Part shown: positions 1-64,000 of the stretch, in pieces | Layout of the letters: the number at the start of each line of letters is the position of its first letter | How positions within the stretch are numbered: position 1 is the first letter of the stretch | DNA from: Crocinitomicaceae bacterium | GTDB taxonomy: Bacteria; Bacteroidota; Bacteroidia; Flavobacteriales_D; Crocinitomicaceae | Assembly (NCBI GenBank): GCA_029238665.1 | Contig: JAQWFQ010000024.1 | Location: 62,001-126,000 of the forward strand | Length of the DNA stretch: 64,000 bases | Reading direction: 5' to 3' | Position numbers and translations under genes: made by a program | Notes under the pieces: generated by a model | The model's database searches: none | Told to the model about the DNA's origin: nothing | The model's input: the letters and a program-made list of their open reading frames with translations, nothing else

Positions 1-1
1 A

Positions 2-3000
2 CTAGATATCAATGGTGAATCTATTGCTGACTTAACAGGCATTGAGGACTTTACATCCCTCACTGAATTGTTGTGCCAAAATAATCAATTGACAGCACTT
101 GACGTAACCAATAATAGTGCAATAACGAACTTAAACTGTCAAGACAATCAAATAATTAGTCTCGACTTAAGCTACAACACTGCCTTAACAATCCTCAATT
201 GTCAAAACAATCAACTTACTAGTCTTGATGTTAAAAATGGCAATAACATCAACGTGATATCTTTTTTTAGCACCAACAATCCAGCTCTATATTGTATCGA
301 AGTGGATAATCCTACATGGTCAACTACAAATTGGACAAGTATAGATACTCAATCCTACTTTAGTATAGATTGTACACCTGCATGTATAGACCCAACAGCT
401 TTAGCAGCAACAAACATTATAGATATTTCCGCAGACTTAAACTGGTCTACTACTGCAGGCTTGTCTAATATTGAATATGGTTTAACCGGATTTATATTAG
501 GGACAGGGATACAAATAATTGCAATAACCGATACAACCCAAACAATTACTGGATTGACCGCTTCAACCGCATACGAATACTACATTCAGTCTGATTGTAT
601 TATTAATGAAAGCGCGTGGGTTGGTCCTTTTACACTCGTAACAACACCACCTATTCCAACCACACAATTAGAAAGCATAAGCTGTAATACTGTAATTGGT
701 GGAGTAACGGACATCATCAAAGCAGATGCTGTTGCTGGTGCAAGTAATTATAGGTTTAGATTGATCAATGGCACGGACACATTAATTGTTGATCGTCCTT
801 TTAGATCACTTCCCTTGAGCCTCGTCTCTCTATCCTATGATTTAACTTACAATGTAGATGTTGCAATAACCCTTAACGGAATACAGGGGGATTTTGGTCC
901 TGTTTGTACAATAACAACTCCTGTTTTCCCAATGACTCAACTAGAAGCAATCTATTGTGGAAGCACGCCAAGTTCACTAAGTAGCAGTATAAAAGCAGAT
1001 GCTGCTACTGGAGCAACTGGTTACCGATTTAGATTTAGAGATGGTGTAGACACAATGACCTATGACGCACCTTTCAGAACCGTAAGCTTATCCAACTTTG
1101 CTCTAGAAGACGGGACAATATATATTGTTGATGTTGCTGTAATTATTAATGCTTACATAGGTGATTTTGGACCACTCTGCACCATAACAACCGAAGCATT
1201 TCCAATGACACAATTGGAAACAACTTACTGTAACATCACGGTAAACTCTTTAACAGATAACATTAAAGCAGATGCTGCAACTGGGGCAACTGGATATCGA
1301 TTTAGATTCATTAACGGAATCGACACCATGATTTACGACGCACCATTTAGAACGGTAAACCTTTCTAATTTCGCGTTAAATTTTGGAGTTACATACGATG
1401 TTGATGTCGCTGTAATAGTAAGTGGTGTTATTGGCTCTTATGGCCCCGTATGCACGATAACAACCCCTATTCCAACAACTCAACTAGAAACATCTTTTTG
1501 TAACATTTCTATTTCATCCCTATCGAGTAGTATTAAAGCGTATGCAGCAACTGGGGCTACCGGATATCGTTTTAGATTTATTAATGGTTCGGATACATTA
1601 ATCTATGATGCACCTTTTAGAACCGTAAACCTATCTAATTTCGCATTGAACAATGACCTAACTTACAATGTTGATGTTGCGGTAATTATTAACAGTATTA
1701 CTGGGCAGTTTGGGGTAGTTTGTACAATTAAAACCCCGACAACAATTACACAGCTTTCACAATTTTACTGTGGAAGCACTTCCAATTCACTCGTAAGTAG
1801 TATTAAAGCAATTGCTATAACTGGCGCAACAAACTACAGATTTCGATTTATCTATGGTACAGATACAATGACTGCTGACGCTCCATTTAGAACAATTTAT
1901 CTGTCTGAATTTGCTTTAATCGCAAACACAACCTACAATGTTGATGTTGCTGTAACAACAGGGGGTATTATGGGGGTGTATGGACCAGTCTGTACCATTA
2001 CAACTCCTGGTTTTCCAATAACTCAACTAGCATCAGCTTACTGTAATATCGTTGTTGCTTCATTAACTGGTTCAATCAAAGCAAATGTCGCTGCTGGAGC
2101 AAGTACCTATAGGTTTAGGTTTATTAATGGTACAGATACAATGACGTATGACTCTCCTTTTAGAACTGTAAGTCTATCCAACTTTGCCTTAGTCAACGAC
2201 CAAACATACAATGTTGATGTTGCAGTAATTGTTAATGGTGTAACAGGTGCTTACGGTCCAGTTTGCACTGTAACCACACAACCACTACCGACAACTCAGC
2301 TAACACCTACGTTTTGTGGAAGCACATCAGCCTCACTGGTGAGTGACATTAAAGCAAACTCATATTCTGGCGCAACGAACTACAGGTTTAGGTTTATTAA
2401 TGGTACAGATACAATGACGTATGACTCTCCTTTTAGAACTGTAAGTCTATCCAACTTTGCCTTAGTCAACAACCAAACATACAATGTTGACGTTGCGGTA
2501 ACACTTGCAGGTTCTTTAGGCTTGTACGGCCCTGTTTGCACTGTAACCACTCCACCTTTCCCTACAACACAACTAACAGCAACTTACTGTGGTAGTACCG
2601 CAAACTCACTATCCAGTAGTATAAAAGCAATAGCAGCAGTTGGAGCAACTGGCTATAGGTTTAGATTCATAAATGGAACTGACACCATGATTTATGATGC
2701 TCCATTTAGAACGGTCAGTTTATCCAACTTTGCCTTAACTGAAATTACAAGCTATTTTGTTGATGTTGCTGTAATACAAAATGGTACTGTAGGGTTATAC
2801 GGACCTGTATGTACCGTAACTACCCCACCCACAACTACACAGTTAGAAACAACATACTGCAACACAACAGTTCCTACACTAACTAGCAGCATCAAAGCCG
2901 ACGCTTTTGCAGGAGCAAGTAATTACAGGTTCCGATTTATTAATGGTACTGATACGATGATTTATGATGCCCCATTTAGAACGGTCAGTTTATCCAACTT

Positions 3001-3400
3001 TGCATTAAGTATCAATTTAACATACTATGTTGATGTTGCGGTAACGGTAAACGGTACAATGAATGCTTATGGAGCTGTCTGTACCATTACAACTCCCAAT
3101 TCTGCCATTAACATCATTGACAAACAATACAACCAAGAAGAATCAGGAAGTCTTTTTGACACACAGCTATATCCAAATCCATTTGGGAACGCAACTACAC
3201 TTCATATTACATCCAATGATCTAAACGCATTAGTCTCTGTTTTTGTATATGATGCAACAGGACGATTAATTGAAGATCAGTCCATTGATTTAACCCAACA
3301 AACAAGAATACAAATTGGAGAACAATACAACCCTGGTGTTTACTACATAATCACCTCTCAAAATGATTCTAGAAAATCAATGCGAATAGTAAAACAATAA
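2..3400 (+). CDS. T9SS type A surface protein, LRRs plus nine tandem beta-domains (5' partial)
   Basis: The frame is open to the left edge, so the true start and signal peptide lie outside the window. Visible parts in order: short internalin-like leucine-rich repeats (LTELLCQNNQLTALDV and relatives, about 21 residues each), a cap ending near SYFSIDC, one fibronectin-III-like domain (about nt 390-650), nine tandem domains of about 90 residues, and a C-terminal T9SS type A sorting domain (LYPNPFGN ... GVYYI ... RIVKQ). Each tandem domain carries TQL..YC, GATGYRFRF.NG.DTM, DAPFRTVSLSNFAL and VDVAV, with one Cys at each end that may pair. By family knowledge such proteins cross the outer membrane by T9SS and act as adhesins or matrix proteins; the ligand is unknown. 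It converges on the ABC-F gene and no clear terminator is visible between them. Confidence 0.88.
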   Translation, partial: LDINGESIADLTGIEDFTSLTELLCQNNQLTALDVTNNSAITNLNCQDNQIISLDLSYNTALTILNCQNNQLTSLDVKNGNNINVISFFSTNNPALYCIEVDNPTWSTTNWTSIDTQSYFSIDCTPACIDPTALAATNIIDISADLNWSTTAGLSNIEYGLTGFILGTGIQIIAITDTTQTITGLTASTAYEYYIQSDCIINESAWVGPFTLVTTPPIPTTQLESISCNTVIGGVTDIIKADAVAGASNYRFRLINGTDTLIVDRPFRSLPLSLVSLSYDLTYNVDVAITLNGIQGDFGPVCTITTPVFPMTQLEAIYCGSTPSSLSSSIKADAATGATGYRFRFRDGVDTMTYDAPFRTVSLSNFALEDGTIYIVDVAVIINAYIGDFGPLCTITTEAFPMTQLETTYCNITVNSLTDNIKADAATGATGYRFRFINGIDTMIYDAPFRTVNLSNFALNFGVTYDVDVAVIVSGVIGSYGPVCTITTPIPTTQLETSFCNISISSLSSSIKAYAATGATGYRFRFINGSDTLIYDAPFRTVNLSNFALNNDLTYNVDVAVIINSITGQFGVVCTIKTPTTITQLSQFYCGSTSNSLVSSIKAIAITGATNYRFRFIYGTDTMTADAPFRTIYLSEFALIANTTYNVDVAVTTGGIMGVYGPVCTITTPGFPITQLASAYCNIVVASLTGSIKANVAAGASTYRFRFINGTDTMTYDSPFRTVSLSNFALVNDQTYNVDVAVIVNGVTGAYGPVCTVTTQPLPTTQLTPTFCGSTSASLVSDIKANSYSGATNYRFRFINGTDTMTYDSPFRTVSLSNFALVNNQTYNVDVAVTLAGSLGLYGPVCTVTTPPFPTTQLTATYCGSTANSLSSSIKAIAAVGATGYRFRFINGTDTMIYDAPFRTVSLSNFALTEITSYFVDVAVIQNGTVGLYGPVCTVTTPPTTTQLETTYCNTTVPTLTSSIKADAFAGASNYRFRFINGTDTMIYDAPFRTVSLSNFALSINLTYYVDVAVTVNGTMNAYGAVCTITTPNSAINIIDKQYNQEESGSLFDTQLYPNPFGNATTLHITSNDLNALVSVFVYDATGRLIEDQSIDLTQQTRIQIGEQYNPGVYYIITSQNDSRKSMRIVKQ
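656..3106 (+). repeat. Nine in-frame tandem repeats of about 270 bp
   Basis: Nine units of 89-92 codons start at each TQL motif and encode the beta-domains of the surface protein. Conservation is strongest over the central YRFRF to SNFAL segment. Positions 2111-2197 and 2384-2470 are identical over 87 nt at an offset of 273 nt, which points to recent duplication or gene conversion between units 6 and 7. Confidence 0.9.
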
Positions 3401-3464
3401 CCCTTTTTAAAATAGTAGATTACAAGTCTAGTCGAGCATACATCGCCTATCTATAAACATGTAA

Positions 3465-5351
3465 TTAAATGAATTCTGACAGTTCTAACCAACGATCTGT
3501 CTTCATCTCCAATTCAGACACAACTTTAGACAGGCGTTTCCCTGACTCCATCAACTCATCATTTGAAGAATCAGGACTGGATAAAACAAGGGTTAACTTG
3601 TCTTTCTCTTCTTCTAAAGATTCCATGTCTTTTTCAATCTCTTCAAATTCCATCTTCTCTTTGAAAGAGATTTTTCTAGCCTTAACTTCAATTTTTGGTT
3701 TTAAAACTATAGGCTTTTCGGCAGGCACTTCTACAACATTCGAATTACTGGCTTTTTTCTTTTCAGCACGAAGATTCAATTGTTTTTGCTTTCTAAAAAC
3801 GGTGTAATTACCTAGAATATCTTTGATTTCCCCCTCTCCTTCAAACACAAATAAATGATCAACCATTTTATCCATGAAATACCTATCGTGAGAAACCACT
3901 ATCAAGCACCCTTTAAAACTTCGAAGGTAATCCTCCAAAACACTCATTACAAAGATGTCTAAATCATTTGTTGGCTCATCAAGAATCAAGAAATTTGGAT
4001 TCTTCATTAGAATCGTCATTAATTTCAAGCGCCTCTTCTCTCCTCCACTTAACTTCTCTACAAAGTTGTAATGCATACTTCGAGGAAACAAAAACTTCTC
4101 TAAGAATTGAGCCGCAGACATTTCTCTACCTTTCTCTAAGGGAATATACTCTGCAATATCTCGGATAACATCTATTACTTTTTGATCTGGGTCAGCTTCT
4201 AATAACTGTTGGCTATAATATCCAAACACAACTGTTTCACCTGTAACTATCTTTCCTCCACTGGGGTCTTCAAGTCCCATTAACATATTGAGAAAAGTAC
4301 TCTTACCCGTACCGTTATCTCCAACAATCCCCAAACGTTCATTACGCTTAAAAGTATATGTAAAATCGTTCAGGATTTTCACATCCGTAAATGATTTTTT
4401 CACATGATGACACTCAAGAATTTTGGTTCCTAAACGCTCCATTTTTACGGGGATATTTATTTCGTCTTGATCAATACGCTGACTCGCTACTTTTTTAGTA
4501 TCATGAAACGCTTCAATGCGTGCTTTTTGTTTAGTACCTCGTGCTTTTGGTTGGCGGCGCATCCAGTCCAATTCTTTCTTAAATTGATTTTGTGCTTTAC
4601 CTATCGTTGCAGCCAACTGCTCTTGACGCTCTGCCTTTTTTTCGAGGTAATAGCTAAAATTCCCTTTGTACTTAAATATTGTTTTTTCTTCAAGCTCTAA
4701 AATCGTATCACAAACAACTTCTAAGAAGTATCGATCATGCGTTACCATTAAAATGGTTGACTTAGACTTCGTTAAGTACTCTTCTAACCACTCAATCATG
4801 TCAAGATCTAAGTGATTGGTTGGCTCATCAAGAATTAAAAAATCAGGCTCTGCAACTAAAACTTTTGCTAATGCAACACGTTTCTTTTGGCCACCAGACA
4901 ACTTATCGATTAATCTGCTTGTGTCTGTTAGCTTAAGTACTGAAAGGATTTGATTTACCTTTGTCTCCATGTCCCAAGCGTTCAGTTCAGTAATCGCTTC
5001 AAAGGATGCCGCTATTAAGTCTTCATCCTCCATGCGCATGGCATGGTTGTAAGCTTTAACCGCTTTTAATTCAGGCAAATCGTGGGAGAAAATTTCCTCT
5101 AAGATTGTACGAGACCCCTCCATGTTTTCAGCCTGTTCCATAAAGGCTATCCGCAAATCCTTTCGAAAAACAATTCGACCATCATCAATGGATTCTTGCC
5201 CTAAAAGACACCGAAGCAATGTTGTTTTACCATTCCCATTTTTGGCAACAATAGCAACTTTTTGACCTTGGTCAATCCCAAAAATTAAGTCTTCAAAAAT
5301 AACCCTATCTCCAAATGACTTCGTGAGGTTTTCAACCGATAAATAATTCAT
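3465..5351 (-). CDS. uup: ABC-F family ATPase (Uup-like)
   Basis: Cytoplasmic ABC-F protein of 628 residues with two ATPase domains and no membrane segments. ABC-F proteins act on ribosomes or, in Uup, influence DNA precise excision; they are not transporters. Walker A motifs are KNGNGKTT (about 37-44) and DNGTGKST in the second half. Signature motifs are LSGGQKKR and LSGGEKRR, and Walker B segments are FLILDEPTN in both halves. The linker between domains is rich in Arg and Lys, and a charged C-terminal coiled coil (about 545-628) is typical of Uup. The DUF4293 gene lies 3 nt upstream, so the two are probably cotranscribed. The Uup subgroup is favoured by the C-terminal coiled coil, but another ABC-F subgroup is possible. 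Confidence 0.9.
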   Translation of the reverse strand: MNYLSVENLTKSFGDRVIFEDLIFGIDQGQKVAIVAKNGNGKTTLLRCLLGQESIDDGRIVFRKDLRIAFMEQAENMEGSRTILEEIFSHDLPELKAVKAYNHAMRMEDEDLIAASFEAITELNAWDMETKVNQILSVLKLTDTSRLIDKLSGGQKKRVALAKVLVAEPDFLILDEPTNHLDLDMIEWLEEYLTKSKSTILMVTHDRYFLEVVCDTILELEEKTIFKYKGNFSYYLEKKAERQEQLAATIGKAQNQFKKELDWMRRQPKARGTKQKARIEAFHDTKKVASQRIDQDEINIPVKMERLGTKILECHHVKKSFTDVKILNDFTYTFKRNERLGIVGDNGTGKSTFLNMLMGLEDPSGGKIVTGETVVFGYYSQQLLEADPDQKVIDVIRDIAEYIPLEKGREMSAAQFLEKFLFPRSMHYNFVEKLSGGEKRRLKLMTILMKNPNFLILDEPTNDLDIFVMSVLEDYLRSFKGCLIVVSHDRYFMDKMVDHLFVFEGEGEIKDILGNYTVFRKQKQLNLRAEKKKASNSNVVEVPAEKPIVLKPKIEVKARKISFKEKMEFEEIEKDMESLEEEKDKLTLVLSSPDSSNDELMESGKRLSKVVSELEMKTDRWLELSEFI

Positions 5352-5354
5352 GTA

Positions 5355-5831
5355 TTAACGAAGTCTATCTAATGAATTTAATAACGCTCTATCTCTTTTA
5401 ATACCTGTGTTTGCTAAAAAAGAAAAAGGAAACCCAGCAGAAAATAAGAAAAATCCTAATCCCATTTCTCTACGGTTTGTTTCAACATCTAACATTGAAT
5501 CCCCGAAAGTTGCCAATACAATCACAGAAATCAACATGATAAAATAAATGTAAAAAACCATTCGTCCTAACTTGAATTGACGATCCAAATTTTTGAATGA
5601 CATAAGGGTTATAAAGGCAATTAAGATTAAAGAAATAGTCCCAATAAAGAACGGGAAAGTCTGACTATCAATAATTTCATTATTCAACTCAGAATATTCT
5701 ACAATTCCGTATGAACTGAATTCAAATCGTGATGCTTCATTTACAAAACTAAATAATGTACTGCCAAAGGTCACCATAGACAGCAATATAATAAGGGTGG
5801 CTAAATAAAGGGTTTGTACGCGTTGTATCAT
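5355..5831 (-). CDS. DUF4293 family membrane protein
   Basis: A 158-residue protein starting MIQRVQTLYLATLIILL with four predicted hydrophobic segments (about 7-28, 60-80, 88-108 and 127-145). The N-terminal MIQR.QT.YL pattern and length match the Bacteroidota family DUF4293, whose function is unknown. It lies 3 nt upstream of the ABC-F gene. A near-consensus promoter box, TATCTTTA, lies about 15 nt upstream of the start. Confidence 0.75.
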   Translation of the reverse strand: MIQRVQTLYLATLIILLSMVTFGSTLFSFVNEASRFEFSSYGIVEYSELNNEIIDSQTFPFFIGTISLILIAFITLMSFKNLDRQFKLGRMVFYIYFIMLISVIVLATFGDSMLDVETNRREMGLGFFLFSAGFPFSFLANTGIKRDRALLNSLDRLR

Positions 5832-5916
5832 AGTTAATTATTAAACGATAAAGATACGTGAAATTTGACGGAGAACTTGATATAGAAGCGTTACTTTTTT
5901 AAGATCACACGAATTA

Positions 5917-6885
5917 TTAAGGTAAGTTTTCTATTACTTGATCTAGATTAGTTGATGTCGTAGTTGTCATCGGAATAGAGTATGTTATTCCAGCTTGAGG
6001 TGTAACATCTAACAGCCCGTAATAAAGTTGACCATTAACAACTGAAATTACAACAAGGTTTAAAGGGATACTTCCTAAGTGAGTTTCGTAAATTAAATTA
6101 TTAGAAATACTTCCCCAAGAAGAAACTCCTGTAGGCCATACAGAATTCTGTCCTTGAAAAACAGCAAATGCAGTTGTATTAGAAGCATCTAGACCTGTCA
6201 CCCCAGTAAGGTTGAAGTTACAATCAATATAAACTATACTCCAATCAAATGCGTCAATATTACCCCAACCTAAAGAATCTAGACTTAATTCATACGTTTC
6301 ATCAATAGAATTAAAGGTAAATGAAGATTCAGCCAAAGAATCATCCGGTTGAAGAATCCAGTTTATCGAATCAGTATCTTCATCTGGACCCGCAAAGAAT
6401 AATTCCATTTGATTATCTATCGCTTGAGCTGGAATATCCACCCCTATAAATACTCCATCTGAAATGCCTAGTGTGCTTCCATTTTGCCTTGCTTCAATAA
6501 AGAACTCTCCGCCAGAGTTTAATATGTTAGAATTACTTCTTGGAAAAATACCTGAATATATAATATCATTTGTTGAGAATATCTCTTTTAACTTAACAAT
6601 TATAGCACCTGTCACTAACTGCCCCCCCATAGTAATGAACGAATTTGCCGGAATTGTAACAGTAGAGCCTTTATTTGTTGTGAATTGTCCTCCATTTTCA
6701 GCTACTAGCGTAAAAACTTCTGAGCTCACCTCTTTTGAAGAGAAAAAATCAGCTATTGAATTAAATACTTCAGGTTGTACTACAGGAAGATCTATTTGTG
6801 ATTCAATTTTTTTCTTTTTACAAGAGCTAAAACTTAAACATAGCATAAGGGTAAGCGCTCCAAATTTAAACAGTGTCTTTTTCAT
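5917..6885 (-). CDS. Putative lipoprotein of unknown function
   Basis: A 322-residue protein with a lipoprotein signal: hydrophobic stretch then LSFSSC with the lipidated Cys near residue 22, followed by a run of lysines. Residues about 60-150 contain GGQFTTNKGSTVTIPANSF, a GxLVTGAI segment and NSGGEFFIEA. This pattern recurs in many Bacteroidota surface proteins as a beta-rich module, but I know no function for it. The rest is beta-rich without recognisable catalytic motifs. Flanking genes are housekeeping and suggest no role. Confidence 0.7.
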   Translation of the reverse strand: MKKTLFKFGALTLMLCLSFSSCKKKKIESQIDLPVVQPEVFNSIADFFSSKEVSSEVFTLVAENGGQFTTNKGSTVTIPANSFITMGGQLVTGAIIVKLKEIFSTNDIIYSGIFPRSNSNILNSGGEFFIEARQNGSTLGISDGVFIGVDIPAQAIDNQMELFFAGPDEDTDSINWILQPDDSLAESSFTFNSIDETYELSLDSLGWGNIDAFDWSIVYIDCNFNLTGVTGLDASNTTAFAVFQGQNSVWPTGVSSWGSISNNLIYETHLGSIPLNLVVISVVNGQLYYGLLDVTPQAGITYSIPMTTTTSTNLDQVIENLP

Positions 6886-6959
6886 ACAAATAGTTTTACG
6901 TGTATAATTCAGACGAATAATTTAAGCAAAAGGTTGCGTAAAAACGTACTATCTAAGAA

Positions 6960-8021
6960 CTATAGTTGAGTTGATTTATTTCTCAAATAAAAATCCAACA
7001 CCGTAATTGCAGCCATTGCCTCAACAACGGGAACTGCTCTAGGAACAACGCATGGATCATGTCGACCTTTACCCGCAAGCTTTATTAAATCTCCTTTATC
7101 GTTAATTGAATCTTGTTCCTTAAGAATTGTTGCTACAGGTTTAAATGCAATACGCATTGTTACAGGCATTCCATTTGAAATACCTCCTTGAATACCTCCT
7201 GAATGGTTGGTTTGTGTACTTCCGTCAGGATTAAAAATATCATTATGCTCAGAACCACGCATTTCAATAGCATCAAATCCTGAACCATATTCAAATCCTT
7301 TAACTGCGTTAATTGAGAGCATTGCCCTACCCAATTCAGCATGAAGTTTGTTAAAAACAGGTTCTCCCAATCCTGGAGGTAGGTGGTTAATTTCACACTT
7401 CACACTCCCCCCAACCGTATCTCCTGATTTCTTGATTTCTTTTATCAACGTTTCCATTTCACGAGCAACAGCTACATTTGGGCAACGAACAGGATTGTTG
7501 TCAATCTCATTATAATCGATCTCTCCGATCAATTTAACACCTCCTACTTGATCTACATAGGCAACTATATCGATACCAAGGTTATTTAAAACTTGTTTTG
7601 CAATTGCGCCAGCAACTACCCAAGATGCTGTTTCTCTAGCAGAAGATCTCCCCCCTCCTCTATAATCACGATTTCCATATTTTTTGTCATATGTGAAATC
7701 TGCATGTGAAGGGCGGTATGAATTTTTAATGTGGTTATAATCTTTCGATTTTTGGTCTTCATTCTTAATTACGAACCCAATAGGAGCCCCTGTTGTTTTC
7801 CCTTCAAAAACACCTGATAAAAGTTGAATTGAATCGGACTCTTTACGCTGAGTAACAATCGCTGACTGCCCTGGCTTCCTACGGTCTAGTTCATATTGAA
7901 CTTCATCAACATTCAACAAAACATTAGCAGGAACACCTTCAATAATTCCACCAATAGCAGGACCGTGAGATTCACCAAACGTACTCAATTTAAAAATTGT
8001 TCCTATTGATGACCCCGCCAT
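6960..8021 (-). CDS. aroC: Chorismate synthase
   Basis: Catalyses the last shikimate-pathway step, converting 5-enolpyruvylshikimate 3-phosphate to chorismate with reduced FMN. The 353-residue length is normal. Family motifs are [12 protein letters not shown] (about 14-25), [20 protein letters not shown] and a C-terminal [18 protein letters not shown]. An upstream in-frame ATG at 8096 exists, but it would add 25 residues inside the preceding phosphomutase gene; the ATG at 8021 gives the family-typical start [20 protein letters not shown]. It sits 4 nt after the phosphomutase stop codon, so translation is probably coupled. Confidence 0.96.
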
Positions 8022-8025
8022 AACC

Positions 8026-9420
8026 TTACTTACAAATTGTTTCTTCGCAAATGCGTAATATATCTCTAACCTCCTCCAACGTTGGAGCTTCAGCATATGT
8101 TCTTAAAACAGGCTCTGTCCCTGAAGGACGAATCATTAGCCAACGGTTTTCATCAAAAAAGAATTTGAATCCATCAATTGTATCTACCCGATCAACAACA
8201 TACTTCCCAAAAACATTGTAAGCTCCAGATTTACAGCTTTCGATAATTTCTGTTTTTAAGTTTTCTGTAATGTGTAAATCATTACGTTCAAATTTAAACG
8301 GACCAACAATTTCATAAACCTCATCAATCAAATCATCAAGTGACTTTCCTGATTTAGCCATAAATTCCCAAATGATTAAGCCCATCCAAATCCCATCTCT
8401 TTCTGGAATATGTCCTTTTGTTGCAATTCCTCCTGATTCTTCACCTCCAACCAATACGTCTTCAGCAACCATTATGTCTGCAATGTATTTAAATCCAATT
8501 TTTACAACCTCACTATTAAGACCATAATGATCTGCCATCATTTTAACGCGTGGTGTTGTACTAAATGCTGTTACAACTTTACCTGTTAACCCTTTGTATT
8601 TCTTTAAATAGTGAATCAGTAATAAAATAATATGGTGCGAATCAATAAACGCTCCCTTTCCATTATAAAGTCCTATTCGATCAGCATCGCCATCAGTAGC
8701 TAGAGCACAATCAACTGTACCATTATCAATAATGAAATTTTCAAGTTCTTTTAGGTTTTTAGCTATTGGCTCTGGAGCCTGCCCCATAAACGATGGGTTG
8801 GATTCACAGTGCAACAACATTGCTTTTGGCAATAAACGCTTCATTGCATTTTGGCCTGCACCATACATCGCGTCATAAGCTAAAACAAGCCCTGATTTTT
8901 CAATAGCATCAAGATCAAAATTTGCTTTTGCATGGTCTACATACATGGTCTCTAAGTCTACAACTTCAACCAAATCAGATGTTAATGAAATTGATTCTAA
9001 ATCAATCCCGTTTGTATCTGGAATAATATCTTCAATTTCTTGAACTAAACCAGGAGACAAAGGACCTCCATGTTCTGACTTCAACTTAAATCCATTGTAA
9101 GAAGGAGGATTATGGCTCGCGGTAATAACTACACCGATAGAGCAACCTAACTTAACCGCACCTAAAGAAACCATTGGTGTTGAAACAAACCCAACAGCCA
9201 TTTTTACTTTAATCCCTTCTTTAATAAACACCTTAACCGCAGTATTCATAAACAGCTCACCGGCAAATCGACAATCATGCCCTATTACAATACTTGGATT
9301 TTCATAGTTAGACTTTACCCATTTTGCTGTTGCTAATGAAACGCGTGCTACATTTTCAACAGTATAATCTTGTGCAATGATTGCCCTCCATCCGTCTGTT
9401 CCAAATTTGATCTTACCCAT
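8026..9420 (-). CDS. Phosphoglucomutase/phosphomannomutase family protein
   Basis: Alpha-D-phosphohexomutase of 464 residues that moves phosphate between C1 and C6 of a hexose. The active-site loop TASHNP (100-105) holds the phosphoserine at 102. The metal loop is DGDADR (243-248), the sugar-binding loop is GGEESGG (about 330), and the phosphate-binding loop RPSGTEP is near 434, so all four domains are complete. Substrate choice between glucose and mannose phosphate, or glucosamine phosphate as in GlmM, cannot be read from sequence. It is followed at 4 nt by aroC on the same strand. Confidence 0.92.
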
Positions 9421-9492
9421 GTTACTCTATACTATTCATTAAAGCCTAAACTCTAACTTGATGTTAATTTCAATAAATTATTACTGTACGAA

Positions 9493-10776
9493 TTACTTCT
9501 TAAATTCGCTTATAGTTTTTTCAATAATCGCTACACACTCCATAAGCTCTTCTTCTGTCATTACAAGTGGGGGAGCAAAGCGGATAATATTTCCATGTGT
9601 TGGTTTTGCCAACAATCCATTTTCTTTAAGAGCACAACATATATTCCATGCTGTATCACTCTCTTCGGTATCGTTAATAAGAATTGCATTCAAAAGCCCT
9701 TTACCTCTAACAGAATTTACTAAATCTGTACCTTTTATAATTCGGTTCATTTCTTTTCTGAACAATTGGCCTAAACGTCTAGAGTTTTCAGCTAAACGCT
9801 CGTCTGTAACAATCTCTAAAGCAGCCACAGCAACCTTAGCAGCCACAGGGTTACCTCCAAATGTTGATCCATGTTGACCTGGCTTGATAACCTCCATAAT
9901 TGCATTATCTGCCAATACAGCAGATACTGGATATGCACCCCCAGAAAGGGCTTTCCCCAAAATCAAAATATCAGGTTGAACGTATGTCTTTGGATCTTTC
10001 TGGCAGGTATTTGTACAGCTACAATCACCACAAACAGATAACAAAGAACCTGTTCTCGCTATCCCAGTTTGAACCTCATCAGCAATAAATAATGTACCAT
10101 TTTCAGCACATAACGCTTTCGCCTTCATTAGGTAATCTTCATCTGGAACAAAAACTCCAGCTTCACCTTGTATAGGTTCAACTAAGAAACCTGCAATATT
10201 ATCTTGTTTTAGCGCTTCTTCTAAAGCAGCTAAATCATTATAAGGTATTCTTATAAATCCTCCTGTAAAAGGTCCAAAGTTTTTACGAGCTACAGCATCA
10301 TTCGAAAATGAGACAATTGTTGTTGTCCTTCCATGAAAGTTGTTTTCACAAACAATAATTTTAGCTTGATCTTCAGCTATGTTATTCTTTTCGTATGCCC
10401 ATTTACGACACAACTTAATAGCTGTTTCAACAGCTTCTGCTCCTGTGTTCATTGGCAACACCTTATCAAAACCAAAGTACTCGGTCATGAATTGTTCGTA
10501 TGGCCCTAATGAATCATTGTAGAATGCTCTAGAAGTTAACGTCAAACGTTTGGCTTGATCAACCATAGCAGCTATGATTTTCGGATGACAATGCCCTTGA
10601 TTTACTGCTGAATATGCAGACAAGAAATCAAAATATTGTTTTCCTTCAACATCCCAAACATAAACACCTTCACCTCTTTTCAATACTACCTCAAGTGGGT
10701 GATAGTTGTGAGCACCATGTTTTTCTTCCATTGCAATTAAATCCGCAGAGGTCATTTTTCCGTTCGTCATATTCAT
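9493..10776 (-). CDS. rocD: Ornithine--oxo-acid aminotransferase
   Basis: PLP-dependent class III aminotransferase of 427 residues, expected to convert ornithine and 2-oxoglutarate to glutamate-5-semialdehyde and glutamate. Evidence includes [56 protein letters not shown] and the Schiff-base lysine 275 in ILGKALSGG. Odd feature: a Cys-rich insertion [10 protein letters not shown] at 249-258, just before the catalytic Lys loop; I recall similar insertions in other Bacteroidota homologues. Methionines 1, 3 and 8 are all possible starts. A good promoter lies at 10901-10931, giving a leader of about 120 nt. Acetylornithine aminotransferase is a less likely alternative. Confidence 0.9.
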
Positions 10777-10794
10777 AATAAATTCAATCTTTCA

Positions 10795-10808
10795 CCAAGT
10801 TAACTTGG
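10795..10808. promoter_or_regulatory. Perfect 14-nt palindrome upstream of rocD
   Basis: CCAAGTTAACTTGG reads the same on both strands and lies 19-32 nt upstream of the aminotransferase start, within its presumed 5' leader. It could be a repressor site or an RNA hairpin; no regulator is known. Confidence 0.35.
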
Positions 10809-10900
10809 CTGGTAATTAAAACTTTTAATCAGCTTTATGCTTCTTATTCAAGTTTAAAAGTACTTCTCATTCATGGAGAGAAAATATCCCTAATTTCACA

Positions 10901-10931
10901 CAAAAGTAAGGTAAAGTCAGCAAAAAGTCAA
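10901..10931 (-). promoter_or_regulatory. Bacteroidota-type promoter for rocD
   Basis: On the minus strand, TTG (10929-10931) is followed by exactly 20 nt and then TACTTTTG (10901-10908). This matches the -33 and -7 consensus (TTG and TAnnTTTG) and predicts a leader of roughly 120 nt. Confidence 0.6.
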
Positions 10932-10970
10932 TAGAGCAGCTAGTACCAAAAATGACTACAAGAATACCGA

Positions 10971-13664
10971 CTAAAACAGCTTAGCTTGATCTGAATCAGA
11001 ACTCACATCCCACTCTACTGTGTTTGAAACCTCATCATCTTCACCTTTAATTTCTTTGGGTTTAGTCTCATCTAGCTCTGGCCATGGTTCTCCACCATTA
11101 ACCGCATGATCAAGCACAACCTCCTTTACTTTCAGTTTCGTAACCTGATTTCCTTGCGCCTTTATTCCCTTAATCTCAATAAAATCCGCCAAATCAATTA
11201 CAGTGTCAGGTAAATTTTTAGTAGCCTTTAACAGTTTATTATAAACAATTCGTGCCATTGGTTTATATGAAGTGGATACGATATCCATAAACGAGCCTTC
11301 ACCTTCTGAAATAAACGACACTTTTTTATCTGACGTAACCTCACACAAGAAACGTTTACAATAATGTAACTCTTTCTTAGCATCATAATAAACAACAGAC
11401 AATGGTCGTTCTGGATACCACTTCTCAATGTGAATTAAATCATCATCAAAGTGAGAAGAAAGATCAAAATTAGTTAATCGGTACGCGCCTGACTTATACA
11501 GTGTAAGTATTTTATCCTGTCCTTTAAACTCACCTATAAAATCTCCTCTATTATCATCATTAAGACGACCAACAACTGGGTCATACCAAATCTTACGTGC
11601 AGCTAGTGTTGACCCTCCAACTTCCTTTTGCAAAATTTTTGAAACAATTTCTTTTGTTACACGGTTACCACCTGCACCACGACCTTTAATTAACAAGTCC
11701 CCTAAATCAACATCGAACTTCAAACGCTTTAAATGCGGTCTAGCTCTCAGTACAACTGTTACAACTTCACGTTCTCCGTTTGGATGAACGGTGAAATACA
11801 ACATCTTAGACCCACTTTTTCCTTTGGTTAAATCATACTCTGTATCTCGGGTAATTGAATTCACATTAAAGCGTTTCATCATTGTCGGCCCACCCTTTCC
11901 ATCTTGGTACATTAAATGATAAACAGTACGTTTATCGCCTTTTTTCCAAACATTAGCATAGACAATTCCCTTCCCTATAAACTTTTTGTCAGCAACCTTG
12001 GTAACCATCATTTTACCACTTGCAAAAAAGATGATAACATCATCAATGTCAGAACAATCAGCAATGTATTCAGCTTTTTTGATACTGTGACCTATAAACC
12101 CTTCCTCGTAGTCAACATATAGTTTCTTATTGGCTATAATTACCTTTGAAGCATTAATTGAATCGAACGTTTTTATTTCTGACTTACGTTCCTTGCCTTG
12201 ACCAAATCGTTTTTTTAGGTCTTTAAAATAATCAATGGCATACGCTACCAGATTTGCCAATTTATCCTTGACAACAACCATTTCGCCTTCAATCTTAGCT
12301 ATCGTTTCATTGGCTTTATCCACATCAAAACGCGTTATACGAATCATCGGTATTTGAGTTAAACGATGTAGGTCTTCGTCTAAAATTTCACGCGTTAACT
12401 GCTTGCTAAATGGTTTAAAAGCTTTGTATAAATAAGCATATAAAGTTTCTTTGTCTCCGTATTTCTTAAAATCAATGTACATCTCTTCATTAATGAAGAT
12501 TTGTTCTAAGGTTGAAAAATGCCACTGTTTCTCTAACTCATCTAAACGTATCTCTAACTCACGTTTCAATAAGTTTAATGTATTGTTTGTATTGACCTTA
12601 AGAATCTCCGTAGCCCCCATAAAACGAGGCTTATCAACATCAATCACAGATGAATTTGGAGAAATTGAGACCTCACAGTCTGTAAATGCATACAAAGCAT
12701 CCATTGACTTATCCGGAGAAACTCCTGCTGCTAAATGAATAACAACCTCAGCTGTTGCTGCCGTATTGTCTTCAATTTTTTTGATTTTAATTTTCCCCTT
12801 GTCGTTTGCCTTTAAAATTGAGTCAATCAATGATGTTGTTGTCCCATAAGGAACTTCTGTAACAACAAGTGTCTTATTGTCTTTCTTTGTAAGTTTAGCA
12901 CGAACACGGACCTTACCACCACGAAGACCGTCATTATAATTTGACACATCAATCATACCGCCATTTGGAAAGTCGGGATAAATTGTCACCTTTTTTCCTC
13001 TTAAGTGGTTAATTGATTGTTCTATTAATTCAACAAAATTATGTGGCATTATCTTACACGCCATACCTACAGCAATTCCTTCAGCACCTTGCGCTAGTAA
13101 TAAAGGAAACTTAACAGGAAGCTGATCTGGCTCGTTATTACGACCATCATAACTCTTTAACCAATTCGTAGTTTTGGCATTAAAAACAATATGCGCAGCT
13201 AGTTTTGATATTCGCGCTTCGATATAACGTGGAGCTGCTGCACCATCTCCTGTCAGTGTATTACCCCAGTTTCCTTGGCAATCTATCAGTAGATCCTTCT
13301 GACCAAGGTGAACAAGCGCGTCACCTATGGAGGCATCACCATGAGGGTGATATTTCATTGTGTTTCCGATGATATTCGCCACCTTATTGTAACGACCATC
13401 ATCCATCTCCTTCATGGAGTGTAAAATTCTTCGTTGTACCGGTTTAAAACCATCATGCAAAGAAGGAACTGCTCGTTCTAAAATAACATATGAAGCATAA
13501 TCTAAAAACCAATTTTCATACAATCCACTAACCGGAATAATATTGTCTGAAACATTTTTTTCTTGAAACGGGTTATCTCCCTCCTCATTTTTAATATCCT
13601 GATTCTCATCCTTATTACCGTCGTTCAATTCGTTCTCTTCGAACTCGTTCTTTTCGTCAGCCAT
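10971..13664 (-). CDS. parC: DNA topoisomerase IV subunit A
   Basis: Cleavage and rejoining subunit of topoisomerase IV, which unlinks daughter chromosomes together with ParE. The protein has 897 residues. Motifs include GFKPVQRRIL (72-81), KYHPHGDASIGDALV (104-118) and the catalytic Tyr147 in APRYIEARIS. The C-terminal part is beta-pinwheel-like with degenerate repeats. Residues 1-40 form an acidic, Asn/Glu/Asp-rich extension and the extreme C-terminus is also acidic. parE ends 1 nt upstream, so they form one operon. GyrA is less likely because the clean GyrA-box repeats are absent and the parE pairing fits topoisomerase IV. Confidence 0.93.
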   Translation of the reverse strand: MADEKNEFEENELNDGNKDENQDIKNEEGDNPFQEKNVSDNIIPVSGLYENWFLDYASYVILERAVPSLHDGFKPVQRRILHSMKEMDDGRYNKVANIIGNTMKYHPHGDASIGDALVHLGQKDLLIDCQGNWGNTLTGDGAAAPRYIEARISKLAAHIVFNAKTTNWLKSYDGRNNEPDQLPVKFPLLLAQGAEGIAVGMACKIMPHNFVELIEQSINHLRGKKVTIYPDFPNGGMIDVSNYNDGLRGGKVRVRAKLTKKDNKTLVVTEVPYGTTTSLIDSILKANDKGKIKIKKIEDNTAATAEVVIHLAAGVSPDKSMDALYAFTDCEVSISPNSSVIDVDKPRFMGATEILKVNTNNTLNLLKRELEIRLDELEKQWHFSTLEQIFINEEMYIDFKKYGDKETLYAYLYKAFKPFSKQLTREILDEDLHRLTQIPMIRITRFDVDKANETIAKIEGEMVVVKDKLANLVAYAIDYFKDLKKRFGQGKERKSEIKTFDSINASKVIIANKKLYVDYEEGFIGHSIKKAEYIADCSDIDDVIIFFASGKMMVTKVADKKFIGKGIVYANVWKKGDKRTVYHLMYQDGKGGPTMMKRFNVNSITRDTEYDLTKGKSGSKMLYFTVHPNGEREVVTVVLRARPHLKRLKFDVDLGDLLIKGRGAGGNRVTKEIVSKILQKEVGGSTLAARKIWYDPVVGRLNDDNRGDFIGEFKGQDKILTLYKSGAYRLTNFDLSSHFDDDLIHIEKWYPERPLSVVYYDAKKELHYCKRFLCEVTSDKKVSFISEGEGSFMDIVSTSYKPMARIVYNKLLKATKNLPDTVIDLADFIEIKGIKAQGNQVTKLKVKEVVLDHAVNGGEPWPELDETKPKEIKGEDDEVSNTVEWDVSSDSDQAKLF

Positions 13665-13665
13665 A

Positions 13666-15534
13666 TTATGATGCTTTATCTAATTTATCCTTACCTAACT
13701 CTGGTTCATCTTCAACACGCAAATTATCGATAATGAACTCTTGCCTAGCTGGCGTATTCTTACCCATAAAATAAGACAAGATTGAATCAATGGACGATTC
13801 CTTAGAAAGAATGACAGGCTCTAAACGAATATCATCACCTATAAAGTGCTGAAACTCATCTGGAGAAATCTCACCCAACCCTTTAAATCGAGTAATCTCA
13901 GGAGATTTACCCAATTCGCTCATTGCATCTCTTCGCTCTTGCTCAGAGTAACAGTAAATTGTTTTCTTTTTATTTCGAACTCTAAATAGAGGCGTTTGTA
14001 AAACATATACGTGACCACGTTTAATTAAATCTGGAAAAAACTGAAGGAAGAAGGTTAATAACAACAAGCGTATATGCATACCGTCAACATCCGCATCCGT
14101 TGCTATTACGATCTTATTGTACCGTAAGTCATCCATATCATCTTCTATACTCAAGGCCGCTTGAATCAAGTTGAATTCTTCATTTTCATAAACAACTTTT
14201 TTTGTCAACCCATAACTATTCAGTGGCTTCCCTTTTAAAGAGAATACCGCCTGAGTATTGACATCCCTTGACTTGGTTATTGATCCACTGGCAGAATCAC
14301 CCTCTGTAATAAACAACGTTGTCTCTTCTCGTTGTTTCTTTTTCAGATCAGTTAAATGAACCCTACAGTCTCTCAATTTTTTATTGTGAAGGTTTGCTTT
14401 TTTAGCGCGCTCTCTTGCTATTTTTCGAATTCCAGAAAGTTCTTTCCGTTCTTTTTCAGATTGTTTAATCTTCTTCTCAAGAACATCAACCACATCTGGG
14501 TTTCTATGTAAAAAATTATCTAGTTTTTCTTTCAAGAAATCATTTACAAATGCACGCATTGACTTCCCTCCAGGCTCTATTTCTAATGACCCTAGCTTTG
14601 TCTTTGTTTGAGATTCAAACACAGGTTCAACAACCTTAACTGCAATAGCAGCAACGATAGATTGTCGGATATCCGAAGCCTCATAATTTTTTCCGTAAAA
14701 ATCTTTAATCACTTTCGCTACCGACTCTCGAAAAGCCGATTGATGGGTACCTCCCTGGGTTGTATGCTGTCCATTAACAAAAGAATAATAGTCTTCACCG
14801 TATGTTTTACCATGCGTAAAAGCAACCTCAATATCGTCATCTTCTATATGAATAATTGGATACAATGGATCACCATCCATATTGTCCTCCAACAAATCTT
14901 TCAATCCATTTTTAGACACGAATTTTTCACCATTCATTTTTATCACCAACCCTCTATTCAGGTAGCAATAGTTCCACATCATTTTCTGAAGGTACGCCGT
15001 CTTATAAGCATACTTCTTGAATATTACTTCATCAGCAACAAACTCAACATACGTTCCATTCTCCTCTTCGGTCACCTCCATCTTAGGGTCATCTACTAAC
15101 ACACCTCGTTCGAACGTTGCCGATTTCTTTTCTCCATCACGCACTGAGTAAACCATAAAACGGGAAGAAAGTGCATTTACCGCCTTAGAACCAACCCCAT
15201 TCAATCCTACAGATTTCTTAAAGGCCTTCGAGTCATACTTCCCTCCTGTATTGATCTTCGAAACAACATCCACCACCTTTCCTAGAGGAATCCCACGTCC
15301 ATAATCTCTAATAGAGACAATGCCATCTTTAATTTTAACATCAATACGCTTCCCATTCCCCATGACAAACTCATCGATGCAATTATCAACCACCTCTTTT
15401 ACAAGAATGTATATCCCGTCATCCGCGGACGAACCATCTCCTAATTTCCCGATATACATACCAGGTCTTAGTCGAATATGCTCTTTCCAATCAAGGGAGC
15501 GGATATTATCTTCAGTATATTGATTTTCTGCCAT
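13666..15534 (-). CDS. parE: DNA topoisomerase IV subunit B
   Basis: ATPase subunit of topoisomerase IV, 622 residues. GHKL ATPase motifs are [10 protein letters not shown] (N box), [10 protein letters not shown] and [14 protein letters not shown]. The transducer domain is followed by TOPRIM motifs [13 protein letters not shown] and [12 protein letters not shown], and a C-terminal [13 protein letters not shown]. The missing long insert and the parC neighbour favour ParE over GyrB. A TATATTTG box lies at 15561-15568, about 27 nt upstream of the start. Confidence 0.94.
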
Positions 15535-15560
15535 TTAAATAGAATTGTTAGACAACCTAC

Positions 15561-15568
15561 CAAATATA
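15561..15568 (-). promoter_or_regulatory. Likely -7 box for parE-parC
   Basis: TATATTTG on the minus strand matches TAnnTTTG and lies 27 nt upstream of parE. No TTG is found at the expected distance, so support is partial. Confidence 0.4.
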
Positions 15569-15637
15569 ACGAAGTAAAACCGGTGATTCTCTTTAAAACA
15601 CTAGAACTTATTCACTTTTAGCCGTTAAAAACTGCCA

Positions 15638-16549
15638 CTAAACGAAGTACGTAGAACCATCTTCAACCACCTCACAATTTTCAAACACTGTTTTAGCCTC
15701 CTCAACATGAAGTTCACCATCATTATAACGAGCACTTAAATGACCCATTAACAACTTACCCACTTGCGCCTTCTTCGCAATACTAGCCGCCTGAATAGCC
15801 GTTGAATGAAAAGTAGACTTGGCACGATCAATAAAAGCCTCTGTAAAAGTTGCTTCATGGTAAAGCGTTGAAGCATTTTGAATAAAAGGTATTACCGCTT
15901 CATAATATTTCGTATCAGAACAAAAAGCGTAAGACCGCGGTTTTTTAGGAGCCTTTGTGTATTTTTCAAATGAAAGAACGGTCCCATCATCAGCAACTAC
16001 ATCCACCCCCTTCTTAAGGCGATGCATATACTCAACCTTAACACCGTCAGCAATCGCAATCTCTGTTCTAAGATTACGCTCACGTTCCTTTTCCTGTATT
16101 AAATAACCAATAGTAGGCACCTTATGCGAAAGAGGAAAGTGATGAAGGCTAAAAATATCATCTTCAAAAAAACAAGCGTTAGAATTTGCATCGAGCGTAT
16201 GAAAGTTCAACTCATAAGCCAAACGAGAATGACCATAATGTAACTGAAGTTCAACTATTTCTTTCAACCCTTCAGGCCCATAGATATTAATTGGTTTAAC
16301 ACGGCCTAATAAATGCATAGAACTCAAAAGCCCTACCAACCCAAAATAATGATCGCCATGTAAATGAGAAATAAGAATGTGCTCAATACGCTGTAACTTA
16401 ATTCCATATTTCCGAATCTGAACCTGCGTTCCCTCCCCGCAATCAATCAAAATATGTCTGCCATTACACTCCACATACTGAGACGTTGGACCTCTATTTT
16501 CAGTTGGCAACGCCGAACCACTCCCTAAAATTGTTACTAAAAAATGCAC
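15638..16549 (-). CDS. rnz: Ribonuclease Z
   Basis: Metallo-beta-lactamase-fold endoribonuclease that trims tRNA 3' ends, 303 residues. It starts MHFLVTILGSGSALPTENRG, typical of the family, and the zinc motif is HLHGDH (about 60-65). Further ligands fit PLSHKVPTIGY, the FCSDTKY segment, YHEATF and GHLSARY. It lies 4 nt after the STAS gene and appears to be the last gene of a pyrR-pyrB-STAS-rnz operon. Confidence 0.93.
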   Translation of the reverse strand: MHFLVTILGSGSALPTENRGPTSQYVECNGRHILIDCGEGTQVQIRKYGIKLQRIEHILISHLHGDHYFGLVGLLSSMHLLGRVKPINIYGPEGLKEIVELQLHYGHSRLAYELNFHTLDANSNACFFEDDIFSLHHFPLSHKVPTIGYLIQEKERERNLRTEIAIADGVKVEYMHRLKKGVDVVADDGTVLSFEKYTKAPKKPRSYAFCSDTKYYEAVIPFIQNASTLYHEATFTEAFIDRAKSTFHSTAIQAASIAKKAQVGKLLMGHLSARYNDGELHVEEAKTVFENCEVVEDGSTYFV

Positions 16550-16553
16550 GCGA

Positions 16554-16889
16554 TTAAATCTTTGCTAACGCCTCTTCTTGACCTACAGTGATTGTTAAAA
16601 CCTTATCCAATTGCGCAATTTCAATCAACTTACGAACACCTGGAAGTAATCCACATAAAACAAACTTACCATTGGTATCTTTACACATACGGTTAGCCAC
16701 AAGCAAAGCGCTCAATCCAGAAGAATCGCAATACTTGGTCGCAGTCATGTCAATCACAATATTGTTAACACCACCTTTTTCTAAAACAACCAACTCTGCT
16801 TTTAACCCAGATGAATTAGAAGCATTCAACTTCTCCACACTTGTTTTAACGACAGCTGTACCGTTACTTTTGCTAACTATAAAATCCAT
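16554..16889 (-). CDS. STAS-domain protein (anti-anti-sigma factor type)
   Basis: A single STAS domain of 111 residues. The conserved region IDMTATKYCDSSGLSALL (about 46-63) contains the Asp-Ser-Ser-Gly motif whose serine is phosphorylated in SpoIIAA-type antagonists. By family knowledge such proteins bind and are phosphorylated by GHKL-type kinases in partner-switching systems. No sigma factor is adjacent; a SiaB-like GHKL protein lies about 2.2 kb upstream (19100-19687). It lies between pyrB (30 nt) and rnz (4 nt), a setting I recall from other Flavobacteriia. Confidence 0.85.
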   Translation of the reverse strand: MDFIVSKSNGTAVVKTSVEKLNASNSSGLKAELVVLEKGGVNNIVIDMTATKYCDSSGLSALLVANRMCKDTNGKFVLCGLLPGVRKLIEIAQLDKVLTITVGQEEALAKI

Positions 16890-16919
16890 ATTGAATTTAT
16901 TTCAATTTATCTAACCACT

Positions 16920-17849
16920 CTACCTCTTAATCTTGGATGCCAGTAAATAGATTACAGCCATTCGAACCGCAACGCCATTTTCCACTTGATCTAAAATAAT
17001 GGCCTGCTCAGAATCAGCAACATCACTTGTGATTTCCACACCTCTATTAATTGGACAAGGATGCATTATCACAATTTCTTTCGGCAGGTTATCCAACATT
17101 TCTTTTGTGAGTCCGTATTGCATCGAATACTCTCGAAGTGACGGGAAGTATTTAATATCTTGACGCTCCAATTGTATTCGCAACATATTTGCAACATCAC
17201 ACCACTCCAGTGCTTTTTTCAAGTCATACTCAACCTTAACCCCCAGCTCATGAATATACTTCGGGATTAGCGTTGTTGGACCACAAACCATAACTTCAGC
17301 CCCCAGTTTTTGAAGGCAATAAATGTTTGATAACGCTACACGCGAATGAATGATATCACCAACTATCACAACCTTTTTTCCTTCTACAGATCCCAATCGT
17401 TCTCGAACCGAATACGAATCCAACAATGCCTGTGTAGGGTGTTCGTGCGTTCCATCTCCTGCGTTAACAACCTTAGCATCAACACGCTCAGACAAAAACT
17501 TAGCCGCACCAGGATTAGGATGCCTCATGACAACCATATCAACTTTCATCGAAAGTATGTTGTTAACCGTATCAATAAGCGTCTCCCCTTTCTTGACAGA
17601 ACTACTAGCTGCAGAAAAATTTACAATATCTGCAGACATTCGTTTTTCAGCTAATTCAAAAGACAATCGCGTTCTTGTTGAATTCTCAAAAAACAAATTA
17701 GCAATCGTAATATCCCTTAAAGACGGTACTTTTTTAATTGGTCGATTGATCACCTCTTTAAAAGCATCTGCTGTTTTAAAAATAAGTTCAATATCCTTTT
17801 TAGTTAGGTCTTTTATCCCTACTAAATGTTCAACACTTAAACTATCCAT
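16920..17849 (-). CDS. pyrB: Aspartate carbamoyltransferase catalytic subunit
   Basis: Makes N-carbamoyl-aspartate from carbamoyl phosphate and aspartate in pyrimidine synthesis. The 309-residue length is normal. Motifs are FFENSTRTRLSFELA (carbamoyl phosphate site), MRHPNPGAAKFL, HPTQALLD and a C-terminal IMHPCPINRGVEI. Its first codons overlap the end of pyrR by 8 nt, so translation is coupled. No pyrI regulatory chain is nearby, which fits PyrR-associated ATCases. Confidence 0.95.
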   Translation of the reverse strand: MDSLSVEHLVGIKDLTKKDIELIFKTADAFKEVINRPIKKVPSLRDITIANLFFENSTRTRLSFELAEKRMSADIVNFSAASSSVKKGETLIDTVNNILSMKVDMVVMRHPNPGAAKFLSERVDAKVVNAGDGTHEHPTQALLDSYSVRERLGSVEGKKVVIVGDIIHSRVALSNIYCLQKLGAEVMVCGPTTLIPKYIHELGVKVEYDLKKALEWCDVANMLRIQLERQDIKYFPSLREYSMQYGLTKEMLDNLPKEIVIMHPCPINRGVEITSDVADSEQAIILDQVENGVAVRMAVIYLLASKIKR

Positions 17850-18390
17850 TTGAATCAGGTGTAAAAAGTACTACTCTATCCTCTCCTTCTATTTCTTTCC
17901 ATTCAACAGAAACACGTTCTGAAATCAATGTATCTACTGTCTTCCCAACATAATCTGCTTGAATCGGTAAATCTCTCCTAAACCTTCGATCAACTAAAGC
18001 CAACAACTCTACTTGTTCCGGTCTACCAAATGCAAGCAAAGCATCTAATCCAGATCTAATTGTACGCCCTGTATATAGGACATCATCCATAAGTATAACC
18101 TTCTTATTTTCAATTACAAAATCAATATTTGTTGCACTGGGTATAAGAGGGATGTCTCTGCGTCGAAAATCATCTCTATAAAATGTAATGTCTAAATTTC
18201 CACAAACAACTTCTTTGCCTAGAATTGACTCTAGACGTTCTTTAATACGTGTCAAAACATTAATTCCACGCGGCTGCAAACCGATTAAAACTGTATTTGA
18301 GAAGTCGTTATGAATTTCAATGAGTTGGTAACAAAGTCGATTAATCGTCAGTTCAAAGTGCTTTGAATTAAGAATCACTTGTCGTTCCAT
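17842..18390 (-). CDS. pyrR: PyrR bifunctional regulator / uracil phosphoribosyltransferase family protein
   Basis: Phosphoribosyltransferase-fold protein of 182 residues. The PRPP loop is VILMDDVLYTGRTIRS and an LIGLQPRG segment lies near residue 40; length and position before pyrB fit PyrR. In Firmicutes PyrR binds pyr leader RNA and has UPRTase activity. I chose the ATG at 18390 (MERQVILNSKHF); a TTG three codons upstream is also in frame. A perfect TATCTTTG box ends only 6 nt before the ATG, leaving almost no leader for RNA attenuation. Confidence 0.88.
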   Translation of the reverse strand: MERQVILNSKHFELTINRLCYQLIEIHNDFSNTVLIGLQPRGINVLTRIKERLESILGKEVVCGNLDITFYRDDFRRRDIPLIPSATNIDFVIENKKVILMDDVLYTGRTIRSGLDALLAFGRPEQVELLALVDRRFRRDLPIQADYVGKTVDTLISERVSVEWKEIEGEDRVVLFTPDSNG

Positions 18391-18396
18391 TGGCAA

Positions 18397-18404
18397 CAAA
18401 GATA
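18397..18404 (-). promoter_or_regulatory. -7 promoter box of pyrR operon
   Basis: TATCTTTG on the minus strand, ending 6 nt before the pyrR ATG. It matches TAnnTTTG exactly, though no TTG lies at the ideal upstream spacing. If used, transcription would start only a few nucleotides before the start codon. Confidence 0.5.
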
Positions 18405-18501
18405 AAAGTATTTATGACCCTCTTAAGTAAATGCACCTAAAATTTAGTCGATATCCACCAACTTTTAACAGTAGAACACTAAAAGACAATGGAACATTAG
18501 C

Positions 18502-18843
18502 TTAGTTACCTCCTTTTTTCTTAACCGAAAAACCTTCTTTAATTAACAAAGCGTATACCTTCTCCTTGAAATTCCCTTGAATAAGAACATCCCCATCCTT
18601 AGCTGCCCCTCCAACACCACATTTACTTTTAAGAAGTTTCGCTAAGTCTTTAAGGTCTTCGTTGGGCCCAACAAAACCTTCAACAAGTGTGACATCTTTA
18701 CCCGCACGCTTCTTTCTATCTATAGAAACATATAAACGCTGTTCATCAACAGGCAACAACTCCTCCTCGTCATGTTCATCGTAAGAATAATCAAAATCTG
18801 GATTTGTAGAGTACACTACATTTAACTTGTTTTTTTTACTCAT
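18502..18843 (-). CDS. SUI1/eIF1-like translation factor (YciH family)
   Basis: A 113-residue protein whose second half is a SUI1 domain: LYVSIDRKKRAGKDVTLVEG, then LAKLLKSKCGVGGAAKDGDV and IQGNFKEKVYALL. This matches bacterial YciH homologues of eukaryotic eIF1, which affect start-codon fidelity. The first 35 residues are acidic and variable. A TATTTTTG box lies about 50 nt upstream (18893-18900). Confidence 0.88.
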   Translation of the reverse strand: MSKKNKLNVVYSTNPDFDYSYDEHDEEELLPVDEQRLYVSIDRKKRAGKDVTLVEGFVGPNEDLKDLAKLLKSKCGVGGAAKDGDVLIQGNFKEKVYALLIKEGFSVKKKGGN

Positions 18844-18892
18844 AACACCACATTAACTTGAATCGATTTCACTGGATAATTATAGACAATAT

Positions 18893-18900
18893 CAAAAATA
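18893..18900 (-). promoter_or_regulatory. Possible -7 box for the SUI1-like gene
   Basis: TATTTTTG on the minus strand, about 50 nt before the start and just downstream of the small Cys/Lys-rich gene's stop codon. No good -33 element is visible. Confidence 0.3.
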
Positions 18901-18908
18901 GAACACTT

Positions 18909-19043
18909 CTAGACTTTAGGACATTTTTTACAATTTACCCCTCCCTTCTTGAACTTCTTGCAACATTTTTTCTTTTTACAGGACCATTCTCCTACCGTTG
19001 GTAAAAGTAAATCATTTGATAATTGTGGATCTGTTTTTTTCAT
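18909..19043 (-). CDS. Small Cys/Lys-rich protein, 44 residues
   Basis: A 44-codon frame starts at ATG 19041-19043 and ends at TAG 18909-18911, filling the gap between the SUI1-like and SiaB-like genes. It begins MKKTDPQLSNDLLLPTVGEW and continues with a basic cluster holding five cysteines in the pattern C-K4-CC-(10)-C-x2-C, ending KCPKV. The Cys spacing with Lys suggests metal or RNA binding, but I know no function. I have a vague memory of similar CCKK..KKG..CKKCPK tails in other Flavobacteriia, which would make it a conserved small gene. Confidence 0.6.
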   Translation of the reverse strand: MKKTDPQLSNDLLLPTVGEWSCKKKKCCKKFKKGGVNCKKCPKV

Positions 19044-19099
19044 CTATTTAGAATAATTCTAAACAAATGTATTAAACTAATCTGACCTGAAAAAATAAT

Positions 19100-19687
19100 T
19101 CAAGCTAATTCTCGATCTAGATTAACATTAAAATCAAATAACATCTTCGAGTTATTCAACCTGTAAAAATTAGGCTTAATCGTATTCCCTGATTTCACAC
19201 GAGCAGTAACAAACCCAAGTCCTGTCCCTCCATTTTGAGTCAAAAATTCATTAGAAAGAATCGAAACATAATTCTCTTTCATCCTTGGTTTCGAATACGA
19301 GTTAATTAATTCAATTGAATCTTTTAACCCTTGACATTCCGATGGGGAAATAATATTAGCTATAATTATATTATACTGATCATCATTTCTAGCAACAATT
19401 AAATACCCTAATTGTTTATCAAAATCATCCTTACCTCCATGAAGTCGAACATTTCGAAGTCCTTCTGTCAATATTGAGAATATCCGTTTAACAACCTTCT
19501 TACTATCTCCCGAATTCATCAACACCCCTTCTGCAGCTAAAGCTAGCTTTGAACTCAAACTTTGAGAAAACGAACCAAAATAAGACATCACAATAGTGCA
19601 GTCTTGATTTTTCACTAAGTCATCAAGTCGACCTTGATAAACATCTCGGACCTCCAATGTTACTGTACTTGTTCGAGTCTCTGACAC
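19100..19687 (-). CDS. SiaB-like GHKL-fold protein (DUF6272 type)
   Basis: A 195-residue protein resembling the SiaB kinase family. The N-box-like segment TEGLRNVRLHG (74-84) supplies Glu75, Asn79 and His83, and a glycine-rich lid NGGTGLGF occurs at 153-160, as in GHKL ATPases. In Pseudomonas SiaB phosphorylates SiaC in a partner-switching pathway controlling biofilm signalling. No SiaC-like gene is visible here. The gene ends 12 nt before the small Cys/Lys gene's upstream region begins to lose coding signal, and starts 17 nt downstream of the giant T9SS gene, so it may be its operon partner. Confidence 0.65.
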   Translation of the reverse strand: MSETRTSTVTLEVRDVYQGRLDDLVKNQDCTIVMSYFGSFSQSLSSKLALAAEGVLMNSGDSKKVVKRIFSILTEGLRNVRLHGGKDDFDKQLGYLIVARNDDQYNIIIANIISPSECQGLKDSIELINSYSKPRMKENYVSILSNEFLTQNGGTGLGFVTARVKSGNTIKPNFYRLNNSKMLFDFNVNLDRELA

Positions 19688-19704
19688 TTAACTAAACACT
19701 AAAT

Positions 19705-22700
19705 TTAATCAAGAAGGATTATTGAAACCGTCCCTGTTTCAGAACCTGAATCACCATCATTAAATTTAATGATATAGTAATACGAACCAACAGGTAGCAT
19801 TGTACCTTTATAAGTTCCATCCCATCGATTAGAATCGTAAGGTTGAGCAGCACTCGATTGATACTCAAAAACCAAATCTCCCCAACGGTTATACACACTA
19901 ACAATATTATCTGGATACTTAAAGTCCAACTCTAAAATTTCCCACTGATCATTATCACCATTATTATCTGGTGTAAAAGCAGTTGGAATAATCAAAATGG
20001 TACAATCATCTACTGTAACCATTTCAACTGAGGTTGATGGGCAAGCCCCTGAAGTAACATACAACACTTCATATGTCGAAGTTGGTGATCCTCCAGTTAT
20101 AATACCAGTTACAGCATCTATAGACGCAGTATCCGTAGGAGAACTATTAAATGTAAACATTCCTCCTGGGGTTCCTAAAACTGTAGAGACACCTCCATCA
20201 CATGTTGGCGAAATCATAAACAGTGGATCGTCTGTTGTTAAAATAGTTAAAACCTCTGTCGAACTGGAAGGACAAGCTCCATTTGTCGTATAAACAATAT
20301 TATATGAAACTCCAGAAGTTCCACTTGAAACAACCCCTGTTACCGCATCAATAACCGTAGCATCCAAAGGAGCCACAGCAAACGCAAACACCCCTCCTGG
20401 AGTCCCTGAAATCAATACTGAACCTCCTACACATGTTGGTACTACTGAAAACGTAGCATCATCCACATCAAGAGCAGTAAATGAACTTACAGAGCTTGCA
20501 CTACACACGCCAGAAGTTGTGTAAAGAATATCATAAGACACACCATTTGTAACATTTGAAACTTGTCCTGAAGCTGCATCAATTGTAGCAGGTCCAGGAG
20601 GCGCAACATTAAACGAGAACACACCTCCAACTGTTCCTGTTATATTCGCTGTTGCTCCTGAACAAATAGCCGTCATTGTAAATGATGCGTCATCCGTAGT
20701 TAAAGAAAGAACTGTCTGCACACTAGAATCAGGACAAGTTCCTGTTGTAGTATATAGAATATCATATGAAGTATTGGATGAACCTCCAGTAACAGCACCA
20801 GTAACAGCATCTATAACCGCAGCATCTGTAGGTAAAACGTTAAATGAGAATATTCCTCCTGGGGCTCCAGAAACCATAGAAGTTCCACCATCGCATGTTG
20901 GTGTAGTTGTAAAAGAAGGGTCATCAATTGCTAAGACAACTAAGGTCTCCATAGAATTAACAGGGCAACCTCCAGTTGTTGTGTAAATGATATCGTATGA
21001 AGCTCCAGGTGTAGCGCTTGACACAACTCCTGTTACAGCATCTATAACTGCAGCGTCTAAAGGTGCTACAGCAAATGTAAACACCCCACCTACTGTTCCA
21101 GAGACAGATGCAGTACCACCATCACATGTAGCAGTCATTGAAAATGTAGCGTCATCCACATTAAGGGCTGTAAATGAACTTACAGAACTTGCGCTACACA
21201 CACCAGTAGTTGTGTAAAGAATATCGTAAGACACGCCATTCGTAACATTTGCAACTTGCCCTGAAATCGCATCAATAGAAGCTAAACCAGGAGGCGCAAC
21301 ATTAAAAGAGAATACCCCTCCAGTTGTACCTGTTATATTTGCTGTTGCTCCTGAACAGATAGCTGTCACTGTGAATGATGCATCATCCGTAGTTAAAGAG
21401 ACAACTGTCTCCACACTCGTCCCTGGGCAAGTACCCGTTGTAGTATATAAAACATCGTATGATGTATTTGACGAACCTCCAGTAATCTCTCCAGTAACAG
21501 CATCTATAACCGCAGCATCTGTAGGTGCAACATCAAAGGTAAACACTCCACCTAAAAGCCCCGTAACATTAGCTGTAGCACCATTACAAGCAGCAATCAA
21601 ATTAAACGAAGCATCGTCTTGTGACAACACCGTGAAACTTTGGACATTACTCGCAGGACAGGTTCCTAACGTTGTATATAAAACATCATAAGTACTTCCA
21701 AAAGTACCTCCAGATACAGTCCCTGTACTAGCATCTACTACAGCAGCATCCAGCGGAGCAACGTCAAATGTAAATACCCCTCCCAATGTTCCTGAAACAG
21801 AAGCTGTTCCTCCATCGCAAGTAGGGCTCATTGTAAATGTTGCATCATCCGTAGTTAAAGCCGTGACCGATTGTACAGAACTTGTAGGACACACACCTGT
21901 AGTTGTGTACAGAACATCGTACATCATCCCTGAAGTACCACCAGTAATTGCTCCTGTTGCTACATCAATCACTGCTGCATCAGTCGGTACAATATTAAAT
22001 GTAAAAACACCACCAGCAGTTCCAGTAATAGACGCAGTACCACCATCACAAGTAGGTGACACTGTAAATGAAGGATCATCTGCAATCAACGCTGTTACCG
22101 ATACAGTTGAATTAACTGAACAAGCACCAAACGTTGCGTACATTACATCGTAAGACATGCCAGATGTACCTCCTGAAACGGTACCTGTAGAACCATCTAT
22201 AACTGCGGCGTCTGTCGGAGGTATAGCGAAGCTAAACGTACCACCAGCCGTTCCAGAAATAGACGCAGTACCACCATCACAAGTAGCTGTCATTGCAAAT
22301 GTTGCATCGTCTAACAAAGTTGCCACTACAGAATTAACTGATGATGCTGGGCAAGCGCCAGTAGTGGTATATAGAACATCGTAGGTTGCACCTAAAGTTC
22401 CACCAGTAACAATACCTGTTGAAGCATCAATAACTGCAGCATCGGTTGGAATTACATTAAAAGTAAACACTCCACCCGGGGTCCCTGAAACAGAGGCTAT
22501 TCCACCGTCACACGTTGGCGTCATTGTAAATATTGCATCATCGACAGATAAAGCAGTTAGTGATTGCGTTGAGAGCACAGAACATACACCTGAGGTAACG
22601 TAAAGAATATCATATGTTGCTCCTGGCGTACCGCCAGACAACACTCCTGTCACACCATCAATTACTGCGGCATCAGCAGGAGGAGTATTGAAAAAGAAGT

Positions 22701-24894
22701 TCCCTCCCGGGGTCCCTGAAACAGAAACCGTTCCACCATCACATGATGGAGTTGTTGAAAATGTTGCGTCATCTAAAGGATCTACAGTAACAACGACAGG
22801 CTGAACTGATGTACACCCTGAACCAGCATCTAATTCAATATAATAAGTGCCTGAAATAGCCGTCGTTGGTGAACCTAACGCACTTGTAGCTGCTACATCT
22901 GTCCAATAAGACAGTGTCCCAGCATCACTTCCGGCTGTTACACTGGCCAGTGTAATATCAATTGTTAAAGGAGCACAAACTGCAGCTGGATCTGTTACTA
23001 CTAAGTTATCATCAACAATTGTAACCGTTAGTGAAACTCTAAAATCTCCAGCTCCACAAACACCAATATAATAGGTAGTTGTTGCAGATACCGTTAAACC
23101 TGTATAAGTTAAACCTGTATTCACAGGGACACCCCCAAACTCTTGCGTATACCATTCAACAGAAGAACCTACAGGAAGTGTTCCTAAAAGCGTAACACTT
23201 AAGTCTGTTGTAGCAGCTCCGCAAAAAAGAGTATCTGTAGCTACCAAATCATAATATCCTGAGCTTAATCCTGAAATACCTGTACCTCCCATTGTTGCAC
23301 CATTTGGAGGAAACGCAGCCATTTGAGAAGTGTTTGTAGTTCCATTAATACCACCAGATACCGATTCTATAGGTGTACCTGAAGTATATGTTATGTAACC
23401 TCCTGCTCCTGCTCCTCCAGGGCCAGCTGTCTCTTGAGTTTGTCCTGGAAGTAATGTTATATTTTGATTACCACCATTACCACCATTGGCACTTAAAGTT
23501 ATAGTTGTTGGTGTTGCAGCTGCAGATTCAATATAAATAGCACCACCGCCACCACCACCACCGGCACCGTCATTTCCTTTTTTAGGATCAAAAACTGTCA
23601 CAGCTTGATTAGTAGGGTTGGTATTCTGTCCATCGGCACCGTTTGCGGTAATAGAACCTGAACCAATAAAAGTACCATAGCTTGAAACATAGACAATACC
23701 GCCGCCAGCACCACCAGCACCACCTTGATTACTATCTTGGTCTCCAGCACCGCCGCCGCCGCCAAAGAATAATCGTTCTGCATCATAAATAAGCGGGTGG
23801 CCACCTAAGCCTCCATTATTTTTTCTAGCATCACCATTCCATGATGAAAGATTAGGACCATTAGTTATAGGACTTTGACTCACCTCTGAAAGTGCGTATC
23901 CACCCCTACCACCTCCTGGTGAAGACGATGTAGAAAAGCCAACAGATTCTAAATCCCATGCTGCTGGATATCCAGCAGGAACTCCTTTACCTGTGTAACC
24001 TAAAATTGAAGCTGAAACGTTGGACCCACCACCGCCACCGCAGTTTTGGTATCCACCACCGCCACCGCCATTTGCAGTAGCTCCAATCCCATATCTAGAA
24101 TCAATATTATCGTACTCAACGTGATATCCATAAATACTCTCCCCTTTCTCTGAACCTTCAGCAGCTATTGGAGAACCAAGGTATCTAATCTCATCTGGAA
24201 GCGCTGGGTTTCCAGCTTGACCAAACGAATCCAATTGCCCTCCACGGAAACCAAAACCAGAAGCACTTATTGATGAACCAGAGTTAATTAAAAAGACACC
24301 GTCTACCTCCAAAGCAACAACACCTCCTGATTGTCCATCCCAAGCATTAGGGATTATAGAATTAGCACCCCCTGAAACAGTCAAGTCATTAAACCTTGGT
24401 ATTCTAACTACTTGAACATGCTTAGCCGACACAAACGTATGCTCTAAAGCACATTGTAATTCAATTGTATTTGTACCTGAAACACCTGCTACTTCTACTG
24501 TTTGAAAAAAACCGGCAGATTTATAATTTAGAATTGATCCAAAATCTTCCATTGCTAACCACCAATCGTACAAATTTGCCGCAGGCGCAGTATGAATACC
24601 CCCTGCAAGAACTGGGAAATTATTAATATCTACAGATGAACCTTGCATTTGAATAATCATAATCAAATCTCCAGCCGCAAGGTTTGAAGAAAAGGCACCG
24701 CCATTCATTGCGTTATCTGCAACTGTAATTGTTGTTGAACCTGTTCCTGATATTGCTGTTGTGTATGTATAAGTGTTTAAAACTGTATTCGCACTCATAA
24801 CATTCATATCCCCTTCTTTACCCCTCTGAGAAAAAGATGCGAATGCAAAAATAAATGTGATTGTTGCAGTTAAAAATAATGTAGTCAACTTCAT
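19705..24894 (-). CDS. Giant T9SS type B surface protein with twelve tandem repeats
   Basis: A 1729-residue exported protein. Signal peptide at about 1-22 (MKLTTLFLTATITFIFAFAS). Residues about 30-550 form a beta-rich domain with long Gly-rich loops (GGGGGGYQN, GGGGGGAIYIE). Two Ig-like modules follow (about 560-710), then twelve repeats of about 77 residues, each starting DDATF and containing TCDGG.ASVSGTPGG.FTF, APTDAAVID, G.VSGGT and YDVLYTTTG.CP. The C-terminus (about 1645-1729) is the gliding-motility-associated type B sorting domain (IIPTAFTPDNNGDNDQWEI, VYNRWGDLVFE, PVGSYYYIIKF). By family knowledge type B cargo is exported by T9SS and often stays associated with gliding or adhesion. 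Ligand unknown. Confidence 0.92.
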   Translation of the reverse strand: MKLTTLFLTATITFIFAFASFSQRGKEGDMNVMSANTVLNTYTYTTAISGTGSTTITVADNAMNGGAFSSNLAAGDLIMIIQMQGSSVDINNFPVLAGGIHTAPAANLYDWWLAMEDFGSILNYKSAGFFQTVEVAGVSGTNTIELQCALEHTFVSAKHVQVVRIPRFNDLTVSGGANSIIPNAWDGQSGGVVALEVDGVFLINSGSSISASGFGFRGGQLDSFGQAGNPALPDEIRYLGSPIAAEGSEKGESIYGYHVEYDNIDSRYGIGATANGGGGGGYQNCGGGGGSNVSASILGYTGKGVPAGYPAAWDLESVGFSTSSSPGGGRGGYALSEVSQSPITNGPNLSSWNGDARKNNGGLGGHPLIYDAERLFFGGGGGAGDQDSNQGGAGGAGGGIVYVSSYGTFIGSGSITANGADGQNTNPTNQAVTVFDPKKGNDGAGGGGGGGAIYIESAAATPTTITLSANGGNGGNQNITLLPGQTQETAGPGGAGAGGYITYTSGTPIESVSGGINGTTNTSQMAAFPPNGATMGGTGISGLSSGYYDLVATDTLFCGAATTDLSVTLLGTLPVGSSVEWYTQEFGGVPVNTGLTYTGLTVSATTTYYIGVCGAGDFRVSLTVTIVDDNLVVTDPAAVCAPLTIDITLASVTAGSDAGTLSYWTDVAATSALGSPTTAISGTYYIELDAGSGCTSVQPVVVTVDPLDDATFSTTPSCDGGTVSVSGTPGGNFFFNTPPADAAVIDGVTGVLSGGTPGATYDILYVTSGVCSVLSTQSLTALSVDDAIFTMTPTCDGGIASVSGTPGGVFTFNVIPTDAAVIDASTGIVTGGTLGATYDVLYTTTGACPASSVNSVVATLLDDATFAMTATCDGGTASISGTAGGTFSFAIPPTDAAVIDGSTGTVSGGTSGMSYDVMYATFGACSVNSTVSVTALIADDPSFTVSPTCDGGTASITGTAGGVFTFNIVPTDAAVIDVATGAITGGTSGMMYDVLYTTTGVCPTSSVQSVTALTTDDATFTMSPTCDGGTASVSGTLGGVFTFDVAPLDAAVVDASTGTVSGGTFGSTYDVLYTTLGTCPASNVQSFTVLSQDDASFNLIAACNGATANVTGLLGGVFTFDVAPTDAAVIDAVTGEITGGSSNTSYDVLYTTTGTCPGTSVETVVSLTTDDASFTVTAICSGATANITGTTGGVFSFNVAPPGLASIDAISGQVANVTNGVSYDILYTTTGVCSASSVSSFTALNVDDATFSMTATCDGGTASVSGTVGGVFTFAVAPLDAAVIDAVTGVVSSATPGASYDIIYTTTGGCPVNSMETLVVLAIDDPSFTTTPTCDGGTSMVSGAPGGIFSFNVLPTDAAVIDAVTGAVTGGSSNTSYDILYTTTGTCPDSSVQTVLSLTTDDASFTMTAICSGATANITGTVGGVFSFNVAPPGPATIDAASGQVSNVTNGVSYDILYTTSGVCSASSVSSFTALDVDDATFSVVPTCVGGSVLISGTPGGVFAFAVAPLDATVIDAVTGVVSSGTSGVSYNIVYTTNGACPSSSTEVLTILTTDDPLFMISPTCDGGVSTVLGTPGGMFTFNSSPTDTASIDAVTGIITGGSPTSTYEVLYVTSGACPSTSVEMVTVDDCTILIIPTAFTPDNNGDNDQWEILELDFKYPDNIVSVYNRWGDLVFEYQSSAAQPYDSNRWDGTYKGTMLPVGSYYYIIKFNDGDSGSETGTVSIILLD
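20020..22777 (-). repeat. Twelve in-frame tandem repeats of about 231 bp
   Basis: Each unit begins with Asp-Asp-(Ala/Pro)-x-Phe. A three-unit super-repeat is visible: the segment near 20460-20850 closely matches 21150-21540 at an offset of 693 nt, and both include the divergent AICSGATANITG unit. This indicates segmental duplication of a block of three units. Confidence 0.9.
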
Positions 24895-24958
24895 AAAATG
24901 TAGTATTATATAGTAATAGTTACCAAGCAGGGTCTAAATTATGAAAAAATAGTTGGTA

Positions 24959-25444
24959 TTAGCCTATATGTTGGGTGATTTCAAGTGAAATTTTAGCCGC
25001 TGCAGGACAAATTTCTGTGTTTTTCAATGTTAAATCGAGAACCTGAACAACTTTTCGCTGATCTGTATGAGGATAATCCACACAAGCTTGAGGGCGGTAA
25101 TCATATATACCACACGTATTATCGTCTATTAAAAAGGCACATGGCGATGTTTTTAACACCCAGTCATCGTCTTCATCGCGCCGTAAATAATTTGCTTCAA
25201 AATCACGTGAAGACATCTTCATTTTTTTAGCAATTCGCTTAATGTCAATATCTCTAAAAATAGGACTTGTTGTTTTACAACAATTTGCGCACTTCAAACA
25301 GTCAATTTCTTCAAATGCTTTTTCATGAGCATCCTGAAACAAATCATCTAACCCTTTCGGTTTCTTTTTCTTTAACCGCTTAAAAGTGGCTGCTATTTGC
25401 TCTTTATTTTCTTCCGATTTATCGAAATAGGATTGATATTCCAT
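24959..25444 (-). CDS. YkgJ-family cysteine cluster protein
   Basis: A 161-residue cytoplasmic protein with the family's Cys ligands in CLKCANCCK (about 54-62) and CAFLIDDNTCGIYDYRP followed by QACVDYPH. The family (UPF0153/YkgJ) is thought to bind zinc or an iron-sulfur centre; its function is not established. The N-terminal third is charged and helical. It lies 31 nt downstream of folD on the same strand, so cotranscription is plausible. Confidence 0.85.
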   Translation of the reverse strand: MEYQSYFDKSEENKEQIAATFKRLKKKKPKGLDDLFQDAHEKAFEEIDCLKCANCCKTTSPIFRDIDIKRIAKKMKMSSRDFEANYLRRDEDDDWVLKTSPCAFLIDDNTCGIYDYRPQACVDYPHTDQRKVVQVLDLTLKNTEICPAAAKISLEITQHIG

Positions 25445-25475
25445 GTCTTAAATTAAGGTTGATTTTCTAAACACA

Positions 25476-26354
25476 CTACTTCCCCCTCAACTCCATTGAC
25501 TGAAGTGTATTGATCATTAACGAAGCTATTGTCATTGGGCCAACCCCTCCAGGTACAGGCGTGATATATGAACACTTAGGTGCAACCGCTTCAAAGTCAA
25601 CATCACCCTTCAATGCCCATCCATTTTTTTTAGAATCATCCTTTACACGTGTGGTTCCAACATCAATAATCACGGCTCCATTTTTCACCATGTCCGCTGT
25701 AACAAACCCAGGACGACCAATTGCCGCGATAATTATATCTGCCTTTAAAACTTTCTCTTTCAAACCCTTAGTACGACTATGAGCTAATGTAACTGTACAG
25801 TTTCCAGGATCTGTATTACGTGCCAACATAATACTTAAAGGCATTCCAACAATGTTACTTCTACCAATAACAACGCAATCTTTACCCGATGTCGCAATGT
25901 TATTACGTTTTAACAACTGAAGGATTCCCGCAGGTGTAGCTGGTAAAAAACCTGGTAAATTCAAAACCATTTTCCCTAAATTTTCAGGATGAAAACCATC
26001 AACATCTTTTAAAGGATCGATTGCTTGTGTAACTTTTAACTCGTCAATGTGACTTGGCAAAGGCAGTTGGACAATAAAACCATCCACATCATCATCATTG
26101 TTTAATTCGTTTACTTTCGCTAAGAGTTCTTCTTCAGAAACAAAATCGTCATACTGAATTAAAGAGCTATCAAAACCAATTTGATCACACGCTTTTACCT
26201 TTGCAGTTACATACGTCAACGAGCCACCATCACTCCCTACTAAAACGGCTGCTAAGTGAGGTGTTTTTCCACCTTGTGCTCTTCGAGCATTCACTGCATT
26301 TTTCAATTCTTCACGAATTTCTTGAGCTGTCGCCCGACCATCTAGTAACTGCAT
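25476..26354 (-). CDS. folD: Methylenetetrahydrofolate dehydrogenase/cyclohydrolase
   Basis: Bifunctional one-carbon enzyme interconverting 5,10-methylene- and 10-formyl-tetrahydrofolate with NADP. 292 residues. Motifs: [14 protein letters not shown] with the catalytic lysine, [32 protein letters not shown] (nucleotide binding) and [16 protein letters not shown]. The start at 26354 gives [17 protein letters not shown], typical of the family; a GTG at 26372 is in frame but less likely. A TATCTTCG box lies at 26372-26379. Confidence 0.95.
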
Positions 26355-26436
26355 AACAATATTTTTAAGCACGAAGATACTACTAGATTTTAGTATTTTA
26401 TCATGAGACGAAAAAAATCGTTACATAGTTTTAAAC

Positions 26437-26444
26437 TATATTTG
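26437..26444 (+). promoter_or_regulatory. -7 box for the outer-membrane protein gene
   Basis: TATATTTG matches TAnnTTTG and lies 14 nt upstream of the ATG at 26459. No clear TTG is seen at -33. Confidence 0.4.
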
Positions 26445-26458
26445 AATTAAAAACGAAT

Positions 26459-27061
26459 ATGAAATACGCATTAACGGTTCTGCTTGGACTAAGCTTAACA
26501 CTAAACACAGCCCACGCACAAAATTTTGAATTCGATCAAGACTTTAGCTTCAGCGGTAATGAAATTGGCTTCGATATTGCTTTTTCTGCATCAACGAATG
26601 GAGGAAACGCTGGCTTAGGGTTAAAATATGGGTTCAATTTTGGTGAATACTTAGTTGCCGGACCCTCTGTTAGGTATGAGCGTTTATGGATTAAGAATCA
26701 ACTCACCACACAGTCAGCAGGTTATAACATGTTTGGCGGAGGTGCGTTTGTACATGGTCGGTTTTTTAATGCCTTATTTTTAGGTGCTGAATTTGAAATG
26801 CTACGTTCGCCTTATCAAACTGCAGGTTTAATTTCAAAAAACACAACATGGGCGCCAACCTTATTTTTGGGAGGAGGTTTTTCCATGGAGTTCAATACAC
26901 TTATCCGTCTTAATGCTGGCATTATGTACGACGTTATAAATGCGGATAATAGTCCATTCAGGTCATCTTACTTTATGCAAAAGAAAACAGCTCTTGGTGA
27001 GCCAGCAGGCTACCTACCCATCATTTATCGAATTGCCTTTTTTATACCACTAAACAATTAG
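26459..27061 (+). CDS. Small outer-membrane beta-barrel-like protein
   Basis: A 200-residue exported protein with a signal peptide (MKYALTVLLGLSLTLNTAHA, cleavage after Ala20). The mature part alternates polar and hydrophobic residues with many Gly and aromatic residues (GLGLKYGFNFGEYLVAGPSV, LFLGAEFEM, TLFLGGGFSMEF) and ends with an aromatic-containing strand (RIAFFIPLNN), as expected for an 8-stranded barrel. I do not recognise a named family; its role could be structural or in adhesion. It stands alone on this strand, flanked by minus-strand genes. Confidence 0.7.
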   Translation: MKYALTVLLGLSLTLNTAHAQNFEFDQDFSFSGNEIGFDIAFSASTNGGNAGLGLKYGFNFGEYLVAGPSVRYERLWIKNQLTTQSAGYNMFGGGAFVHGRFFNALFLGAEFEMLRSPYQTAGLISKNTTWAPTLFLGGGFSMEFNTLIRLNAGIMYDVINADNSPFRSSYFMQKKTALGEPAGYLPIIYRIAFFIPLNN

Positions 27062-27063
27062 TC

Positions 27064-27093
27064 AAAAAAAATAGCCCACCTTACGATGAGCTA
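27064..27093 (-). terminator. Intrinsic terminator after the FKBP pair
   Basis: Read on the minus strand, TAGCTCA pairs with TGGGCTA (7 bp including one G-U) around an 8-nt loop and is followed by a run of T. It lies 33 nt past the stop of the lipoprotein gene and may also stop plus-strand transcription weakly. Confidence 0.65.
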
Positions 27094-27125
27094 TCTTCAA
27101 TATCAAAATAATTAATTACTCGAGG

Positions 27126-28040
27126 CTACATACCTGGTGGCTTTTTAGCCAAAGAACCTTCAGGCCCTTTACCTTTCAATTCAATAAAGAAACACAACGA
27201 TTCTTTACCACCTTGTTCACCGTATGCTAATTCCCAAGGAATATACGCTCTATACTTACCTCCTATTCGCATTTTCGGGATCACAAAAGACCATCCTGCA
27301 ATCACCCCTCCATTTAAACTCAAATAGACTGGCCCAGCATCGGGATTCATTTTCTTCATCTCATAACTGTTTTGAATAGTGTCTCCAAATGCATTTGTAA
27401 GAATGTATTCTACTTCAACATCATCTGTAGGACTTGGATAAGCTCCCTTCCCTTCCTCTAAAGTAAACATTACAATACCATTATCAAAGACCTGAGCTCC
27501 TGGTTCCTTTTTCGCTGTATTTATCATCTCTTCACCATTCAGTGAATTAATGTCAGCAATAAAATTCTGAACCATGGTTCTTTTTTCAGCCTCATCAATC
27601 AAGGTGTCTGATTTATAAATACCATGCTTAAAACCAACAGCCGCCATTTCCATGTTTATTTTTTCATAGCTGCCCATTCCTATCATGTCAGTATAAAATC
27701 TAAACCCAGTTAAACGCCCAATACAAGTAGACCCTGCATCAATTTTAGTTGTATCAAAATCTTGACCGTATGCTCCAAACAATCCTAAAATCACATCTTC
27801 ACAATCACTGCAATCTGTATCATTTAAGTTTGTACGAAATCCCTCAATCAGTAGTTCTTTATTCAACTCATTCATCTTACCTCCTGAGTGCAGAATTGAT
27901 TCAGCATTAAGCGAACCGAGAACGTATCCAATTCGATCTGAATATTCATCAAGATTCACTTCTTCAGCAACATTCTTATCTTCAACACTTCCACAGGCAA
28001 ACAATAGGCTCAATGGAGCAATAAACAACCACTTTTTCAT
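27126..28040 (-). CDS. FKBP-family lipoprotein with a degenerate active site
   Basis: A 304-residue lipoprotein (LLFAC, lipidated Cys near 16). The C-terminal 110 residues are an FKBP-type domain (VEVEYILTNAFGDTIQNS, GGVIAGWSFVIPKMRIGG, YIPWELAYGEQGG, SLCFFIELKG). The usual FDSS segment is replaced by IQNS, so the catalytic Asp is missing and isomerase activity is doubtful. The N-terminal half is helical and resembles the dimerisation region of FkpA/Mip proteins, with CSDCED as a small Cys pair. Its start overlaps the last base of the next FKBP gene, indicating an operon. A periplasmic chaperone role is a guess. Confidence 0.75.
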   Translation of the reverse strand: MKKWLFIAPLSLLFACGSVEDKNVAEEVNLDEYSDRIGYVLGSLNAESILHSGGKMNELNKELLIEGFRTNLNDTDCSDCEDVILGLFGAYGQDFDTTKIDAGSTCIGRLTGFRFYTDMIGMGSYEKINMEMAAVGFKHGIYKSDTLIDEAEKRTMVQNFIADINSLNGEEMINTAKKEPGAQVFDNGIVMFTLEEGKGAYPSPTDDVEVEYILTNAFGDTIQNSYEMKKMNPDAGPVYLSLNGGVIAGWSFVIPKMRIGGKYRAYIPWELAYGEQGGKESLCFFIELKGKGPEGSLAKKPPGM

Positions 28041-28639
28041 TATGCTATCTCTAATAATTCAACATCAAAAACCAATGCCATATACGGCTCAATTGGTCCA
28101 CCTGGATGAGGTGTTGCTCCGTATGCCAAGTCTTGAGGAATGTATAATCTATACTTCGCTCCTTTTGGCATTAATTGTAAAGCTTCTGTCCAACCTGGAA
28201 TAACTTGATTTACACCAAAACTCGCTGGTTGACCGCGCTCAACAGAACTATCAAAAACAGTACCGTCAGTTAATGTACCGTGATAATGTACGGTTACATT
28301 ACTTGTTGCTGATGGCTTATCACCTGCCCCTTTTTCGATAATTTCGTACTGCAATCCTGAAGCAGTTACGCTAACCCCTTCTTTCTTTGCATTTTCAGCT
28401 AAGAACTCTTCACTTTTAGCTTTATTTCCACCAAATTTTTTCTCACTTTCTTTTGCAAGAAAATCTTGAATAATTTTATTCGCTTCTTCTGGTGTGTACT
28501 TCAATTCTTTTGAATCAAACGTATCTTGAATAGCTTCAGCCAATACTTCTGCTGATATTCCTTGCAGGTTTTGTTGCAATAAACTTCCACCTAAACTCAT
28601 TCCTACACAGTAACTTACTGCTTTTAACTCTTCACTCAT
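28040..28639 (-). CDS. FKBP-type peptidyl-prolyl isomerase (FklB-like)
   Basis: A 199-residue protein without a signal peptide. Residues 1-90 form the helical dimerisation region (SYCVGMSLGGSLLQQNL), followed by a canonical FKBP domain: VTVHYHGTLTDGTVFDSS, VIPGWTEALQLMPKG, YRLYIPQDLAYGA and FDVELLEI. The conserved Tyr, Phe-Asp, Trp and Tyr residues of the active site are present. It should catalyse proline cis-trans isomerisation in the cytoplasm. The downstream lipoprotein partner overlaps it by one base. A complete promoter is visible at 28656-28684. Confidence 0.9.
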   Translation of the reverse strand: MSEELKAVSYCVGMSLGGSLLQQNLQGISAEVLAEAIQDTFDSKELKYTPEEANKIIQDFLAKESEKKFGGNKAKSEEFLAENAKKEGVSVTASGLQYEIIEKGAGDKPSATSNVTVHYHGTLTDGTVFDSSVERGQPASFGVNQVIPGWTEALQLMPKGAKYRLYIPQDLAYGATPHPGGPIEPYMALVFDVELLEIA

Positions 28640-28655
28640 CTAAAATAATTTTACA

Positions 28656-28684
28656 CAAAGATAGCCTTTATATTAAAAAGGCAA
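28656..28684 (-). promoter_or_regulatory. Promoter of the FKBP operon
   Basis: On the minus strand TTG (28682-28684) is followed by 18 nt and TATCTTTG (28656-28663), a good match to the Bacteroidota consensus. The box lies 16 nt upstream of the start codon. Confidence 0.55.
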
Positions 28685-29126
28685 TAAAACTATAACCCAA
28701 TAATTCTTAATTGAATTAAGATCAAAAGATGTCTAGCTATTTACGGTTTTTGTTCAGCTGTCTAGGTAGTGTCCTTAACCCGACTTATTTGGTGTACATC
28801 ATGTACTCGAGACTATTTAACTATCGATTTTGTTGAACGGAGATACCTGGCTTATTTTGAGTTTATTTTCTCAGTTGTAGATTACAACTAACGCTATGCA
28901 ATGTACTAGAAAATGGTACGTATCTTCGATACATTCAAAACTTAATGGAGCACAATAGTAGTAAAACAACTAAATTTTACACTCAAGTAACTATTAAAAG
29001 ACACTGAAAATCCCTTTGATTATTTAAATTTAAGTTGACATAAAGGAAATATGAACAATAGTAGTATATTGACTAAATCTATAGCATTTAGCAGATTGTT
29101 ATACTCAATAAACCAAGGCAAACTAT
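28685..29126. other. Sparsely coding intergenic region
   Basis: About 440 nt between the FKBP promoter and the HNH gene. It contains no tRNA-like cloverleaf, no repeats and no convincing long frame that I can see. A 27-codon frame (29051-29134, MNNSSILTKSIAFSRLLYSI) overlaps the HNH start by 8 nt and could be a leader peptide or chance. Confidence 0.5.
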
Positions 29127-29450
29127 ATGGCTAATAAGTGGGGAATACCAATAGACGTAGAAAACTTTGTTTTACAAAGAGACAAAACCTGTGTGTATTG
29201 CGATGTTGAATTTGATAACACAATTCGAAAGTTTAAACAGTCTTGGGAACACATTGTCAATGATATTAGAATCAATGGTTCTGATAATATTGCTCTGTGC
29301 TGTGTTTCTTGTAATGCGAGCAAGGGAGCTAAAGACCTTGAAGTTTGGCTTACTACAGAGTACTGTAAGAAGAAAAATATAACTCCTAAAAATGTAGCCG
29401 AAGTAGTAAGGGCGGCATTAATCAAGAAACCAGCTCTACGAACTACTTAA
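29127..29450 (+). CDS. HNH endonuclease
   Basis: A 107-residue single-domain HNH protein. Motifs: two Cys pairs, CVYC (about 22-25) and CVSC (about 56-59), around WEHIVND (the HNH His) and ASKGAKDLEVW. These are the zinc and catalytic residues of the HNH fold. It stands alone between minus-strand genes, without a methyltransferase, homing-site context or phage genes nearby. It could be a chromosomal nuclease of unknown role, a remnant of a mobile element, or part of an incomplete restriction system. Confidence 0.85.
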   Translation: MANKWGIPIDVENFVLQRDKTCVYCDVEFDNTIRKFKQSWEHIVNDIRINGSDNIALCCVSCNASKGAKDLEVWLTTEYCKKKNITPKNVAEVVRAALIKKPALRTT

Positions 29451-29451
29451 T

Positions 29452-29473
29452 AAAAAAGGCCACCCAGGCTGCC
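29452..29473 (-). terminator. Possible intrinsic terminator after the CotH-like gene
   Basis: On the minus strand GGCAGCC and GGTGGCC can pair imperfectly and are followed by TTTTTT. It lies about 80 nt past the stop of the 29551-32490 gene. Confidence 0.4.
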
Positions 29474-29550
29474 AGGTTTTGATATATCGAACCTTGAAAA
29501 AGAACTAGTTATTTACACTTAACAAAACAGTAATAAAATCAGAAAGTGTA

Positions 29551-32490
29551 CTATTTAGCATACATCATATACATAGAGTCAATATTGAATTGTTTTATTC
29601 CCACGTATTTTTGAGTCAAGTAATTTAGCGAAGAACCTTTCTCTAGCAAGTGTAATTGCTTCGAGTTATTGCGTTTAATAGTAGTCACAATAATTTTAGC
29701 CGGACCATATTCAGGCTTCTTTTTATACGCTGAAAAAGCATACTCACTGTTATCAATACGTAAATCTGTTACAGTTACTTCAGATAAATCTTTTGAAGCT
29801 ATAGCTATATAAGCACCATCTATATGACACCCATCAATAATCAGAGTAGAATGTTCACCTCCTGAAATACCTTTATCTCCAGCATCAAAAACTACACAGT
29901 CAACAACCTCAATTTGACTGCCCGAAAAATCCATGCAGTCATTCCCTGTATTACTAAACGTACAACCTATCACCTTTCCTGTACAGAAGTCGGCATCAAA
30001 CCCATCCGAGGTTGTTTCACTCACTGAACAATTCTTCATTGTAAAATCACATTGAATAAGGTTTAAACCATCCTCACTATGATTTTTCTCAAAATGACAA
30101 TCATCTAACGTTAACTTAGACTTAAAGAGTGTTACTGCTCCTGTTAATGAATGCATGTTTTTGGTAAGTGACTTCAAACCTTCAAACCGAGTAAACGTCA
30201 TACTTGACGATGTGTTTGGAGCACTTATGGTTATCCCATTGGCTGAAGAGTCCGATGAATAAATATGAATTTGATCCGTTTTAACCCCATCAAAGCTTAC
30301 TGGAGAATATGAAATAATTGCCGCATTATTCTTAATGTTTAACGCAACCCCTTGTTCAATAATAAAACGAAACCCCTTAGGAATAATCATATCATTAGAT
30401 AAAGAATAACTCCCTGATTTAATCAAGAAATCTCCCGTTGAATTTCGGGTTACAAATGATGGGATCTGCTCCTGGACAAATCGAATATCTTTAGGGGCAT
30501 CCCATTTATTTACACGTGCACTGAAAATTTTATCACCACAATTAGCAGCAGTATAAAATACTTTTTTGATCTTTTGATTAAACGTGATCATCTCCTCTGT
30601 GTAAGTGTTCGAATAGCGATCTAGAGCTAAATTAGAGCATTCAATTAGTGAATCTTTGTTTGCCTTAATTGAATAACCAATTATATTAATTTTATTCCTG
30701 TGGTAATTTCGCAAACGAACCTCCATTGATTCCTGACTCTTCTTAACTACATACGCTTTTAACGCTATTTCGGTGTATAAAAACTCTTCTGTCAACGGTT
30801 TATATATATAATCTTCAGACTCAGAAATAAGCTTGTTTTTTAACGTTTCATATTCTTTTAATTGCCCCTGAATAGCCATGCAGTTTCGTTCAAAGTACGC
30901 CCTATCCAGAGAAACAGAAGGGTTCTCAAAATTTAACAATTGCTCTTGCTTCGATATTTCAGCATTCATCTCATGGAAAACCGACTTCAGATAAGATGTA
31001 TTACTGTACTGCTTCAAATACTTTATATATAAAGCTTCTAGCTCTGAATTTTCCAATGCAGACTGAACCAAGCTCCCCCTTTCTTTTCCTACACGACCCA
31101 ACCCCTCTATACGAACCTTATACTCCAACAACTCTCGCTCTGTAAAACAATCGTATGCTATAGGTTCCAACTTATTGGTTAAAGGGTTGAAATAAAACCG
31201 TTGATTATGCCATATCAAGCCATGCTTTCCATTTACAACATCGCTCAAAGCTATATATTTAGCATAGGAATCTAAATCCATGTACTCACCTAACTTATCA
31301 TCACCGTATCTGTACCTGTTCATTTGACTTTGGGCAACCTTAAATAAATTGGATAGAACAATTGATTTATACGTTCTCTTTTTCTTAAACACAGAAATAT
31401 CAGACGAAAAAAGAATTGGAGCTCCATAACTAGCACTATCATCAATCTCGTATTTGTGATGCTCCCAAACGCCACTTTCATCAAACTTAACGATTGGTGA
31501 CTCTCTCCTGTGTCTTGATTCAAGCAATTGTTTATCAAAGTGTTCCTCTAACGCATAAACTCCTTTTCTTACTCCATTTATAATCACTGGAACAAATACA
31601 TACCTAGTCGTCAGAACATCCTCTCTATCAAACAGCTTATGTGCAAACCACTCATTCATAAATCCTCTTGTAGATGGATTCTGAATAGAAAACGTCTTTA
31701 ATCCTTTGTATGCATGATCACCTTTGACTTTAATTCTAAAAGACCATTTATCGGTTTCTAAATGGTCAGTCCAATCACCCTTTAAGCGTAATTCAACAGG
31801 GATTTCCTCACCATCAATAACAATCGAAGCCTTCACATATTCTTTTTGAGCTTTCATAATAATCCCTTGGCTCAATGCCTCTTCACGAAAAGATGTAATT
31901 TTATTCAAAACACATTCATCGAACTTAAGCTCAAGTGCTTCATGAGAAATATCAGGGGCCGTGTTATTTGAATAATACTTAACAGTTACATCATCAAAGT
32001 AGACAGCCTCCTTATTGGGATTATGCGCATACAACTTTAACATTTCAGAATCTTCTTCTGCTAAAAAATAAGCCTCAACAAACCCCCAGTCTCCCTCATA
32101 ATATTGCACACGATTTGTTGAAACATACTTTCCGCCTTTTGACGGATCCCGAATAATTAAATGTCCAAAACCTTCTTCTGAATGCCTCCAGGCAGAAAAT
32201 AGAATAACATCGCCTTTTTTTATGTTACTAAAGGTGTGAGTAATACCAAACTCTTGATTTTCATTTAACAACGATGCATACGTTCCACTTCTTGCATGTT
32301 CTGATGTTTGATAAGCTGCGCCCGCTAACTTATAATCTTCTGCTATAAAGTCCTCACCGCTAACACTTTCTAAATCTGACGTAAAAATTAACACACCATT
32401 GTTTTCATTTGTATTACTCAGGTAAAAAAAATAACCTATTACCCCCGTAATAAATAAAAACAGAACAAAGAACTTCACGCGAATATTCAT
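29551..32490 (-). CDS. Membrane-anchored CotH-like kinase with beta-helix domain
   Basis: A 979-residue protein with an N-terminal membrane anchor (about 7-24). Residues about 30-175 look like a carbohydrate-binding beta-sandwich. Then comes a CotH-like region (about 186-450): PVELRLKGDWTDHL, NGVRKGVYALEEHFDK and LEPIAYDCFTE. CotH proteins are atypical kinases that phosphorylate surface proteins. After a charged helical segment, about 690-940 form a right-handed parallel beta-helix with short repeating turns (CHFEKNHSEDGLNLIQC, CTFSNTGNDCMDFSGS). No T9SS tail is seen. It is divergent from the GT39-like gene at 32566. Substrate and activity are unknown. Confidence 0.75.
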   Translation of the reverse strand: MNIRVKFFVLFLFITGVIGYFFYLSNTNENNGVLIFTSDLESVSGEDFIAEDYKLAGAAYQTSEHARSGTYASLLNENQEFGITHTFSNIKKGDVILFSAWRHSEEGFGHLIIRDPSKGGKYVSTNRVQYYEGDWGFVEAYFLAEEDSEMLKLYAHNPNKEAVYFDDVTVKYYSNNTAPDISHEALELKFDECVLNKITSFREEALSQGIIMKAQKEYVKASIVIDGEEIPVELRLKGDWTDHLETDKWSFRIKVKGDHAYKGLKTFSIQNPSTRGFMNEWFAHKLFDREDVLTTRYVFVPVIINGVRKGVYALEEHFDKQLLESRHRRESPIVKFDESGVWEHHKYEIDDSASYGAPILFSSDISVFKKKRTYKSIVLSNLFKVAQSQMNRYRYGDDKLGEYMDLDSYAKYIALSDVVNGKHGLIWHNQRFYFNPLTNKLEPIAYDCFTERELLEYKVRIEGLGRVGKERGSLVQSALENSELEALYIKYLKQYSNTSYLKSVFHEMNAEISKQEQLLNFENPSVSLDRAYFERNCMAIQGQLKEYETLKNKLISESEDYIYKPLTEEFLYTEIALKAYVVKKSQESMEVRLRNYHRNKINIIGYSIKANKDSLIECSNLALDRYSNTYTEEMITFNQKIKKVFYTAANCGDKIFSARVNKWDAPKDIRFVQEQIPSFVTRNSTGDFLIKSGSYSLSNDMIIPKGFRFIIEQGVALNIKNNAAIISYSPVSFDGVKTDQIHIYSSDSSANGITISAPNTSSSMTFTRFEGLKSLTKNMHSLTGAVTLFKSKLTLDDCHFEKNHSEDGLNLIQCDFTMKNCSVSETTSDGFDADFCTGKVIGCTFSNTGNDCMDFSGSQIEVVDCVVFDAGDKGISGGEHSTLIIDGCHIDGAYIAIASKDLSEVTVTDLRIDNSEYAFSAYKKKPEYGPAKIIVTTIKRNNSKQLHLLEKGSSLNYLTQKYVGIKQFNIDSMYMMYAK

Positions 32491-32565
32491 CTGACAATTT
32501 TAATACTTTTAGTCCTAAAAAAGAATGAAAATAAACGTTAATTTAGATTTCACCAGAAAAACCCT

Positions 32566-34152
32566 ATGCTTAATTTTCATTTTTCTTTAGGTCAAATAAT
32601 ACCACTCCTGGTTAGTGCATGTTTATTAATCACTTCTATTTTATCTTTTAAAAAATCAGAAAAAATAGGGCTCACCTTTTTATTCATAGGGGCTATAGCC
32701 CTTGGTTATTTTGCTTCAAACCTAAATCATTTTCTTGAAATTTGGGATGAACAGTTTCATGCATTAGTTGCAAAAAACATGTCTAAGGAGCCTTTTTCAC
32801 CAAAACTATTCCCTGAGGTTGTTTTGCCTTATCAGTATACAAACTGGACAAACAACTACATCTGGCTACATAAACAACCTCTATTTTTGTGGCAAATGGC
32901 TCTGAGCATTAAGCTTTTTGGAGCAACTGAATTCGCGGTTCGTTTTCCAAGTATAATACTACATGCAATCATCCCCCTGTTTGTCTATCGAATTGGAAAA
33001 ATTACACTAAATAAAGAAATCGGTTTTATTGCTGCTGTCTTAATCACGACTTCTTATTTTCCATTGGAATTGATTACTGGAAGGTATGCAACCGATCACA
33101 ATGACATTTCCTTTTTATTCTATGTTACAGGGAGCTTTTGGGCCTGGTTTGAATATCAACGTTCTAAAGATTTTAAGTACCTGATTTTTATTGGACTATT
33201 TTCAGGGTGTGCCGTGTTAGTTAAATGGTTAATGGGGTTAATTATATACGTGATTTGGACTATTACAAACCTAATAAGCTATCGTTTGTTATTTTTAAAA
33301 AAAGCTTACTCCCTCCCTTTAATTCAAGCATCATCAATAAGCCTACTGGTTTTTTTACCCTGGCAGTTTTACATTCATTGGAGGTTTCCAAAAGAAGCTA
33401 GTTACGAATTAAACTTAAACGGGCAGCATTTTTTTAACGCTATAGAAGGGCATTCAGGGGATTTTACGTTTCACTTTACAGATGGTTTATCAATTCTTTA
33501 TGGCTCTGGAGACGCTGTTCCTTTTTTACTCTTAACAGGTCTTATACTTGCAATTCAAAAATGCAACAACCTAAATAGCCGTCTATTTATAGGTACATCT
33601 GTTGTCTTTACCTATTTATTTTTCAGTTTTGCAGCAACCAAAATGATTGCCTTCCCTCTAACAGTAATGCCCTTCATGTATTTAGGGTTAGCTACACTAA
33701 TTTATTTCGTAATTGATTTTGTCGCCCTAAAGTTGAAGGTAAAAGCGATCTCTATTATTGGTATTCCACTCTTAACGATTCTAATCTCTTTTACTGCATT
33801 AAACCTTAATCGCTTAGAAAACTACCATACCAATTGGAAACAAAATGACAATCAAAACTGGGCTGTCAAGACAAAAGAAAAGAAATTTATACTCCAGTTA
33901 AAAAACCTGTTAAACGATGGACAGCATCTAGTTTTCAACTGTAACAAAGCCTTCTTTTCAAACATTTCAATTATGTTTTACACCAACCATTTAGCCTACA
34001 TAAAAACCCCTTCAAAGCAAGAAATAGAACACTTAAAAAAGAAGAAGAAAAAAATAGCCGTAATTGACGATGGTACCTTACCAATATATATCCTCCATGA
34101 CAATTCCATCAAGAAAATTCCCAGTAAAGAAGTAAAACCAAAGGTTAATTAA
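32566..34152 (+). CDS. GT39/ArnT-like membrane glycosyltransferase
   Basis: A 528-residue polytopic membrane protein with about 11 hydrophobic segments. The first periplasmic loop carries the Asp-Glu pair EIWDEQFHALVAKNM (Asp61, Glu62), the catalytic signature of the PMT/ArnT superfamily, followed by HKQPLFLWQMALSIKLFGATEF. These enzymes move sugars from polyprenyl-phosphate carriers to lipid A or proteins. The C-terminal 100 residues form a small soluble domain. It is followed at 34 nt by the AI-2E-type permease. Acceptor unknown. Confidence 0.85.
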   Translation: MLNFHFSLGQIIPLLVSACLLITSILSFKKSEKIGLTFLFIGAIALGYFASNLNHFLEIWDEQFHALVAKNMSKEPFSPKLFPEVVLPYQYTNWTNNYIWLHKQPLFLWQMALSIKLFGATEFAVRFPSIILHAIIPLFVYRIGKITLNKEIGFIAAVLITTSYFPLELITGRYATDHNDISFLFYVTGSFWAWFEYQRSKDFKYLIFIGLFSGCAVLVKWLMGLIIYVIWTITNLISYRLLFLKKAYSLPLIQASSISLLVFLPWQFYIHWRFPKEASYELNLNGQHFFNAIEGHSGDFTFHFTDGLSILYGSGDAVPFLLLTGLILAIQKCNNLNSRLFIGTSVVFTYLFFSFAATKMIAFPLTVMPFMYLGLATLIYFVIDFVALKLKVKAISIIGIPLLTILISFTALNLNRLENYHTNWKQNDNQNWAVKTKEKKFILQLKNLLNDGQHLVFNCNKAFFSNISIMFYTNHLAYIKTPSKQEIEHLKKKKKKIAVIDDGTLPIYILHDNSIKKIPSKEVKPKVN

Positions 34153-34185
34153 TCTGAAAACATTTATTTTGATTATTTTTAATCT

Positions 34186-35214
34186 ATGAAACTGAACAAT
34201 GTAACTTCTTGGCTTTTAACAACAACAATTGTATTGTTTGCTCTAATATATGGACAGGCAATCATCTTACCTTTTATTATTGCTATTCTTATCTGGTTTG
34301 TTGTAAAAAAAACTAGGAATTTACTCGATAAAAACTCCCTAATAAAAAAATACATTCCCTCTTGGATCAAGACAATATTAGCCTCGTTGGCCATCTTTTC
34401 TGGAATTTTCGCAATCGGTAAAATTTTAACTTCCAACATTGAAAACTTAACAGACTCCTATTCACTATACCGATCAAACATTGAAATTCTACCCCTTCGA
34501 ATTAATGAAGTTTTAAACATTAATATAAGCGCCGAACTAACAAATTTCATTCACACTTTTGATTTTACCAGTCATCTAAAACAGTTTTTTAATTCTATTA
34601 CTGAATTACTCAGCAACATGGTCATGATTATCTTTTATGTAACATTCATCTTTATTGAAGAGACCTTAATTGAGCAAAAAATAAAACTGATGTTTACCGA
34701 TCAAAAGCAGTCTGAAAATGTTCTTTCAATATTGACAAAAATTGACAAATCAATGTCAAGTTACATCAGCCTAAAGTCATTAATAAGCTTATTAAGCACT
34801 ACATTCAGCTACTTCATCCTTTTGGCCGTTGGCATTGAATCACCATTATTCTGGGCATTTTTAATCTTCATGCTTAACTTCATTCCATCAATTGGTCCAA
34901 TTATAGGAACACTACTACCTACTTTATTTTCACTTATCCAATTTGGAGAATTTATTCCTTTCTTGATTATTTTCTTTGGAATTGGATCCGTTGCAATGCT
35001 CATAGGAAATCTTGTTGAACCCAAAATAATGAGTAACACACTAAACATAAGTGCACTAGTTGCAATCTTATCCTTAGCAATTTGGGGTTCAATTTGGGGA
35101 ATTGTAGGAATGTTCTTAAGTGTCCCGATAACAGTAGCTATGATTATAGTATTCTCACAGTTTCCATCTACACGGTCAATTGCAATACTACTCTCCGAGA
35201 AGGGAAAGGTTTAA
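34186..35214 (+). CDS. AI-2E family transporter (PerM-like)
   Basis: A 342-residue polytopic protein with about eight membrane segments. Family features include the N-terminal pair of helices, a central extracytoplasmic stretch (about 85-140), FIPSIGPIIGTLLPTLFS, GNLVEPKIMS and WGIVGMFLSVPI near the end. Members export autoinducer-2 or ions, but most are uncharacterised. Its stop codon shares the four bases TTAA (35211-35214) with the stop of the convergent lhgO gene. Confidence 0.88.
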   Translation: MKLNNVTSWLLTTTIVLFALIYGQAIILPFIIAILIWFVVKKTRNLLDKNSLIKKYIPSWIKTILASLAIFSGIFAIGKILTSNIENLTDSYSLYRSNIEILPLRINEVLNINISAELTNFIHTFDFTSHLKQFFNSITELLSNMVMIIFYVTFIFIEETLIEQKIKLMFTDQKQSENVLSILTKIDKSMSSYISLKSLISLLSTTFSYFILLAVGIESPLFWAFLIFMLNFIPSIGPIIGTLLPTLFSLIQFGEFIPFLIIFFGIGSVAMLIGNLVEPKIMSNTLNISALVAILSLAIWGSIWGIVGMFLSVPITVAMIIVFSQFPSTRSIAILLSEKGKV

Positions 35215-36428
35215 TTTTCTTTTAAACCAAAGTGTTTTTCAGCTTCATCAGTAATATACCCTCCAATAGCTAACGATGCTGTTGCGGCAGGAGATGGCGC
35301 GTTCAAAACATGAATAGCATTGCCATGGTATTCAATTCTAAAATCATCTCGAGTATCGCCATCTTGCCTTAACAATAAAGCACGTACGCCTGACCTACCC
35401 GGCCTCAGATCATCCATCGTTAGCGAAGGAATCATACGCTGCAATGTTTTTAAAAATAATTTCTTAGAGAACGCTCTACGGTATTCATTGATTCCAAACC
35501 TCATATTCTTAAAAAACAACTTCCAAGTTCCCTTGTAAGTTAAAGCATCCCAAGTGTCTCTCAATGAAAAGTCCGTTTTGCCGTAACCTTCACGTTTGAA
35601 TGTGAAAACAGCATTTGGTCCACACTCAATTTCACCATTTGTCATTCGTGTAAAATGCACTCCTAAAAACGGAAAATCAGGATTTGGAACAGGGTATATT
35701 AAGTTTTTTACTTTATGAGCACCTTGCTCTGTTAATTCATAATAGTCTCCCCTAAACCCTACAACCTTCTCTTTTAAATTCACACCGTCTTTTTTTGCAA
35801 GTCGATCAGCCTGAAGGCCAGCGCAAAAGACTAAATATTTGGCTTCAAAATTAGCCTTATCAGTAACAACTGTAGATGTCTCTTCATTCTTAATGACATC
35901 CTGAACTTCATGCCCTAAAAACAGCTTGCTCTTTGACTGTATCGCTAACGCTAATTCAACCATTTTTGATGTCGCCGTTCTAAAATCAACAATTCCAGTA
36001 CAAGGAACAAGTAATCCTGCTATCCCCTCAACATATGGTTCGTGCTCTTTTAATTCCGCTCCTGTTAACTTCTTAAGACCTTCAATCTCATTCTCAAGAC
36101 CGATTTTATAAATCTTTTCCATGTTCGCCAACTCACTTTCATCTGTTGCTACCACAATTTTACCGCAAACATCATGATCAATACCATGTTCTTTTGCAAA
36201 TGCAACAAGTTCATGCCTACCTTGAATACAGTTACGGGCTTTTAATGATCCTGGCTTATAATAGAGTCCTGAGTGAATTACTCCTGAATTATGACCTGTT
36301 TGATGATCTGCAAGTTCTTCTTCTTTTTCTATCAGTACAATTTTTTGTCCTGGATATTTTTTTTGAAGCTTATAAAAGGTTGCCGCTCCGACAATCCCTC
36401 CACCAATAATTGCAATATCATACGTCAT
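35211..36428 (-). CDS. lhgO: L-2-hydroxyglutarate oxidase
   Basis: FAD-dependent oxidase of 405 residues that oxidises L-2-hydroxyglutarate to 2-oxoglutarate (DAO family). The FAD motif is GGGIVGAATFYKL (9-21), followed by HNSGVIHSGLYYKPGS (about 47-62), a strong LhgO signature, and GVHFTRMTNGEIECGPNAV and RPGRSGVRA near the end. It converges on the AI-2E permease, sharing stop bases, and has no nearby partner gene. Confidence 0.9.
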   Translation of the reverse strand: MTYDIAIIGGGIVGAATFYKLQKKYPGQKIVLIEKEEELADHQTGHNSGVIHSGLYYKPGSLKARNCIQGRHELVAFAKEHGIDHDVCGKIVVATDESELANMEKIYKIGLENEIEGLKKLTGAELKEHEPYVEGIAGLLVPCTGIVDFRTATSKMVELALAIQSKSKLFLGHEVQDVIKNEETSTVVTDKANFEAKYLVFCAGLQADRLAKKDGVNLKEKVVGFRGDYYELTEQGAHKVKNLIYPVPNPDFPFLGVHFTRMTNGEIECGPNAVFTFKREGYGKTDFSLRDTWDALTYKGTWKLFFKNMRFGINEYRRAFSKKLFLKTLQRMIPSLTMDDLRPGRSGVRALLLRQDGDTRDDFRIEYHGNAIHVLNAPSPAATASLAIGGYITDEAEKHFGLKEN

Positions 36429-36478
36429 AGTATCTGTATTTTGTCTTAATTTGTCGGTAAAATTAATGATTCATCGCT

Positions 36479-37612
36479 TTGGAAAACAATAAAACAGATA
36501 ATTTATCACTTCCTTTTTACGAGAACTTAACTGGCTTACGGTTTATTGGTGCGCTATCCGTATTTCTATTTCATAGTTTCACACTAGGCAGAGAGGTTTG
36601 GGGTGATTTTTTTCACCACCCTATTTTTACAGGAGTATTTAAACTACTAAGTAAAGGGCACCATGGTGTTGGATTGTTTTTCGTTCTTAGCGGTTTCTTA
36701 ATCACATCACTGCTCTTAAATGAAGCAAATCAAAACGGTCAAATTAATGCCTTTAATTTTTTTATGCGAAGGCTACTCCGAATCTGGCCATTATACTTCC
36801 TTGTTCTTTTTTTTGGATTCATTCTATTTCCATTACTACCACAAGGAATCGAAACTAAAAACTCACTATTCCACTACATTATTTTCCTTTCAAATTTTGA
36901 AGAAATATGGTCAGGTTGGAGAGATTCTATCAGCTTTTTAACCGTTACCTGGTCTGTTAGCATTGAAGAGCAGTTTTACATGACTTGGGTAGCCTTAATT
37001 ACACTTATCCCAGCTATACAAAAAGGGAAATATTATTCTGTCTATTTTGTTTTATTAATTCTCGTGAGCATTCTATTTAGAGCACTCCACATTGATGATG
37101 AACGAATCATCTATTTCCATACGCTCTCAGTTATTAGCGATTTAGCAATTGGAGGATTATTAGCCCTTGTTGTCATCAAAACGAATTGGTTAACCCACTT
37201 TAGCAAGTTGTCAAAATTTAAACTCGTTATAACTTACCTTGTTGGCGGAGCTATATTATTACTCTCCCCTACTATTTTTAAAGGCTACCTCATTAGTATA
37301 GAGCGTTTGTATATTGGCTTATTTTTTGCTTTTATAATTTTTGAACAAGTTTATTGTACACACTCTTTCTATAAAGCAGATAAAATTTTAGGCTTTTTTA
37401 AATTGGGGAAAATTAGTTATGGGCTATACATGTACCATTGTATCGTTATTTATTTCACTCAAAACATAATGGTACACTATGGATTTCAAGATTCCATTTT
37501 AGGCTTCATAGCATTCTTATTTTTAGCGGGGTATATAACCTTAATTATAAGTCGACTAAGCTATACTTATATTGAATCGCCTATACTTAAACTCAAAAAA
37601 CACTTTCGATAA
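36479..37612 (+). CDS. Acyltransferase 3 family protein (OafA/YrhL-like)
   Basis: A 377-residue polytopic protein with about ten membrane segments. Conserved features: LTGLRFIGALSVFLFHS with the catalytic His, HHGVGLFFVLSGFLIT, FFMRRLLRIWPLYFL and VTWSVSIEEQFY. The family O-acylates cell-surface polysaccharides using cytoplasmic acyl-CoA. The start is TTG at 36479: a TGA lies four codons upstream and no ATG lies in frame before the conserved region. It is divergent from lhgO, 50 nt apart. Acceptor is unknown. Confidence 0.88.
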   Translation: MENNKTDNLSLPFYENLTGLRFIGALSVFLFHSFTLGREVWGDFFHHPIFTGVFKLLSKGHHGVGLFFVLSGFLITSLLLNEANQNGQINAFNFFMRRLLRIWPLYFLVLFFGFILFPLLPQGIETKNSLFHYIIFLSNFEEIWSGWRDSISFLTVTWSVSIEEQFYMTWVALITLIPAIQKGKYYSVYFVLLILVSILFRALHIDDERIIYFHTLSVISDLAIGGLLALVVIKTNWLTHFSKLSKFKLVITYLVGGAILLLSPTIFKGYLISIERLYIGLFFAFIIFEQVYCTHSFYKADKILGFFKLGKISYGLYMYHCIVIYFTQNIMVHYGFQDSILGFIAFLFLAGYITLIISRLSYTYIESPILKLKKHFR

Positions 37613-37644
37613 AAAAAGGGAACAGTTAAAAACCATTCCCCTTA
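37611..37644 (-). terminator. Intrinsic terminator after the PNGase-like gene
   Basis: On the minus strand AAGGGGAATGG pairs with CTGTTCCCTT (with a bulge) around TTTTTAA and is followed by a T run. It sits between two convergent genes and could act on both strands. Confidence 0.6.
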
Positions 37645-37664
37645 TTCCATTTTTTAAAGTAAAA

Positions 37665-40600
37665 CTATTGCTTTATAAACTCTTCGGTATAAACACGCTC
37701 ATGCGTTACTATTCTAATGGTATAATGTCCAGCCGGTGTGTCAGATAACTCAACCAATGTTGTTGCAAAATTAAGGTCTGTACTCATTGTTTGAGATTTT
37801 ATTTTTCGCCCCATCAAATCAAATACTTCTAACTGTGCCTCACCGCCTATATTCCCACTTAACTCAACGTGAAACACACCATTATTAGGGTTTGGAAAAA
37901 CAGTTATTTGATGGCTTAGGTCTTGTTCATCAATACCTAAAGCATATCCAACAGAAAAGTTAAACTTACTGTAGTTTCCAAAATCACGATCCAAGGTCTT
38001 AATTATTGGACCACCAACATTTTTAATTCTAAACGTCCCATTTGTTTCACCTTCTGTTTGTGCTGAATACCAGAACCCAATACCATCACTATCTGTATCT
38101 TCTAGTGTAATGCTATAGCAACCTGGAGCTAAATCAAATGTATCTTTATACGTTGTCGTATTCGTTAAGGTATTTCTCTGAAATAGAATGTTTCCATCCC
38201 CATCTTCTAACCTCCAATTATTCTCGTTTGCCTTGTTGTTTGTAGTAAACCAAACCAGGAATTGTCCCGAAATATAATTCGGAGCCTCAAAGTTTACCGA
38301 AACACCATCATTATGAGGATATTCATCCATGTCTGGAACACCTTGAACATTCATAACATGTGCTTTAAATGTTTGTTGTCCAGAATAATCAGCCCACCAA
38401 CTATCATCTGTAATTGGAATTTCTACAATTTCCTTTTCTAAAAACTTCAAGTTTCCAGTCCATTCGTAATCGATAAAATCTCCATAACTAATCCAAATTC
38501 GAATTCTACATGAAGTCAAATCTTGCTCTCCTGTATTCTGTAAAATCACCCTAGGGTTTGAACAACTTGGATTCCACTTACTGTAATACTCCCAATTGTT
38601 TGGGTTTAAAACATCTATAAGCGCTGCATCATGTTGAAAGTTTGGCGCTGAATAAGAAATTAAATCCATTGCAACGACATAATTTCCATTACCTTGCTCT
38701 TGATCACCTGCAGGAACATCCTCGATATCATAATCAAATATAACCGTTGCACCAGGGGTCACATAAGGTGTTAATTCATGGTCGTATTCTTTAACCAAAT
38801 CACCTGGACACCACCCTTCTCTTGCATAAGGCCATGTTCCACCTTGAGATATATTTGGATTGTCTCCACAAGCTGTTTCTTCCCAGATTTCCCAATTAAA
38901 ACGTTCTACACCATCAATTGAAATCATATGGTCTTTAGAGTCCCACTCACAACAGTTAACCGAACCATTGTGCCCATGACCTGTAAAACGTGTTTTAATC
39001 CGGTATGTTTCAGAAGAGTCCGAAAGTACAATACTCGTTGACTGAAGGTTCACATCGTTATCCATATTTGCATATGAGTAACTTCTAAAATCAGACCAAA
39101 TTGGCTGGCGCGAAAGAACATCACGTGGGGGAATCCCCTCAATGAAAGCAAATTTTAAATCGATCAACTCTTGCGTGTTATGTGCAGCTAAATCAACAAC
39201 ATCTTTCAAATACATTTGATAATCCGTAACATCGTAAACCCATGTAAACCCATTTGGTCCCAAATCAAATTGAATTCCATAAGGTGTAATAAAACGACCT
39301 ATTTCTACATCATTAATAATTTCAAAAGGTTCTTCATAGAGTGTAACTATTTCATTTGAAATTGTATTCACCCCTGTAAATGGGGTTGTTGCAATAATTG
39401 TATTCACCGCATCGTAAACAACTTCATCGCCACTTGGCAAAGCAACAAAAGCATTGACAATAGCAAAATGCCTGTCTACAACTTCATACTCAAAGACAAC
39501 CTCAGGCTCCTTCAGTTTTAAATATGGAATAATCTTATCCGTAACCACCCCTGAAACAGTACCCTGACCAAAACTAATTATTGGTCGGTCAGCTTCAAGA
39601 ACTCCCGCTAAAGGCATTGAAGAAAAATCAAACATTCCTTGTTCAGAGGGCATTAACAAGTAATCATTTTGGGACATATCCTTTGCCCACTCCTCATTGT
39701 CAAAATCGTAATAAACGGATAAGTCAGCCCAATTAGGATGCGTATTATCTATTTTGTTTTTGTACCAACTGGCAATTGTAGCATCATCAACAGCAGCCGT
39801 ATAAATTTGGAATTCATCAATACTCCCACTCCAATTATTTGATGCACTCTTGTTTGCTCCTAGAATTAATCTATGCATCATTCCCACTGAACGGGTATGG
39901 CCAACACCATCTAGCCAAAGAACACCATCTCTAAGTATCTTCATTTCACCTGTCCCTTGATTTTTCACAAAGGCCCAGTGGTGCCATTCATTATCAATTT
40001 CACCTGCTGTCATTGGGCCATAAATTCGGTCATTCCCAGCCCCTTCACCACAATCCCAATATAAATTGTTGTTGCTCCACGGCATGTGAATATTAATCAT
40101 TCGGGTATTTGTTGTATCCACTCCTTCTAAAATAGAAGTATTAACTCCATTATTACCGCTCCCCTTTGCCCAAAAGGCAATTGTTATATCGTCTCCCATA
40201 TCCACATCAGATAATTCTAACAAAGCATAGTTTGACCCTGATAAATTAAGGACACCATTTTTTGCTGTAAAATTCAACGCCATGTTTGGTGAAGATGTTT
40301 CCTTTTGAAAGGAAAGTGCATTTACTGCAGATGTGGTACGTTCAAAATTAAAATCAACAATGATGTTATCTGATCCGTTCCACCCAAAAGGTTGGTAAAA
40401 TTCCAATTCGTTTTCACCAATTGCTAATTCAGAAGTCGCAGCTAATGTAGAGCGTGACAAATTATACACTTCAGTAAAACCTGCTTCATGAAACGCAGTG
40501 ATGGTAGCATCTGTTGTTCCTTTAATTGAAATTGAAGGATATAACAACTCCCCATCTACAGTGATCCCATCTACATACAATGCCAATGACTGAATATCAC

Positions 40601-41135
40601 CTGCAACAATACCTGAATTCGTTAATTCTGCAGCTGTAACTAGCATCTGAAAGCGCCCTCCTTTATTTGACAAATCAAAAGGTGCATTAGACGCTCCTGA
40701 AGAAGTTTGATTCAATGAATTCAACGCGGTACTAAAACCACTTCTAAATTGCTCCGTTACAAGATATGTATCAGCATAACTATACCCCCAATCATCGTAA
40801 ACATAATCAGTAAAACTATTTAGATTATTCATGTAACGTACGGAGTCAATCTGTACTGAATCCATTACACCTGTATGATCAAATATTCTTGTATAAGCCA
40901 AATAATCCCACTCACCACAGGCATAACTATCCCAAGGGGTTTGAGCATCACACTTAAGCTTATAATACATCAACACTTTTTCAAAACGTTTATCCTCTAA
41001 CTCTGCAGGAAAAGTAAACTCAGCCCTTCGTGTTGATATAGAATCGAACGTAAATGTTTGAACCCAAGTAGTATCTTGAGAGAATGAAAAAGCACCCATT
41101 GCAACAAAGAGCGTCGTTAATAATCTTATTTTCAT
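37665..41135 (-). CDS. T9SS type A protein with PNGase F-like and LamG domains
   Basis: A 1156-residue exported protein starting MKIRLLTTLFVAMGAFSFSQ (signal peptide about 1-19). N-terminal region: VLMYYKLKCDA and CGEWDYLAYTRIFDHTG. A LamG/concanavalin-like domain follows (about 280-465; IDNEWHHWAFVKN, GSIDEFQIYTAAVDDA). The region about 530-880 resembles the second domain of peptide-N-glycosidase F: TGHGHNGSVNCCEWDSKDH and GGTWPYAREGWCPGD. C-terminus (about 1075-1156): VFPNPNNGVFHVELSG, type A sorting domain. PNGase F removes N-glycans; whether this homologue does is unknown. An upstream ATG at 41165 would add a non-signal extension and overlaps the promoter. A complete promoter is seen at 41155-41186. 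Confidence 0.8.
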   Translation of the reverse strand: MKIRLLTTLFVAMGAFSFSQDTTWVQTFTFDSISTRRAEFTFPAELEDKRFEKVLMYYKLKCDAQTPWDSYACGEWDYLAYTRIFDHTGVMDSVQIDSVRYMNNLNSFTDYVYDDWGYSYADTYLVTEQFRSGFSTALNSLNQTSSGASNAPFDLSNKGGRFQMLVTAAELTNSGIVAGDIQSLALYVDGITVDGELLYPSISIKGTTDATITAFHEAGFTEVYNLSRSTLAATSELAIGENELEFYQPFGWNGSDNIIVDFNFERTTSAVNALSFQKETSSPNMALNFTAKNGVLNLSGSNYALLELSDVDMGDDITIAFWAKGSGNNGVNTSILEGVDTTNTRMINIHMPWSNNNLYWDCGEGAGNDRIYGPMTAGEIDNEWHHWAFVKNQGTGEMKILRDGVLWLDGVGHTRSVGMMHRLILGANKSASNNWSGSIDEFQIYTAAVDDATIASWYKNKIDNTHPNWADLSVYYDFDNEEWAKDMSQNDYLLMPSEQGMFDFSSMPLAGVLEADRPIISFGQGTVSGVVTDKIIPYLKLKEPEVVFEYEVVDRHFAIVNAFVALPSGDEVVYDAVNTIIATTPFTGVNTISNEIVTLYEEPFEIINDVEIGRFITPYGIQFDLGPNGFTWVYDVTDYQMYLKDVVDLAAHNTQELIDLKFAFIEGIPPRDVLSRQPIWSDFRSYSYANMDNDVNLQSTSIVLSDSSETYRIKTRFTGHGHNGSVNCCEWDSKDHMISIDGVERFNWEIWEETACGDNPNISQGGTWPYAREGWCPGDLVKEYDHELTPYVTPGATVIFDYDIEDVPAGDQEQGNGNYVVAMDLISYSAPNFQHDAALIDVLNPNNWEYYSKWNPSCSNPRVILQNTGEQDLTSCRIRIWISYGDFIDYEWTGNLKFLEKEIVEIPITDDSWWADYSGQQTFKAHVMNVQGVPDMDEYPHNDGVSVNFEAPNYISGQFLVWFTTNNKANENNWRLEDGDGNILFQRNTLTNTTTYKDTFDLAPGCYSITLEDTDSDGIGFWYSAQTEGETNGTFRIKNVGGPIIKTLDRDFGNYSKFNFSVGYALGIDEQDLSHQITVFPNPNNGVFHVELSGNIGGEAQLEVFDLMGRKIKSQTMSTDLNFATTLVELSDTPAGHYTIRIVTHERVYTEEFIKQ

Positions 41136-41154
41136 AATAAATAATTTTGGTACA

Positions 41155-41186
41155 CGAATATACATTGCATTTTTTGATGAAACAAA
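41155..41186 (-). promoter_or_regulatory. Promoter of the PNGase-like gene
   Basis: On the minus strand TTTG (41183-41186) is followed by 20 nt and TATATTCG (41155-41162), a near-perfect match to the Bacteroidota consensus. It lies 19 nt upstream of the chosen ATG and argues against the upstream start at 41165. Confidence 0.55.
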
Positions 41187-41344
41187 CGTTCATAGGACTA
41201 TCAATGTAGGTTACTATAATACACCTCTTTAAATACAGTTAAGCTATCCTTATTTCGATTGATTAAAACAAAAAATAATTCAATTGAAAAGAGATGCTTT
41301 ATAAAAAATTCTATAAACCATATTTAAAATACTTAATTTTAAGC

Positions 41345-42019
41345 ATGCGTATTGATATCCTTACAATTTTACCTGATTTATTGCACAGCCCTTTCTCTGA
41401 TTCTATCATGAAAAGAGCCCAAACTAAAGGGCACTTAGAACTAGAAGTCCACAACATTCGAGACTATTCTAAAAACAAACACAATAAAGTTGATGACTAC
41501 CAGTATGGCGGAGGTGCCGGCATGGTAATGAGCATCGAACCAATTGTCTCTGTTATTGAAAAACTACAATCTGAGCGCGAATATGATGAAATAATTTTCA
41601 TGACCCCTGATGGCGAATTATTAGAACAATCCATCTGTAATGACTTGAGTTTAAAAAAAAATATAATCATACTGTGTGGTCACTACAAAGGTATTGATGA
41701 ACGCGTACGCGAACACTACATTACAAAAGAAATTTCTATTGGGTCATATGTTTTATCTGGAGGAGAATTAGGTGCAGCGGTACTTGTAGACAGTGTGGTT
41801 CGCTTAATACCTGGCGTACTAAATGATGAAACATCAGCACTAACGGATAGTTTTCAAGATGGATTACTTTCACCTCCTGTTTATACAAGACCTCCTGAAT
41901 ATAACGGAATGAAAGTTCCTGAAGTTTTACTTTCGGGTGACTTCGGTAAAATTGACAAATGGAGAGAAGAAAAAGCCATGGAACGTACAAAAACACGCAG
42001 GCCTGATTTATTAAAATAG
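41345..42019 (+). CDS. trmD: tRNA (guanine-37-N1)-methyltransferase
   Basis: SPOUT methyltransferase that makes m1G37 in tRNAs reading CNN codons, preventing frameshifting. 224 residues from ATG 41345 ([20 protein letters not shown]), the family-typical start; an upstream ATG at 41294 would add a hydrophobic, non-conserved extension. Motifs: [25 protein letters not shown] and [14 protein letters not shown] (trefoil-knot SAM site). It is followed 1 nt later by the TsaC/Sua5 gene, so two tRNA-modification genes share an operon. Confidence 0.94.
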
Positions 42020-42020
42020 C

Positions 42021-42569
42021 ATGAAAGAAATTGTTGAAATATTAAAATCTGGAGGAACGATCCTGTATCCTACAGATACTATTTGGGGCTTAGGCTGTGA
42101 TGCTACAAATGAAGAAGCGTGTCAAAAAATATTAGATCTAAAACAACGTCCTGAGCATAAAAGCTTTGTCATTCTAGTGGATGACTTCCCAATGCTCCAA
42201 CGTTACATTCCTGAATTTCAAGAAGTCTGTTACGATTTGGCAGACCTTGCCGTTAAACCGCTTACCATTATTTACCCAAATGCTAAAGGACTAGCCCCTT
42301 CCATACTGGCTAAAGATGGCTCTGTTGGAATTCGAATTACAAAAGACCCCACATGCATTAAACTTATCCGAGGTTTACGTAAACCAATTGTAAGCACATC
42401 TGCAAACATATCGGGTGATAAAAACCCAGTAAATTATGAAACTGTTTCAGCTGAGATTAAAAATGGTGCTGATCACATTGTAAAAGAACGACTGACAGAA
42501 AAAATGAACACGCCATCTCAAATCATCAAAATTGGATTGCGCGGAGACATTGAAATTATTCGTAAATAA
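42021..42569 (+). CDS. L-threonylcarbamoyladenylate synthase (TsaC/Sua5/YrdC)
   Basis: A 182-residue YrdC-domain protein. It makes threonylcarbamoyl-AMP from threonine, bicarbonate and ATP, the first step toward t6A37 in tRNA. Motifs: ILYPTDTIWGLGCDA, KQRPEHKSFVILV, VGIRITKDP and PIVSTSANISGD. It has no C-terminal Sua5 domain, so it is a short TsaC-type protein. It follows trmD directly and ends 4 nt before the convergent gene at 42574, with no terminator between. Confidence 0.93.
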   Translation: MKEIVEILKSGGTILYPTDTIWGLGCDATNEEACQKILDLKQRPEHKSFVILVDDFPMLQRYIPEFQEVCYDLADLAVKPLTIIYPNAKGLAPSILAKDGSVGIRITKDPTCIKLIRGLRKPIVSTSANISGDKNPVNYETVSAEIKNGADHIVKERLTEKMNTPSQIIKIGLRGDIEIIRK

Positions 42570-42573
42570 ACGA

Positions 42574-43362
42574 CTACCACAACCCATTTTTATCCAATAC
42601 AAATGGTAAGTATTCTTTTTTGAGCTCGTATGTATGTAACAGTACCATTTTCAATGTTTCGTTATTTCTCATAAACATATACATCGCACCTTGAGCTCTT
42701 AAAAGTCTATCTTCATTTTCAAGACCTAAATTCATTTTATACAACTCTTTAATTCCTCTTACAAATTCATTATACATATTAAATTGCTCTCCTTTATAGT
42801 TGTTCAAAATTGTAGAAAAACAAAAAGCTTCAACTTGAGGAAATCGTTCTTTTTCAGTTTGAATTAATCCATTAACTCCTACGCAGACCTTACCAACATA
42901 GTCTCCATTCTTATTAATTCTAACAATTGAAAAATATTTTACAGCTATGTTTATTAACTCATTCATTGAAACTGTATCGGGGACATAGTTCAATTTATTC
43001 GTGATTTTTTCAGTCAACTTACGCATTTCATGATTGAATGCGCTATCCTTTTCAAGGGATTTGATAAATTCATGCTGAAGCTTAACTGTATCATTAATAC
43101 TCATTAAGTCTTTATAATTTGAATTGTCTGAGAAATGAACCCTTAAATAATCAATGTACTCCCCATTATGATTCACCAAATCTGAAAAGCATGAATTGGC
43201 ATCCATTTTATTGACCGTTTTTATCAGGTATTCACGTTCCCTAGATTCCTTTTTCTGAATTTTAAATATTTTCTCATATGCTTTTTCAATTACACAGGTG
43301 GTCTGAGAAAATGAATTCATTGTAATGAATCCAACAATTAAAACCAATACAAATCGTTTCAT
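42574..43362 (-). CDS. Secreted protein of unknown function
   Basis: A 262-residue protein with a signal peptide (MKRFVLVLIVGFITMNSFSQ). The mature part is charged and mostly helical with four scattered cysteines (TTCVIEKAY, NSCFSDL, KVCVGVNG, EAFCFSTI), which may form disulfides. I recognise no domain. It lies between the TsaC-type gene (convergent) and an alpha/beta hydrolase on the same strand 39 nt upstream. Confidence 0.6.
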   Translation of the reverse strand: MKRFVLVLIVGFITMNSFSQTTCVIEKAYEKIFKIQKKESREREYLIKTVNKMDANSCFSDLVNHNGEYIDYLRVHFSDNSNYKDLMSINDTVKLQHEFIKSLEKDSAFNHEMRKLTEKITNKLNYVPDTVSMNELINIAVKYFSIVRINKNGDYVGKVCVGVNGLIQTEKERFPQVEAFCFSTILNNYKGEQFNMYNEFVRGIKELYKMNLGLENEDRLLRAQGAMYMFMRNNETLKMVLLHTYELKKEYLPFVLDKNGLW

Positions 43363-43401
43363 GTTTTTGCTTTTTTATCCACTAATTGTAATACGAACTC
43401 G

Positions 43402-44310
43402 TTATTTTTGCGCCAAAAATGCTGACACAATCCCATTAAACTTTTTTGTCTTAGTGATGTTGGGCATATGAGCACCATTTTCAATAATTTGAAGCTCTGC
43501 ATTTTCACCAATATGATCTCTAATTAAGTGGGCTCGATCTACTGGAATAGCCATGTCATTACTGCCCCAGATTAATAAGGTTGGTGTATTAAAATCATAA
43601 TTATGCTGAGCATATTCATCCAGACTCGCAATTAAACTTGTCATCAAAAAGCGTTTATCATCATGATTTTCACCATACACGTTTTCATAAAATGACCTTA
43701 GCATAAAACTTGGAATAATCGACTTCTTACCTAAAACTAAATAAAGGAGTCGCTTTAACTCTTTTGGGGTTTTAGGAACAAACAAATCTTCAACACTATC
43801 AACCTTGAATCGTTTGCAAACTGTCGTTATATCTTCAGTAAAAACATACTTAACTGGAGCATCAAAAACAACGAGACGTTCTACCTTTTTGTTGTACATC
43901 TGAGCATACTCCATACTTATTAATCCACCATATGAAACACCGAACAATGTCAGTGAGTTAAGATCTAAGTGATTTACAAGTGAATCAATTAATTCTACCT
44001 GGTCTTTGATTTTAAATTTTGGACTTCCGGGAATACTTTTTCCAAAATAAAATAAGTTAGGCGTAATTACTCGATAATTTCTACTTAAAAACTCCACCTG
44101 TTTATACCATTGATATTCTGTCGAAGCACCAAAACCATGAATCAACAAAGCAACAGGTTTATCTGAATGATTATCCCAATATTCAATTGTATCTCCATTA
44201 ATAAGCTCTATTCTCAATCTTAATCCAGCTTTATTCATGTGCTTGATAATGTTTTTATAAGCAAGCTGGTATGCTTTTGTTGAGAAAAAAGAAGCAAGTG
44301 CTGAAAACAT
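43402..44310 (-). CDS. Alpha/beta hydrolase
   Basis: A 302-residue alpha/beta-hydrolase. The oxyanion-hole motif is LLIHGFGAS (about 54-62), the nucleophile elbow is GVSYGG (Ser at about 129), the acid lies near PTLLIWGSNDMAIP and the His in ENGAHMPNI. The N-terminal segment FFSTKAYQLAYKNI is helical and may contact membrane. Substrate is unknown; an esterase or lipase is a reasonable guess. Confidence 0.85.
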   Translation of the reverse strand: MFSALASFFSTKAYQLAYKNIIKHMNKAGLRLRIELINGDTIEYWDNHSDKPVALLIHGFGASTEYQWYKQVEFLSRNYRVITPNLFYFGKSIPGSPKFKIKDQVELIDSLVNHLDLNSLTLFGVSYGGLISMEYAQMYNKKVERLVVFDAPVKYVFTEDITTVCKRFKVDSVEDLFVPKTPKELKRLLYLVLGKKSIIPSFMLRSFYENVYGENHDDKRFLMTSLIASLDEYAQHNYDFNTPTLLIWGSNDMAIPVDRAHLIRDHIGENAELQIIENGAHMPNITKTKKFNGIVSAFLAQK

Positions 44311-44448
44311 GAGACTATTTTTAGTTTAAATGCATTTAGGTATTCTATTTCAAGAAAAAAAGCGAAGTAAAATTGTCTCGCACATACTAAGTTAACACAA
44401 TAATCATCATTAATTTCACTGATACAATGTTATTACAGTTGATTACTT

Positions 44449-44456
44449 TAACTTTG
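44449..44456 (+). promoter_or_regulatory. -7 box just upstream of the CCA-transferase gene
   Basis: TAACTTTG matches TAnnTTTG and ends 8 nt before the ATG at 44465, so the transcript leader would be only a few nucleotides. No TTG is seen at -33. Confidence 0.4.
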
Positions 44457-44464
44457 CATCCGCA

Positions 44465-45883
44465 ATGTCAGAGAACTTAAGTCAATATTTAACACACCCT
44501 GTGTTTAAGGTTGCTTCAGAAATTGTTACAAAACAAAATCTTGAAGCATATGTTATTGGTGGCTACGTACGTGACTTACTTTTAAACAGACCATCTAAAG
44601 ACATTGACATTGTTGTTATTGGTAACGGCCTAGATTTAGCCAAAGCATGCGCAGAGAAGCTTCGTGTAAAAAAAGTATCCCTGTTTGAAAACTTTGGAAC
44701 TGCCCAATTTGTTTATAAAGATCTAGATGTTGAATTTGTTGGTGCTCGTAAAGAGTCTTACCGACGAGATTCTAGAAAACCGATTGTTGAAAACGGAACT
44801 TTAACAGACGATCAAAACAGAAGAGATTTTACGATTAACGCGCTTGCCATTAGCCTACATAAAAACAATTTCGGGGACCTAATTGACCCATTCAATGGGG
44901 TTAAAGATATCGAAAATAAGATTATTCGAACTCCATTGGAACCGAGTAAAACATACTCCGACGACCCACTTCGAATGATGCGCGCGTTGAGATTTGCCGC
45001 ACAGTTAGACTTTAAAATAGAAAAAGAAAGTTTAACATCTATTAGAGAAAATGCTGAACGTCTTGATATTATTTCGAAAGAGCGCATCATGGATGAACTC
45101 AATAAAATAATTCTCAGCCCTACTCCATCTCGTGGCTTTAACCTATTATTTTCCACTAAGTTACTGCATCAATTTTTTCCAGAAATGGTAGCCCTTTATG
45201 GCGTTGAAACAATTAAAGGCAAATCACATAAAGATAATTTTCATCACACCTTAGAAGTTTTAGATAACATTAGTAAAAACACCGAAAAGCTATGGTTAAG
45301 ATGGGCTGCAATCATGCATGACATTGCAAAACCACCTACAAAACGATTCAACAACAAGGTTGGATGGACCTTTCATGGCCATGAAGATTTAGGAGCCCGT
45401 ATGGTTCCCAAAATTTTTAAGCGCTTAAAGCTTCCAATGGATGCTAAAATGAAATATGTTCAGAAACTTGTACGCCTACACTTAAGACCAATATCTCTTG
45501 TTAAAGGCCATGTAACTGACTCTGCAATTAGACGCTTATTATCCGATGCAGAAGATGATATTGATGATTTAATGACCTTATGTAATGCCGATATCACTTC
45601 GAAAAATGAAATGAAGGTTAAAAAATATAAGGAAAACTTTAAATTAGTAAAGGAGAAACTGTTATTGGTTGAAGAAAAAGATAGAATTCGTAATTTTCAA
45701 CCCCCGATAACCGGACAAATTATCATGGAAACATTTGGGTTAAGCCCATGCCAGGAAATTGGTGATATTAAAGCAAAAATAAAAGAAGCTATTTTAGACG
45801 GTGAAATTCAGAACAACCTAGAAGAAGCCTTTGAGTTGATGATAAAAATTGGAACTAAACTAGGACTTAAAACAATAGAGTAA
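44465..45883 (+). CDS. cca: CCA tRNA nucleotidyltransferase with HD domain
   Basis: Class II nucleotidyltransferase of 472 residues that builds or repairs the 3' CCA end of tRNAs. Motifs: AYVIGGYVRDLLLNRPSKDIDIVV with GGxVRD and Asp46/Asp48, RRDFTINALAI, DPLRMMRALRFAAQL, and a C-terminal HD domain (IMHDIAKPPTKRF) that adds phosphohydrolase potential. Poly(A) polymerase is an alternative of the same fold, but the HD domain and length fit CCA/HD proteins. The start follows a TAACTTTG box within 8 nt. Confidence 0.9.
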   Translation: MSENLSQYLTHPVFKVASEIVTKQNLEAYVIGGYVRDLLLNRPSKDIDIVVIGNGLDLAKACAEKLRVKKVSLFENFGTAQFVYKDLDVEFVGARKESYRRDSRKPIVENGTLTDDQNRRDFTINALAISLHKNNFGDLIDPFNGVKDIENKIIRTPLEPSKTYSDDPLRMMRALRFAAQLDFKIEKESLTSIRENAERLDIISKERIMDELNKIILSPTPSRGFNLLFSTKLLHQFFPEMVALYGVETIKGKSHKDNFHHTLEVLDNISKNTEKLWLRWAAIMHDIAKPPTKRFNNKVGWTFHGHEDLGARMVPKIFKRLKLPMDAKMKYVQKLVRLHLRPISLVKGHVTDSAIRRLLSDAEDDIDDLMTLCNADITSKNEMKVKKYKENFKLVKEKLLLVEEKDRIRNFQPPITGQIIMETFGLSPCQEIGDIKAKIKEAILDGEIQNNLEEAFELMIKIGTKLGLKTIE

Positions 45884-45923
45884 ACATAGCGTACTATTCG
45901 TTTAGTACACATCAATACGTTAC

Positions 45924-46451
45924 ATGGCAGGATTAAAATTCAGAGTTTTACTTGATTCGAAAGATAAAAATGAGGTCTTTCGTGATATCTTAATCAGTGA
46001 TCAAGATAATTTCGAGTCTTTCTATAGGGCTATATTAAGCGCTTATAATTTTTCAAATGATCAAATGGCATCTTTTTACATGTCTAATGACAGCTGGGAT
46101 AAAGGGTTTGAAATTAGCCTGTTTGACATGTCTTTCGGAGAAGATTCAAGTCAAATTTTACCCGGAGTAATGAACAGCTCTAGGATTGGAGAGTTCATTC
46201 AAGAATCAGATCAAAAAATCATTTTGGTTCACGACTTCTTACGTATGTGGATTTTCTTAATCGAGTTAATCGGCTATCAAGAAAACACTCCAGAATCGGC
46301 TCAAACTGTTTTATCTGTTGGTAATGCACCCCAAGAAGAATCAAAATCAAATGAAGATGAGTCACTTAAATTTGAAACAGACGCAGAGTTTGATGACAGT
46401 GATGACGACGAGTTTGGGTTTGGTGATTACGAAGACCAATACGACTATTAA
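45924..46451 (+). CDS. pRiA4b ORF-3-like (IS1096 passenger TnpR type) protein
   Basis: A 175-residue protein resembling the plasmid pRiA4b ORF-3-like family: MAGLKFRVLLDSKDKNEVFRDILI, NFESFYRAILSAYNFSNDQMASFYMSND and ILVHDFLRMWIFLIELIGY. The residues after about 135 form a strongly acidic tail rich in Asp and Glu (DDSDDDEFGFGDYEDQYDY). No transposase or inverted repeats are seen, so it is a chromosomal homologue and not an insertion sequence. It is followed 2 nt later by a methyltransferase, so cotranslation is likely. Function is unknown. Confidence 0.7.
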   Translation: MAGLKFRVLLDSKDKNEVFRDILISDQDNFESFYRAILSAYNFSNDQMASFYMSNDSWDKGFEISLFDMSFGEDSSQILPGVMNSSRIGEFIQESDQKIILVHDFLRMWIFLIELIGYQENTPESAQTVLSVGNAPQEESKSNEDESLKFETDAEFDDSDDDEFGFGDYEDQYDY

Positions 46452-46453
46452 CC

Positions 46454-47161
46454 ATGTCTACTCAAAACGACCCAATGGGTCAGGCAATTCTTGATTTTGA
46501 AAAAAATGGAATAGACCAAGATATCATTGTTTCTTCCGATTTATGTGAAGATGATGTCATATCATCCGCTTATTTATTCCGATCGTTTGAAGACATGCCT
46601 CAAATTGAACAAACTGCACTTTCGAGATCCTCAGGTAAAATTTTGGATATTGGTGCTGGTGCTGGAATTCACGCTAGTCACTTAAAAGATCAAGGAATGG
46701 ACGTGTCTTGCATCGATATCAGTCCACGATCTATTTCTTACCTTAAAAAAAATGGTCTAGATGCCAGGGTGGCGAACTTCTTTGACTTGAAAGATGAGAA
46801 ATACGACACACTCCTCATGCTAATGAACGGTATCGGTATATCAGGAACCCTTTCAAACTTAGAAAACACCTTGCTTCAAGCAAAATCACTTTTAAATAAA
46901 GGAGGGAAAATTCTTTGTGATTCATCTGATATAAAATACCTATATACAGATGATGATGGTGGAATGTGGGTAGATTTAAACACAATCTACTATGGCAACT
47001 TTAAATTTCAGATGAAGTACAATGGCCATGAAACAGCATGGTTTGATTGGCTTTATGCTGACTTTGACAAACTAAAAGAAGCCGCTGTAAAAACTGGATT
47101 TTCAGCACAAAAAATCATGGACAAAAATGATCAATATTTAGCCGAATTAATTAAGCTTTAA
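46454..47161 (+). CDS. Class I SAM-dependent methyltransferase
   Basis: A 235-residue Rossmann-fold methyltransferase. Motif I is ILDIGAGAGIHASHL (63-77), the acidic residue binding ribose is at CIDIS (Asp88), and motif IV is near TLLMLMNGIGISG. Substrate cannot be read. It is flanked by the pRiA4b-like gene (2 nt before) and an FKBP lipoprotein (3 nt after), suggesting a three-gene operon. Confidence 0.85.
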   Translation: MSTQNDPMGQAILDFEKNGIDQDIIVSSDLCEDDVISSAYLFRSFEDMPQIEQTALSRSSGKILDIGAGAGIHASHLKDQGMDVSCIDISPRSISYLKKNGLDARVANFFDLKDEKYDTLLMLMNGIGISGTLSNLENTLLQAKSLLNKGGKILCDSSDIKYLYTDDDGGMWVDLNTIYYGNFKFQMKYNGHETAWFDWLYADFDKLKEAAVKTGFSAQKIMDKNDQYLAELIKL

Positions 47162-47164
47162 ATT

Positions 47165-47611
47165 ATGAAATACTTTATCATTACTCTTATTGCATTTGTT
47201 TTTGGAGGGTGTGGAGACACCTACTCCATTGAAGACAAAGCTAATTTTGACAAAAAAATTGAAGCCTACCTTACAGAAAACAACATTGAATGCGAGCGCT
47301 CAACCTCTGGCATGTATTATACAATACTCGAAGAAGGTACAGGGCGAGATATTATCTATAAAGACATCGTATCCTTCAAGTATAAAGGCACTTTTTTAGA
47401 TGGCGCAATATTTGACGAACAAAAAGAACCTGTTGAATTTCAAGTTCGTCAATTAATTGGAGCCTGGAAGGAAATTATGCTTGAGATGAAAAAAGGAAGT
47501 AAAGTTTTTTTAATTGCACCTCCTTTTTTAGGGTATGGAGCACATGAATTAGACGCAATTCCTCCCCACTCCATTCTTGTATTTGACATGGAGGTAACCG
47601 ATATTAAATAA
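47165..47611 (+). CDS. FKBP-type isomerase lipoprotein
   Basis: A 148-residue lipoprotein (FVFGGC, lipidated Cys at 16). Its single FKBP domain has IVSFKYKGTFLDGAIFDEQ, LIGAWKEIMLEMKKG and PPFLGYGAHELDAIPPHS with FDMEV at the end. Phe-Asp and Trp of the active site are kept. It should fold periplasmic proteins at a membrane. It follows the methyltransferase by 3 nt, which gives no clear functional link. Confidence 0.8.
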   Translation: MKYFIITLIAFVFGGCGDTYSIEDKANFDKKIEAYLTENNIECERSTSGMYYTILEEGTGRDIIYKDIVSFKYKGTFLDGAIFDEQKEPVEFQVRQLIGAWKEIMLEMKKGSKVFLIAPPFLGYGAHELDAIPPHSILVFDMEVTDIK

Positions 47612-47659
47612 TGAATTCCATTTATTTTCAAAATAAGTTGAAACAAAAGAGAACAATCG

Positions 47660-47690
47660 TTGCCAAAACAAGTTCAAGTTTTTATTTTTG
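47660..47690 (+). promoter_or_regulatory. Promoter of sucD
   Basis: TTG (47660-47662), 20-nt spacer, then TATTTTTG (47683-47690): a good match to the Bacteroidota consensus, giving a leader of about 40 nt before the ATG at 47735. Confidence 0.6.
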
Positions 47691-47734
47691 CGAACGATTA
47701 ACACGAAAAGGATTCTAAAATAAACACAATAAGC

Positions 47735-48613
47735 ATGAGTGTATTAGTAAATAAAGATTCAAAAGTTATAGTTCAAGGATTCACAGGAAGTGAAGGAACT
47801 TTCCACGCTGGTCAAATGATTGAGTATGGAACCAATGTAGTTGGAGGTGTTACTCCAGGTAAAGGTGGACAAACTCATTTAGATCGCCCCGTATTCAACA
47901 CAGTTGCAGATGCTGTTACTGAAAAAGGAGCTGACACTTCTATCATCTTTGTTCCACCTGCATTTGCTGCAGATGCAATAATGGAAGCTGCTAATGCTGG
48001 GATAAAAGTAATTGTTTGCATTACTGAAGGTATTCCTGTTAAGGATATGGTTAATGCTAAAGAATACATCGCTCAATACGACTGTACTCTAATTGGACCT
48101 AACTGCCCAGGTGTTATTACTGCTGGTGAAGCAAAAGTTGGTATTATGCCAGGTTTTGTCTTTAAAGAAGGTAAAATAGGAATTGTTTCTAAATCAGGAA
48201 CATTAACATACGAAGCGGCTGACCAAGTTGCTAAAGCAGGATTAGGTATTACAACTGCGATTGGAATTGGTGGAGATCCAATTATTGGAACTACAACTAA
48301 AGAAGCTGTTGAATTATTAATGAATGACCCTGAGACTGAAGGAATTGTAATGATTGGTGAAATTGGAGGTAATCTTGAGGCTGACGCTGCAAGGTGGGTA
48401 AAAGACAACTCTAAGAAACCTGTAGTAGGTTTTATTGCTGGTGAAACTGCTCCTAAAGGACGAACAATGGGACACGCTGGTGCAATTGTAGGTGGTCATG
48501 ATGACACTGCAGAAGCAAAAAAACAAATCATGAGAGATTGTGGAATCCACGTAGTAGATTCTCCAGCTGAAATTGGAAAAAAAATGGCGGAAGTATTAGG
48601 TGTAACAGCATAA
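47735..48613 (+). CDS. sucD: Succinate--CoA ligase subunit alpha
   Basis: The 292-residue alpha subunit of succinyl-CoA synthetase, a TCA-cycle enzyme. Motifs: [20 protein letters not shown] (CoA-binding fold), [35 protein letters not shown] and the phosphohistidine loop [13 protein letters not shown]. The beta subunit gene (sucC) is not in this window, so the two are separated. The gene has its own promoter and a perfect terminator. Confidence 0.97.
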
Positions 48614-48635
48614 TAAACTTCTCGATTCAATATTT

Positions 48636-48665
48636 AAAGTCCTTGCTTGCAAGGACTTTTTTTTT
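48636..48665 (+). terminator. Intrinsic terminator of sucD
   Basis: A perfect 10-bp stem (AAAGTCCTTG and CAAGGACTTT) around a CTTG loop, followed by a T run. It begins 22 nt past the sucD stop codon. Confidence 0.9.
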
Positions 48666-48693
48666 ACCCATACATTTAAACGTTCAATTCTAT

Positions 48694-48701
48694 TATTTTT
48701 G
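48694..48701 (+). promoter_or_regulatory. -7 box directly before the helical-repeat gene
   Basis: TATTTTTG matches TAnnTTTG and ends 4 nt before the ATG at 48706, so the transcript would be almost leaderless. No TTG at -33. Confidence 0.4.
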
Positions 48702-48705
48702 ACTT

Positions 48706-49242
48706 ATGGATATAGCCCTTGTTAGAGCAAAAGTACTTGAAGCAAAAGCCACACGAAACATCATTGAACTTTGTAGCTACTTTAGTAAACACCCAGATGG
48801 AGTTCGCTGTTTAATTCAAATAGTGGATAACGAAGAAAAATACCCCCTAAAAGAATACAGCTCTTGGATTATTATTCACGTATGTAAAAACAAGCCTGAG
48901 CTAGTTGAACCATTCTATAAAAAATTGGTTGGAATTCTTTTTAAATCAAGTAATCAAACAGTCTTGAGAAACATTGCTAACATTATTATGACTGTTGGTA
49001 TTCAACCCTACAAAGAAAGTGAACTGGTTGATGTATTAATTGGCTTCATACAAGAACATACTCACAAAGTTGCTCTACATGTATATTCCATGCAAATTCT
49101 TGCTCAAATCGTTTTAAAACACCCAGAATTGAAGCCAGAAATTATCGCTGTAATAGAATTAAACGACAAGGACAAAACACCTGCCTACAATGCAGGGAAA
49201 CGAAATTTCTTAAAAAAAACAAAACAAGTTTTGATCAACTAG
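48706..49242 (+). CDS. Helical (HEAT-like) protein of unknown function
   Basis: A 178-residue, all-helical cytoplasmic protein of amphipathic helices (NIIELCSYFSKHPDGVRCLI, YSSWIIIHVCKNKPELVEPF, VALHVYSMQILAQIVLKHPE), resembling an armadillo or HEAT repeat solenoid. No catalytic motif is visible and I do not recognise the family. It stands between two terminators as a single-gene transcription unit. Confidence 0.7.
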   Translation: MDIALVRAKVLEAKATRNIIELCSYFSKHPDGVRCLIQIVDNEEKYPLKEYSSWIIIHVCKNKPELVEPFYKKLVGILFKSSNQTVLRNIANIIMTVGIQPYKESELVDVLIGFIQEHTHKVALHVYSMQILAQIVLKHPELKPEIIAVIELNDKDKTPAYNAGKRNFLKKTKQVLIN

Positions 49243-49272
49243 CTTATCTCTATCCTTTTCAAAATTTTGAAC

Positions 49273-49308
49273 AAAAAAAAGGGTGAAGTAAACGCCTCAC
49301 CCTTTTTT
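49273..49308. terminator. Bidirectional terminator between convergent genes
   Basis: GGGTGA (49281-49286) and TCACCC (49297-49302) pair around a 10-nt loop, with A runs before and T runs after. It can terminate both the helical-repeat gene and the prohibitin-like gene. Confidence 0.85.
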
Positions 49309-49323
49309 CATTTTATACACTTA

Positions 49324-50193
49324 TTAATGCTGCTTTAAGATAGAAACTCCAGAACCAAAAACGTTAGACTCACCATAAGGCGATCCAATTCCGTCCCATT
49401 TCTCCCATTTCTTCAACTCAATGTATTGCGGGTTCTTAGAAATTTGAGCAGCCTCTAAAGAAATTGCTTCTGCTTTAAATTTTGCAGATACAATTAATGA
49501 AGAATCTCCTCTTGCTTTCTCAATTCGAGCATTCGCTAAATACTCTTGTTCTTTTTGCTTTTCTTTCGCTGTTAAATTTCGTTGCTTTTGCGTCTCTTTA
49601 TTTGTGATTTCCTGTGCAATGTTCGGAGGCAAGTTTACATCTGCAATTTCCACATAGTGAAGCGTAAGGTAATTTCCTTCAAAATCTTTTTGAAGAATCG
49701 ATTCAATCTCTCCTTCTAAAGCTTCTCGCTTAGAACTATACACTTGCTCATACGTGTATCGACCAATTACATCTTTAATTGCACCTTTTGCTTTATCATC
49801 AATAAATGAAATATAACCTGGCCCGTGCTTCAGGTGAAGATCTGATGTTTTACCTGATGCTGCAGCGTAATTCACAGCAACCTCAACATTAATATCCGTA
49901 CCGTTAATATCCATAACTTCAGATATGAAGTTTTTTGACTGTTGACGTGTATTGTACGTAATCATTTCATTCCAAGGTGCAATAAAAATTGTCCCTTCGT
50001 TATACGTTCTTTCTTTATCAACACCACCTCCATAAGGATGATATACAAAACCTTCTTCACCTGGATTTACATCTGTCCATGACATGAAAAACAATACAAC
50101 TAAAACTAGCCCTATTACTCCTACTGATACAAATTTACCAACCTTTTTAGGGTCAATGTCAAACTGTGGTACTTGTTGTTTAAAATCGTTCAT
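49324..50193 (-). CDS. Prohibitin/SPFH-domain membrane protein
   Basis: A 289-residue protein with one membrane anchor (about 21-39, FVSVGVIGLVLVVLFFMSW) followed by an SPFH/Band 7 domain (VNPGEEGFVYHPYGGGVD, TYNTRQQSKNF, VEVAVNYAA) and a C-terminal coiled coil (NKETQKQRNLTAKEKQKEQE). Such proteins form large oligomers at membranes and affect membrane organisation or proteolysis. Its start overlaps the end of a small two-helix membrane protein gene by 14 nt, so they are cotranslated. Confidence 0.88.
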   Translation of the reverse strand: MNDFKQQVPQFDIDPKKVGKFVSVGVIGLVLVVLFFMSWTDVNPGEEGFVYHPYGGGVDKERTYNEGTIFIAPWNEMITYNTRQQSKNFISEVMDINGTDINVEVAVNYAAASGKTSDLHLKHGPGYISFIDDKAKGAIKDVIGRYTYEQVYSSKREALEGEIESILQKDFEGNYLTLHYVEIADVNLPPNIAQEITNKETQKQRNLTAKEKQKEQEYLANARIEKARGDSSLIVSAKFKAEAISLEAAQISKNPQYIELKKWEKWDGIGSPYGESNVFGSGVSILKQH

Positions 50194-50383
50194 CTTTGCT
50201 TTCTTTACTTTTTTTAATTAAATGTTCTATTACTAAATAAGCAACTCCAGCTACTAAACCAATCGCCATCACCTTTATAAACGGAGGGCCTTTAAGTAAG
50301 TATCGGAACGATAAAAAAATAGTTGCCCCAATAATGACAACGCCTAAAATCATTCTAAACTTAAACTCTGATTTTTTATCCAT
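50180..50383 (-). CDS. Small two-helix membrane protein
   Basis: A 67-residue protein with two hydrophobic helices (about 11-30 and 36-56) and charged ends. It overlaps the start of the prohibitin-like gene by 14 nt, so the products may work together. No family is recognised. A near-consensus TATCTTTA box lies upstream. Confidence 0.6.
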   Translation of the reverse strand: MDKKSEFKFRMILGVVIIGATIFLSFRYLLKGPPFIKVMAIGLVAGVAYLVIEHLIKKSKESKDERF

Positions 50384-50503
50384 TTGCTTTTTAATATTTA
50401 ATAAAGATAAAATATTAAACGTCCTTCGGCTAACGTATTCGTATGAATATCATTTTTTTTAGGATGAATGGTAGAAGATAGTCCGTTTACCAAAGCGTAT
50501 TTC

Positions 50504-50511
50504 TATCTTTG
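50504..50511 (+). promoter_or_regulatory. -7 box directly before the exonuclease gene
   Basis: TATCTTTG matches TAnnTTTG and ends 5 nt before the GTG start at 50517, implying a transcript with almost no leader. No TTG at -33. Confidence 0.4.
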
Positions 50512-50516
50512 TCGCC

Positions 50517-51896
50517 GTGCATTTTGCAGTTATAGACATAGAAACCACTGGCGGTAGTCCTAAAAATTCAAAGGTTACCGAAATTGCCATTTATAAACAT
50601 GATGGTAAAGAAGTTATTGACACCTATGAAACCTTAATTAACCCGCAAATACCAATACCTCCATTCATTGTCAAACTCACAGGAATAAATAACAAAATGG
50701 TCGGGAGTGCGCCTAAGTTTTTTGAAATAGCAAAAGACATTGTTGAGTTTACAGAAGGCTGTGTATTCGTTGCCCATAATATTGATTTTGACTACGGCGT
50801 TATTCGTGCTGAGTTCAACTCATTAGGTTTTGACTATCGCAGACCTCACTTATGCACTGTTCGTTCTTCTAGGGCTATTATTCCTGGTCATGATTCATAC
50901 AGCTTAGGCAAGCTAACTAAGAGCCTTGGCATTAAACTCACTGGAAGACACAGAGCTGGTGGAGATGCTTTAGCGACAGCACAATTATTTGGATTACTTT
51001 ATAAAACGGATCAAAAGCAGCTTGAAGGTTTTATTCAAGAGGAATTAAATCCCAAAAGATTACATCCTAAGCTCAACCTTCACGCCCTTGATGAAATTCC
51101 AAATAAAACGGGGGTGTATCAACTTTTCAACGAAAACGACCAACTGATTTACATTGGAAGTAGTGTTCAGGTAAAAAAACGCATAGAACAGCACCTACGC
51201 GACACCAAAACAGCCAAAGCTGTTAAAATGCGGAGTGAAATATCACGCATTGAATTTGAATTAACAGGGTCTGAACTCATCGCAAGCTTAATCGAATCAC
51301 AACTTACAAACCAACATCAAGCTAAATACAATAAGGCGCGATTAAAAACTAAATTTCCCTACGGAATTTATACCTACCTAGACAAAGGAGGATATATCCA
51401 TTTATACATTGGATCAACTACTAAAGTTTCAGATGTTCCGCTAACATATTTTTCTTCAAAAAAAGAAGGAAATCGTTTTATGGAACGTTTAGTTCAAGAG
51501 AATCAGCTATGTAAGAAATTGTGTGATTTATACCAAACCAACTCTTCTTGCTTTCAATACGAAATCAACGAGTGTGCCGGAGCTTGTGTCCAAAAAGAAT
51601 CAACGAAAGCATACAATAAACGTTGTGAAAAAGTAATTGATGAACTTAAGTTAAAGGGAGCATCGTTTTACGTAATCGACAAAGGAAGAGAACGCGGAGA
51701 AAAAAGCTTAATCCTTATTGAAAACGGCAATTTAAAAGGCTACGGATACGCTCCTTTTCATTTCAATAAGCTATCTTCTAATAAATGGAGTACATTTATT
51801 GAGCCAACAACCGAAAACAACGATGCTAAGACGATTTTAAGAATGTTTTTAAACAAGAGTACGAAACATGAGGTAATCAATTTTACGCCTCTATAA
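50517..51896 (+). CDS. DEDDh exonuclease fused to a GIY-YIG nuclease domain
   Basis: A 459-residue fusion. Residues 1-165 are an epsilon-type 3'-5' exonuclease: FAVIDIETTGG with Asp7 and Glu9, VAHNIDFDYG, and GRHRAGGDALATAQL with His145 and Asp150. Residues about 197-280 are a GIY-YIG domain (KTGVYQLF, LIYIGSS, KKRIEQHL with Arg222), and a UvrC-like C-terminal region contains CKKLCDLY and ECAGACVQKE. Such fusions, relatives of the Cho/UvrC family, probably act in DNA repair. The start is GTG at 50517, which places the exonuclease motif directly at the N-terminus. Substrate is not known. Confidence 0.88.
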   Translation: MHFAVIDIETTGGSPKNSKVTEIAIYKHDGKEVIDTYETLINPQIPIPPFIVKLTGINNKMVGSAPKFFEIAKDIVEFTEGCVFVAHNIDFDYGVIRAEFNSLGFDYRRPHLCTVRSSRAIIPGHDSYSLGKLTKSLGIKLTGRHRAGGDALATAQLFGLLYKTDQKQLEGFIQEELNPKRLHPKLNLHALDEIPNKTGVYQLFNENDQLIYIGSSVQVKKRIEQHLRDTKTAKAVKMRSEISRIEFELTGSELIASLIESQLTNQHQAKYNKARLKTKFPYGIYTYLDKGGYIHLYIGSTTKVSDVPLTYFSSKKEGNRFMERLVQENQLCKKLCDLYQTNSSCFQYEINECAGACVQKESTKAYNKRCEKVIDELKLKGASFYVIDKGRERGEKSLILIENGNLKGYGYAPFHFNKLSSNKWSTFIEPTTENNDAKTILRMFLNKSTKHEVINFTPL

Positions 51897-51990
51897 GTAC
51901 ACTCGCAGTACAACCAGCCACCTACATTCCCTTTCGAAAAAGACCAGTTTCACCTAGTATAAATGGTTTTTTCTCACAAAAATTAATCAC

Positions 51991-52022
51991 AAAAAAAGCC
52001 ACCCGAAAGGGTAGCTTCTTTT
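51991..52022 (-). terminator. Intrinsic terminator of secDF, possibly bidirectional
   Basis: On the minus strand GCTACCC and GGGTGGC pair (one G-U) around TTTC and are followed by TTTTTTT. On the plus strand the same hairpin has one mismatch and a T-rich tail, so it may also end the exonuclease transcript. Confidence 0.8.
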
Positions 52023-52038
52023 TTATATATCTTAAATT

Positions 52039-55000
52039 CTACATTGCAGCTTCGTGAGCAGCAGTTTCTGCTTTCTCTGCAGCAAGAGCAGCAGCTTTTG
52101 CTTTAGCAGCTTCTGCATCTTCAGTTAATTTATTTTTAGAAAAATCAATTAAAATTGGAGTCGCTATACATAACGAAGAATAAGTACCTACAATAACACC
52201 AATCATCAATGCAAAGATAAATCCTTTAATTGCTGCACCACCAAACAAGAAGATGATAAGCAACACAATAAACGTTGTCATCGACGTATTAATTGTTCTA
52301 GACAATGTAGAGTTCAACGAAATGTTAATTTGCTCATTTTCATCTGCTGCTTTATGCAACCCTAAATTCTCACGTATTCTATCAAATACAACCACCGTAT
52401 CATTAATTGAATATCCAATTACAGTAAGAATAGCTGCTACAAACGCTTGATCTACATCTAAGTTGAATGGAAGTATACCATGGAATATTGCGAATGCTGC
52501 TAGCACCAAGGTAACATCATGCAACATGGCAATAATAGCACCTGTTGAGTATTGCCATCTACCAAAACGAATTAAGATGTATGCAAAAATGACAACTAAG
52601 GACAAGATAATAGCCCACATAGAAGAAGAAATTAATTCTTTAGAGACAGTTGCAGAAACTGATCGTTGCTCCAATAGACTAGCTTTACCTACCTTATCTT
52701 CAGCTTTCGCTAAACCAGCAAGTAACTTGTCTTTAACTTCTAGGTTCCCATTCTCATTCGCCAACATGTAGTTAGTCGTAATGTCTAACTCAAAACTACT
52801 TGATTTCGTTTTCAATTCTAAAGAGGCTTTTTTACCATCTTCTTCAACAAAAACTGAGCTCAAATTTGTTCGAAGGTAATCTAAATGTTCTCCTGCACTC
52901 TTTTCAAATTTAACATGGAATGAACGACCTCCTGAAAACTCAACACTTGGGTTAAGTCCTTTCGTAACTAAAGCTATAATTCCTCCAGCAATCAAAACTC
53001 CTGAAATTAAATAGTATTTCTTACGGTTACCTACAAAGTCAAAATTGAAGTTTTTAAACGCTCCTTTTGTAAGCTTTGTTTCAAACGAAATTGATTTACC
53101 AGACTTCATCCACCAGTTAATTGACAAGCGTGTAATAACTAATGCAGCAAACACAGAGGTAAAAATACCGATGATTAATGTCGTAGCAAAAGATTCTATT
53201 GGTCCAGAACCAAATGTCTTAAGGATAACTGCTGTTAATAAGGTTGTAATGTTGGCATCTAAAATAGATGATAAGGCTTTCTTAAACCCTGTGTCAACTG
53301 CAGACTTAACATCTTTACCAGCAGTTTGCTCTTCACGAATACGTTCAAAAATTAGTACGTTGGCATCAACCGCCATACCAATAGTCAAAACAATACCAGC
53401 AATACCAGCTAAGCTCAATACAGCTCCAAAAGATGCTAACGAACCAAAGATGAATAAGATATTTGCAAACAAAGCGATATCAGCTATAATACCTGCTTTA
53501 CCGTAATAAAAAATCATGTATATAAATACAAGTAATAAAGCAAGACCGAATGACATTAAACCAGCAGAAGCATTTTCAGCACCAATTGTTGGACCTACTT
53601 TTGTTTGTTCTTTAATTACACATGGAACAGGTAATGCTCCTCCATTAAGTAATCCTGATAAATCTTTCGCTTCATTAATTGTAAAGCTTCCTGAAATTTG
53701 TGTACGACCGCCAGTAATTGGCTCATTCACTCTTGGCGCACTATAAACAACACCATCCATCGTAATAGCAATAACACGGCCAGCATTCTCCTGGGTCATT
53801 TGAGCCCAGTTATTACCACCCTCTTGAGTCATTTGAAGATCAACAGTAATTTTCCCTTCATTTTGATCGTATCCAGTAGAAGCACTTTTAATATCTCTAC
53901 CACCTACTCTTGCTTTCCCTTTCAATGGAACACGAACGGCATATAGAACATATCCAGATTCTTTTGTATCAAGGTTAATTACTTCTGAGTTTGAAGACCA
54001 CATGAACTTAACGTCATCTGGAAATGAAGCCAAAACATCACCACGTCTCAACAAAGCATCAACTGCATTTTTATCTTCTATAGCACAGTACCCCATCGAG
54101 TATCCTCCTGCAGGCTTCATTAAATCAGCCAAACCTTTTTGACCATCGCTTGTTAAAGAAGACAAATCATTCAAGTCTAAAGCAACAGTATCACTTGCAA
54201 GGGCTGTAGAATCAGAAACAACTTCTTCAATTTCTCCTTCAATCAATTCAGCTGTTCGAGAAACAATACCAGCTTGTTGCCATTGCGCCCCAATTTCTTG
54301 AAGAGAATATGTTTCAAAGAACTGTAAGTTTGCAGTTGACTGTAATTTCTCAGCAACAGTCGCCTCATCTTGTACACCTGGTAGTTCAATATATAGTCTA
54401 TTGTTTTTAGGGTCTTTCTGAATGTTCGGTTGCGCAACACCAAATTGGTTAATACGACGGTTCATTATTTCTTCAACACCGTCCATTGAACTAGCCTCCT
54501 TAGATCTAAGGAAACTTTCAACTTCTGAATCTGTCGATTTTAACCCCAAGTCATCAATATCAGAGATATCAAATAAACTTACCAATGGTGTTTTCGGGTT
54601 TAATAAGTTATGCTTGGCAGTAAATATTGAGATAAAATCTCCGCCATTCGTTCCATATTCCTTTTTAGCAGCTTTAAACGCTTGCTTAAACTTTGGACTT
54701 CTTTCATTACGAATGTAATTTTTCAAAAGCTCAGGAACTGAGACTTCTAACGTTACACTCATACCTCCTACAAGGTCTAATCCAAAAGCAAGGCTTCGTT
54801 GTTTAACGTCTTTAAACGTAGAACCAAAAACAGGATATACTGTTTTATCTGCTTTTTCTTTTAAAATTTGATTAATGAACGCTGACTTTGCCAACTCTTC
54901 TGCATCCGCATTATTGAAATCAACTTCAGTGTTGTTTGGTAGGTAAGCAACCATGTTGTTACTCTCAGCCTGAGCTTTTAAATCATCAACAAGAGCTTGT

Positions 55001-55116
55001 GCTTCCTTTTCTGCTTTCTTTTCTACATCGCTAGAAACAAATGTAAACGACAATTGATAAACACAAATAGCCGTCAGTAAGATCGTCAAAAACCAAAAAA
55101 ATCCTTTATTACGCAT
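52039..55116 (-). CDS. secDF: Fused protein translocase SecDF
   Basis: A 1025-residue fusion of SecD and SecF, typical of Bacteroidota, with about 12 membrane segments. SecD motifs: FGLDLVGGMSVTLEV (D1), EEIMNRRINQFGVAQPNI, RLYIELPGVQD, and KTFGSGPIESFATTLIIGI. SecF motifs: NPSVEFSGGRSFHVKF and VIGYSINDTVVVFDRIREN. It helps drive protein export with the proton gradient through SecYEG, and thus supplies T9SS cargo. The last about 25 residues are an Ala/Glu/Lys-rich tail. A complete promoter lies at 55150-55180, with a 7-bp inverted repeat inside its spacer. Confidence 0.96.
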   Translation of the reverse strand: MRNKGFFWFLTILLTAICVYQLSFTFVSSDVEKKAEKEAQALVDDLKAQAESNNMVAYLPNNTEVDFNNADAEELAKSAFINQILKEKADKTVYPVFGSTFKDVKQRSLAFGLDLVGGMSVTLEVSVPELLKNYIRNERSPKFKQAFKAAKKEYGTNGGDFISIFTAKHNLLNPKTPLVSLFDISDIDDLGLKSTDSEVESFLRSKEASSMDGVEEIMNRRINQFGVAQPNIQKDPKNNRLYIELPGVQDEATVAEKLQSTANLQFFETYSLQEIGAQWQQAGIVSRTAELIEGEIEEVVSDSTALASDTVALDLNDLSSLTSDGQKGLADLMKPAGGYSMGYCAIEDKNAVDALLRRGDVLASFPDDVKFMWSSNSEVINLDTKESGYVLYAVRVPLKGKARVGGRDIKSASTGYDQNEGKITVDLQMTQEGGNNWAQMTQENAGRVIAITMDGVVYSAPRVNEPITGGRTQISGSFTINEAKDLSGLLNGGALPVPCVIKEQTKVGPTIGAENASAGLMSFGLALLLVFIYMIFYYGKAGIIADIALFANILFIFGSLASFGAVLSLAGIAGIVLTIGMAVDANVLIFERIREEQTAGKDVKSAVDTGFKKALSSILDANITTLLTAVILKTFGSGPIESFATTLIIGIFTSVFAALVITRLSINWWMKSGKSISFETKLTKGAFKNFNFDFVGNRKKYYLISGVLIAGGIIALVTKGLNPSVEFSGGRSFHVKFEKSAGEHLDYLRTNLSSVFVEEDGKKASLELKTKSSSFELDITTNYMLANENGNLEVKDKLLAGLAKAEDKVGKASLLEQRSVSATVSKELISSSMWAIILSLVVIFAYILIRFGRWQYSTGAIIAMLHDVTLVLAAFAIFHGILPFNLDVDQAFVAAILTVIGYSINDTVVVFDRIRENLGLHKAADENEQINISLNSTLSRTINTSMTTFIVLLIIFLFGGAAIKGFIFALMIGVIVGTYSSLCIATPILIDFSKNKLTEDAEAAKAKAAALAAEKAETAAHEAAM

Positions 55117-55149
55117 TTTCGTAAAATAATTAAGTAATTAATAAGCCAG

Positions 55150-55180
55150 CAAATATAGACTTTACCTTTATTAAAGTCAA
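55150..55180 (-). promoter_or_regulatory. Promoter of secDF with an embedded inverted repeat
   Basis: On the minus strand TTG (55178-55180), 20-nt spacer, TATATTTG (55150-55157). GACTTTA and TAAAGTC (55158-55164 and 55172-55178) form a perfect inverted repeat within the spacer, where a repressor could bind. Leader about 30 nt. Confidence 0.55.
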
Positions 55181-55286
55181 TATAATAGCCATCTAACTTG
55201 CAAAGAAAACTAGAATATTAAATAAGCCAGTAAAAACCTCAATAAAATCAGGTAATACAAAAGGTTACGCCTATTAAATAAAACAG

Positions 55287-56405
55287 TTAAAGTGATTTAG
55301 AAAATTCAAGAATGCTCTTTGCAAAATCACCCCATGAATCTGCAGATTTTTCAGCTTGTAAATTACGGCTAAACGAAGGCTTTAAACCTTCTAAAAAATA
55401 ACGAGTTATCTCACTTGAAATTAAATCAGCTTGCGGTTTTTTTACAATCAACCCCGTCTCATTGTGTCGGGTTTTTTCTTTCAAGCCACCAACATCTGTC
55501 GCTATAATAGGCAAGTCAAAATGATGTGAAATTGCAGTAATTCCACTTTGAGTAGCTCCTTTATAAGGCAACATACAGACATCTGCAGCAGAAAAATAAA
55601 CACCAACCTCAGCATCCGAAATATAGTTATTAAACAAGTGCACGCGCTCACCTAAATGAAGCGCATCTATGCGTTGTTGATAGGGGGCAAACGAACCGTA
55701 AACCTCTCCCGCTACAATTAGATGTATATCAGTTTCCACATCAGCCAATGCCTCAAGAAGCAAATCCAAACCTTTATAATCTCGAATAAATCCAAAAAAC
55801 AACAAGTATTTTTTACCCACTGGTAAACCAAGTTCTTTAATCGCATCTCCTTGATTTTTCTTTACTCCAAACTGGCTGTACACCGGGTGGTCTAACCTTA
55901 AATACTTAGCGTCAGGCTTGAGAGAAAGTAAATCCTTTAAAACAGCATCACTCATAACAACAAAGCCATCATTCTGTTTTAGAAAAAAATTATTGGCCCT
56001 TTTATCAAAAAAACGTTTTTCGTGGGGTATTACATTATGAAGGATACTAATTCGTTTTGTTTTTCTATTCAATCGCTTATGAACTACTCCCATTGAAGGA
56101 CCAAAAAAAGTCATCCAATACTGCCCAATAAACACATCAGGTTCAAATGCATTAATAACACTTGCAGTTGATCGAAAGCTACATGGATTAAGCGTATCTA
56201 AAGTGCGTTTCGCATCAATTTTATCTGGATTATCATCCGCTGTAACAAATTGCGAGGTTCCAGGAAACAAGAAACTAGGGTACTGGCGTTTGAACGTATG
56301 TGCTTTTACTTCATTTTCAAGTTCCAACGCACGATACAACATTGCACTAAACTGTGCTATACCACCACGATAAGGGTAAAAGGCAGATAGTAAACTAATC
56401 TTCAT
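55287..56405 (-). CDS. Glycosyltransferase family 4 protein
   Basis: A 372-residue GT-B glycosyltransferase. N-terminal donor/acceptor fold starts KISLLSAFYPYRGGIAQFSA; the C-terminal half has KYLLFFGFIRDYKGLDLLLE, a VCMLPYKGATQSGITAISHH segment with the catalytic Glu-type region, and DVGGLKEKTRHNETGLIV. It should transfer a sugar from a nucleotide or polyprenyl donor to an envelope glycan. It ends the GT2-GmhB-MORN-GT4 cluster on the same strand, 63 nt downstream of the MORN-like gene. Sugar unknown. Confidence 0.88.
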   Translation of the reverse strand: MKISLLSAFYPYRGGIAQFSAMLYRALELENEVKAHTFKRQYPSFLFPGTSQFVTADDNPDKIDAKRTLDTLNPCSFRSTASVINAFEPDVFIGQYWMTFFGPSMGVVHKRLNRKTKRISILHNVIPHEKRFFDKRANNFFLKQNDGFVVMSDAVLKDLLSLKPDAKYLRLDHPVYSQFGVKKNQGDAIKELGLPVGKKYLLFFGFIRDYKGLDLLLEALADVETDIHLIVAGEVYGSFAPYQQRIDALHLGERVHLFNNYISDAEVGVYFSAADVCMLPYKGATQSGITAISHHFDLPIIATDVGGLKEKTRHNETGLIVKKPQADLISSEITRYFLEGLKPSFSRNLQAEKSADSWGDFAKSILEFSKSL

Positions 56406-56468
56406 AACGGTACGAATATACTAGAATCTTAAGGAAGTTTTTATTACAATCAAAAAATAAAGGGACTC

Positions 56469-57224
56469 CTAATTATTCGGGTTAATTCCATTTGCTTTCA
56501 TGTAAGCCATTTTTTTCTTTAATCGCTCACCTTCTATCAACTCTCCCATAGCGTAATATTTCCGCATGTTCTCCTTACCAAACGAATCAAATCCCAAGCA
56601 CCACCCATGACGAACACCACCTTTATAACGCGTTAAGGTAGCCCGCTTCCCATTTGCACGAAAAGCCAACCAAACACCTTCCTTTTTACTGGCTATATAC
56701 TGCCCTGTTTCCATAACAGTAAAATCAGTGAAATACTTTGTGACCTCACCATGCAAAAGATTATCTGCATACATATAAACCCCTGAAGGAACCTGAGACA
56801 TATTACCTACATCTTTAGACACATAATAAACAACTTTTTTACCCGTCAACTTTCCACCTAAATAAGTCTCTGTACTACTTAAACGCTCAGACACTCCAAA
56901 GTTAACCCAAACACTATCCTTCAATTGATTTCTAAAAATCCCATAACTCATCATTGCACCATTTTCATGGTAATAATATGCCAGTGAACGCAATGAGTTG
57001 AGCTCATGCTTTATAATAGCCTTAACCTTTGATGATTTATAGTAATAAACAAACTCACCAACTGGCTTATCATCTATAAACTGCCCCGTATACTGAAGGG
57101 CATTTGTTCCTGCATATAACTTAGCCCATTCACCCTGTTTACGCCCTTGTGAATCAAGCTCATTGAGTTGACCAACACAAATAAAACAAGCAAACACAGA
57201 GATAAAAACTAAACTACACTTCAT
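56469..57224 (-). CDS. Secreted MORN/YwqK-like repeat protein
   Basis: A 251-residue protein with a signal peptide (MKCSLVFISVFACFICVG). The rest consists of repeats with G.W, YY and N motifs (GRKQGEWAKLYAGTNALQYT, VGEFVYYYKSSKV, KEGVWLAFRANGKRATL), resembling MORN or YwqK repeats. These bind membranes or serve as toxin-antidote modules in some systems; no toxin is adjacent. Its start overlaps the GmhB-like gene by 11 nt. Confidence 0.7.
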   Translation of the reverse strand: MKCSLVFISVFACFICVGQLNELDSQGRKQGEWAKLYAGTNALQYTGQFIDDKPVGEFVYYYKSSKVKAIIKHELNSLRSLAYYYHENGAMMSYGIFRNQLKDSVWVNFGVSERLSSTETYLGGKLTGKKVVYYVSKDVGNMSQVPSGVYMYADNLLHGEVTKYFTDFTVMETGQYIASKKEGVWLAFRANGKRATLTRYKGGVRHGWCLGFDSFGKENMRKYYAMGELIEGERLKKKMAYMKANGINPNN

Positions 57225-57768
57225 TTTTTATTTTTTTTGAAAATTCATATAAGCTTGAAACGGTTAAGTCCGCCTCCACACCTATAGCCTCCTCCGTCTT
57301 TATTCGCACTGTTTTCATACCAAGGTTTTTACCAAACAGGATGTCAGAATCTGTATCTCCCACCATAACGCAACGATCAAATTGTACTTCAGGATACTCC
57401 AACTGTGCAAGTTCTGCCATAGCAGGACCAGGTTTTCTCATGTCACAATCTGCCCCTTTTAAATTAGGAGCAAACAAACACTTATTTATTTTACCACCTT
57501 TTTCGTAAACTTCATCACACATATAAGTATGAATCTCTAAAAGGTTACCCTCAGTCATAAGTCCTTTACCTATCCCCTGTTGGTTTGTCACAACAAATGT
57601 CAAATGAAACACATTAGACAATGCAGCGATTGCCTCTTGTGCATTTTTTAGAAATTTAAACTCGGAAACACGGGTTACATAAGCTCCAAAAATACGCTCA
57701 TTAATAACACCATCTCGATCCAAAAACAAGGTCCATGTCTCATCAATATTCCAACTGCTAATTGACAT
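57214..57768 (-). CDS. HAD-IIIA phosphatase, GmhB-like
   Basis: A 184-residue HAD phosphatase. Motifs: LFLDRDGVINER (nucleophile Asp), VTNQQGIGKGLM, CDMRKPGPAMAELA and MVGDTDSDILFG. In heptose biosynthesis GmhB removes the C7 phosphate of heptose-1,7-bisphosphate. Here the usual zinc loop (Cys-x-His and Cys-x-Cys before RKP) is degenerate: CLFAPNLKGADCDMRKP keeps two Cys but has no His and a Met for the last Cys. It may have another sugar-phosphate substrate. It overlaps its neighbours by 11 nt on both sides, within an envelope-glycan cluster. Confidence 0.8.
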   Translation of the reverse strand: MSISSWNIDETWTLFLDRDGVINERIFGAYVTRVSEFKFLKNAQEAIAALSNVFHLTFVVTNQQGIGKGLMTEGNLLEIHTYMCDEVYEKGGKINKCLFAPNLKGADCDMRKPGPAMAELAQLEYPEVQFDRCVMVGDTDSDILFGKNLGMKTVRIKTEEAIGVEADLTVSSLYEFSKKIKNEV

Positions 57769-58717
57769 CGAGTGTTTTTTCTACAAGATAAACATTGCGT
57801 TGCGAAGAGTTTCTACCAATTAACTCAGCAATAAATCCAGCTAAGAAGAACTGTACTCCCATCACCATTGATGCCATTGCTATAAAAAATTCTGTTCGAC
57901 TAGAGATTAAGCTTCCCAATTGGTCAATGAAAATTTTATCAATAATTAAATAAAATGAAAAGCCAAAGCCAATCATAAACAAAACCATTCCGATGGCTCC
58001 AAAGAAATGCATTGGCTTCTTTGAAAATTTTCCAATAAATGCAACTGAAAGCAGATCTAAAGGTCCATTAACAAACCGGTTTAATCCAAATTTTGTAGTT
58101 CCATATTTACGTGATTGGTGTTGCACCACCTTCTCTCCAATCTTATCGAACCCTGCATATTTTGCTAACGGGGGAATGTAACGATGCATATCTCCATACA
58201 CCTCTATACTCTTGATAACAACATTCTTATAAGCCTTCAGGCCACAATTAAAATCGTGCAAATAAATCCCTGTAATTCGTCTAGCTGCCCAATTATAAAA
58301 CTTTGTTGGAATTGTTTTTGTAATTGGATCATATCGTTTTTTCTTCCACCCTGAAACAAGATCAAAATCCTCTTCCATAATCATCCGATACAATTCTGGT
58401 ATTTCCTCTGGAGAATCTTGTAAATCAGCATCCATTGTAATCACAACACAGCCTGACACAGCCTCAAATCCTTTTTGTAACGCTGCTGACTTCCCATAAT
58501 TACGCTGGAATTTTATCCCTTTAGCATTTGGGTATTCAACATGTAACTTTTCAATTACTCCCCAAGAGCCATCCTTGCTTCCATCGTCTATAAAGACAAC
58601 CTCAAATGAAAGCTTATGCTCATCCATCACACGCTTAATCCAGCTATACAATTCAAGCAAAGACTCTTCTTCATTAAAGAGTGGCACTACAATAGATATG
58701 TCGTATTTTAATTCCAA
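57758..58717 (-). CDS. Glycosyltransferase family 2, DPM1/GtrB-like
   Basis: A 319-residue GT-A glycosyltransferase with two C-terminal membrane helices (about 233-258 and 270-295). Motifs: SIVVPLFNEEESLLELY, VFIDDGSKDGSW, KFQRNYGKSAALQKGFEA and ITMDADLQDSPEEIPEL. It should attach sugar to polyprenyl phosphate, creating a lipid donor for the envelope enzymes such as the GT39-like protein at 32566, though linkage is inferred. It is first in the GT2-GmhB-MORN-GT4 cluster; a TATATTTG box is at 58740-58747. Confidence 0.9.
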   Translation of the reverse strand: MELKYDISIVVPLFNEEESLLELYSWIKRVMDEHKLSFEVVFIDDGSKDGSWGVIEKLHVEYPNAKGIKFQRNYGKSAALQKGFEAVSGCVVITMDADLQDSPEEIPELYRMIMEEDFDLVSGWKKKRYDPITKTIPTKFYNWAARRITGIYLHDFNCGLKAYKNVVIKSIEVYGDMHRYIPPLAKYAGFDKIGEKVVQHQSRKYGTTKFGLNRFVNGPLDLLSVAFIGKFSKKPMHFFGAIGMVLFMIGFGFSFYLIIDKIFIDQLGSLISSRTEFFIAMASMVMGVQFFLAGFIAELIGRNSSQRNVYLVEKTLDVN

Positions 58718-58739
58718 ATCGTTCTAAATTAGTTGTTAG

Positions 58740-58747
58740 CAAATATA
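58740..58747 (-). promoter_or_regulatory. -7 box of the GT2 cluster
   Basis: TATATTTG on the minus strand, 22 nt upstream of the GT2 start. No TTG at ideal spacing. Confidence 0.4.
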
Positions 58748-58788
58748 GCTATTCGTTTTTCAATTCTTAGAAAATGATCAATTCTAAA

Positions 58789-61125
58789 TTATCTAATTTT
58801 AATAATCTTAAACACCTCTGAAGAAGTCCTCAAAAAGTAAACACCTTCACTCAAAAAAGAAACATCAATAACCTCCTCTGAACCAGACATACAACCTGAC
58901 AAAACCTCACCGCCATCAGGCTTAACTATAGCATATACCTGATTAGGTCTACCCCCAGTAATCATCAGCTCATGAACAACAGGATTTGGGTAAACAAGTA
59001 CCGCATAATCTAACTCATCAAAACCAAGATCAGATGCTTCAGCTATAAAGAAATGATCAACTCCAGCCTCCGTAATATTAACCTGAGGGCTAATGTCTGA
59101 TGTTTTGAAAAAGAACTGCATTGTCGATGTAATTGAAATATAGTCTTGCAAACGAATACTCACTTCATGCCAGTTAAAAAAGTTGGCTGTATCACCATCA
59201 ACATACTCAAGAACAACCGTTGTTAAACCATTACTAACTGAAATCTCCAAGACATCATCTGGCGGAGAAACAGGACCATGAAAATTATAAAACCAACGCT
59301 CATAATTCACATAGGGATCTATATAACCTGTCAAATCTATCACAGGAGAAGTTAACGAAACCGTACCGTTATCAACATCGTCAAAATCGGAATCAAACGA
59401 TACCGCATTCCCTGTAACATAAGCAAAATCACCACAATCATTATTTGAATCTATACCTGGTGCTGAATTGCTACTCGTTGTATTGGGTACACCTCTCTCC
59501 CAAAGACCTGTCGTTGCAGTCCCTGATGTGTTCCATCCAAAATCAAATGTGAAATCATCGTAAATACCCGTGCTCAAAAACACATCTATACTACCGGTTG
59601 AATTATCAATGTTTAACTGATTGCAATACGTTATATACCCCCATTTACCTACGCTTACCGTATAGACATCTTCATAATACAATGTCAAATTTTCTTCACC
59701 AAGTGCATTCGTCTGTCCACCCACAGTTAGCAATGACATTTCAAGCCTAACATCAGCTCCATTAATAGGGGTTAATGAGCCATCCTCATAAACATTAACA
59801 GTAATGCCATACGGAGGAATGGGAACAAGCTGAACATTTTGGGTAGTTATAATTCCTGAATTAATTGACACACTTATTGTTTGTGAGTAATACCCTATTT
59901 TAAAATACGTAACATCAAAAACTCCTGCTGCTGCCATTCCTGTTGCATAAAAACCACTAGATGTACTATACTCCTGCTGATTCCCTCCAGTAATTGTCAC
60001 CTCCACATCGTCAATGGGATCTGTTGTTATTGAATTCGTAATAATTCCTTCCAGATATGATGCCTGGACATAATTTGGACTAAGTACAAACAATCCCTCC
60101 GATCTATCTGTTGCTAGAATTAACCCTGAAGGAAAATAAGGAAACGCCCCCCAACACCCATCATAATCTGTTGTCTGGTCAAAATAAGTATCATAATTAC
60201 CCACTTCAATCATATTGTACGGGTACGTTACATCATGCACAACTACCCCGTCAGAATAATAACTTGTAACAATATGATTGCCTAGTACATGTGTATTATG
60301 TGGAATCACACCCGCTCCTGGCGAGCTTTGAATACGGTCTATTTCAACAATATTAAACGGATCTGTAACATCGAAAGCCGCAATATAACCAGCTGACACC
60401 TCGTCAGTAGTAAAGGCATAGTCACCATTCTCTGTAGCCCAAACATTATGCGAAAACGTAGAAGGAGTTCCTGCTGTACCTAAAAGAATAGGGTTCGATT
60501 TATCAGTAACGTCAACCATACTTATAAACCCTTCGTAAAGATTTGCTAAATACATTGTGTCTCCTAAAACATAACCATCGTGCACATACCAATTATCAAA
60601 CACTCCCACCTCTATCGGGTTCATAGGATCTGTATGTACATCTAGTATAATTACTCCTTTATTTCCACGGTTAGCACCAAAAATATAAGCGTACCCAGAA
60701 GAATCAATAAATAAATTATGGGCAGATTCCCACTCATTATTAGCAGGACCATTATAGTAGCTTGTTGTCAAGGCTGTAGAACTTGGTAAGGGCGACAAGT
60801 CAATAATCAATAAACCACTAGAAGCCTCCGTAGTAATGTAAGCATAATCTCCCCATGTTTTTAAATCCCGCCAAACAGAAGGAATTCCTGGTTCCCAGAA
60901 AATTTCAACTGGATTTGAAGGTGTAGATAAATCGACCACAGAAGTTCCTTTTTCAGCACCAACAAGCCCATATTCATTACCATCTTCGTCAACATATCCC
61001 CACACATCATTTAGCATCGTTAAATGTTCGGACATATAATCTACATGACCTATTGAATCTATATTCAACTGTGACCAACATCCTAAAGACGCAACTAAAA
61101 CAACAACTGTTAATACTAATTTCAT
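58789..61125 (-). CDS. Choice-of-anchor-B-like T9SS type A protein
   Basis: A 778-residue exported protein. Signal peptide MKLVLTVVVLVASLGCWSQ. Residues about 20-370 form a beta-propeller-like repeat of the choice-of-anchor-B (LVIVP) type (VWGYVDEDGNEYGLVGAEKG, SVVDLSTPSNPVEIF, GYIAAFDVTDPFNIVEI, TDRSEGLFVLSPNY). About 370-540 hold two carboxypeptidase-regulatory-like beta modules, then a jelly-roll-like segment to about 700. The C-terminus (about 700-778) is a T9SS type A sorting domain (VLVYPNPVVHELMITG, EGVYFLRTSS). I chose the ATG at 61125; an upstream in-frame ATG at 61209 would add a non-signal extension. Function unknown, possibly adhesion. Confidence 0.85.
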   Translation of the reverse strand: MKLVLTVVVLVASLGCWSQLNIDSIGHVDYMSEHLTMLNDVWGYVDEDGNEYGLVGAEKGTSVVDLSTPSNPVEIFWEPGIPSVWRDLKTWGDYAYITTEASSGLLIIDLSPLPSSTALTTSYYNGPANNEWESAHNLFIDSSGYAYIFGANRGNKGVIILDVHTDPMNPIEVGVFDNWYVHDGYVLGDTMYLANLYEGFISMVDVTDKSNPILLGTAGTPSTFSHNVWATENGDYAFTTDEVSAGYIAAFDVTDPFNIVEIDRIQSSPGAGVIPHNTHVLGNHIVTSYYSDGVVVHDVTYPYNMIEVGNYDTYFDQTTDYDGCWGAFPYFPSGLILATDRSEGLFVLSPNYVQASYLEGIITNSITTDPIDDVEVTITGGNQQEYSTSSGFYATGMAAAGVFDVTYFKIGYYSQTISVSINSGIITTQNVQLVPIPPYGITVNVYEDGSLTPINGADVRLEMSLLTVGGQTNALGEENLTLYYEDVYTVSVGKWGYITYCNQLNIDNSTGSIDVFLSTGIYDDFTFDFGWNTSGTATTGLWERGVPNTTSSNSAPGIDSNNDCGDFAYVTGNAVSFDSDFDDVDNGTVSLTSPVIDLTGYIDPYVNYERWFYNFHGPVSPPDDVLEISVSNGLTTVVLEYVDGDTANFFNWHEVSIRLQDYISITSTMQFFFKTSDISPQVNITEAGVDHFFIAEASDLGFDELDYAVLVYPNPVVHELMITGGRPNQVYAIVKPDGGEVLSGCMSGSEEVIDVSFLSEGVYFLRTSSEVFKIIKIR

Positions 61126-61151
61126 TTTATTTTTTTTGTTACAAAAAGTGT

Positions 61152-61232
61152 TTAAAGGATAAAAATAGCCGCAATAATAAAGACAACAATAATTACAATA
61201 TATTGCCATACATCTACAAAATAAGGTGCCAT
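61152..61232 (-). CDS. Possible small single-helix membrane peptide, 26 codons
   Basis: A 26-codon frame starts at ATG 61230-61232 and stops at TAA 61152-61154, 26 nt before the next gene. It begins MAPYFVDVWQYIVIIVVFII and is almost entirely hydrophobic after position 10. It could be a small membrane peptide, a leader, or chance in AT-rich DNA. Confidence 0.25.
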   Translation of the reverse strand: MAPYFVDVWQYIVIIVVFIIAAIFIL

Positions 61233-61334
61233 TTTCTTACAGCTCTCCCTCAGCCCCATGAATCAAAGATAAAAGAATTCAAATACCCTTTAGTTTTAAG
61301 TATCAATTTACTTTTAAATGAGCGCTCAATTTGC

Positions 61335-61342
61335 TATCTTCG
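61335..61342 (+). promoter_or_regulatory. Possible -7 box for the E1 gene
   Basis: TATCTTCG, one base off TAnnTTTG, lies 21 nt before the ATG. No TTG at -33. Confidence 0.3.
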
Positions 61343-61363
61343 CACCTCTAATTTAGATATACT

Positions 61364-63808
61364 ATGGCAAAAACATCTATCCCAGAAACACTAGAATCAG
61401 TTGATTTCGAAGCATTCAAAAACGAAGTGATTGAAGACTACAAGTTAGCTTGTATTTCGAGAGAAACATCTTTACTAGGAAGACGTGAAGTCTTGACTGG
61501 AAAAGCAAAGTTCGGGATTTTTGGAGATGGAAAAGAACTGGCTCAAATTGCACTCGCGAAACAGTTTCAAAACGGTGATTTTCGATCGGGATATTACCGC
61601 GATCAAACCATCATGATGGCTATTGGGCAAATCAACGTTCAACAGTATTTTGCCGGATTATACGCACACACAGATGTGGAACAAGAGCCTCAATCTGCAG
61701 GCCGTCAAATGGGTGGGCACTTCGCTACAAGGAACCTAGACGAAAAAGGCAATTGGAAAAACTTGATGGAGCAAAAAAACAGCTCCGCAGACATGTCTCC
61801 AACCGCAGGTCAAATGCCTCGACTATTAGGTTTAGCTCAAGCTTCTAAAGTATACAGAAACAATCCTGCTTTAGCAGAGCTAGCAGAATTCAAGAAATTC
61901 ACCAACGGCGGAAATGAAGTTGCCTTTGGAACAATTGGTGATGCCTCAACATCGGAAGGTCCCTTTTGGGAAACGATCAATGCAGCAGGTGTTTTACAGG
62001 TTCCTATGGTAATGTCTGTTTGGGATGATGGGTATGGAATATCAGTACCTCGAAATAAACAAACAACCAAAGACAGTATCTCAGAGGCATTAGCCGGAAT
62101 GCAACGTACTAAAGACAAACCAGGGTATGAAATCTTTATAACAAAAGGTTGGGATTATGCTGACTTATGTTTGACTTACGAAAAAGCTGTCAAACTAGCC
62201 AGAGAAGAACATATTCCTGTTTTAGTCCACGTAAAAGAAGTAAATCAACCTCAAGGTCATTCAACGAGTGGGTCACACGAACGTTATAAAGATGAGGCTA
62301 GAATGCAATGGGAAATTGATTTCGACTGCATTTCAAAATTTGAACATTGGATTTTAACATTTAATACTGATGGACTAAGCATTGCTACGAAAGCTGAACT
62401 TGAAGCAATTCAAAAAGATGCTAAGAAATTAGTTCGTGACCAAAAAAATGCTGCCTGGAAAAACTTTACAGACTCTGTAAAAGAAGACCTTACAAACGCT
62501 GTCTCTTTAATTAAAGCTGTTGGAGAACAAAGTTCAAACAACGCCTTTATTAATAAAATTGCAGCTGACCTAGAAAAGGAAATGAATCCGATACGTAGAG
62601 ACATACTAGGTGCTTCTCGGAAGGTACTTCGCATGGTTCGTGAAGAAAATTTAAGCGCAAAAACAGCTTTATCCTCTTGGATACAAAGCCAACTTAAAGT
62701 TAATTTTGACAGATATAGCTCTCACCTACACTCAGAATCGGAATCTTCAGCAATGAACGTTGAACGTGTCGATCCAACATATGACGATGACGTTAAAATG
62801 GAGGATGGTAGAATTATCCTTAAAAATAATTACGAGAAAATTCTTGCCAACAATCCTGCCGTTCTTGTTTTTGGAGAAGATGCCGGGAAAATTGGTGGCG
62901 TAAATCAAACGCTAGAAGGAATGCAAGAGAAATTCGGTGAAGATCGCGTTTCGGACACAGGAATTCGTGAATGTACAATTATTGGACAAGGTATTGGAAT
63001 GGCCATGCGTGGATTAAGACCAATTGCAGAAATTCAATACTTAGACTACTTACTGTACGCAATACAAGTTATGTCTGATGATCTATCCACACTTCAGTAC
63101 AGAACAAAAGGTGGACAAAAATCACCTTTAATCATCAGTACACGTGGACATCGTTTAGAAGGAATTTGGCACAGTGGATCTCCAATGGGAATGATTGTGA
63201 ATTCAATTCGAGGAATGCATGTATGTGTACCTCGTAACATGACTAAAGCGGCTGGATTTTACAATACTCTATTGCAAGCAGACGAACCTGCATTGGTTAT
63301 TGAACCCCTAAATGGCTATAGAACAAAAGAACGTTTACCTAACAATATTGGGGATTTTAGAGAACCCCTAGGAATTCCTGAAATTGTAAAAGAAGGGAAT
63401 GACTTAACGATTGTTTCGTATGGGTCAACATTTAACCTATGTGAAGTAGCATCAAGCCAACTCGCCGAGCTGGGTATATCAGTTGAATTAATTGATGTTC
63501 AAACCTTACTTCCGTTTGATATTGAACACATGATTACTGATTCAATAGAGAAAACAAATCGTTTATTAATTGTTGATGAAGATGTTAGCAGTGGTGCAAC
63601 AGCATATATGCTTGATAAAATCTTGGTTGAACAAAAAGGATATTACCACCTAGACTCTGTACCAGAAACACTTAGTGCTAAAGACCATAGATCAGCCTAT
63701 AGCTCTGACGGAGACTACTTCTCTAAACCAAATATTGAGGACATTGTTGAAAAGGCATACACAATTATGCACGAATCAAGCCCCTTAGACTTTCCCTCCA
63801 TTTATTAA
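61364..63808 (+). CDS. Fused alpha/beta E1 of a 2-oxoacid dehydrogenase complex
   Basis: An 814-residue TPP-dependent E1 in which alpha and beta chains are one polypeptide. Residues about 1-400 are alpha-like: GDASTSEGPFWETINAAGVL (TPP site, GDx...N), VWDDGYGISVPRNKQT, and HSTSGSHERYKDEAR. About 480-814 are beta-like: VFGEDAGKIGGVNQTLEGM, IRECTIIGQGIGMAMRGLRP, SGSPMGMIVNSIRGMHVCVP and LIDVQTLLPFDIEHM. Its E2 and E3 partners are not adjacent. Substrate may be branched-chain 2-oxoacids or pyruvate; sequence alone does not settle it. This fused form is common in Bacteroidota. The next gene follows by about 30 nt on the same strand. Confidence 0.93.
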   Translation: MAKTSIPETLESVDFEAFKNEVIEDYKLACISRETSLLGRREVLTGKAKFGIFGDGKELAQIALAKQFQNGDFRSGYYRDQTIMMAIGQINVQQYFAGLYAHTDVEQEPQSAGRQMGGHFATRNLDEKGNWKNLMEQKNSSADMSPTAGQMPRLLGLAQASKVYRNNPALAELAEFKKFTNGGNEVAFGTIGDASTSEGPFWETINAAGVLQVPMVMSVWDDGYGISVPRNKQTTKDSISEALAGMQRTKDKPGYEIFITKGWDYADLCLTYEKAVKLAREEHIPVLVHVKEVNQPQGHSTSGSHERYKDEARMQWEIDFDCISKFEHWILTFNTDGLSIATKAELEAIQKDAKKLVRDQKNAAWKNFTDSVKEDLTNAVSLIKAVGEQSSNNAFINKIAADLEKEMNPIRRDILGASRKVLRMVREENLSAKTALSSWIQSQLKVNFDRYSSHLHSESESSAMNVERVDPTYDDDVKMEDGRIILKNNYEKILANNPAVLVFGEDAGKIGGVNQTLEGMQEKFGEDRVSDTGIRECTIIGQGIGMAMRGLRPIAEIQYLDYLLYAIQVMSDDLSTLQYRTKGGQKSPLIISTRGHRLEGIWHSGSPMGMIVNSIRGMHVCVPRNMTKAAGFYNTLLQADEPALVIEPLNGYRTKERLPNNIGDFREPLGIPEIVKEGNDLTIVSYGSTFNLCEVASSQLAELGISVELIDVQTLLPFDIEHMITDSIEKTNRLLIVDEDVSSGATAYMLDKILVEQKGYYHLDSVPETLSAKDHRSAYSSDGDYFSKPNIEDIVEKAYTIMHESSPLDFPSIY

Positions 63809-63838
63809 TCAATCTTATCTAGACTGAATAAGCACACG

Positions 63839-64000
63839 ATGAATTGGAATGAATACCACGCGAAATTTGCAGCAATTTTACACGGAGAAATTACCGCTAC
63901 ACCTTATGATAACCCAAGCTATCTAGAGTACGTAAAACTGAACAACTCAAGATCTAATCGTTGGTTAAAAAAAACAGACTTACTCGACGAAACTAAAGCT
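63839..64000 (+). CDS. Gene truncated by the right edge, possibly a thioredoxin-fold protein
   Basis: The frame opens with ATG at 63839, 30 nt after the E1 stop, and runs to the window end: MNWNEYHAKFAAILHGEITA, then a TPYDNPSYLEYVKLNNSRSN stretch and RWLKKTDLL. I recall a Bacteroidota thioredoxin-like family (Thioredoxin_9 type) with similar N-termini, but the diagnostic active-site region is beyond the edge. Treat as unassigned. Confidence 0.6.
   Translation, partial: MNWNEYHAKFAAILHGEITATPYDNPSYLEYVKLNNSRSNRWLKKTDLLDETKA

Follow-up and report, generated by a model that had tools for sequence, protein, structure and literature searches.

Does a protein that bears the marks of peptide:N-glycosidase F (PNGase F), an enzyme releasing sugar chains from proteins, in two widely separated places still form one enzyme, and what could the large piece of chain between them be good for? 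The question is raised by a gene in a 64,000-nucleotide stretch of DNA from a Crocinitomicaceae bacterium (contig JAQWFQ010000024.1, positions 62,001 to 126,000), which is here called the window. The original prediction had described the product as a T9SS protein with two PNGase F-like jelly-roll domains, separated by a LamG domain of about 180 residues.

The gene and its export signals

All coordinates are window positions on the minus strand. The gene (37665..41135) is a single open reading frame of 1156 amino acids in the reading of the window and encodes a putative T9SS-exported member of the PNGase F superfamily with a LamG-bearing insert. The longest reading of the frame opens at 41165; the start at 41135, already given in the original prediction, yields a signal peptide and matches the starts of the relatives. 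This signal peptide (residues 1-20; 41076..41135) was read by eye from the sequence and from the N-termini of the relatives. At the other end, a T9SS type A sorting domain (residues 1079-1156; 37668..37901) is recognized by PF18962 and TIGR04183. It scored 45.9 bits in the Pfam search, the cut-off being 27, and 46.6 bits with TIGR04183, in line with the predicted export route. The genome encodes SprA (2439 bits, above cut-off) and contains 79 matches to sorting tails, 72 of them above cut-off. Signal peptide, sorting domain and the presence of the secretion system together mark the protein as a predicted T9SS cargo. Between enzyme part and tail, predicted strands and conservation delineate a pair of C-terminal modules rich in beta strands (residues 838-950 and 953-1065; 37941..38624).

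Membership in the PNGase F superfamily

The protein is a member of the PNGase F superfamily. It matches N-glycanase_C (PF09113) with 46.7 bits, the curated cut-off being 25; all 25 scanned family members match as well, at E 0.01 or better. Among 177,635 PDB sequences, phmmer matched the PNGase F chains 1pnf, 1pgs and 3pms at E 7e-12 to 3e-11, far above chance. A profile built from 25 family members retrieved 1pnf from the PDB at 2.5e-24. The resemblance proposed from the motifs CGEWDYL (residues 73-79) and GGTWPYAREGWCPG (residues 765-778), both present, is supported. Alignment to the PNGase groups by hhalign yielded E 2.5e-23; this local alignment spans the part after the insert. CGEWDY is set on CDEWDR of 1pnf by the profile alignment, in a segment that stands apart and scores weakly, at 5.9 bits. 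The Pfam family PF09112, for the N-terminal half that is here split by the insert, was not matched by the window protein and by one of the 25 members (E 0.0078).

The PNGase part consists of three pieces: the first half of jelly roll 1 (residues 21-96; 40848..41075; alignments and model strands 37-41, 51-60 and 79-92), its second half (residues 605-672; 39120..39323; hhalign, profile alignment and conservation), and jelly roll 2 (residues 673-831; 38643..39119), which corresponds to PF09113 by Pfam, phmmer and superposition. Conservation is by far highest in jelly roll 1: in five distant relatives its halves keep 54% and 66% identity, the pieces of the insert 14-29%. Jelly roll 2 exceeds the LamG domain by only a modest margin in these relatives (35% versus 29%).

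The predicted fold

The AlphaFold model of the window protein has a pLDDT of 80.8 and a pTM of 0.49. Superposed with VIA-align, which was used for a second look at Foldseek matches, residues 20-831 fit 1pgs across the insert with Z 21.1, 272 of 311 residues and an rmsd of 3.5; the TM score to PNGase F by Foldseek is only 0.54, on the basis of target length. The superposition on PNGase F that had been suggested as a check recovers the jelly-roll pair in predicted form. By superposition, not by a strand count for each sheet, the model contains the side-by-side pair of eight-stranded jelly rolls that marks the superfamily. Its pLDDT falls below 50 at residues 63-77, 726-732 and 752-779, and the two presumed catalytic acids, D77 and E730, lie within these stretches. 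A homologue without the insert, L030, was predicted separately (pLDDT 73.0) and is weak at the same places; its model fits 1png with Z 21.9 over 268 of 310 residues and matches 1pnf in Foldseek at 1.5e-16.

The insert in jelly roll 1

A LamG domain is indeed present (Laminin_G_3, LamG_3; 56.9 bits, cut-off 27.6), and 24 of 25 family members have it, L030 being the exception. It does not, however, lie between the two jelly rolls. This placement is ruled out, since EIGRFITPY...DVTDY (residues 611-640), a part of jelly roll 1 in PNGase F, follows LamG. Nor does LamG alone account for the interruption: the inserted stretch comprises some 508 residues (97-604; 39324..40847), in which LamG is accompanied by a second beta-sandwich and a bridge. 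It is delimited by its in-frame absence from L030 and by the spacing between the catalytic Asp and EIGRF, and it occupies the hairpin that leads from the strand of the catalytic Asp to that of EIGRFITPY. With the insert the spacing is 524-540 residues; in PNGase F it is 17 and in L030 it is 26. It falls within 524-540 in 38 of 42 loci, the window itself (L001) being left out of the count; the other four are L030 and three loci at contig ends (L026, L034 and L038), where it is unmeasurable.

The first module of the insert (residues 100-282; 40290..40838) is a beta-sandwich according to its predicted strands, with mean pLDDT values per ten residues of 86-95 apart from the first block (73). LamG follows as a concanavalin A-like domain (residues 286-480; 39696..40280; Pfam match 300-455). 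In VIA-align its modelled fold resembles PAPP-A, 4dqa, pentraxins and the LG domains of laminin and neurexin with Z 15-22 (up to 21.6); profile and predicted fold agree in assigning it to the LamG/ConA-like lectin family. The bridge (residues 481-604; 39324..39695) is beta-rich in the model and poorly conserved. Neither the first module nor the bridge of the window protein matched a Pfam family.

The predicted active site

D77 in CGEWDY (residues 73-78; 40902..40919) is the equivalent of Asp60 of PNGase F by profile alignment, and E730 (38946..38948) that of Glu206, as judged from hhalign and the accessible text of PMC12381499. W76-D77-Y78 complies with the aromatic-D-aromatic/positive motif described there for the superfamily. 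H720 (38976-38978) takes the position of Trp191 of PNGase F, which is His in other PNGases. The stretch from C756 to C776 (residues 756-776 of ...GGTWPYAREGWC; 38808..38870) is bounded by two cysteines whose counterparts in PNGase F are C231 and C252. C62 and C73 align with two cysteines that are bonded to each other in PNGase F. All these residues, i.e., D77, E730, W76, Y78, H720 and the cysteines 62, 73, 756 and 776, are unchanged across all 24 aligned sequences, the window protein included, with relatives down to 29% identity.

The third acid of the original prediction, Glu118, has no counterpart. In place of TETW, which contains Glu118 in PNGase F, the window protein shows NTQE (residues 653-656; within 39120..39323). 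The placement depends on the method: hhalign leaves a gap, hmmsearch aligns T654, and both are without an acid there. In hmmsearch distant members have F in this column, while N653, Q655 and E656 around it are invariant. Glu118 (Asp in group 1 of Bacteroides) and Trp120 of the type I loop are thus absent from the window protein in these alignments, and for this reason we do not file it as a PNGase F of type I. Lack of Glu118 does not refute a PNGase, since active group 2 enzymes have Gly at this position (PMC9522356, accessible part). In zebrafish Ngly2, mutation of the two acids that match D77 and E730 abolishes activity, as stated in the available text of PMC12753239.

A homologue without the insert

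L030, known from one MAG (UBA4466, FRAM18_bin200), lacks the 508 residues with the reading frame kept, so that both halves form one uninterrupted domain. The tree places it as sister to the window protein; it is 85% identical to the latter after the insert site and keeps the catalytic residues, similar C-terminal modules and the T9SS tail. The dN/dS between the two is about 0.09, a rough value, as dS lies at about 1 or above and in part exceeds what can be measured. L030 seems to be under purifying selection, and the insert therefore looks removable. The terminal branch of L030 is longer than that of the window protein (0.13 versus 0.045), and some relaxation after loss of the insert is not excluded.

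The insert-bearing forms and L030 make up one clade that spans Crocinitomicaceae and distant Bacteroidota. The tree contains 30 insert-bearing rows, hand-chosen from 39 in which the insert is complete, namely those of 38 loci and of the window; its PNGase F row sits on a very long branch, and the outgroup does not fall on one side of a branch. A second insert-less copy, G545, was considered and dismissed: its match looked contiguous, but the sequence, which begins at the edge of a fetched stretch reaching the contig end, carries LamG.

Genomic context

PF09113 is matched 107 times in 101 genomes of the family, mostly once per genome. The genome of the window encodes two GH92 proteins, on other contigs, and one GH20; GH18 was not found in it at E 0.001, nor was any glycosidase among the seven neighbour proteins scanned in the window. 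GH92 occurs in 68 of 78 family genomes that have their PF09113 match in a frame of 1080-1320 amino acids, versus 45 of 72 others, kinship being ignored in this comparison. Ten of the 78 are without GH92, and in genus g7 this applies to all eight genomes with a PF09113 match.

Some record titles name lakes, groundwater or effluent. Homologues of the L012 type adjoin housekeeping genes. A decayed remnant of an M14-like neighbour in the window genome was also considered; the 44-residue match with stops was read as an over-long start overlapping the trmD region, so that the gene is taken to be missing altogether, and no M14-like gene was matched by blastp among the window frames. A search of the phage collection gave no match.

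Function and alternatives

Most likely, the protein is an N-glycan amidase, secreted or at the surface, into which glycan-binding modules have been inserted and which is directed at eukaryotic glycoproteins; both activity and substrate are inferred. We have good, if not full, confidence in the corresponding specific reading, an active T9SS-exported peptide:N-glycosidase with a lectin-like insert in jelly roll 1, for N-glycoproteins of algae or other eukaryotes. Two beta-sandwich domains and a bridge would have been spliced into the hairpin after the catalytic-Asp strand, and the split chain would refold as one PNGase double jelly roll, as suggested by the model, the alignment and the natural insert-less L030. 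By analogy to PNGase F and Ngly2, D77 and E730 would hydrolyse the GlcNAc-Asn bond where the two jelly rolls adjoin. The LamG and beta-sandwich modules may bind glycans or surfaces and keep the enzyme on its target. The released N-glycan might then be trimmed by the GH92 alpha-mannosidases and the GH20 hexosaminidase of the same genome, and the bared peptide eaten. Likely targets would be N-glycoproteins of algae and other eukaryotes of the sea and of fresh water.

That the split is an artefact, be it of unrelated adjacent domains with chance motifs or of a misassembled fusion, has a negligible probability and is already contradicted. The unmatched PF09112 (one of 25 members) and the low score of the N-terminal segment alone against 1pnf (5.9 bits) may be cited in its favour, yet 38 of 42 loci share the spacing of 524-540 residues, the model unites both halves in one PNGase F fold, and L030 bears them as a single unbroken domain. 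A catalytically dead PNGase fold serving as an adhesin, with double jelly roll and LamG merely binding glycans of algal or host surfaces, appears unlikely. Modules such as LamG and the several beta-sandwiches seen here typically occur in binding proteins; both Glu118 and the aromatic residue (Trp/Tyr) of its loop are replaced, the scanned neighbours comprise no glycosidase, and jelly roll 2 is conserved little above LamG. However, the catalytic set and the cysteines are invariant down to 29% identity, the insert drifts while the halves of jelly roll 1 are best conserved, and L030 retains the catalytic set without LamG, at the low dN/dS mentioned.

An active amidase or hydrolase might also act on something other than eukaryotic N-glycans, e.g., a bacterial or archaeal glycosylated amide or a modified algal linkage. 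All six enzymes tested across the superfamily, their loops varied, cleave some type of eukaryotic N-glycan, and W-D-Y, His and Glu fit the described substrate contacts (PMC12381499, accessible text). Such a substrate is quite improbable, although an invariant N-x-Q-E turn replaces the E118/W120 loop of PNGase F and, unlike with the gut PUL enzymes, the gene is common and mostly single per genome and some record titles point to lakes, groundwater or effluent. More tentatively, and with considerable doubt, the turn may be taken to define a third kind of active site in a lineage-wide PNGase, E656 replacing Glu118 and the LamG "tower" steering the enzyme to algal or aquatic glycoproteins. If this were true, stripping of N-glycans would be a common trait of Crocinitomicaceae and the tower-less L030 a ready-made control for the role of the inserted lectin.

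Returning to the inserted N-glycan amidase, an enzyme domain seems to hold a large lectin cassette within one jelly roll with its catalytic residues kept, and the close natural homologue without the cassette makes the role of the inserted lectin directly testable. The finding also points to the use of N-glycoproteins in a group of aquatic Bacteroidota of which most are uncultured. With the unusual loop at its presumed active site, this PNGase could become a tool for deglycosylation.

Comparison with known peptide:N-glycosidases

Among the matches listed, mainly open literature and main texts, none dealt with a PNGase that is interrupted by a LamG insert. With the type I enzyme of Elizabethkingia meningoseptica (PNGase F; 1pnf, 1pgs, 3pms) the window protein has in common the double jelly roll, here predicted, the equivalents of Asp60, Glu206 and Trp59, the cysteine positions and the motifs EIGRFITPY and WCPG. 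It differs by the 508-residue insert in the hairpin of jelly roll 1, the C-terminal modules and the T9SS tail; Glu118 and Trp120 are not conserved, and Trp191 is replaced by His.

The group 2 PNGases (PNGF-II, 4r4x; B. massiliensis, 7zgn) resemble it in having the catalytic Asp and Glu, the His of the cyan loop and no Glu118. Most of them have an N-terminal bowl-like domain, and EMTypeII has its Glu elsewhere, at E419 (PMC9522356, accessible part). In contrast, jelly roll 1 is the first domain in the model of the window protein, the Glu118 column contains no Gly, and there is no compensating Glu at the aligned place. Judged from spacing, this Glu is probably the E of a MEM motif in the group 2 rows, a motif absent from the window protein. 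Bowl-like domain, Gly for Glu118 and compensating Glu, the features of group 2, are accordingly all missing.

PNGaseL and PNGaseDo share with the window protein the catalytic module, beta-sheet accessory modules and the T9SS tail; their modules are described as N- and C-terminal to the catalytic one, and the accessible main text of PMC12381499 mentions no internal insertion. Zebrafish Ngly2 (9lwg) is a eukaryotic lysosomal enzyme with a protease-associated domain and without LamG in the domain scheme of PMC12753239, as far as available. The PNGase F domain, however, is common to both, with Z 18.6 for the model of the window protein and 19.9 for that of L030.

Gene, domains and relatives

The protein is encoded by a single open reading frame on the minus strand (37665-41165). 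A start at 41135 yields a typical signal peptide and agrees with the starts of the relatives; residues are numbered from that methionine (1156 aa). Pfam recognises Laminin_G_3 (56.9 bits), N-glycanase_C (PF09113, 46.7 bits against a cut-off of 25) and a T9SS sorting tail (45.9 bits), and the top phmmer match among PDB sequences is PNGase F (7.4e-12). Homology and export signals are established, as are the position of the insert and the conservation described below.

One contig scan of genomes yielded 42 loci. Of these, 37 have at least 52% identity and mostly carry the labels Crocinitomicaceae or Flavobacteriales; the other five, at 30-33%, are labelled Bacteroidales or Bacteroidetes. The motifs CGEWDY, RFITPYG-type, GH...C.E and QGGTW...WCPG occur throughout an alignment of 24 sequences, the window protein included. 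Among the residues listed, C62, C73, E75, W76, D77, Y78, N653, Q655, E656, H720, C728, E730, C756, W768, R772, W775 and C776 are invariant (24/24).

Some loci deserve separate mention. The contig that carries L018 is binned as the betaproteobacterium Polynucleobacter meluiroseus, but the genes around it match in size those at L012 and similar Crocinitomicaceae loci, and a binning error is the most likely reason. Two copies of the gene, 99.7% identical, on two contigs of one MAG (L011 and L029, TMED16), reflect a duplication or a mixture of strains. L048-L051 and L094-L096 form a PNGase-like class of their own, on a long branch and some 450-550 aa in length, with CDNYDR in place of CGEWDY and possibly a different specificity. 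A weak PF09113 match (20.4 bits, below the cut-off) was seen at G139:C4:150688-150915 within a 4031-residue frame.

Position of the insert and predicted fold

The LamG domain had been thought to lie between the two jelly rolls. This view had to be abandoned in the light of the spacing between the catalytic Asp and the E of EIGRFITP, obtained by motif search and measurable only where a motif of this type is kept. PNGase F has a spacing of 17, several small classes have 26-28, L075, L076, L082, L088 and L091 have 50-55, and L098, L099, L101 and L102 have 120-127. Of the 42 loci, 38 have 524-540; the other four are three loci cut by contig ends and the insert-less homologue L030. This places the insert in the hairpin that follows the strand of the catalytic Asp, and so within jelly roll 1. 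The size class of the insert is the same even in relatives that share about 30% identity. In the model it comprises a beta-sandwich (insert module 1, residues 100-282), LamG (286-480) and a bridge (481-604). All 24 insert-bearing members of a set of 25 have a LamG match; the remaining one, L030, has none.

Modelled with pLDDT 80.8 and pTM 0.49, the window protein could be superimposed on PNGase F: residues 20-831 match with Z 21.1 and rmsd 3.5 over 272/311 residues, which implies that in the prediction both pieces of jelly roll 1 join around the insert. In Foldseek, PNGase F ranked second (E 8.4e-9, TM 0.54 by target length), behind a LamG-type match; the LamG part resembles PAPP-A, 4dqa and pentraxins (Z about 19-22). 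The pLDDT falls below 50 at 63-77, 726-732 and 752-779, stretches that include D77 and E730 and border the active site.

Catalytic residues

The profile of the 25 members places CGEWDY on CDEWDR of 1pnf, and D77 therefore corresponds to Asp60; CCEW aligns with CAEW of PNGase F in both hhalign and phmmer, so E730 corresponds to Glu206. Of the three acids named in the original prediction, two have counterparts, invariant in 24/24, and Glu118 has no acidic one: T654 stands opposite in hmmsearch, with E656 at Trp120, the column is a gap in hhalign, and the model has a short helix at 654-659. This does not exclude activity, since group 2 enzymes, according to PMC9522356, have Gly in this place and another Glu takes over. 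Neither of the residues that correspond to the catalytic Asp and Glu is dispensable in zebrafish Ngly2 (PMC12753239). H720 lies opposite Trp191 (hhalign). According to PMC12381499, substrate contacts broadly conserved among PNGases include an aromatic-D-aromatic/positive motif together with a His and a Glu, PNGase F being exceptional in having Trp where others have His. By its sequence, the window protein fits this common pattern of motif, His and Glu.

Probable gain and loss of the insert

A tree was built from 52 chosen PNGase cores without the insert. In it, the 30 insert-bearing rows and L030 form one clade (99/97), and L030 and the window protein are sisters (99/81). A single gain and a single loss make up the simplest history. 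At G549:C269 lies a small-class paralogue (L118, 975-2882, 635 aa), a PNGase-like T9SS protein that lacks the insert; its genome also has the large form. The paralogue appears to carry like C-terminal modules, which suggests that the cassette was acquired by a PNGase that already bore them.

L030 (L030:6013-7971, CAJJBE010000002.1) belongs to Flavobacteriales UBA4466, isolate FRAM18_bin200. It encodes CGEWDYLAYTRIYDHTGEIDSNQDEVVNDIEIGRFITPYG, the whole insert missing in frame, at a locus free of N; identity to the window protein is 80% ahead of the insert site and 85% past it. The spacing is back to 26, the same as in small classes. In its model (pLDDT 73.0), strands 79-91 and 97-108 are neighbours with a short turn between them, and the match to 1png has Z 21.9 over 268/310 residues (Foldseek to 1pnf, 1.5e-16). 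With dS about 1, the rough dN/dS against the window protein is ~0.09 and the equally rough branch dN 0.05-0.06 for L030 versus 0.03-0.04 for the window; in the tree of cores, L030 ends in the longer branch (0.13 versus 0.045). At 793,872 bases, the contig is longer than any Illumina contig tabulated in PMC8254474 (up to 0.668 Mb), a Fram Strait study with PacBio assemblies up to 2.3 Mb, and we infer a PacBio contig. A second insert-less copy, in G120, is 100% identical and most likely the same assembly, so that the insert-less form is known from one genome, a MAG.

Distribution and genomic setting

PF09113 is found in 101 of 150 genomes of the window's family (85 of the 114 good ones; 107 matches altogether) and in 61 of 395 of a phylum sample. 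In 78 of the 150, the match lies within a frame of 1080-1320 aa, judged by length alone.

The next gene upstream in the window reads as trmD-like; other homologues adjoin aldolase, accD-like carboxyl transferase and metallo-hydrolase genes. Of the 42 loci, 11 have a gene for an M14-like carboxypeptidase (HPGEPDG motif) upstream of the PNGase gene (L002, L004-L009, L021, L027, L030, L038; 58-68% identical to that of L002), as do 10 of the 12 tree rows of the window's subclade; it is absent from the window (at 41166-41293) and L003. A 1074-aa reverse frame in L038 and a 117-aa frame in L008 separate the two genes. Pfam assigns M14 to one of three such proteins tested (28.4 bits).

The window's genome encodes SprA, with 79 sorting-tail matches, two GH92, one of them adjoining a ROK kinase, one GH20 and no GH18. 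Of the 78 genomes with the large form, 68 have GH92, as against 45 of the remaining 72 (p 6e-4 by Fisher's test, kinship not removed). CotH-kinase domain proteins were noticed at 29554-32490 of the window, there with a beta-helix, and at L105:11220-12383, beside a GH92 gene elsewhere in this genome.

Enzyme or adhesin

Conservation is strongest in jelly roll 1, which contains the catalytic Asp; jelly roll 2 is little above LamG. Averaged over 18 near relatives, identity to the window protein is 80% and 86% for the jelly roll 1 halves, 71% for jelly roll 2, 63% and 64% for the C-terminal modules, 62% for LamG, 48% for insert module 1, 45% for the tail and 48% for the bridge. In five distant ones, the values are 54% and 66%, 35%, 35% and 32%, 29%, 21%, 18% and 14%, respectively. 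Mainly because of the invariant site residues and the conservation of jelly roll 1, we read this pattern as that of an enzyme with drifting targeting modules, not of an adhesin.

An active T9SS-exported PNGase with a lectin-like insert in jelly roll 1 is, in our opinion, the probable identity of the protein; confidence is slightly lowered by the low pLDDT around E730 as well as D77 and by the small lead of jelly roll 2 over LamG in conservation. D77 and E730 would cleave the GlcNAc-Asn bond, the insert would bind glycans or surfaces, and eukaryotic N-glycoproteins may serve as nutrients. Since the insert exits at the far end of the strand that starts with the catalytic Asp, it is expected to stand off as a tower without closing the active site.

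Among the papers listed in literature searches, none describes a LamG insert within a PNGase. Accessory modules and T9SS tails are already known in PNGases; in those of PMC12381499, the modules are placed before and after the catalytic part.
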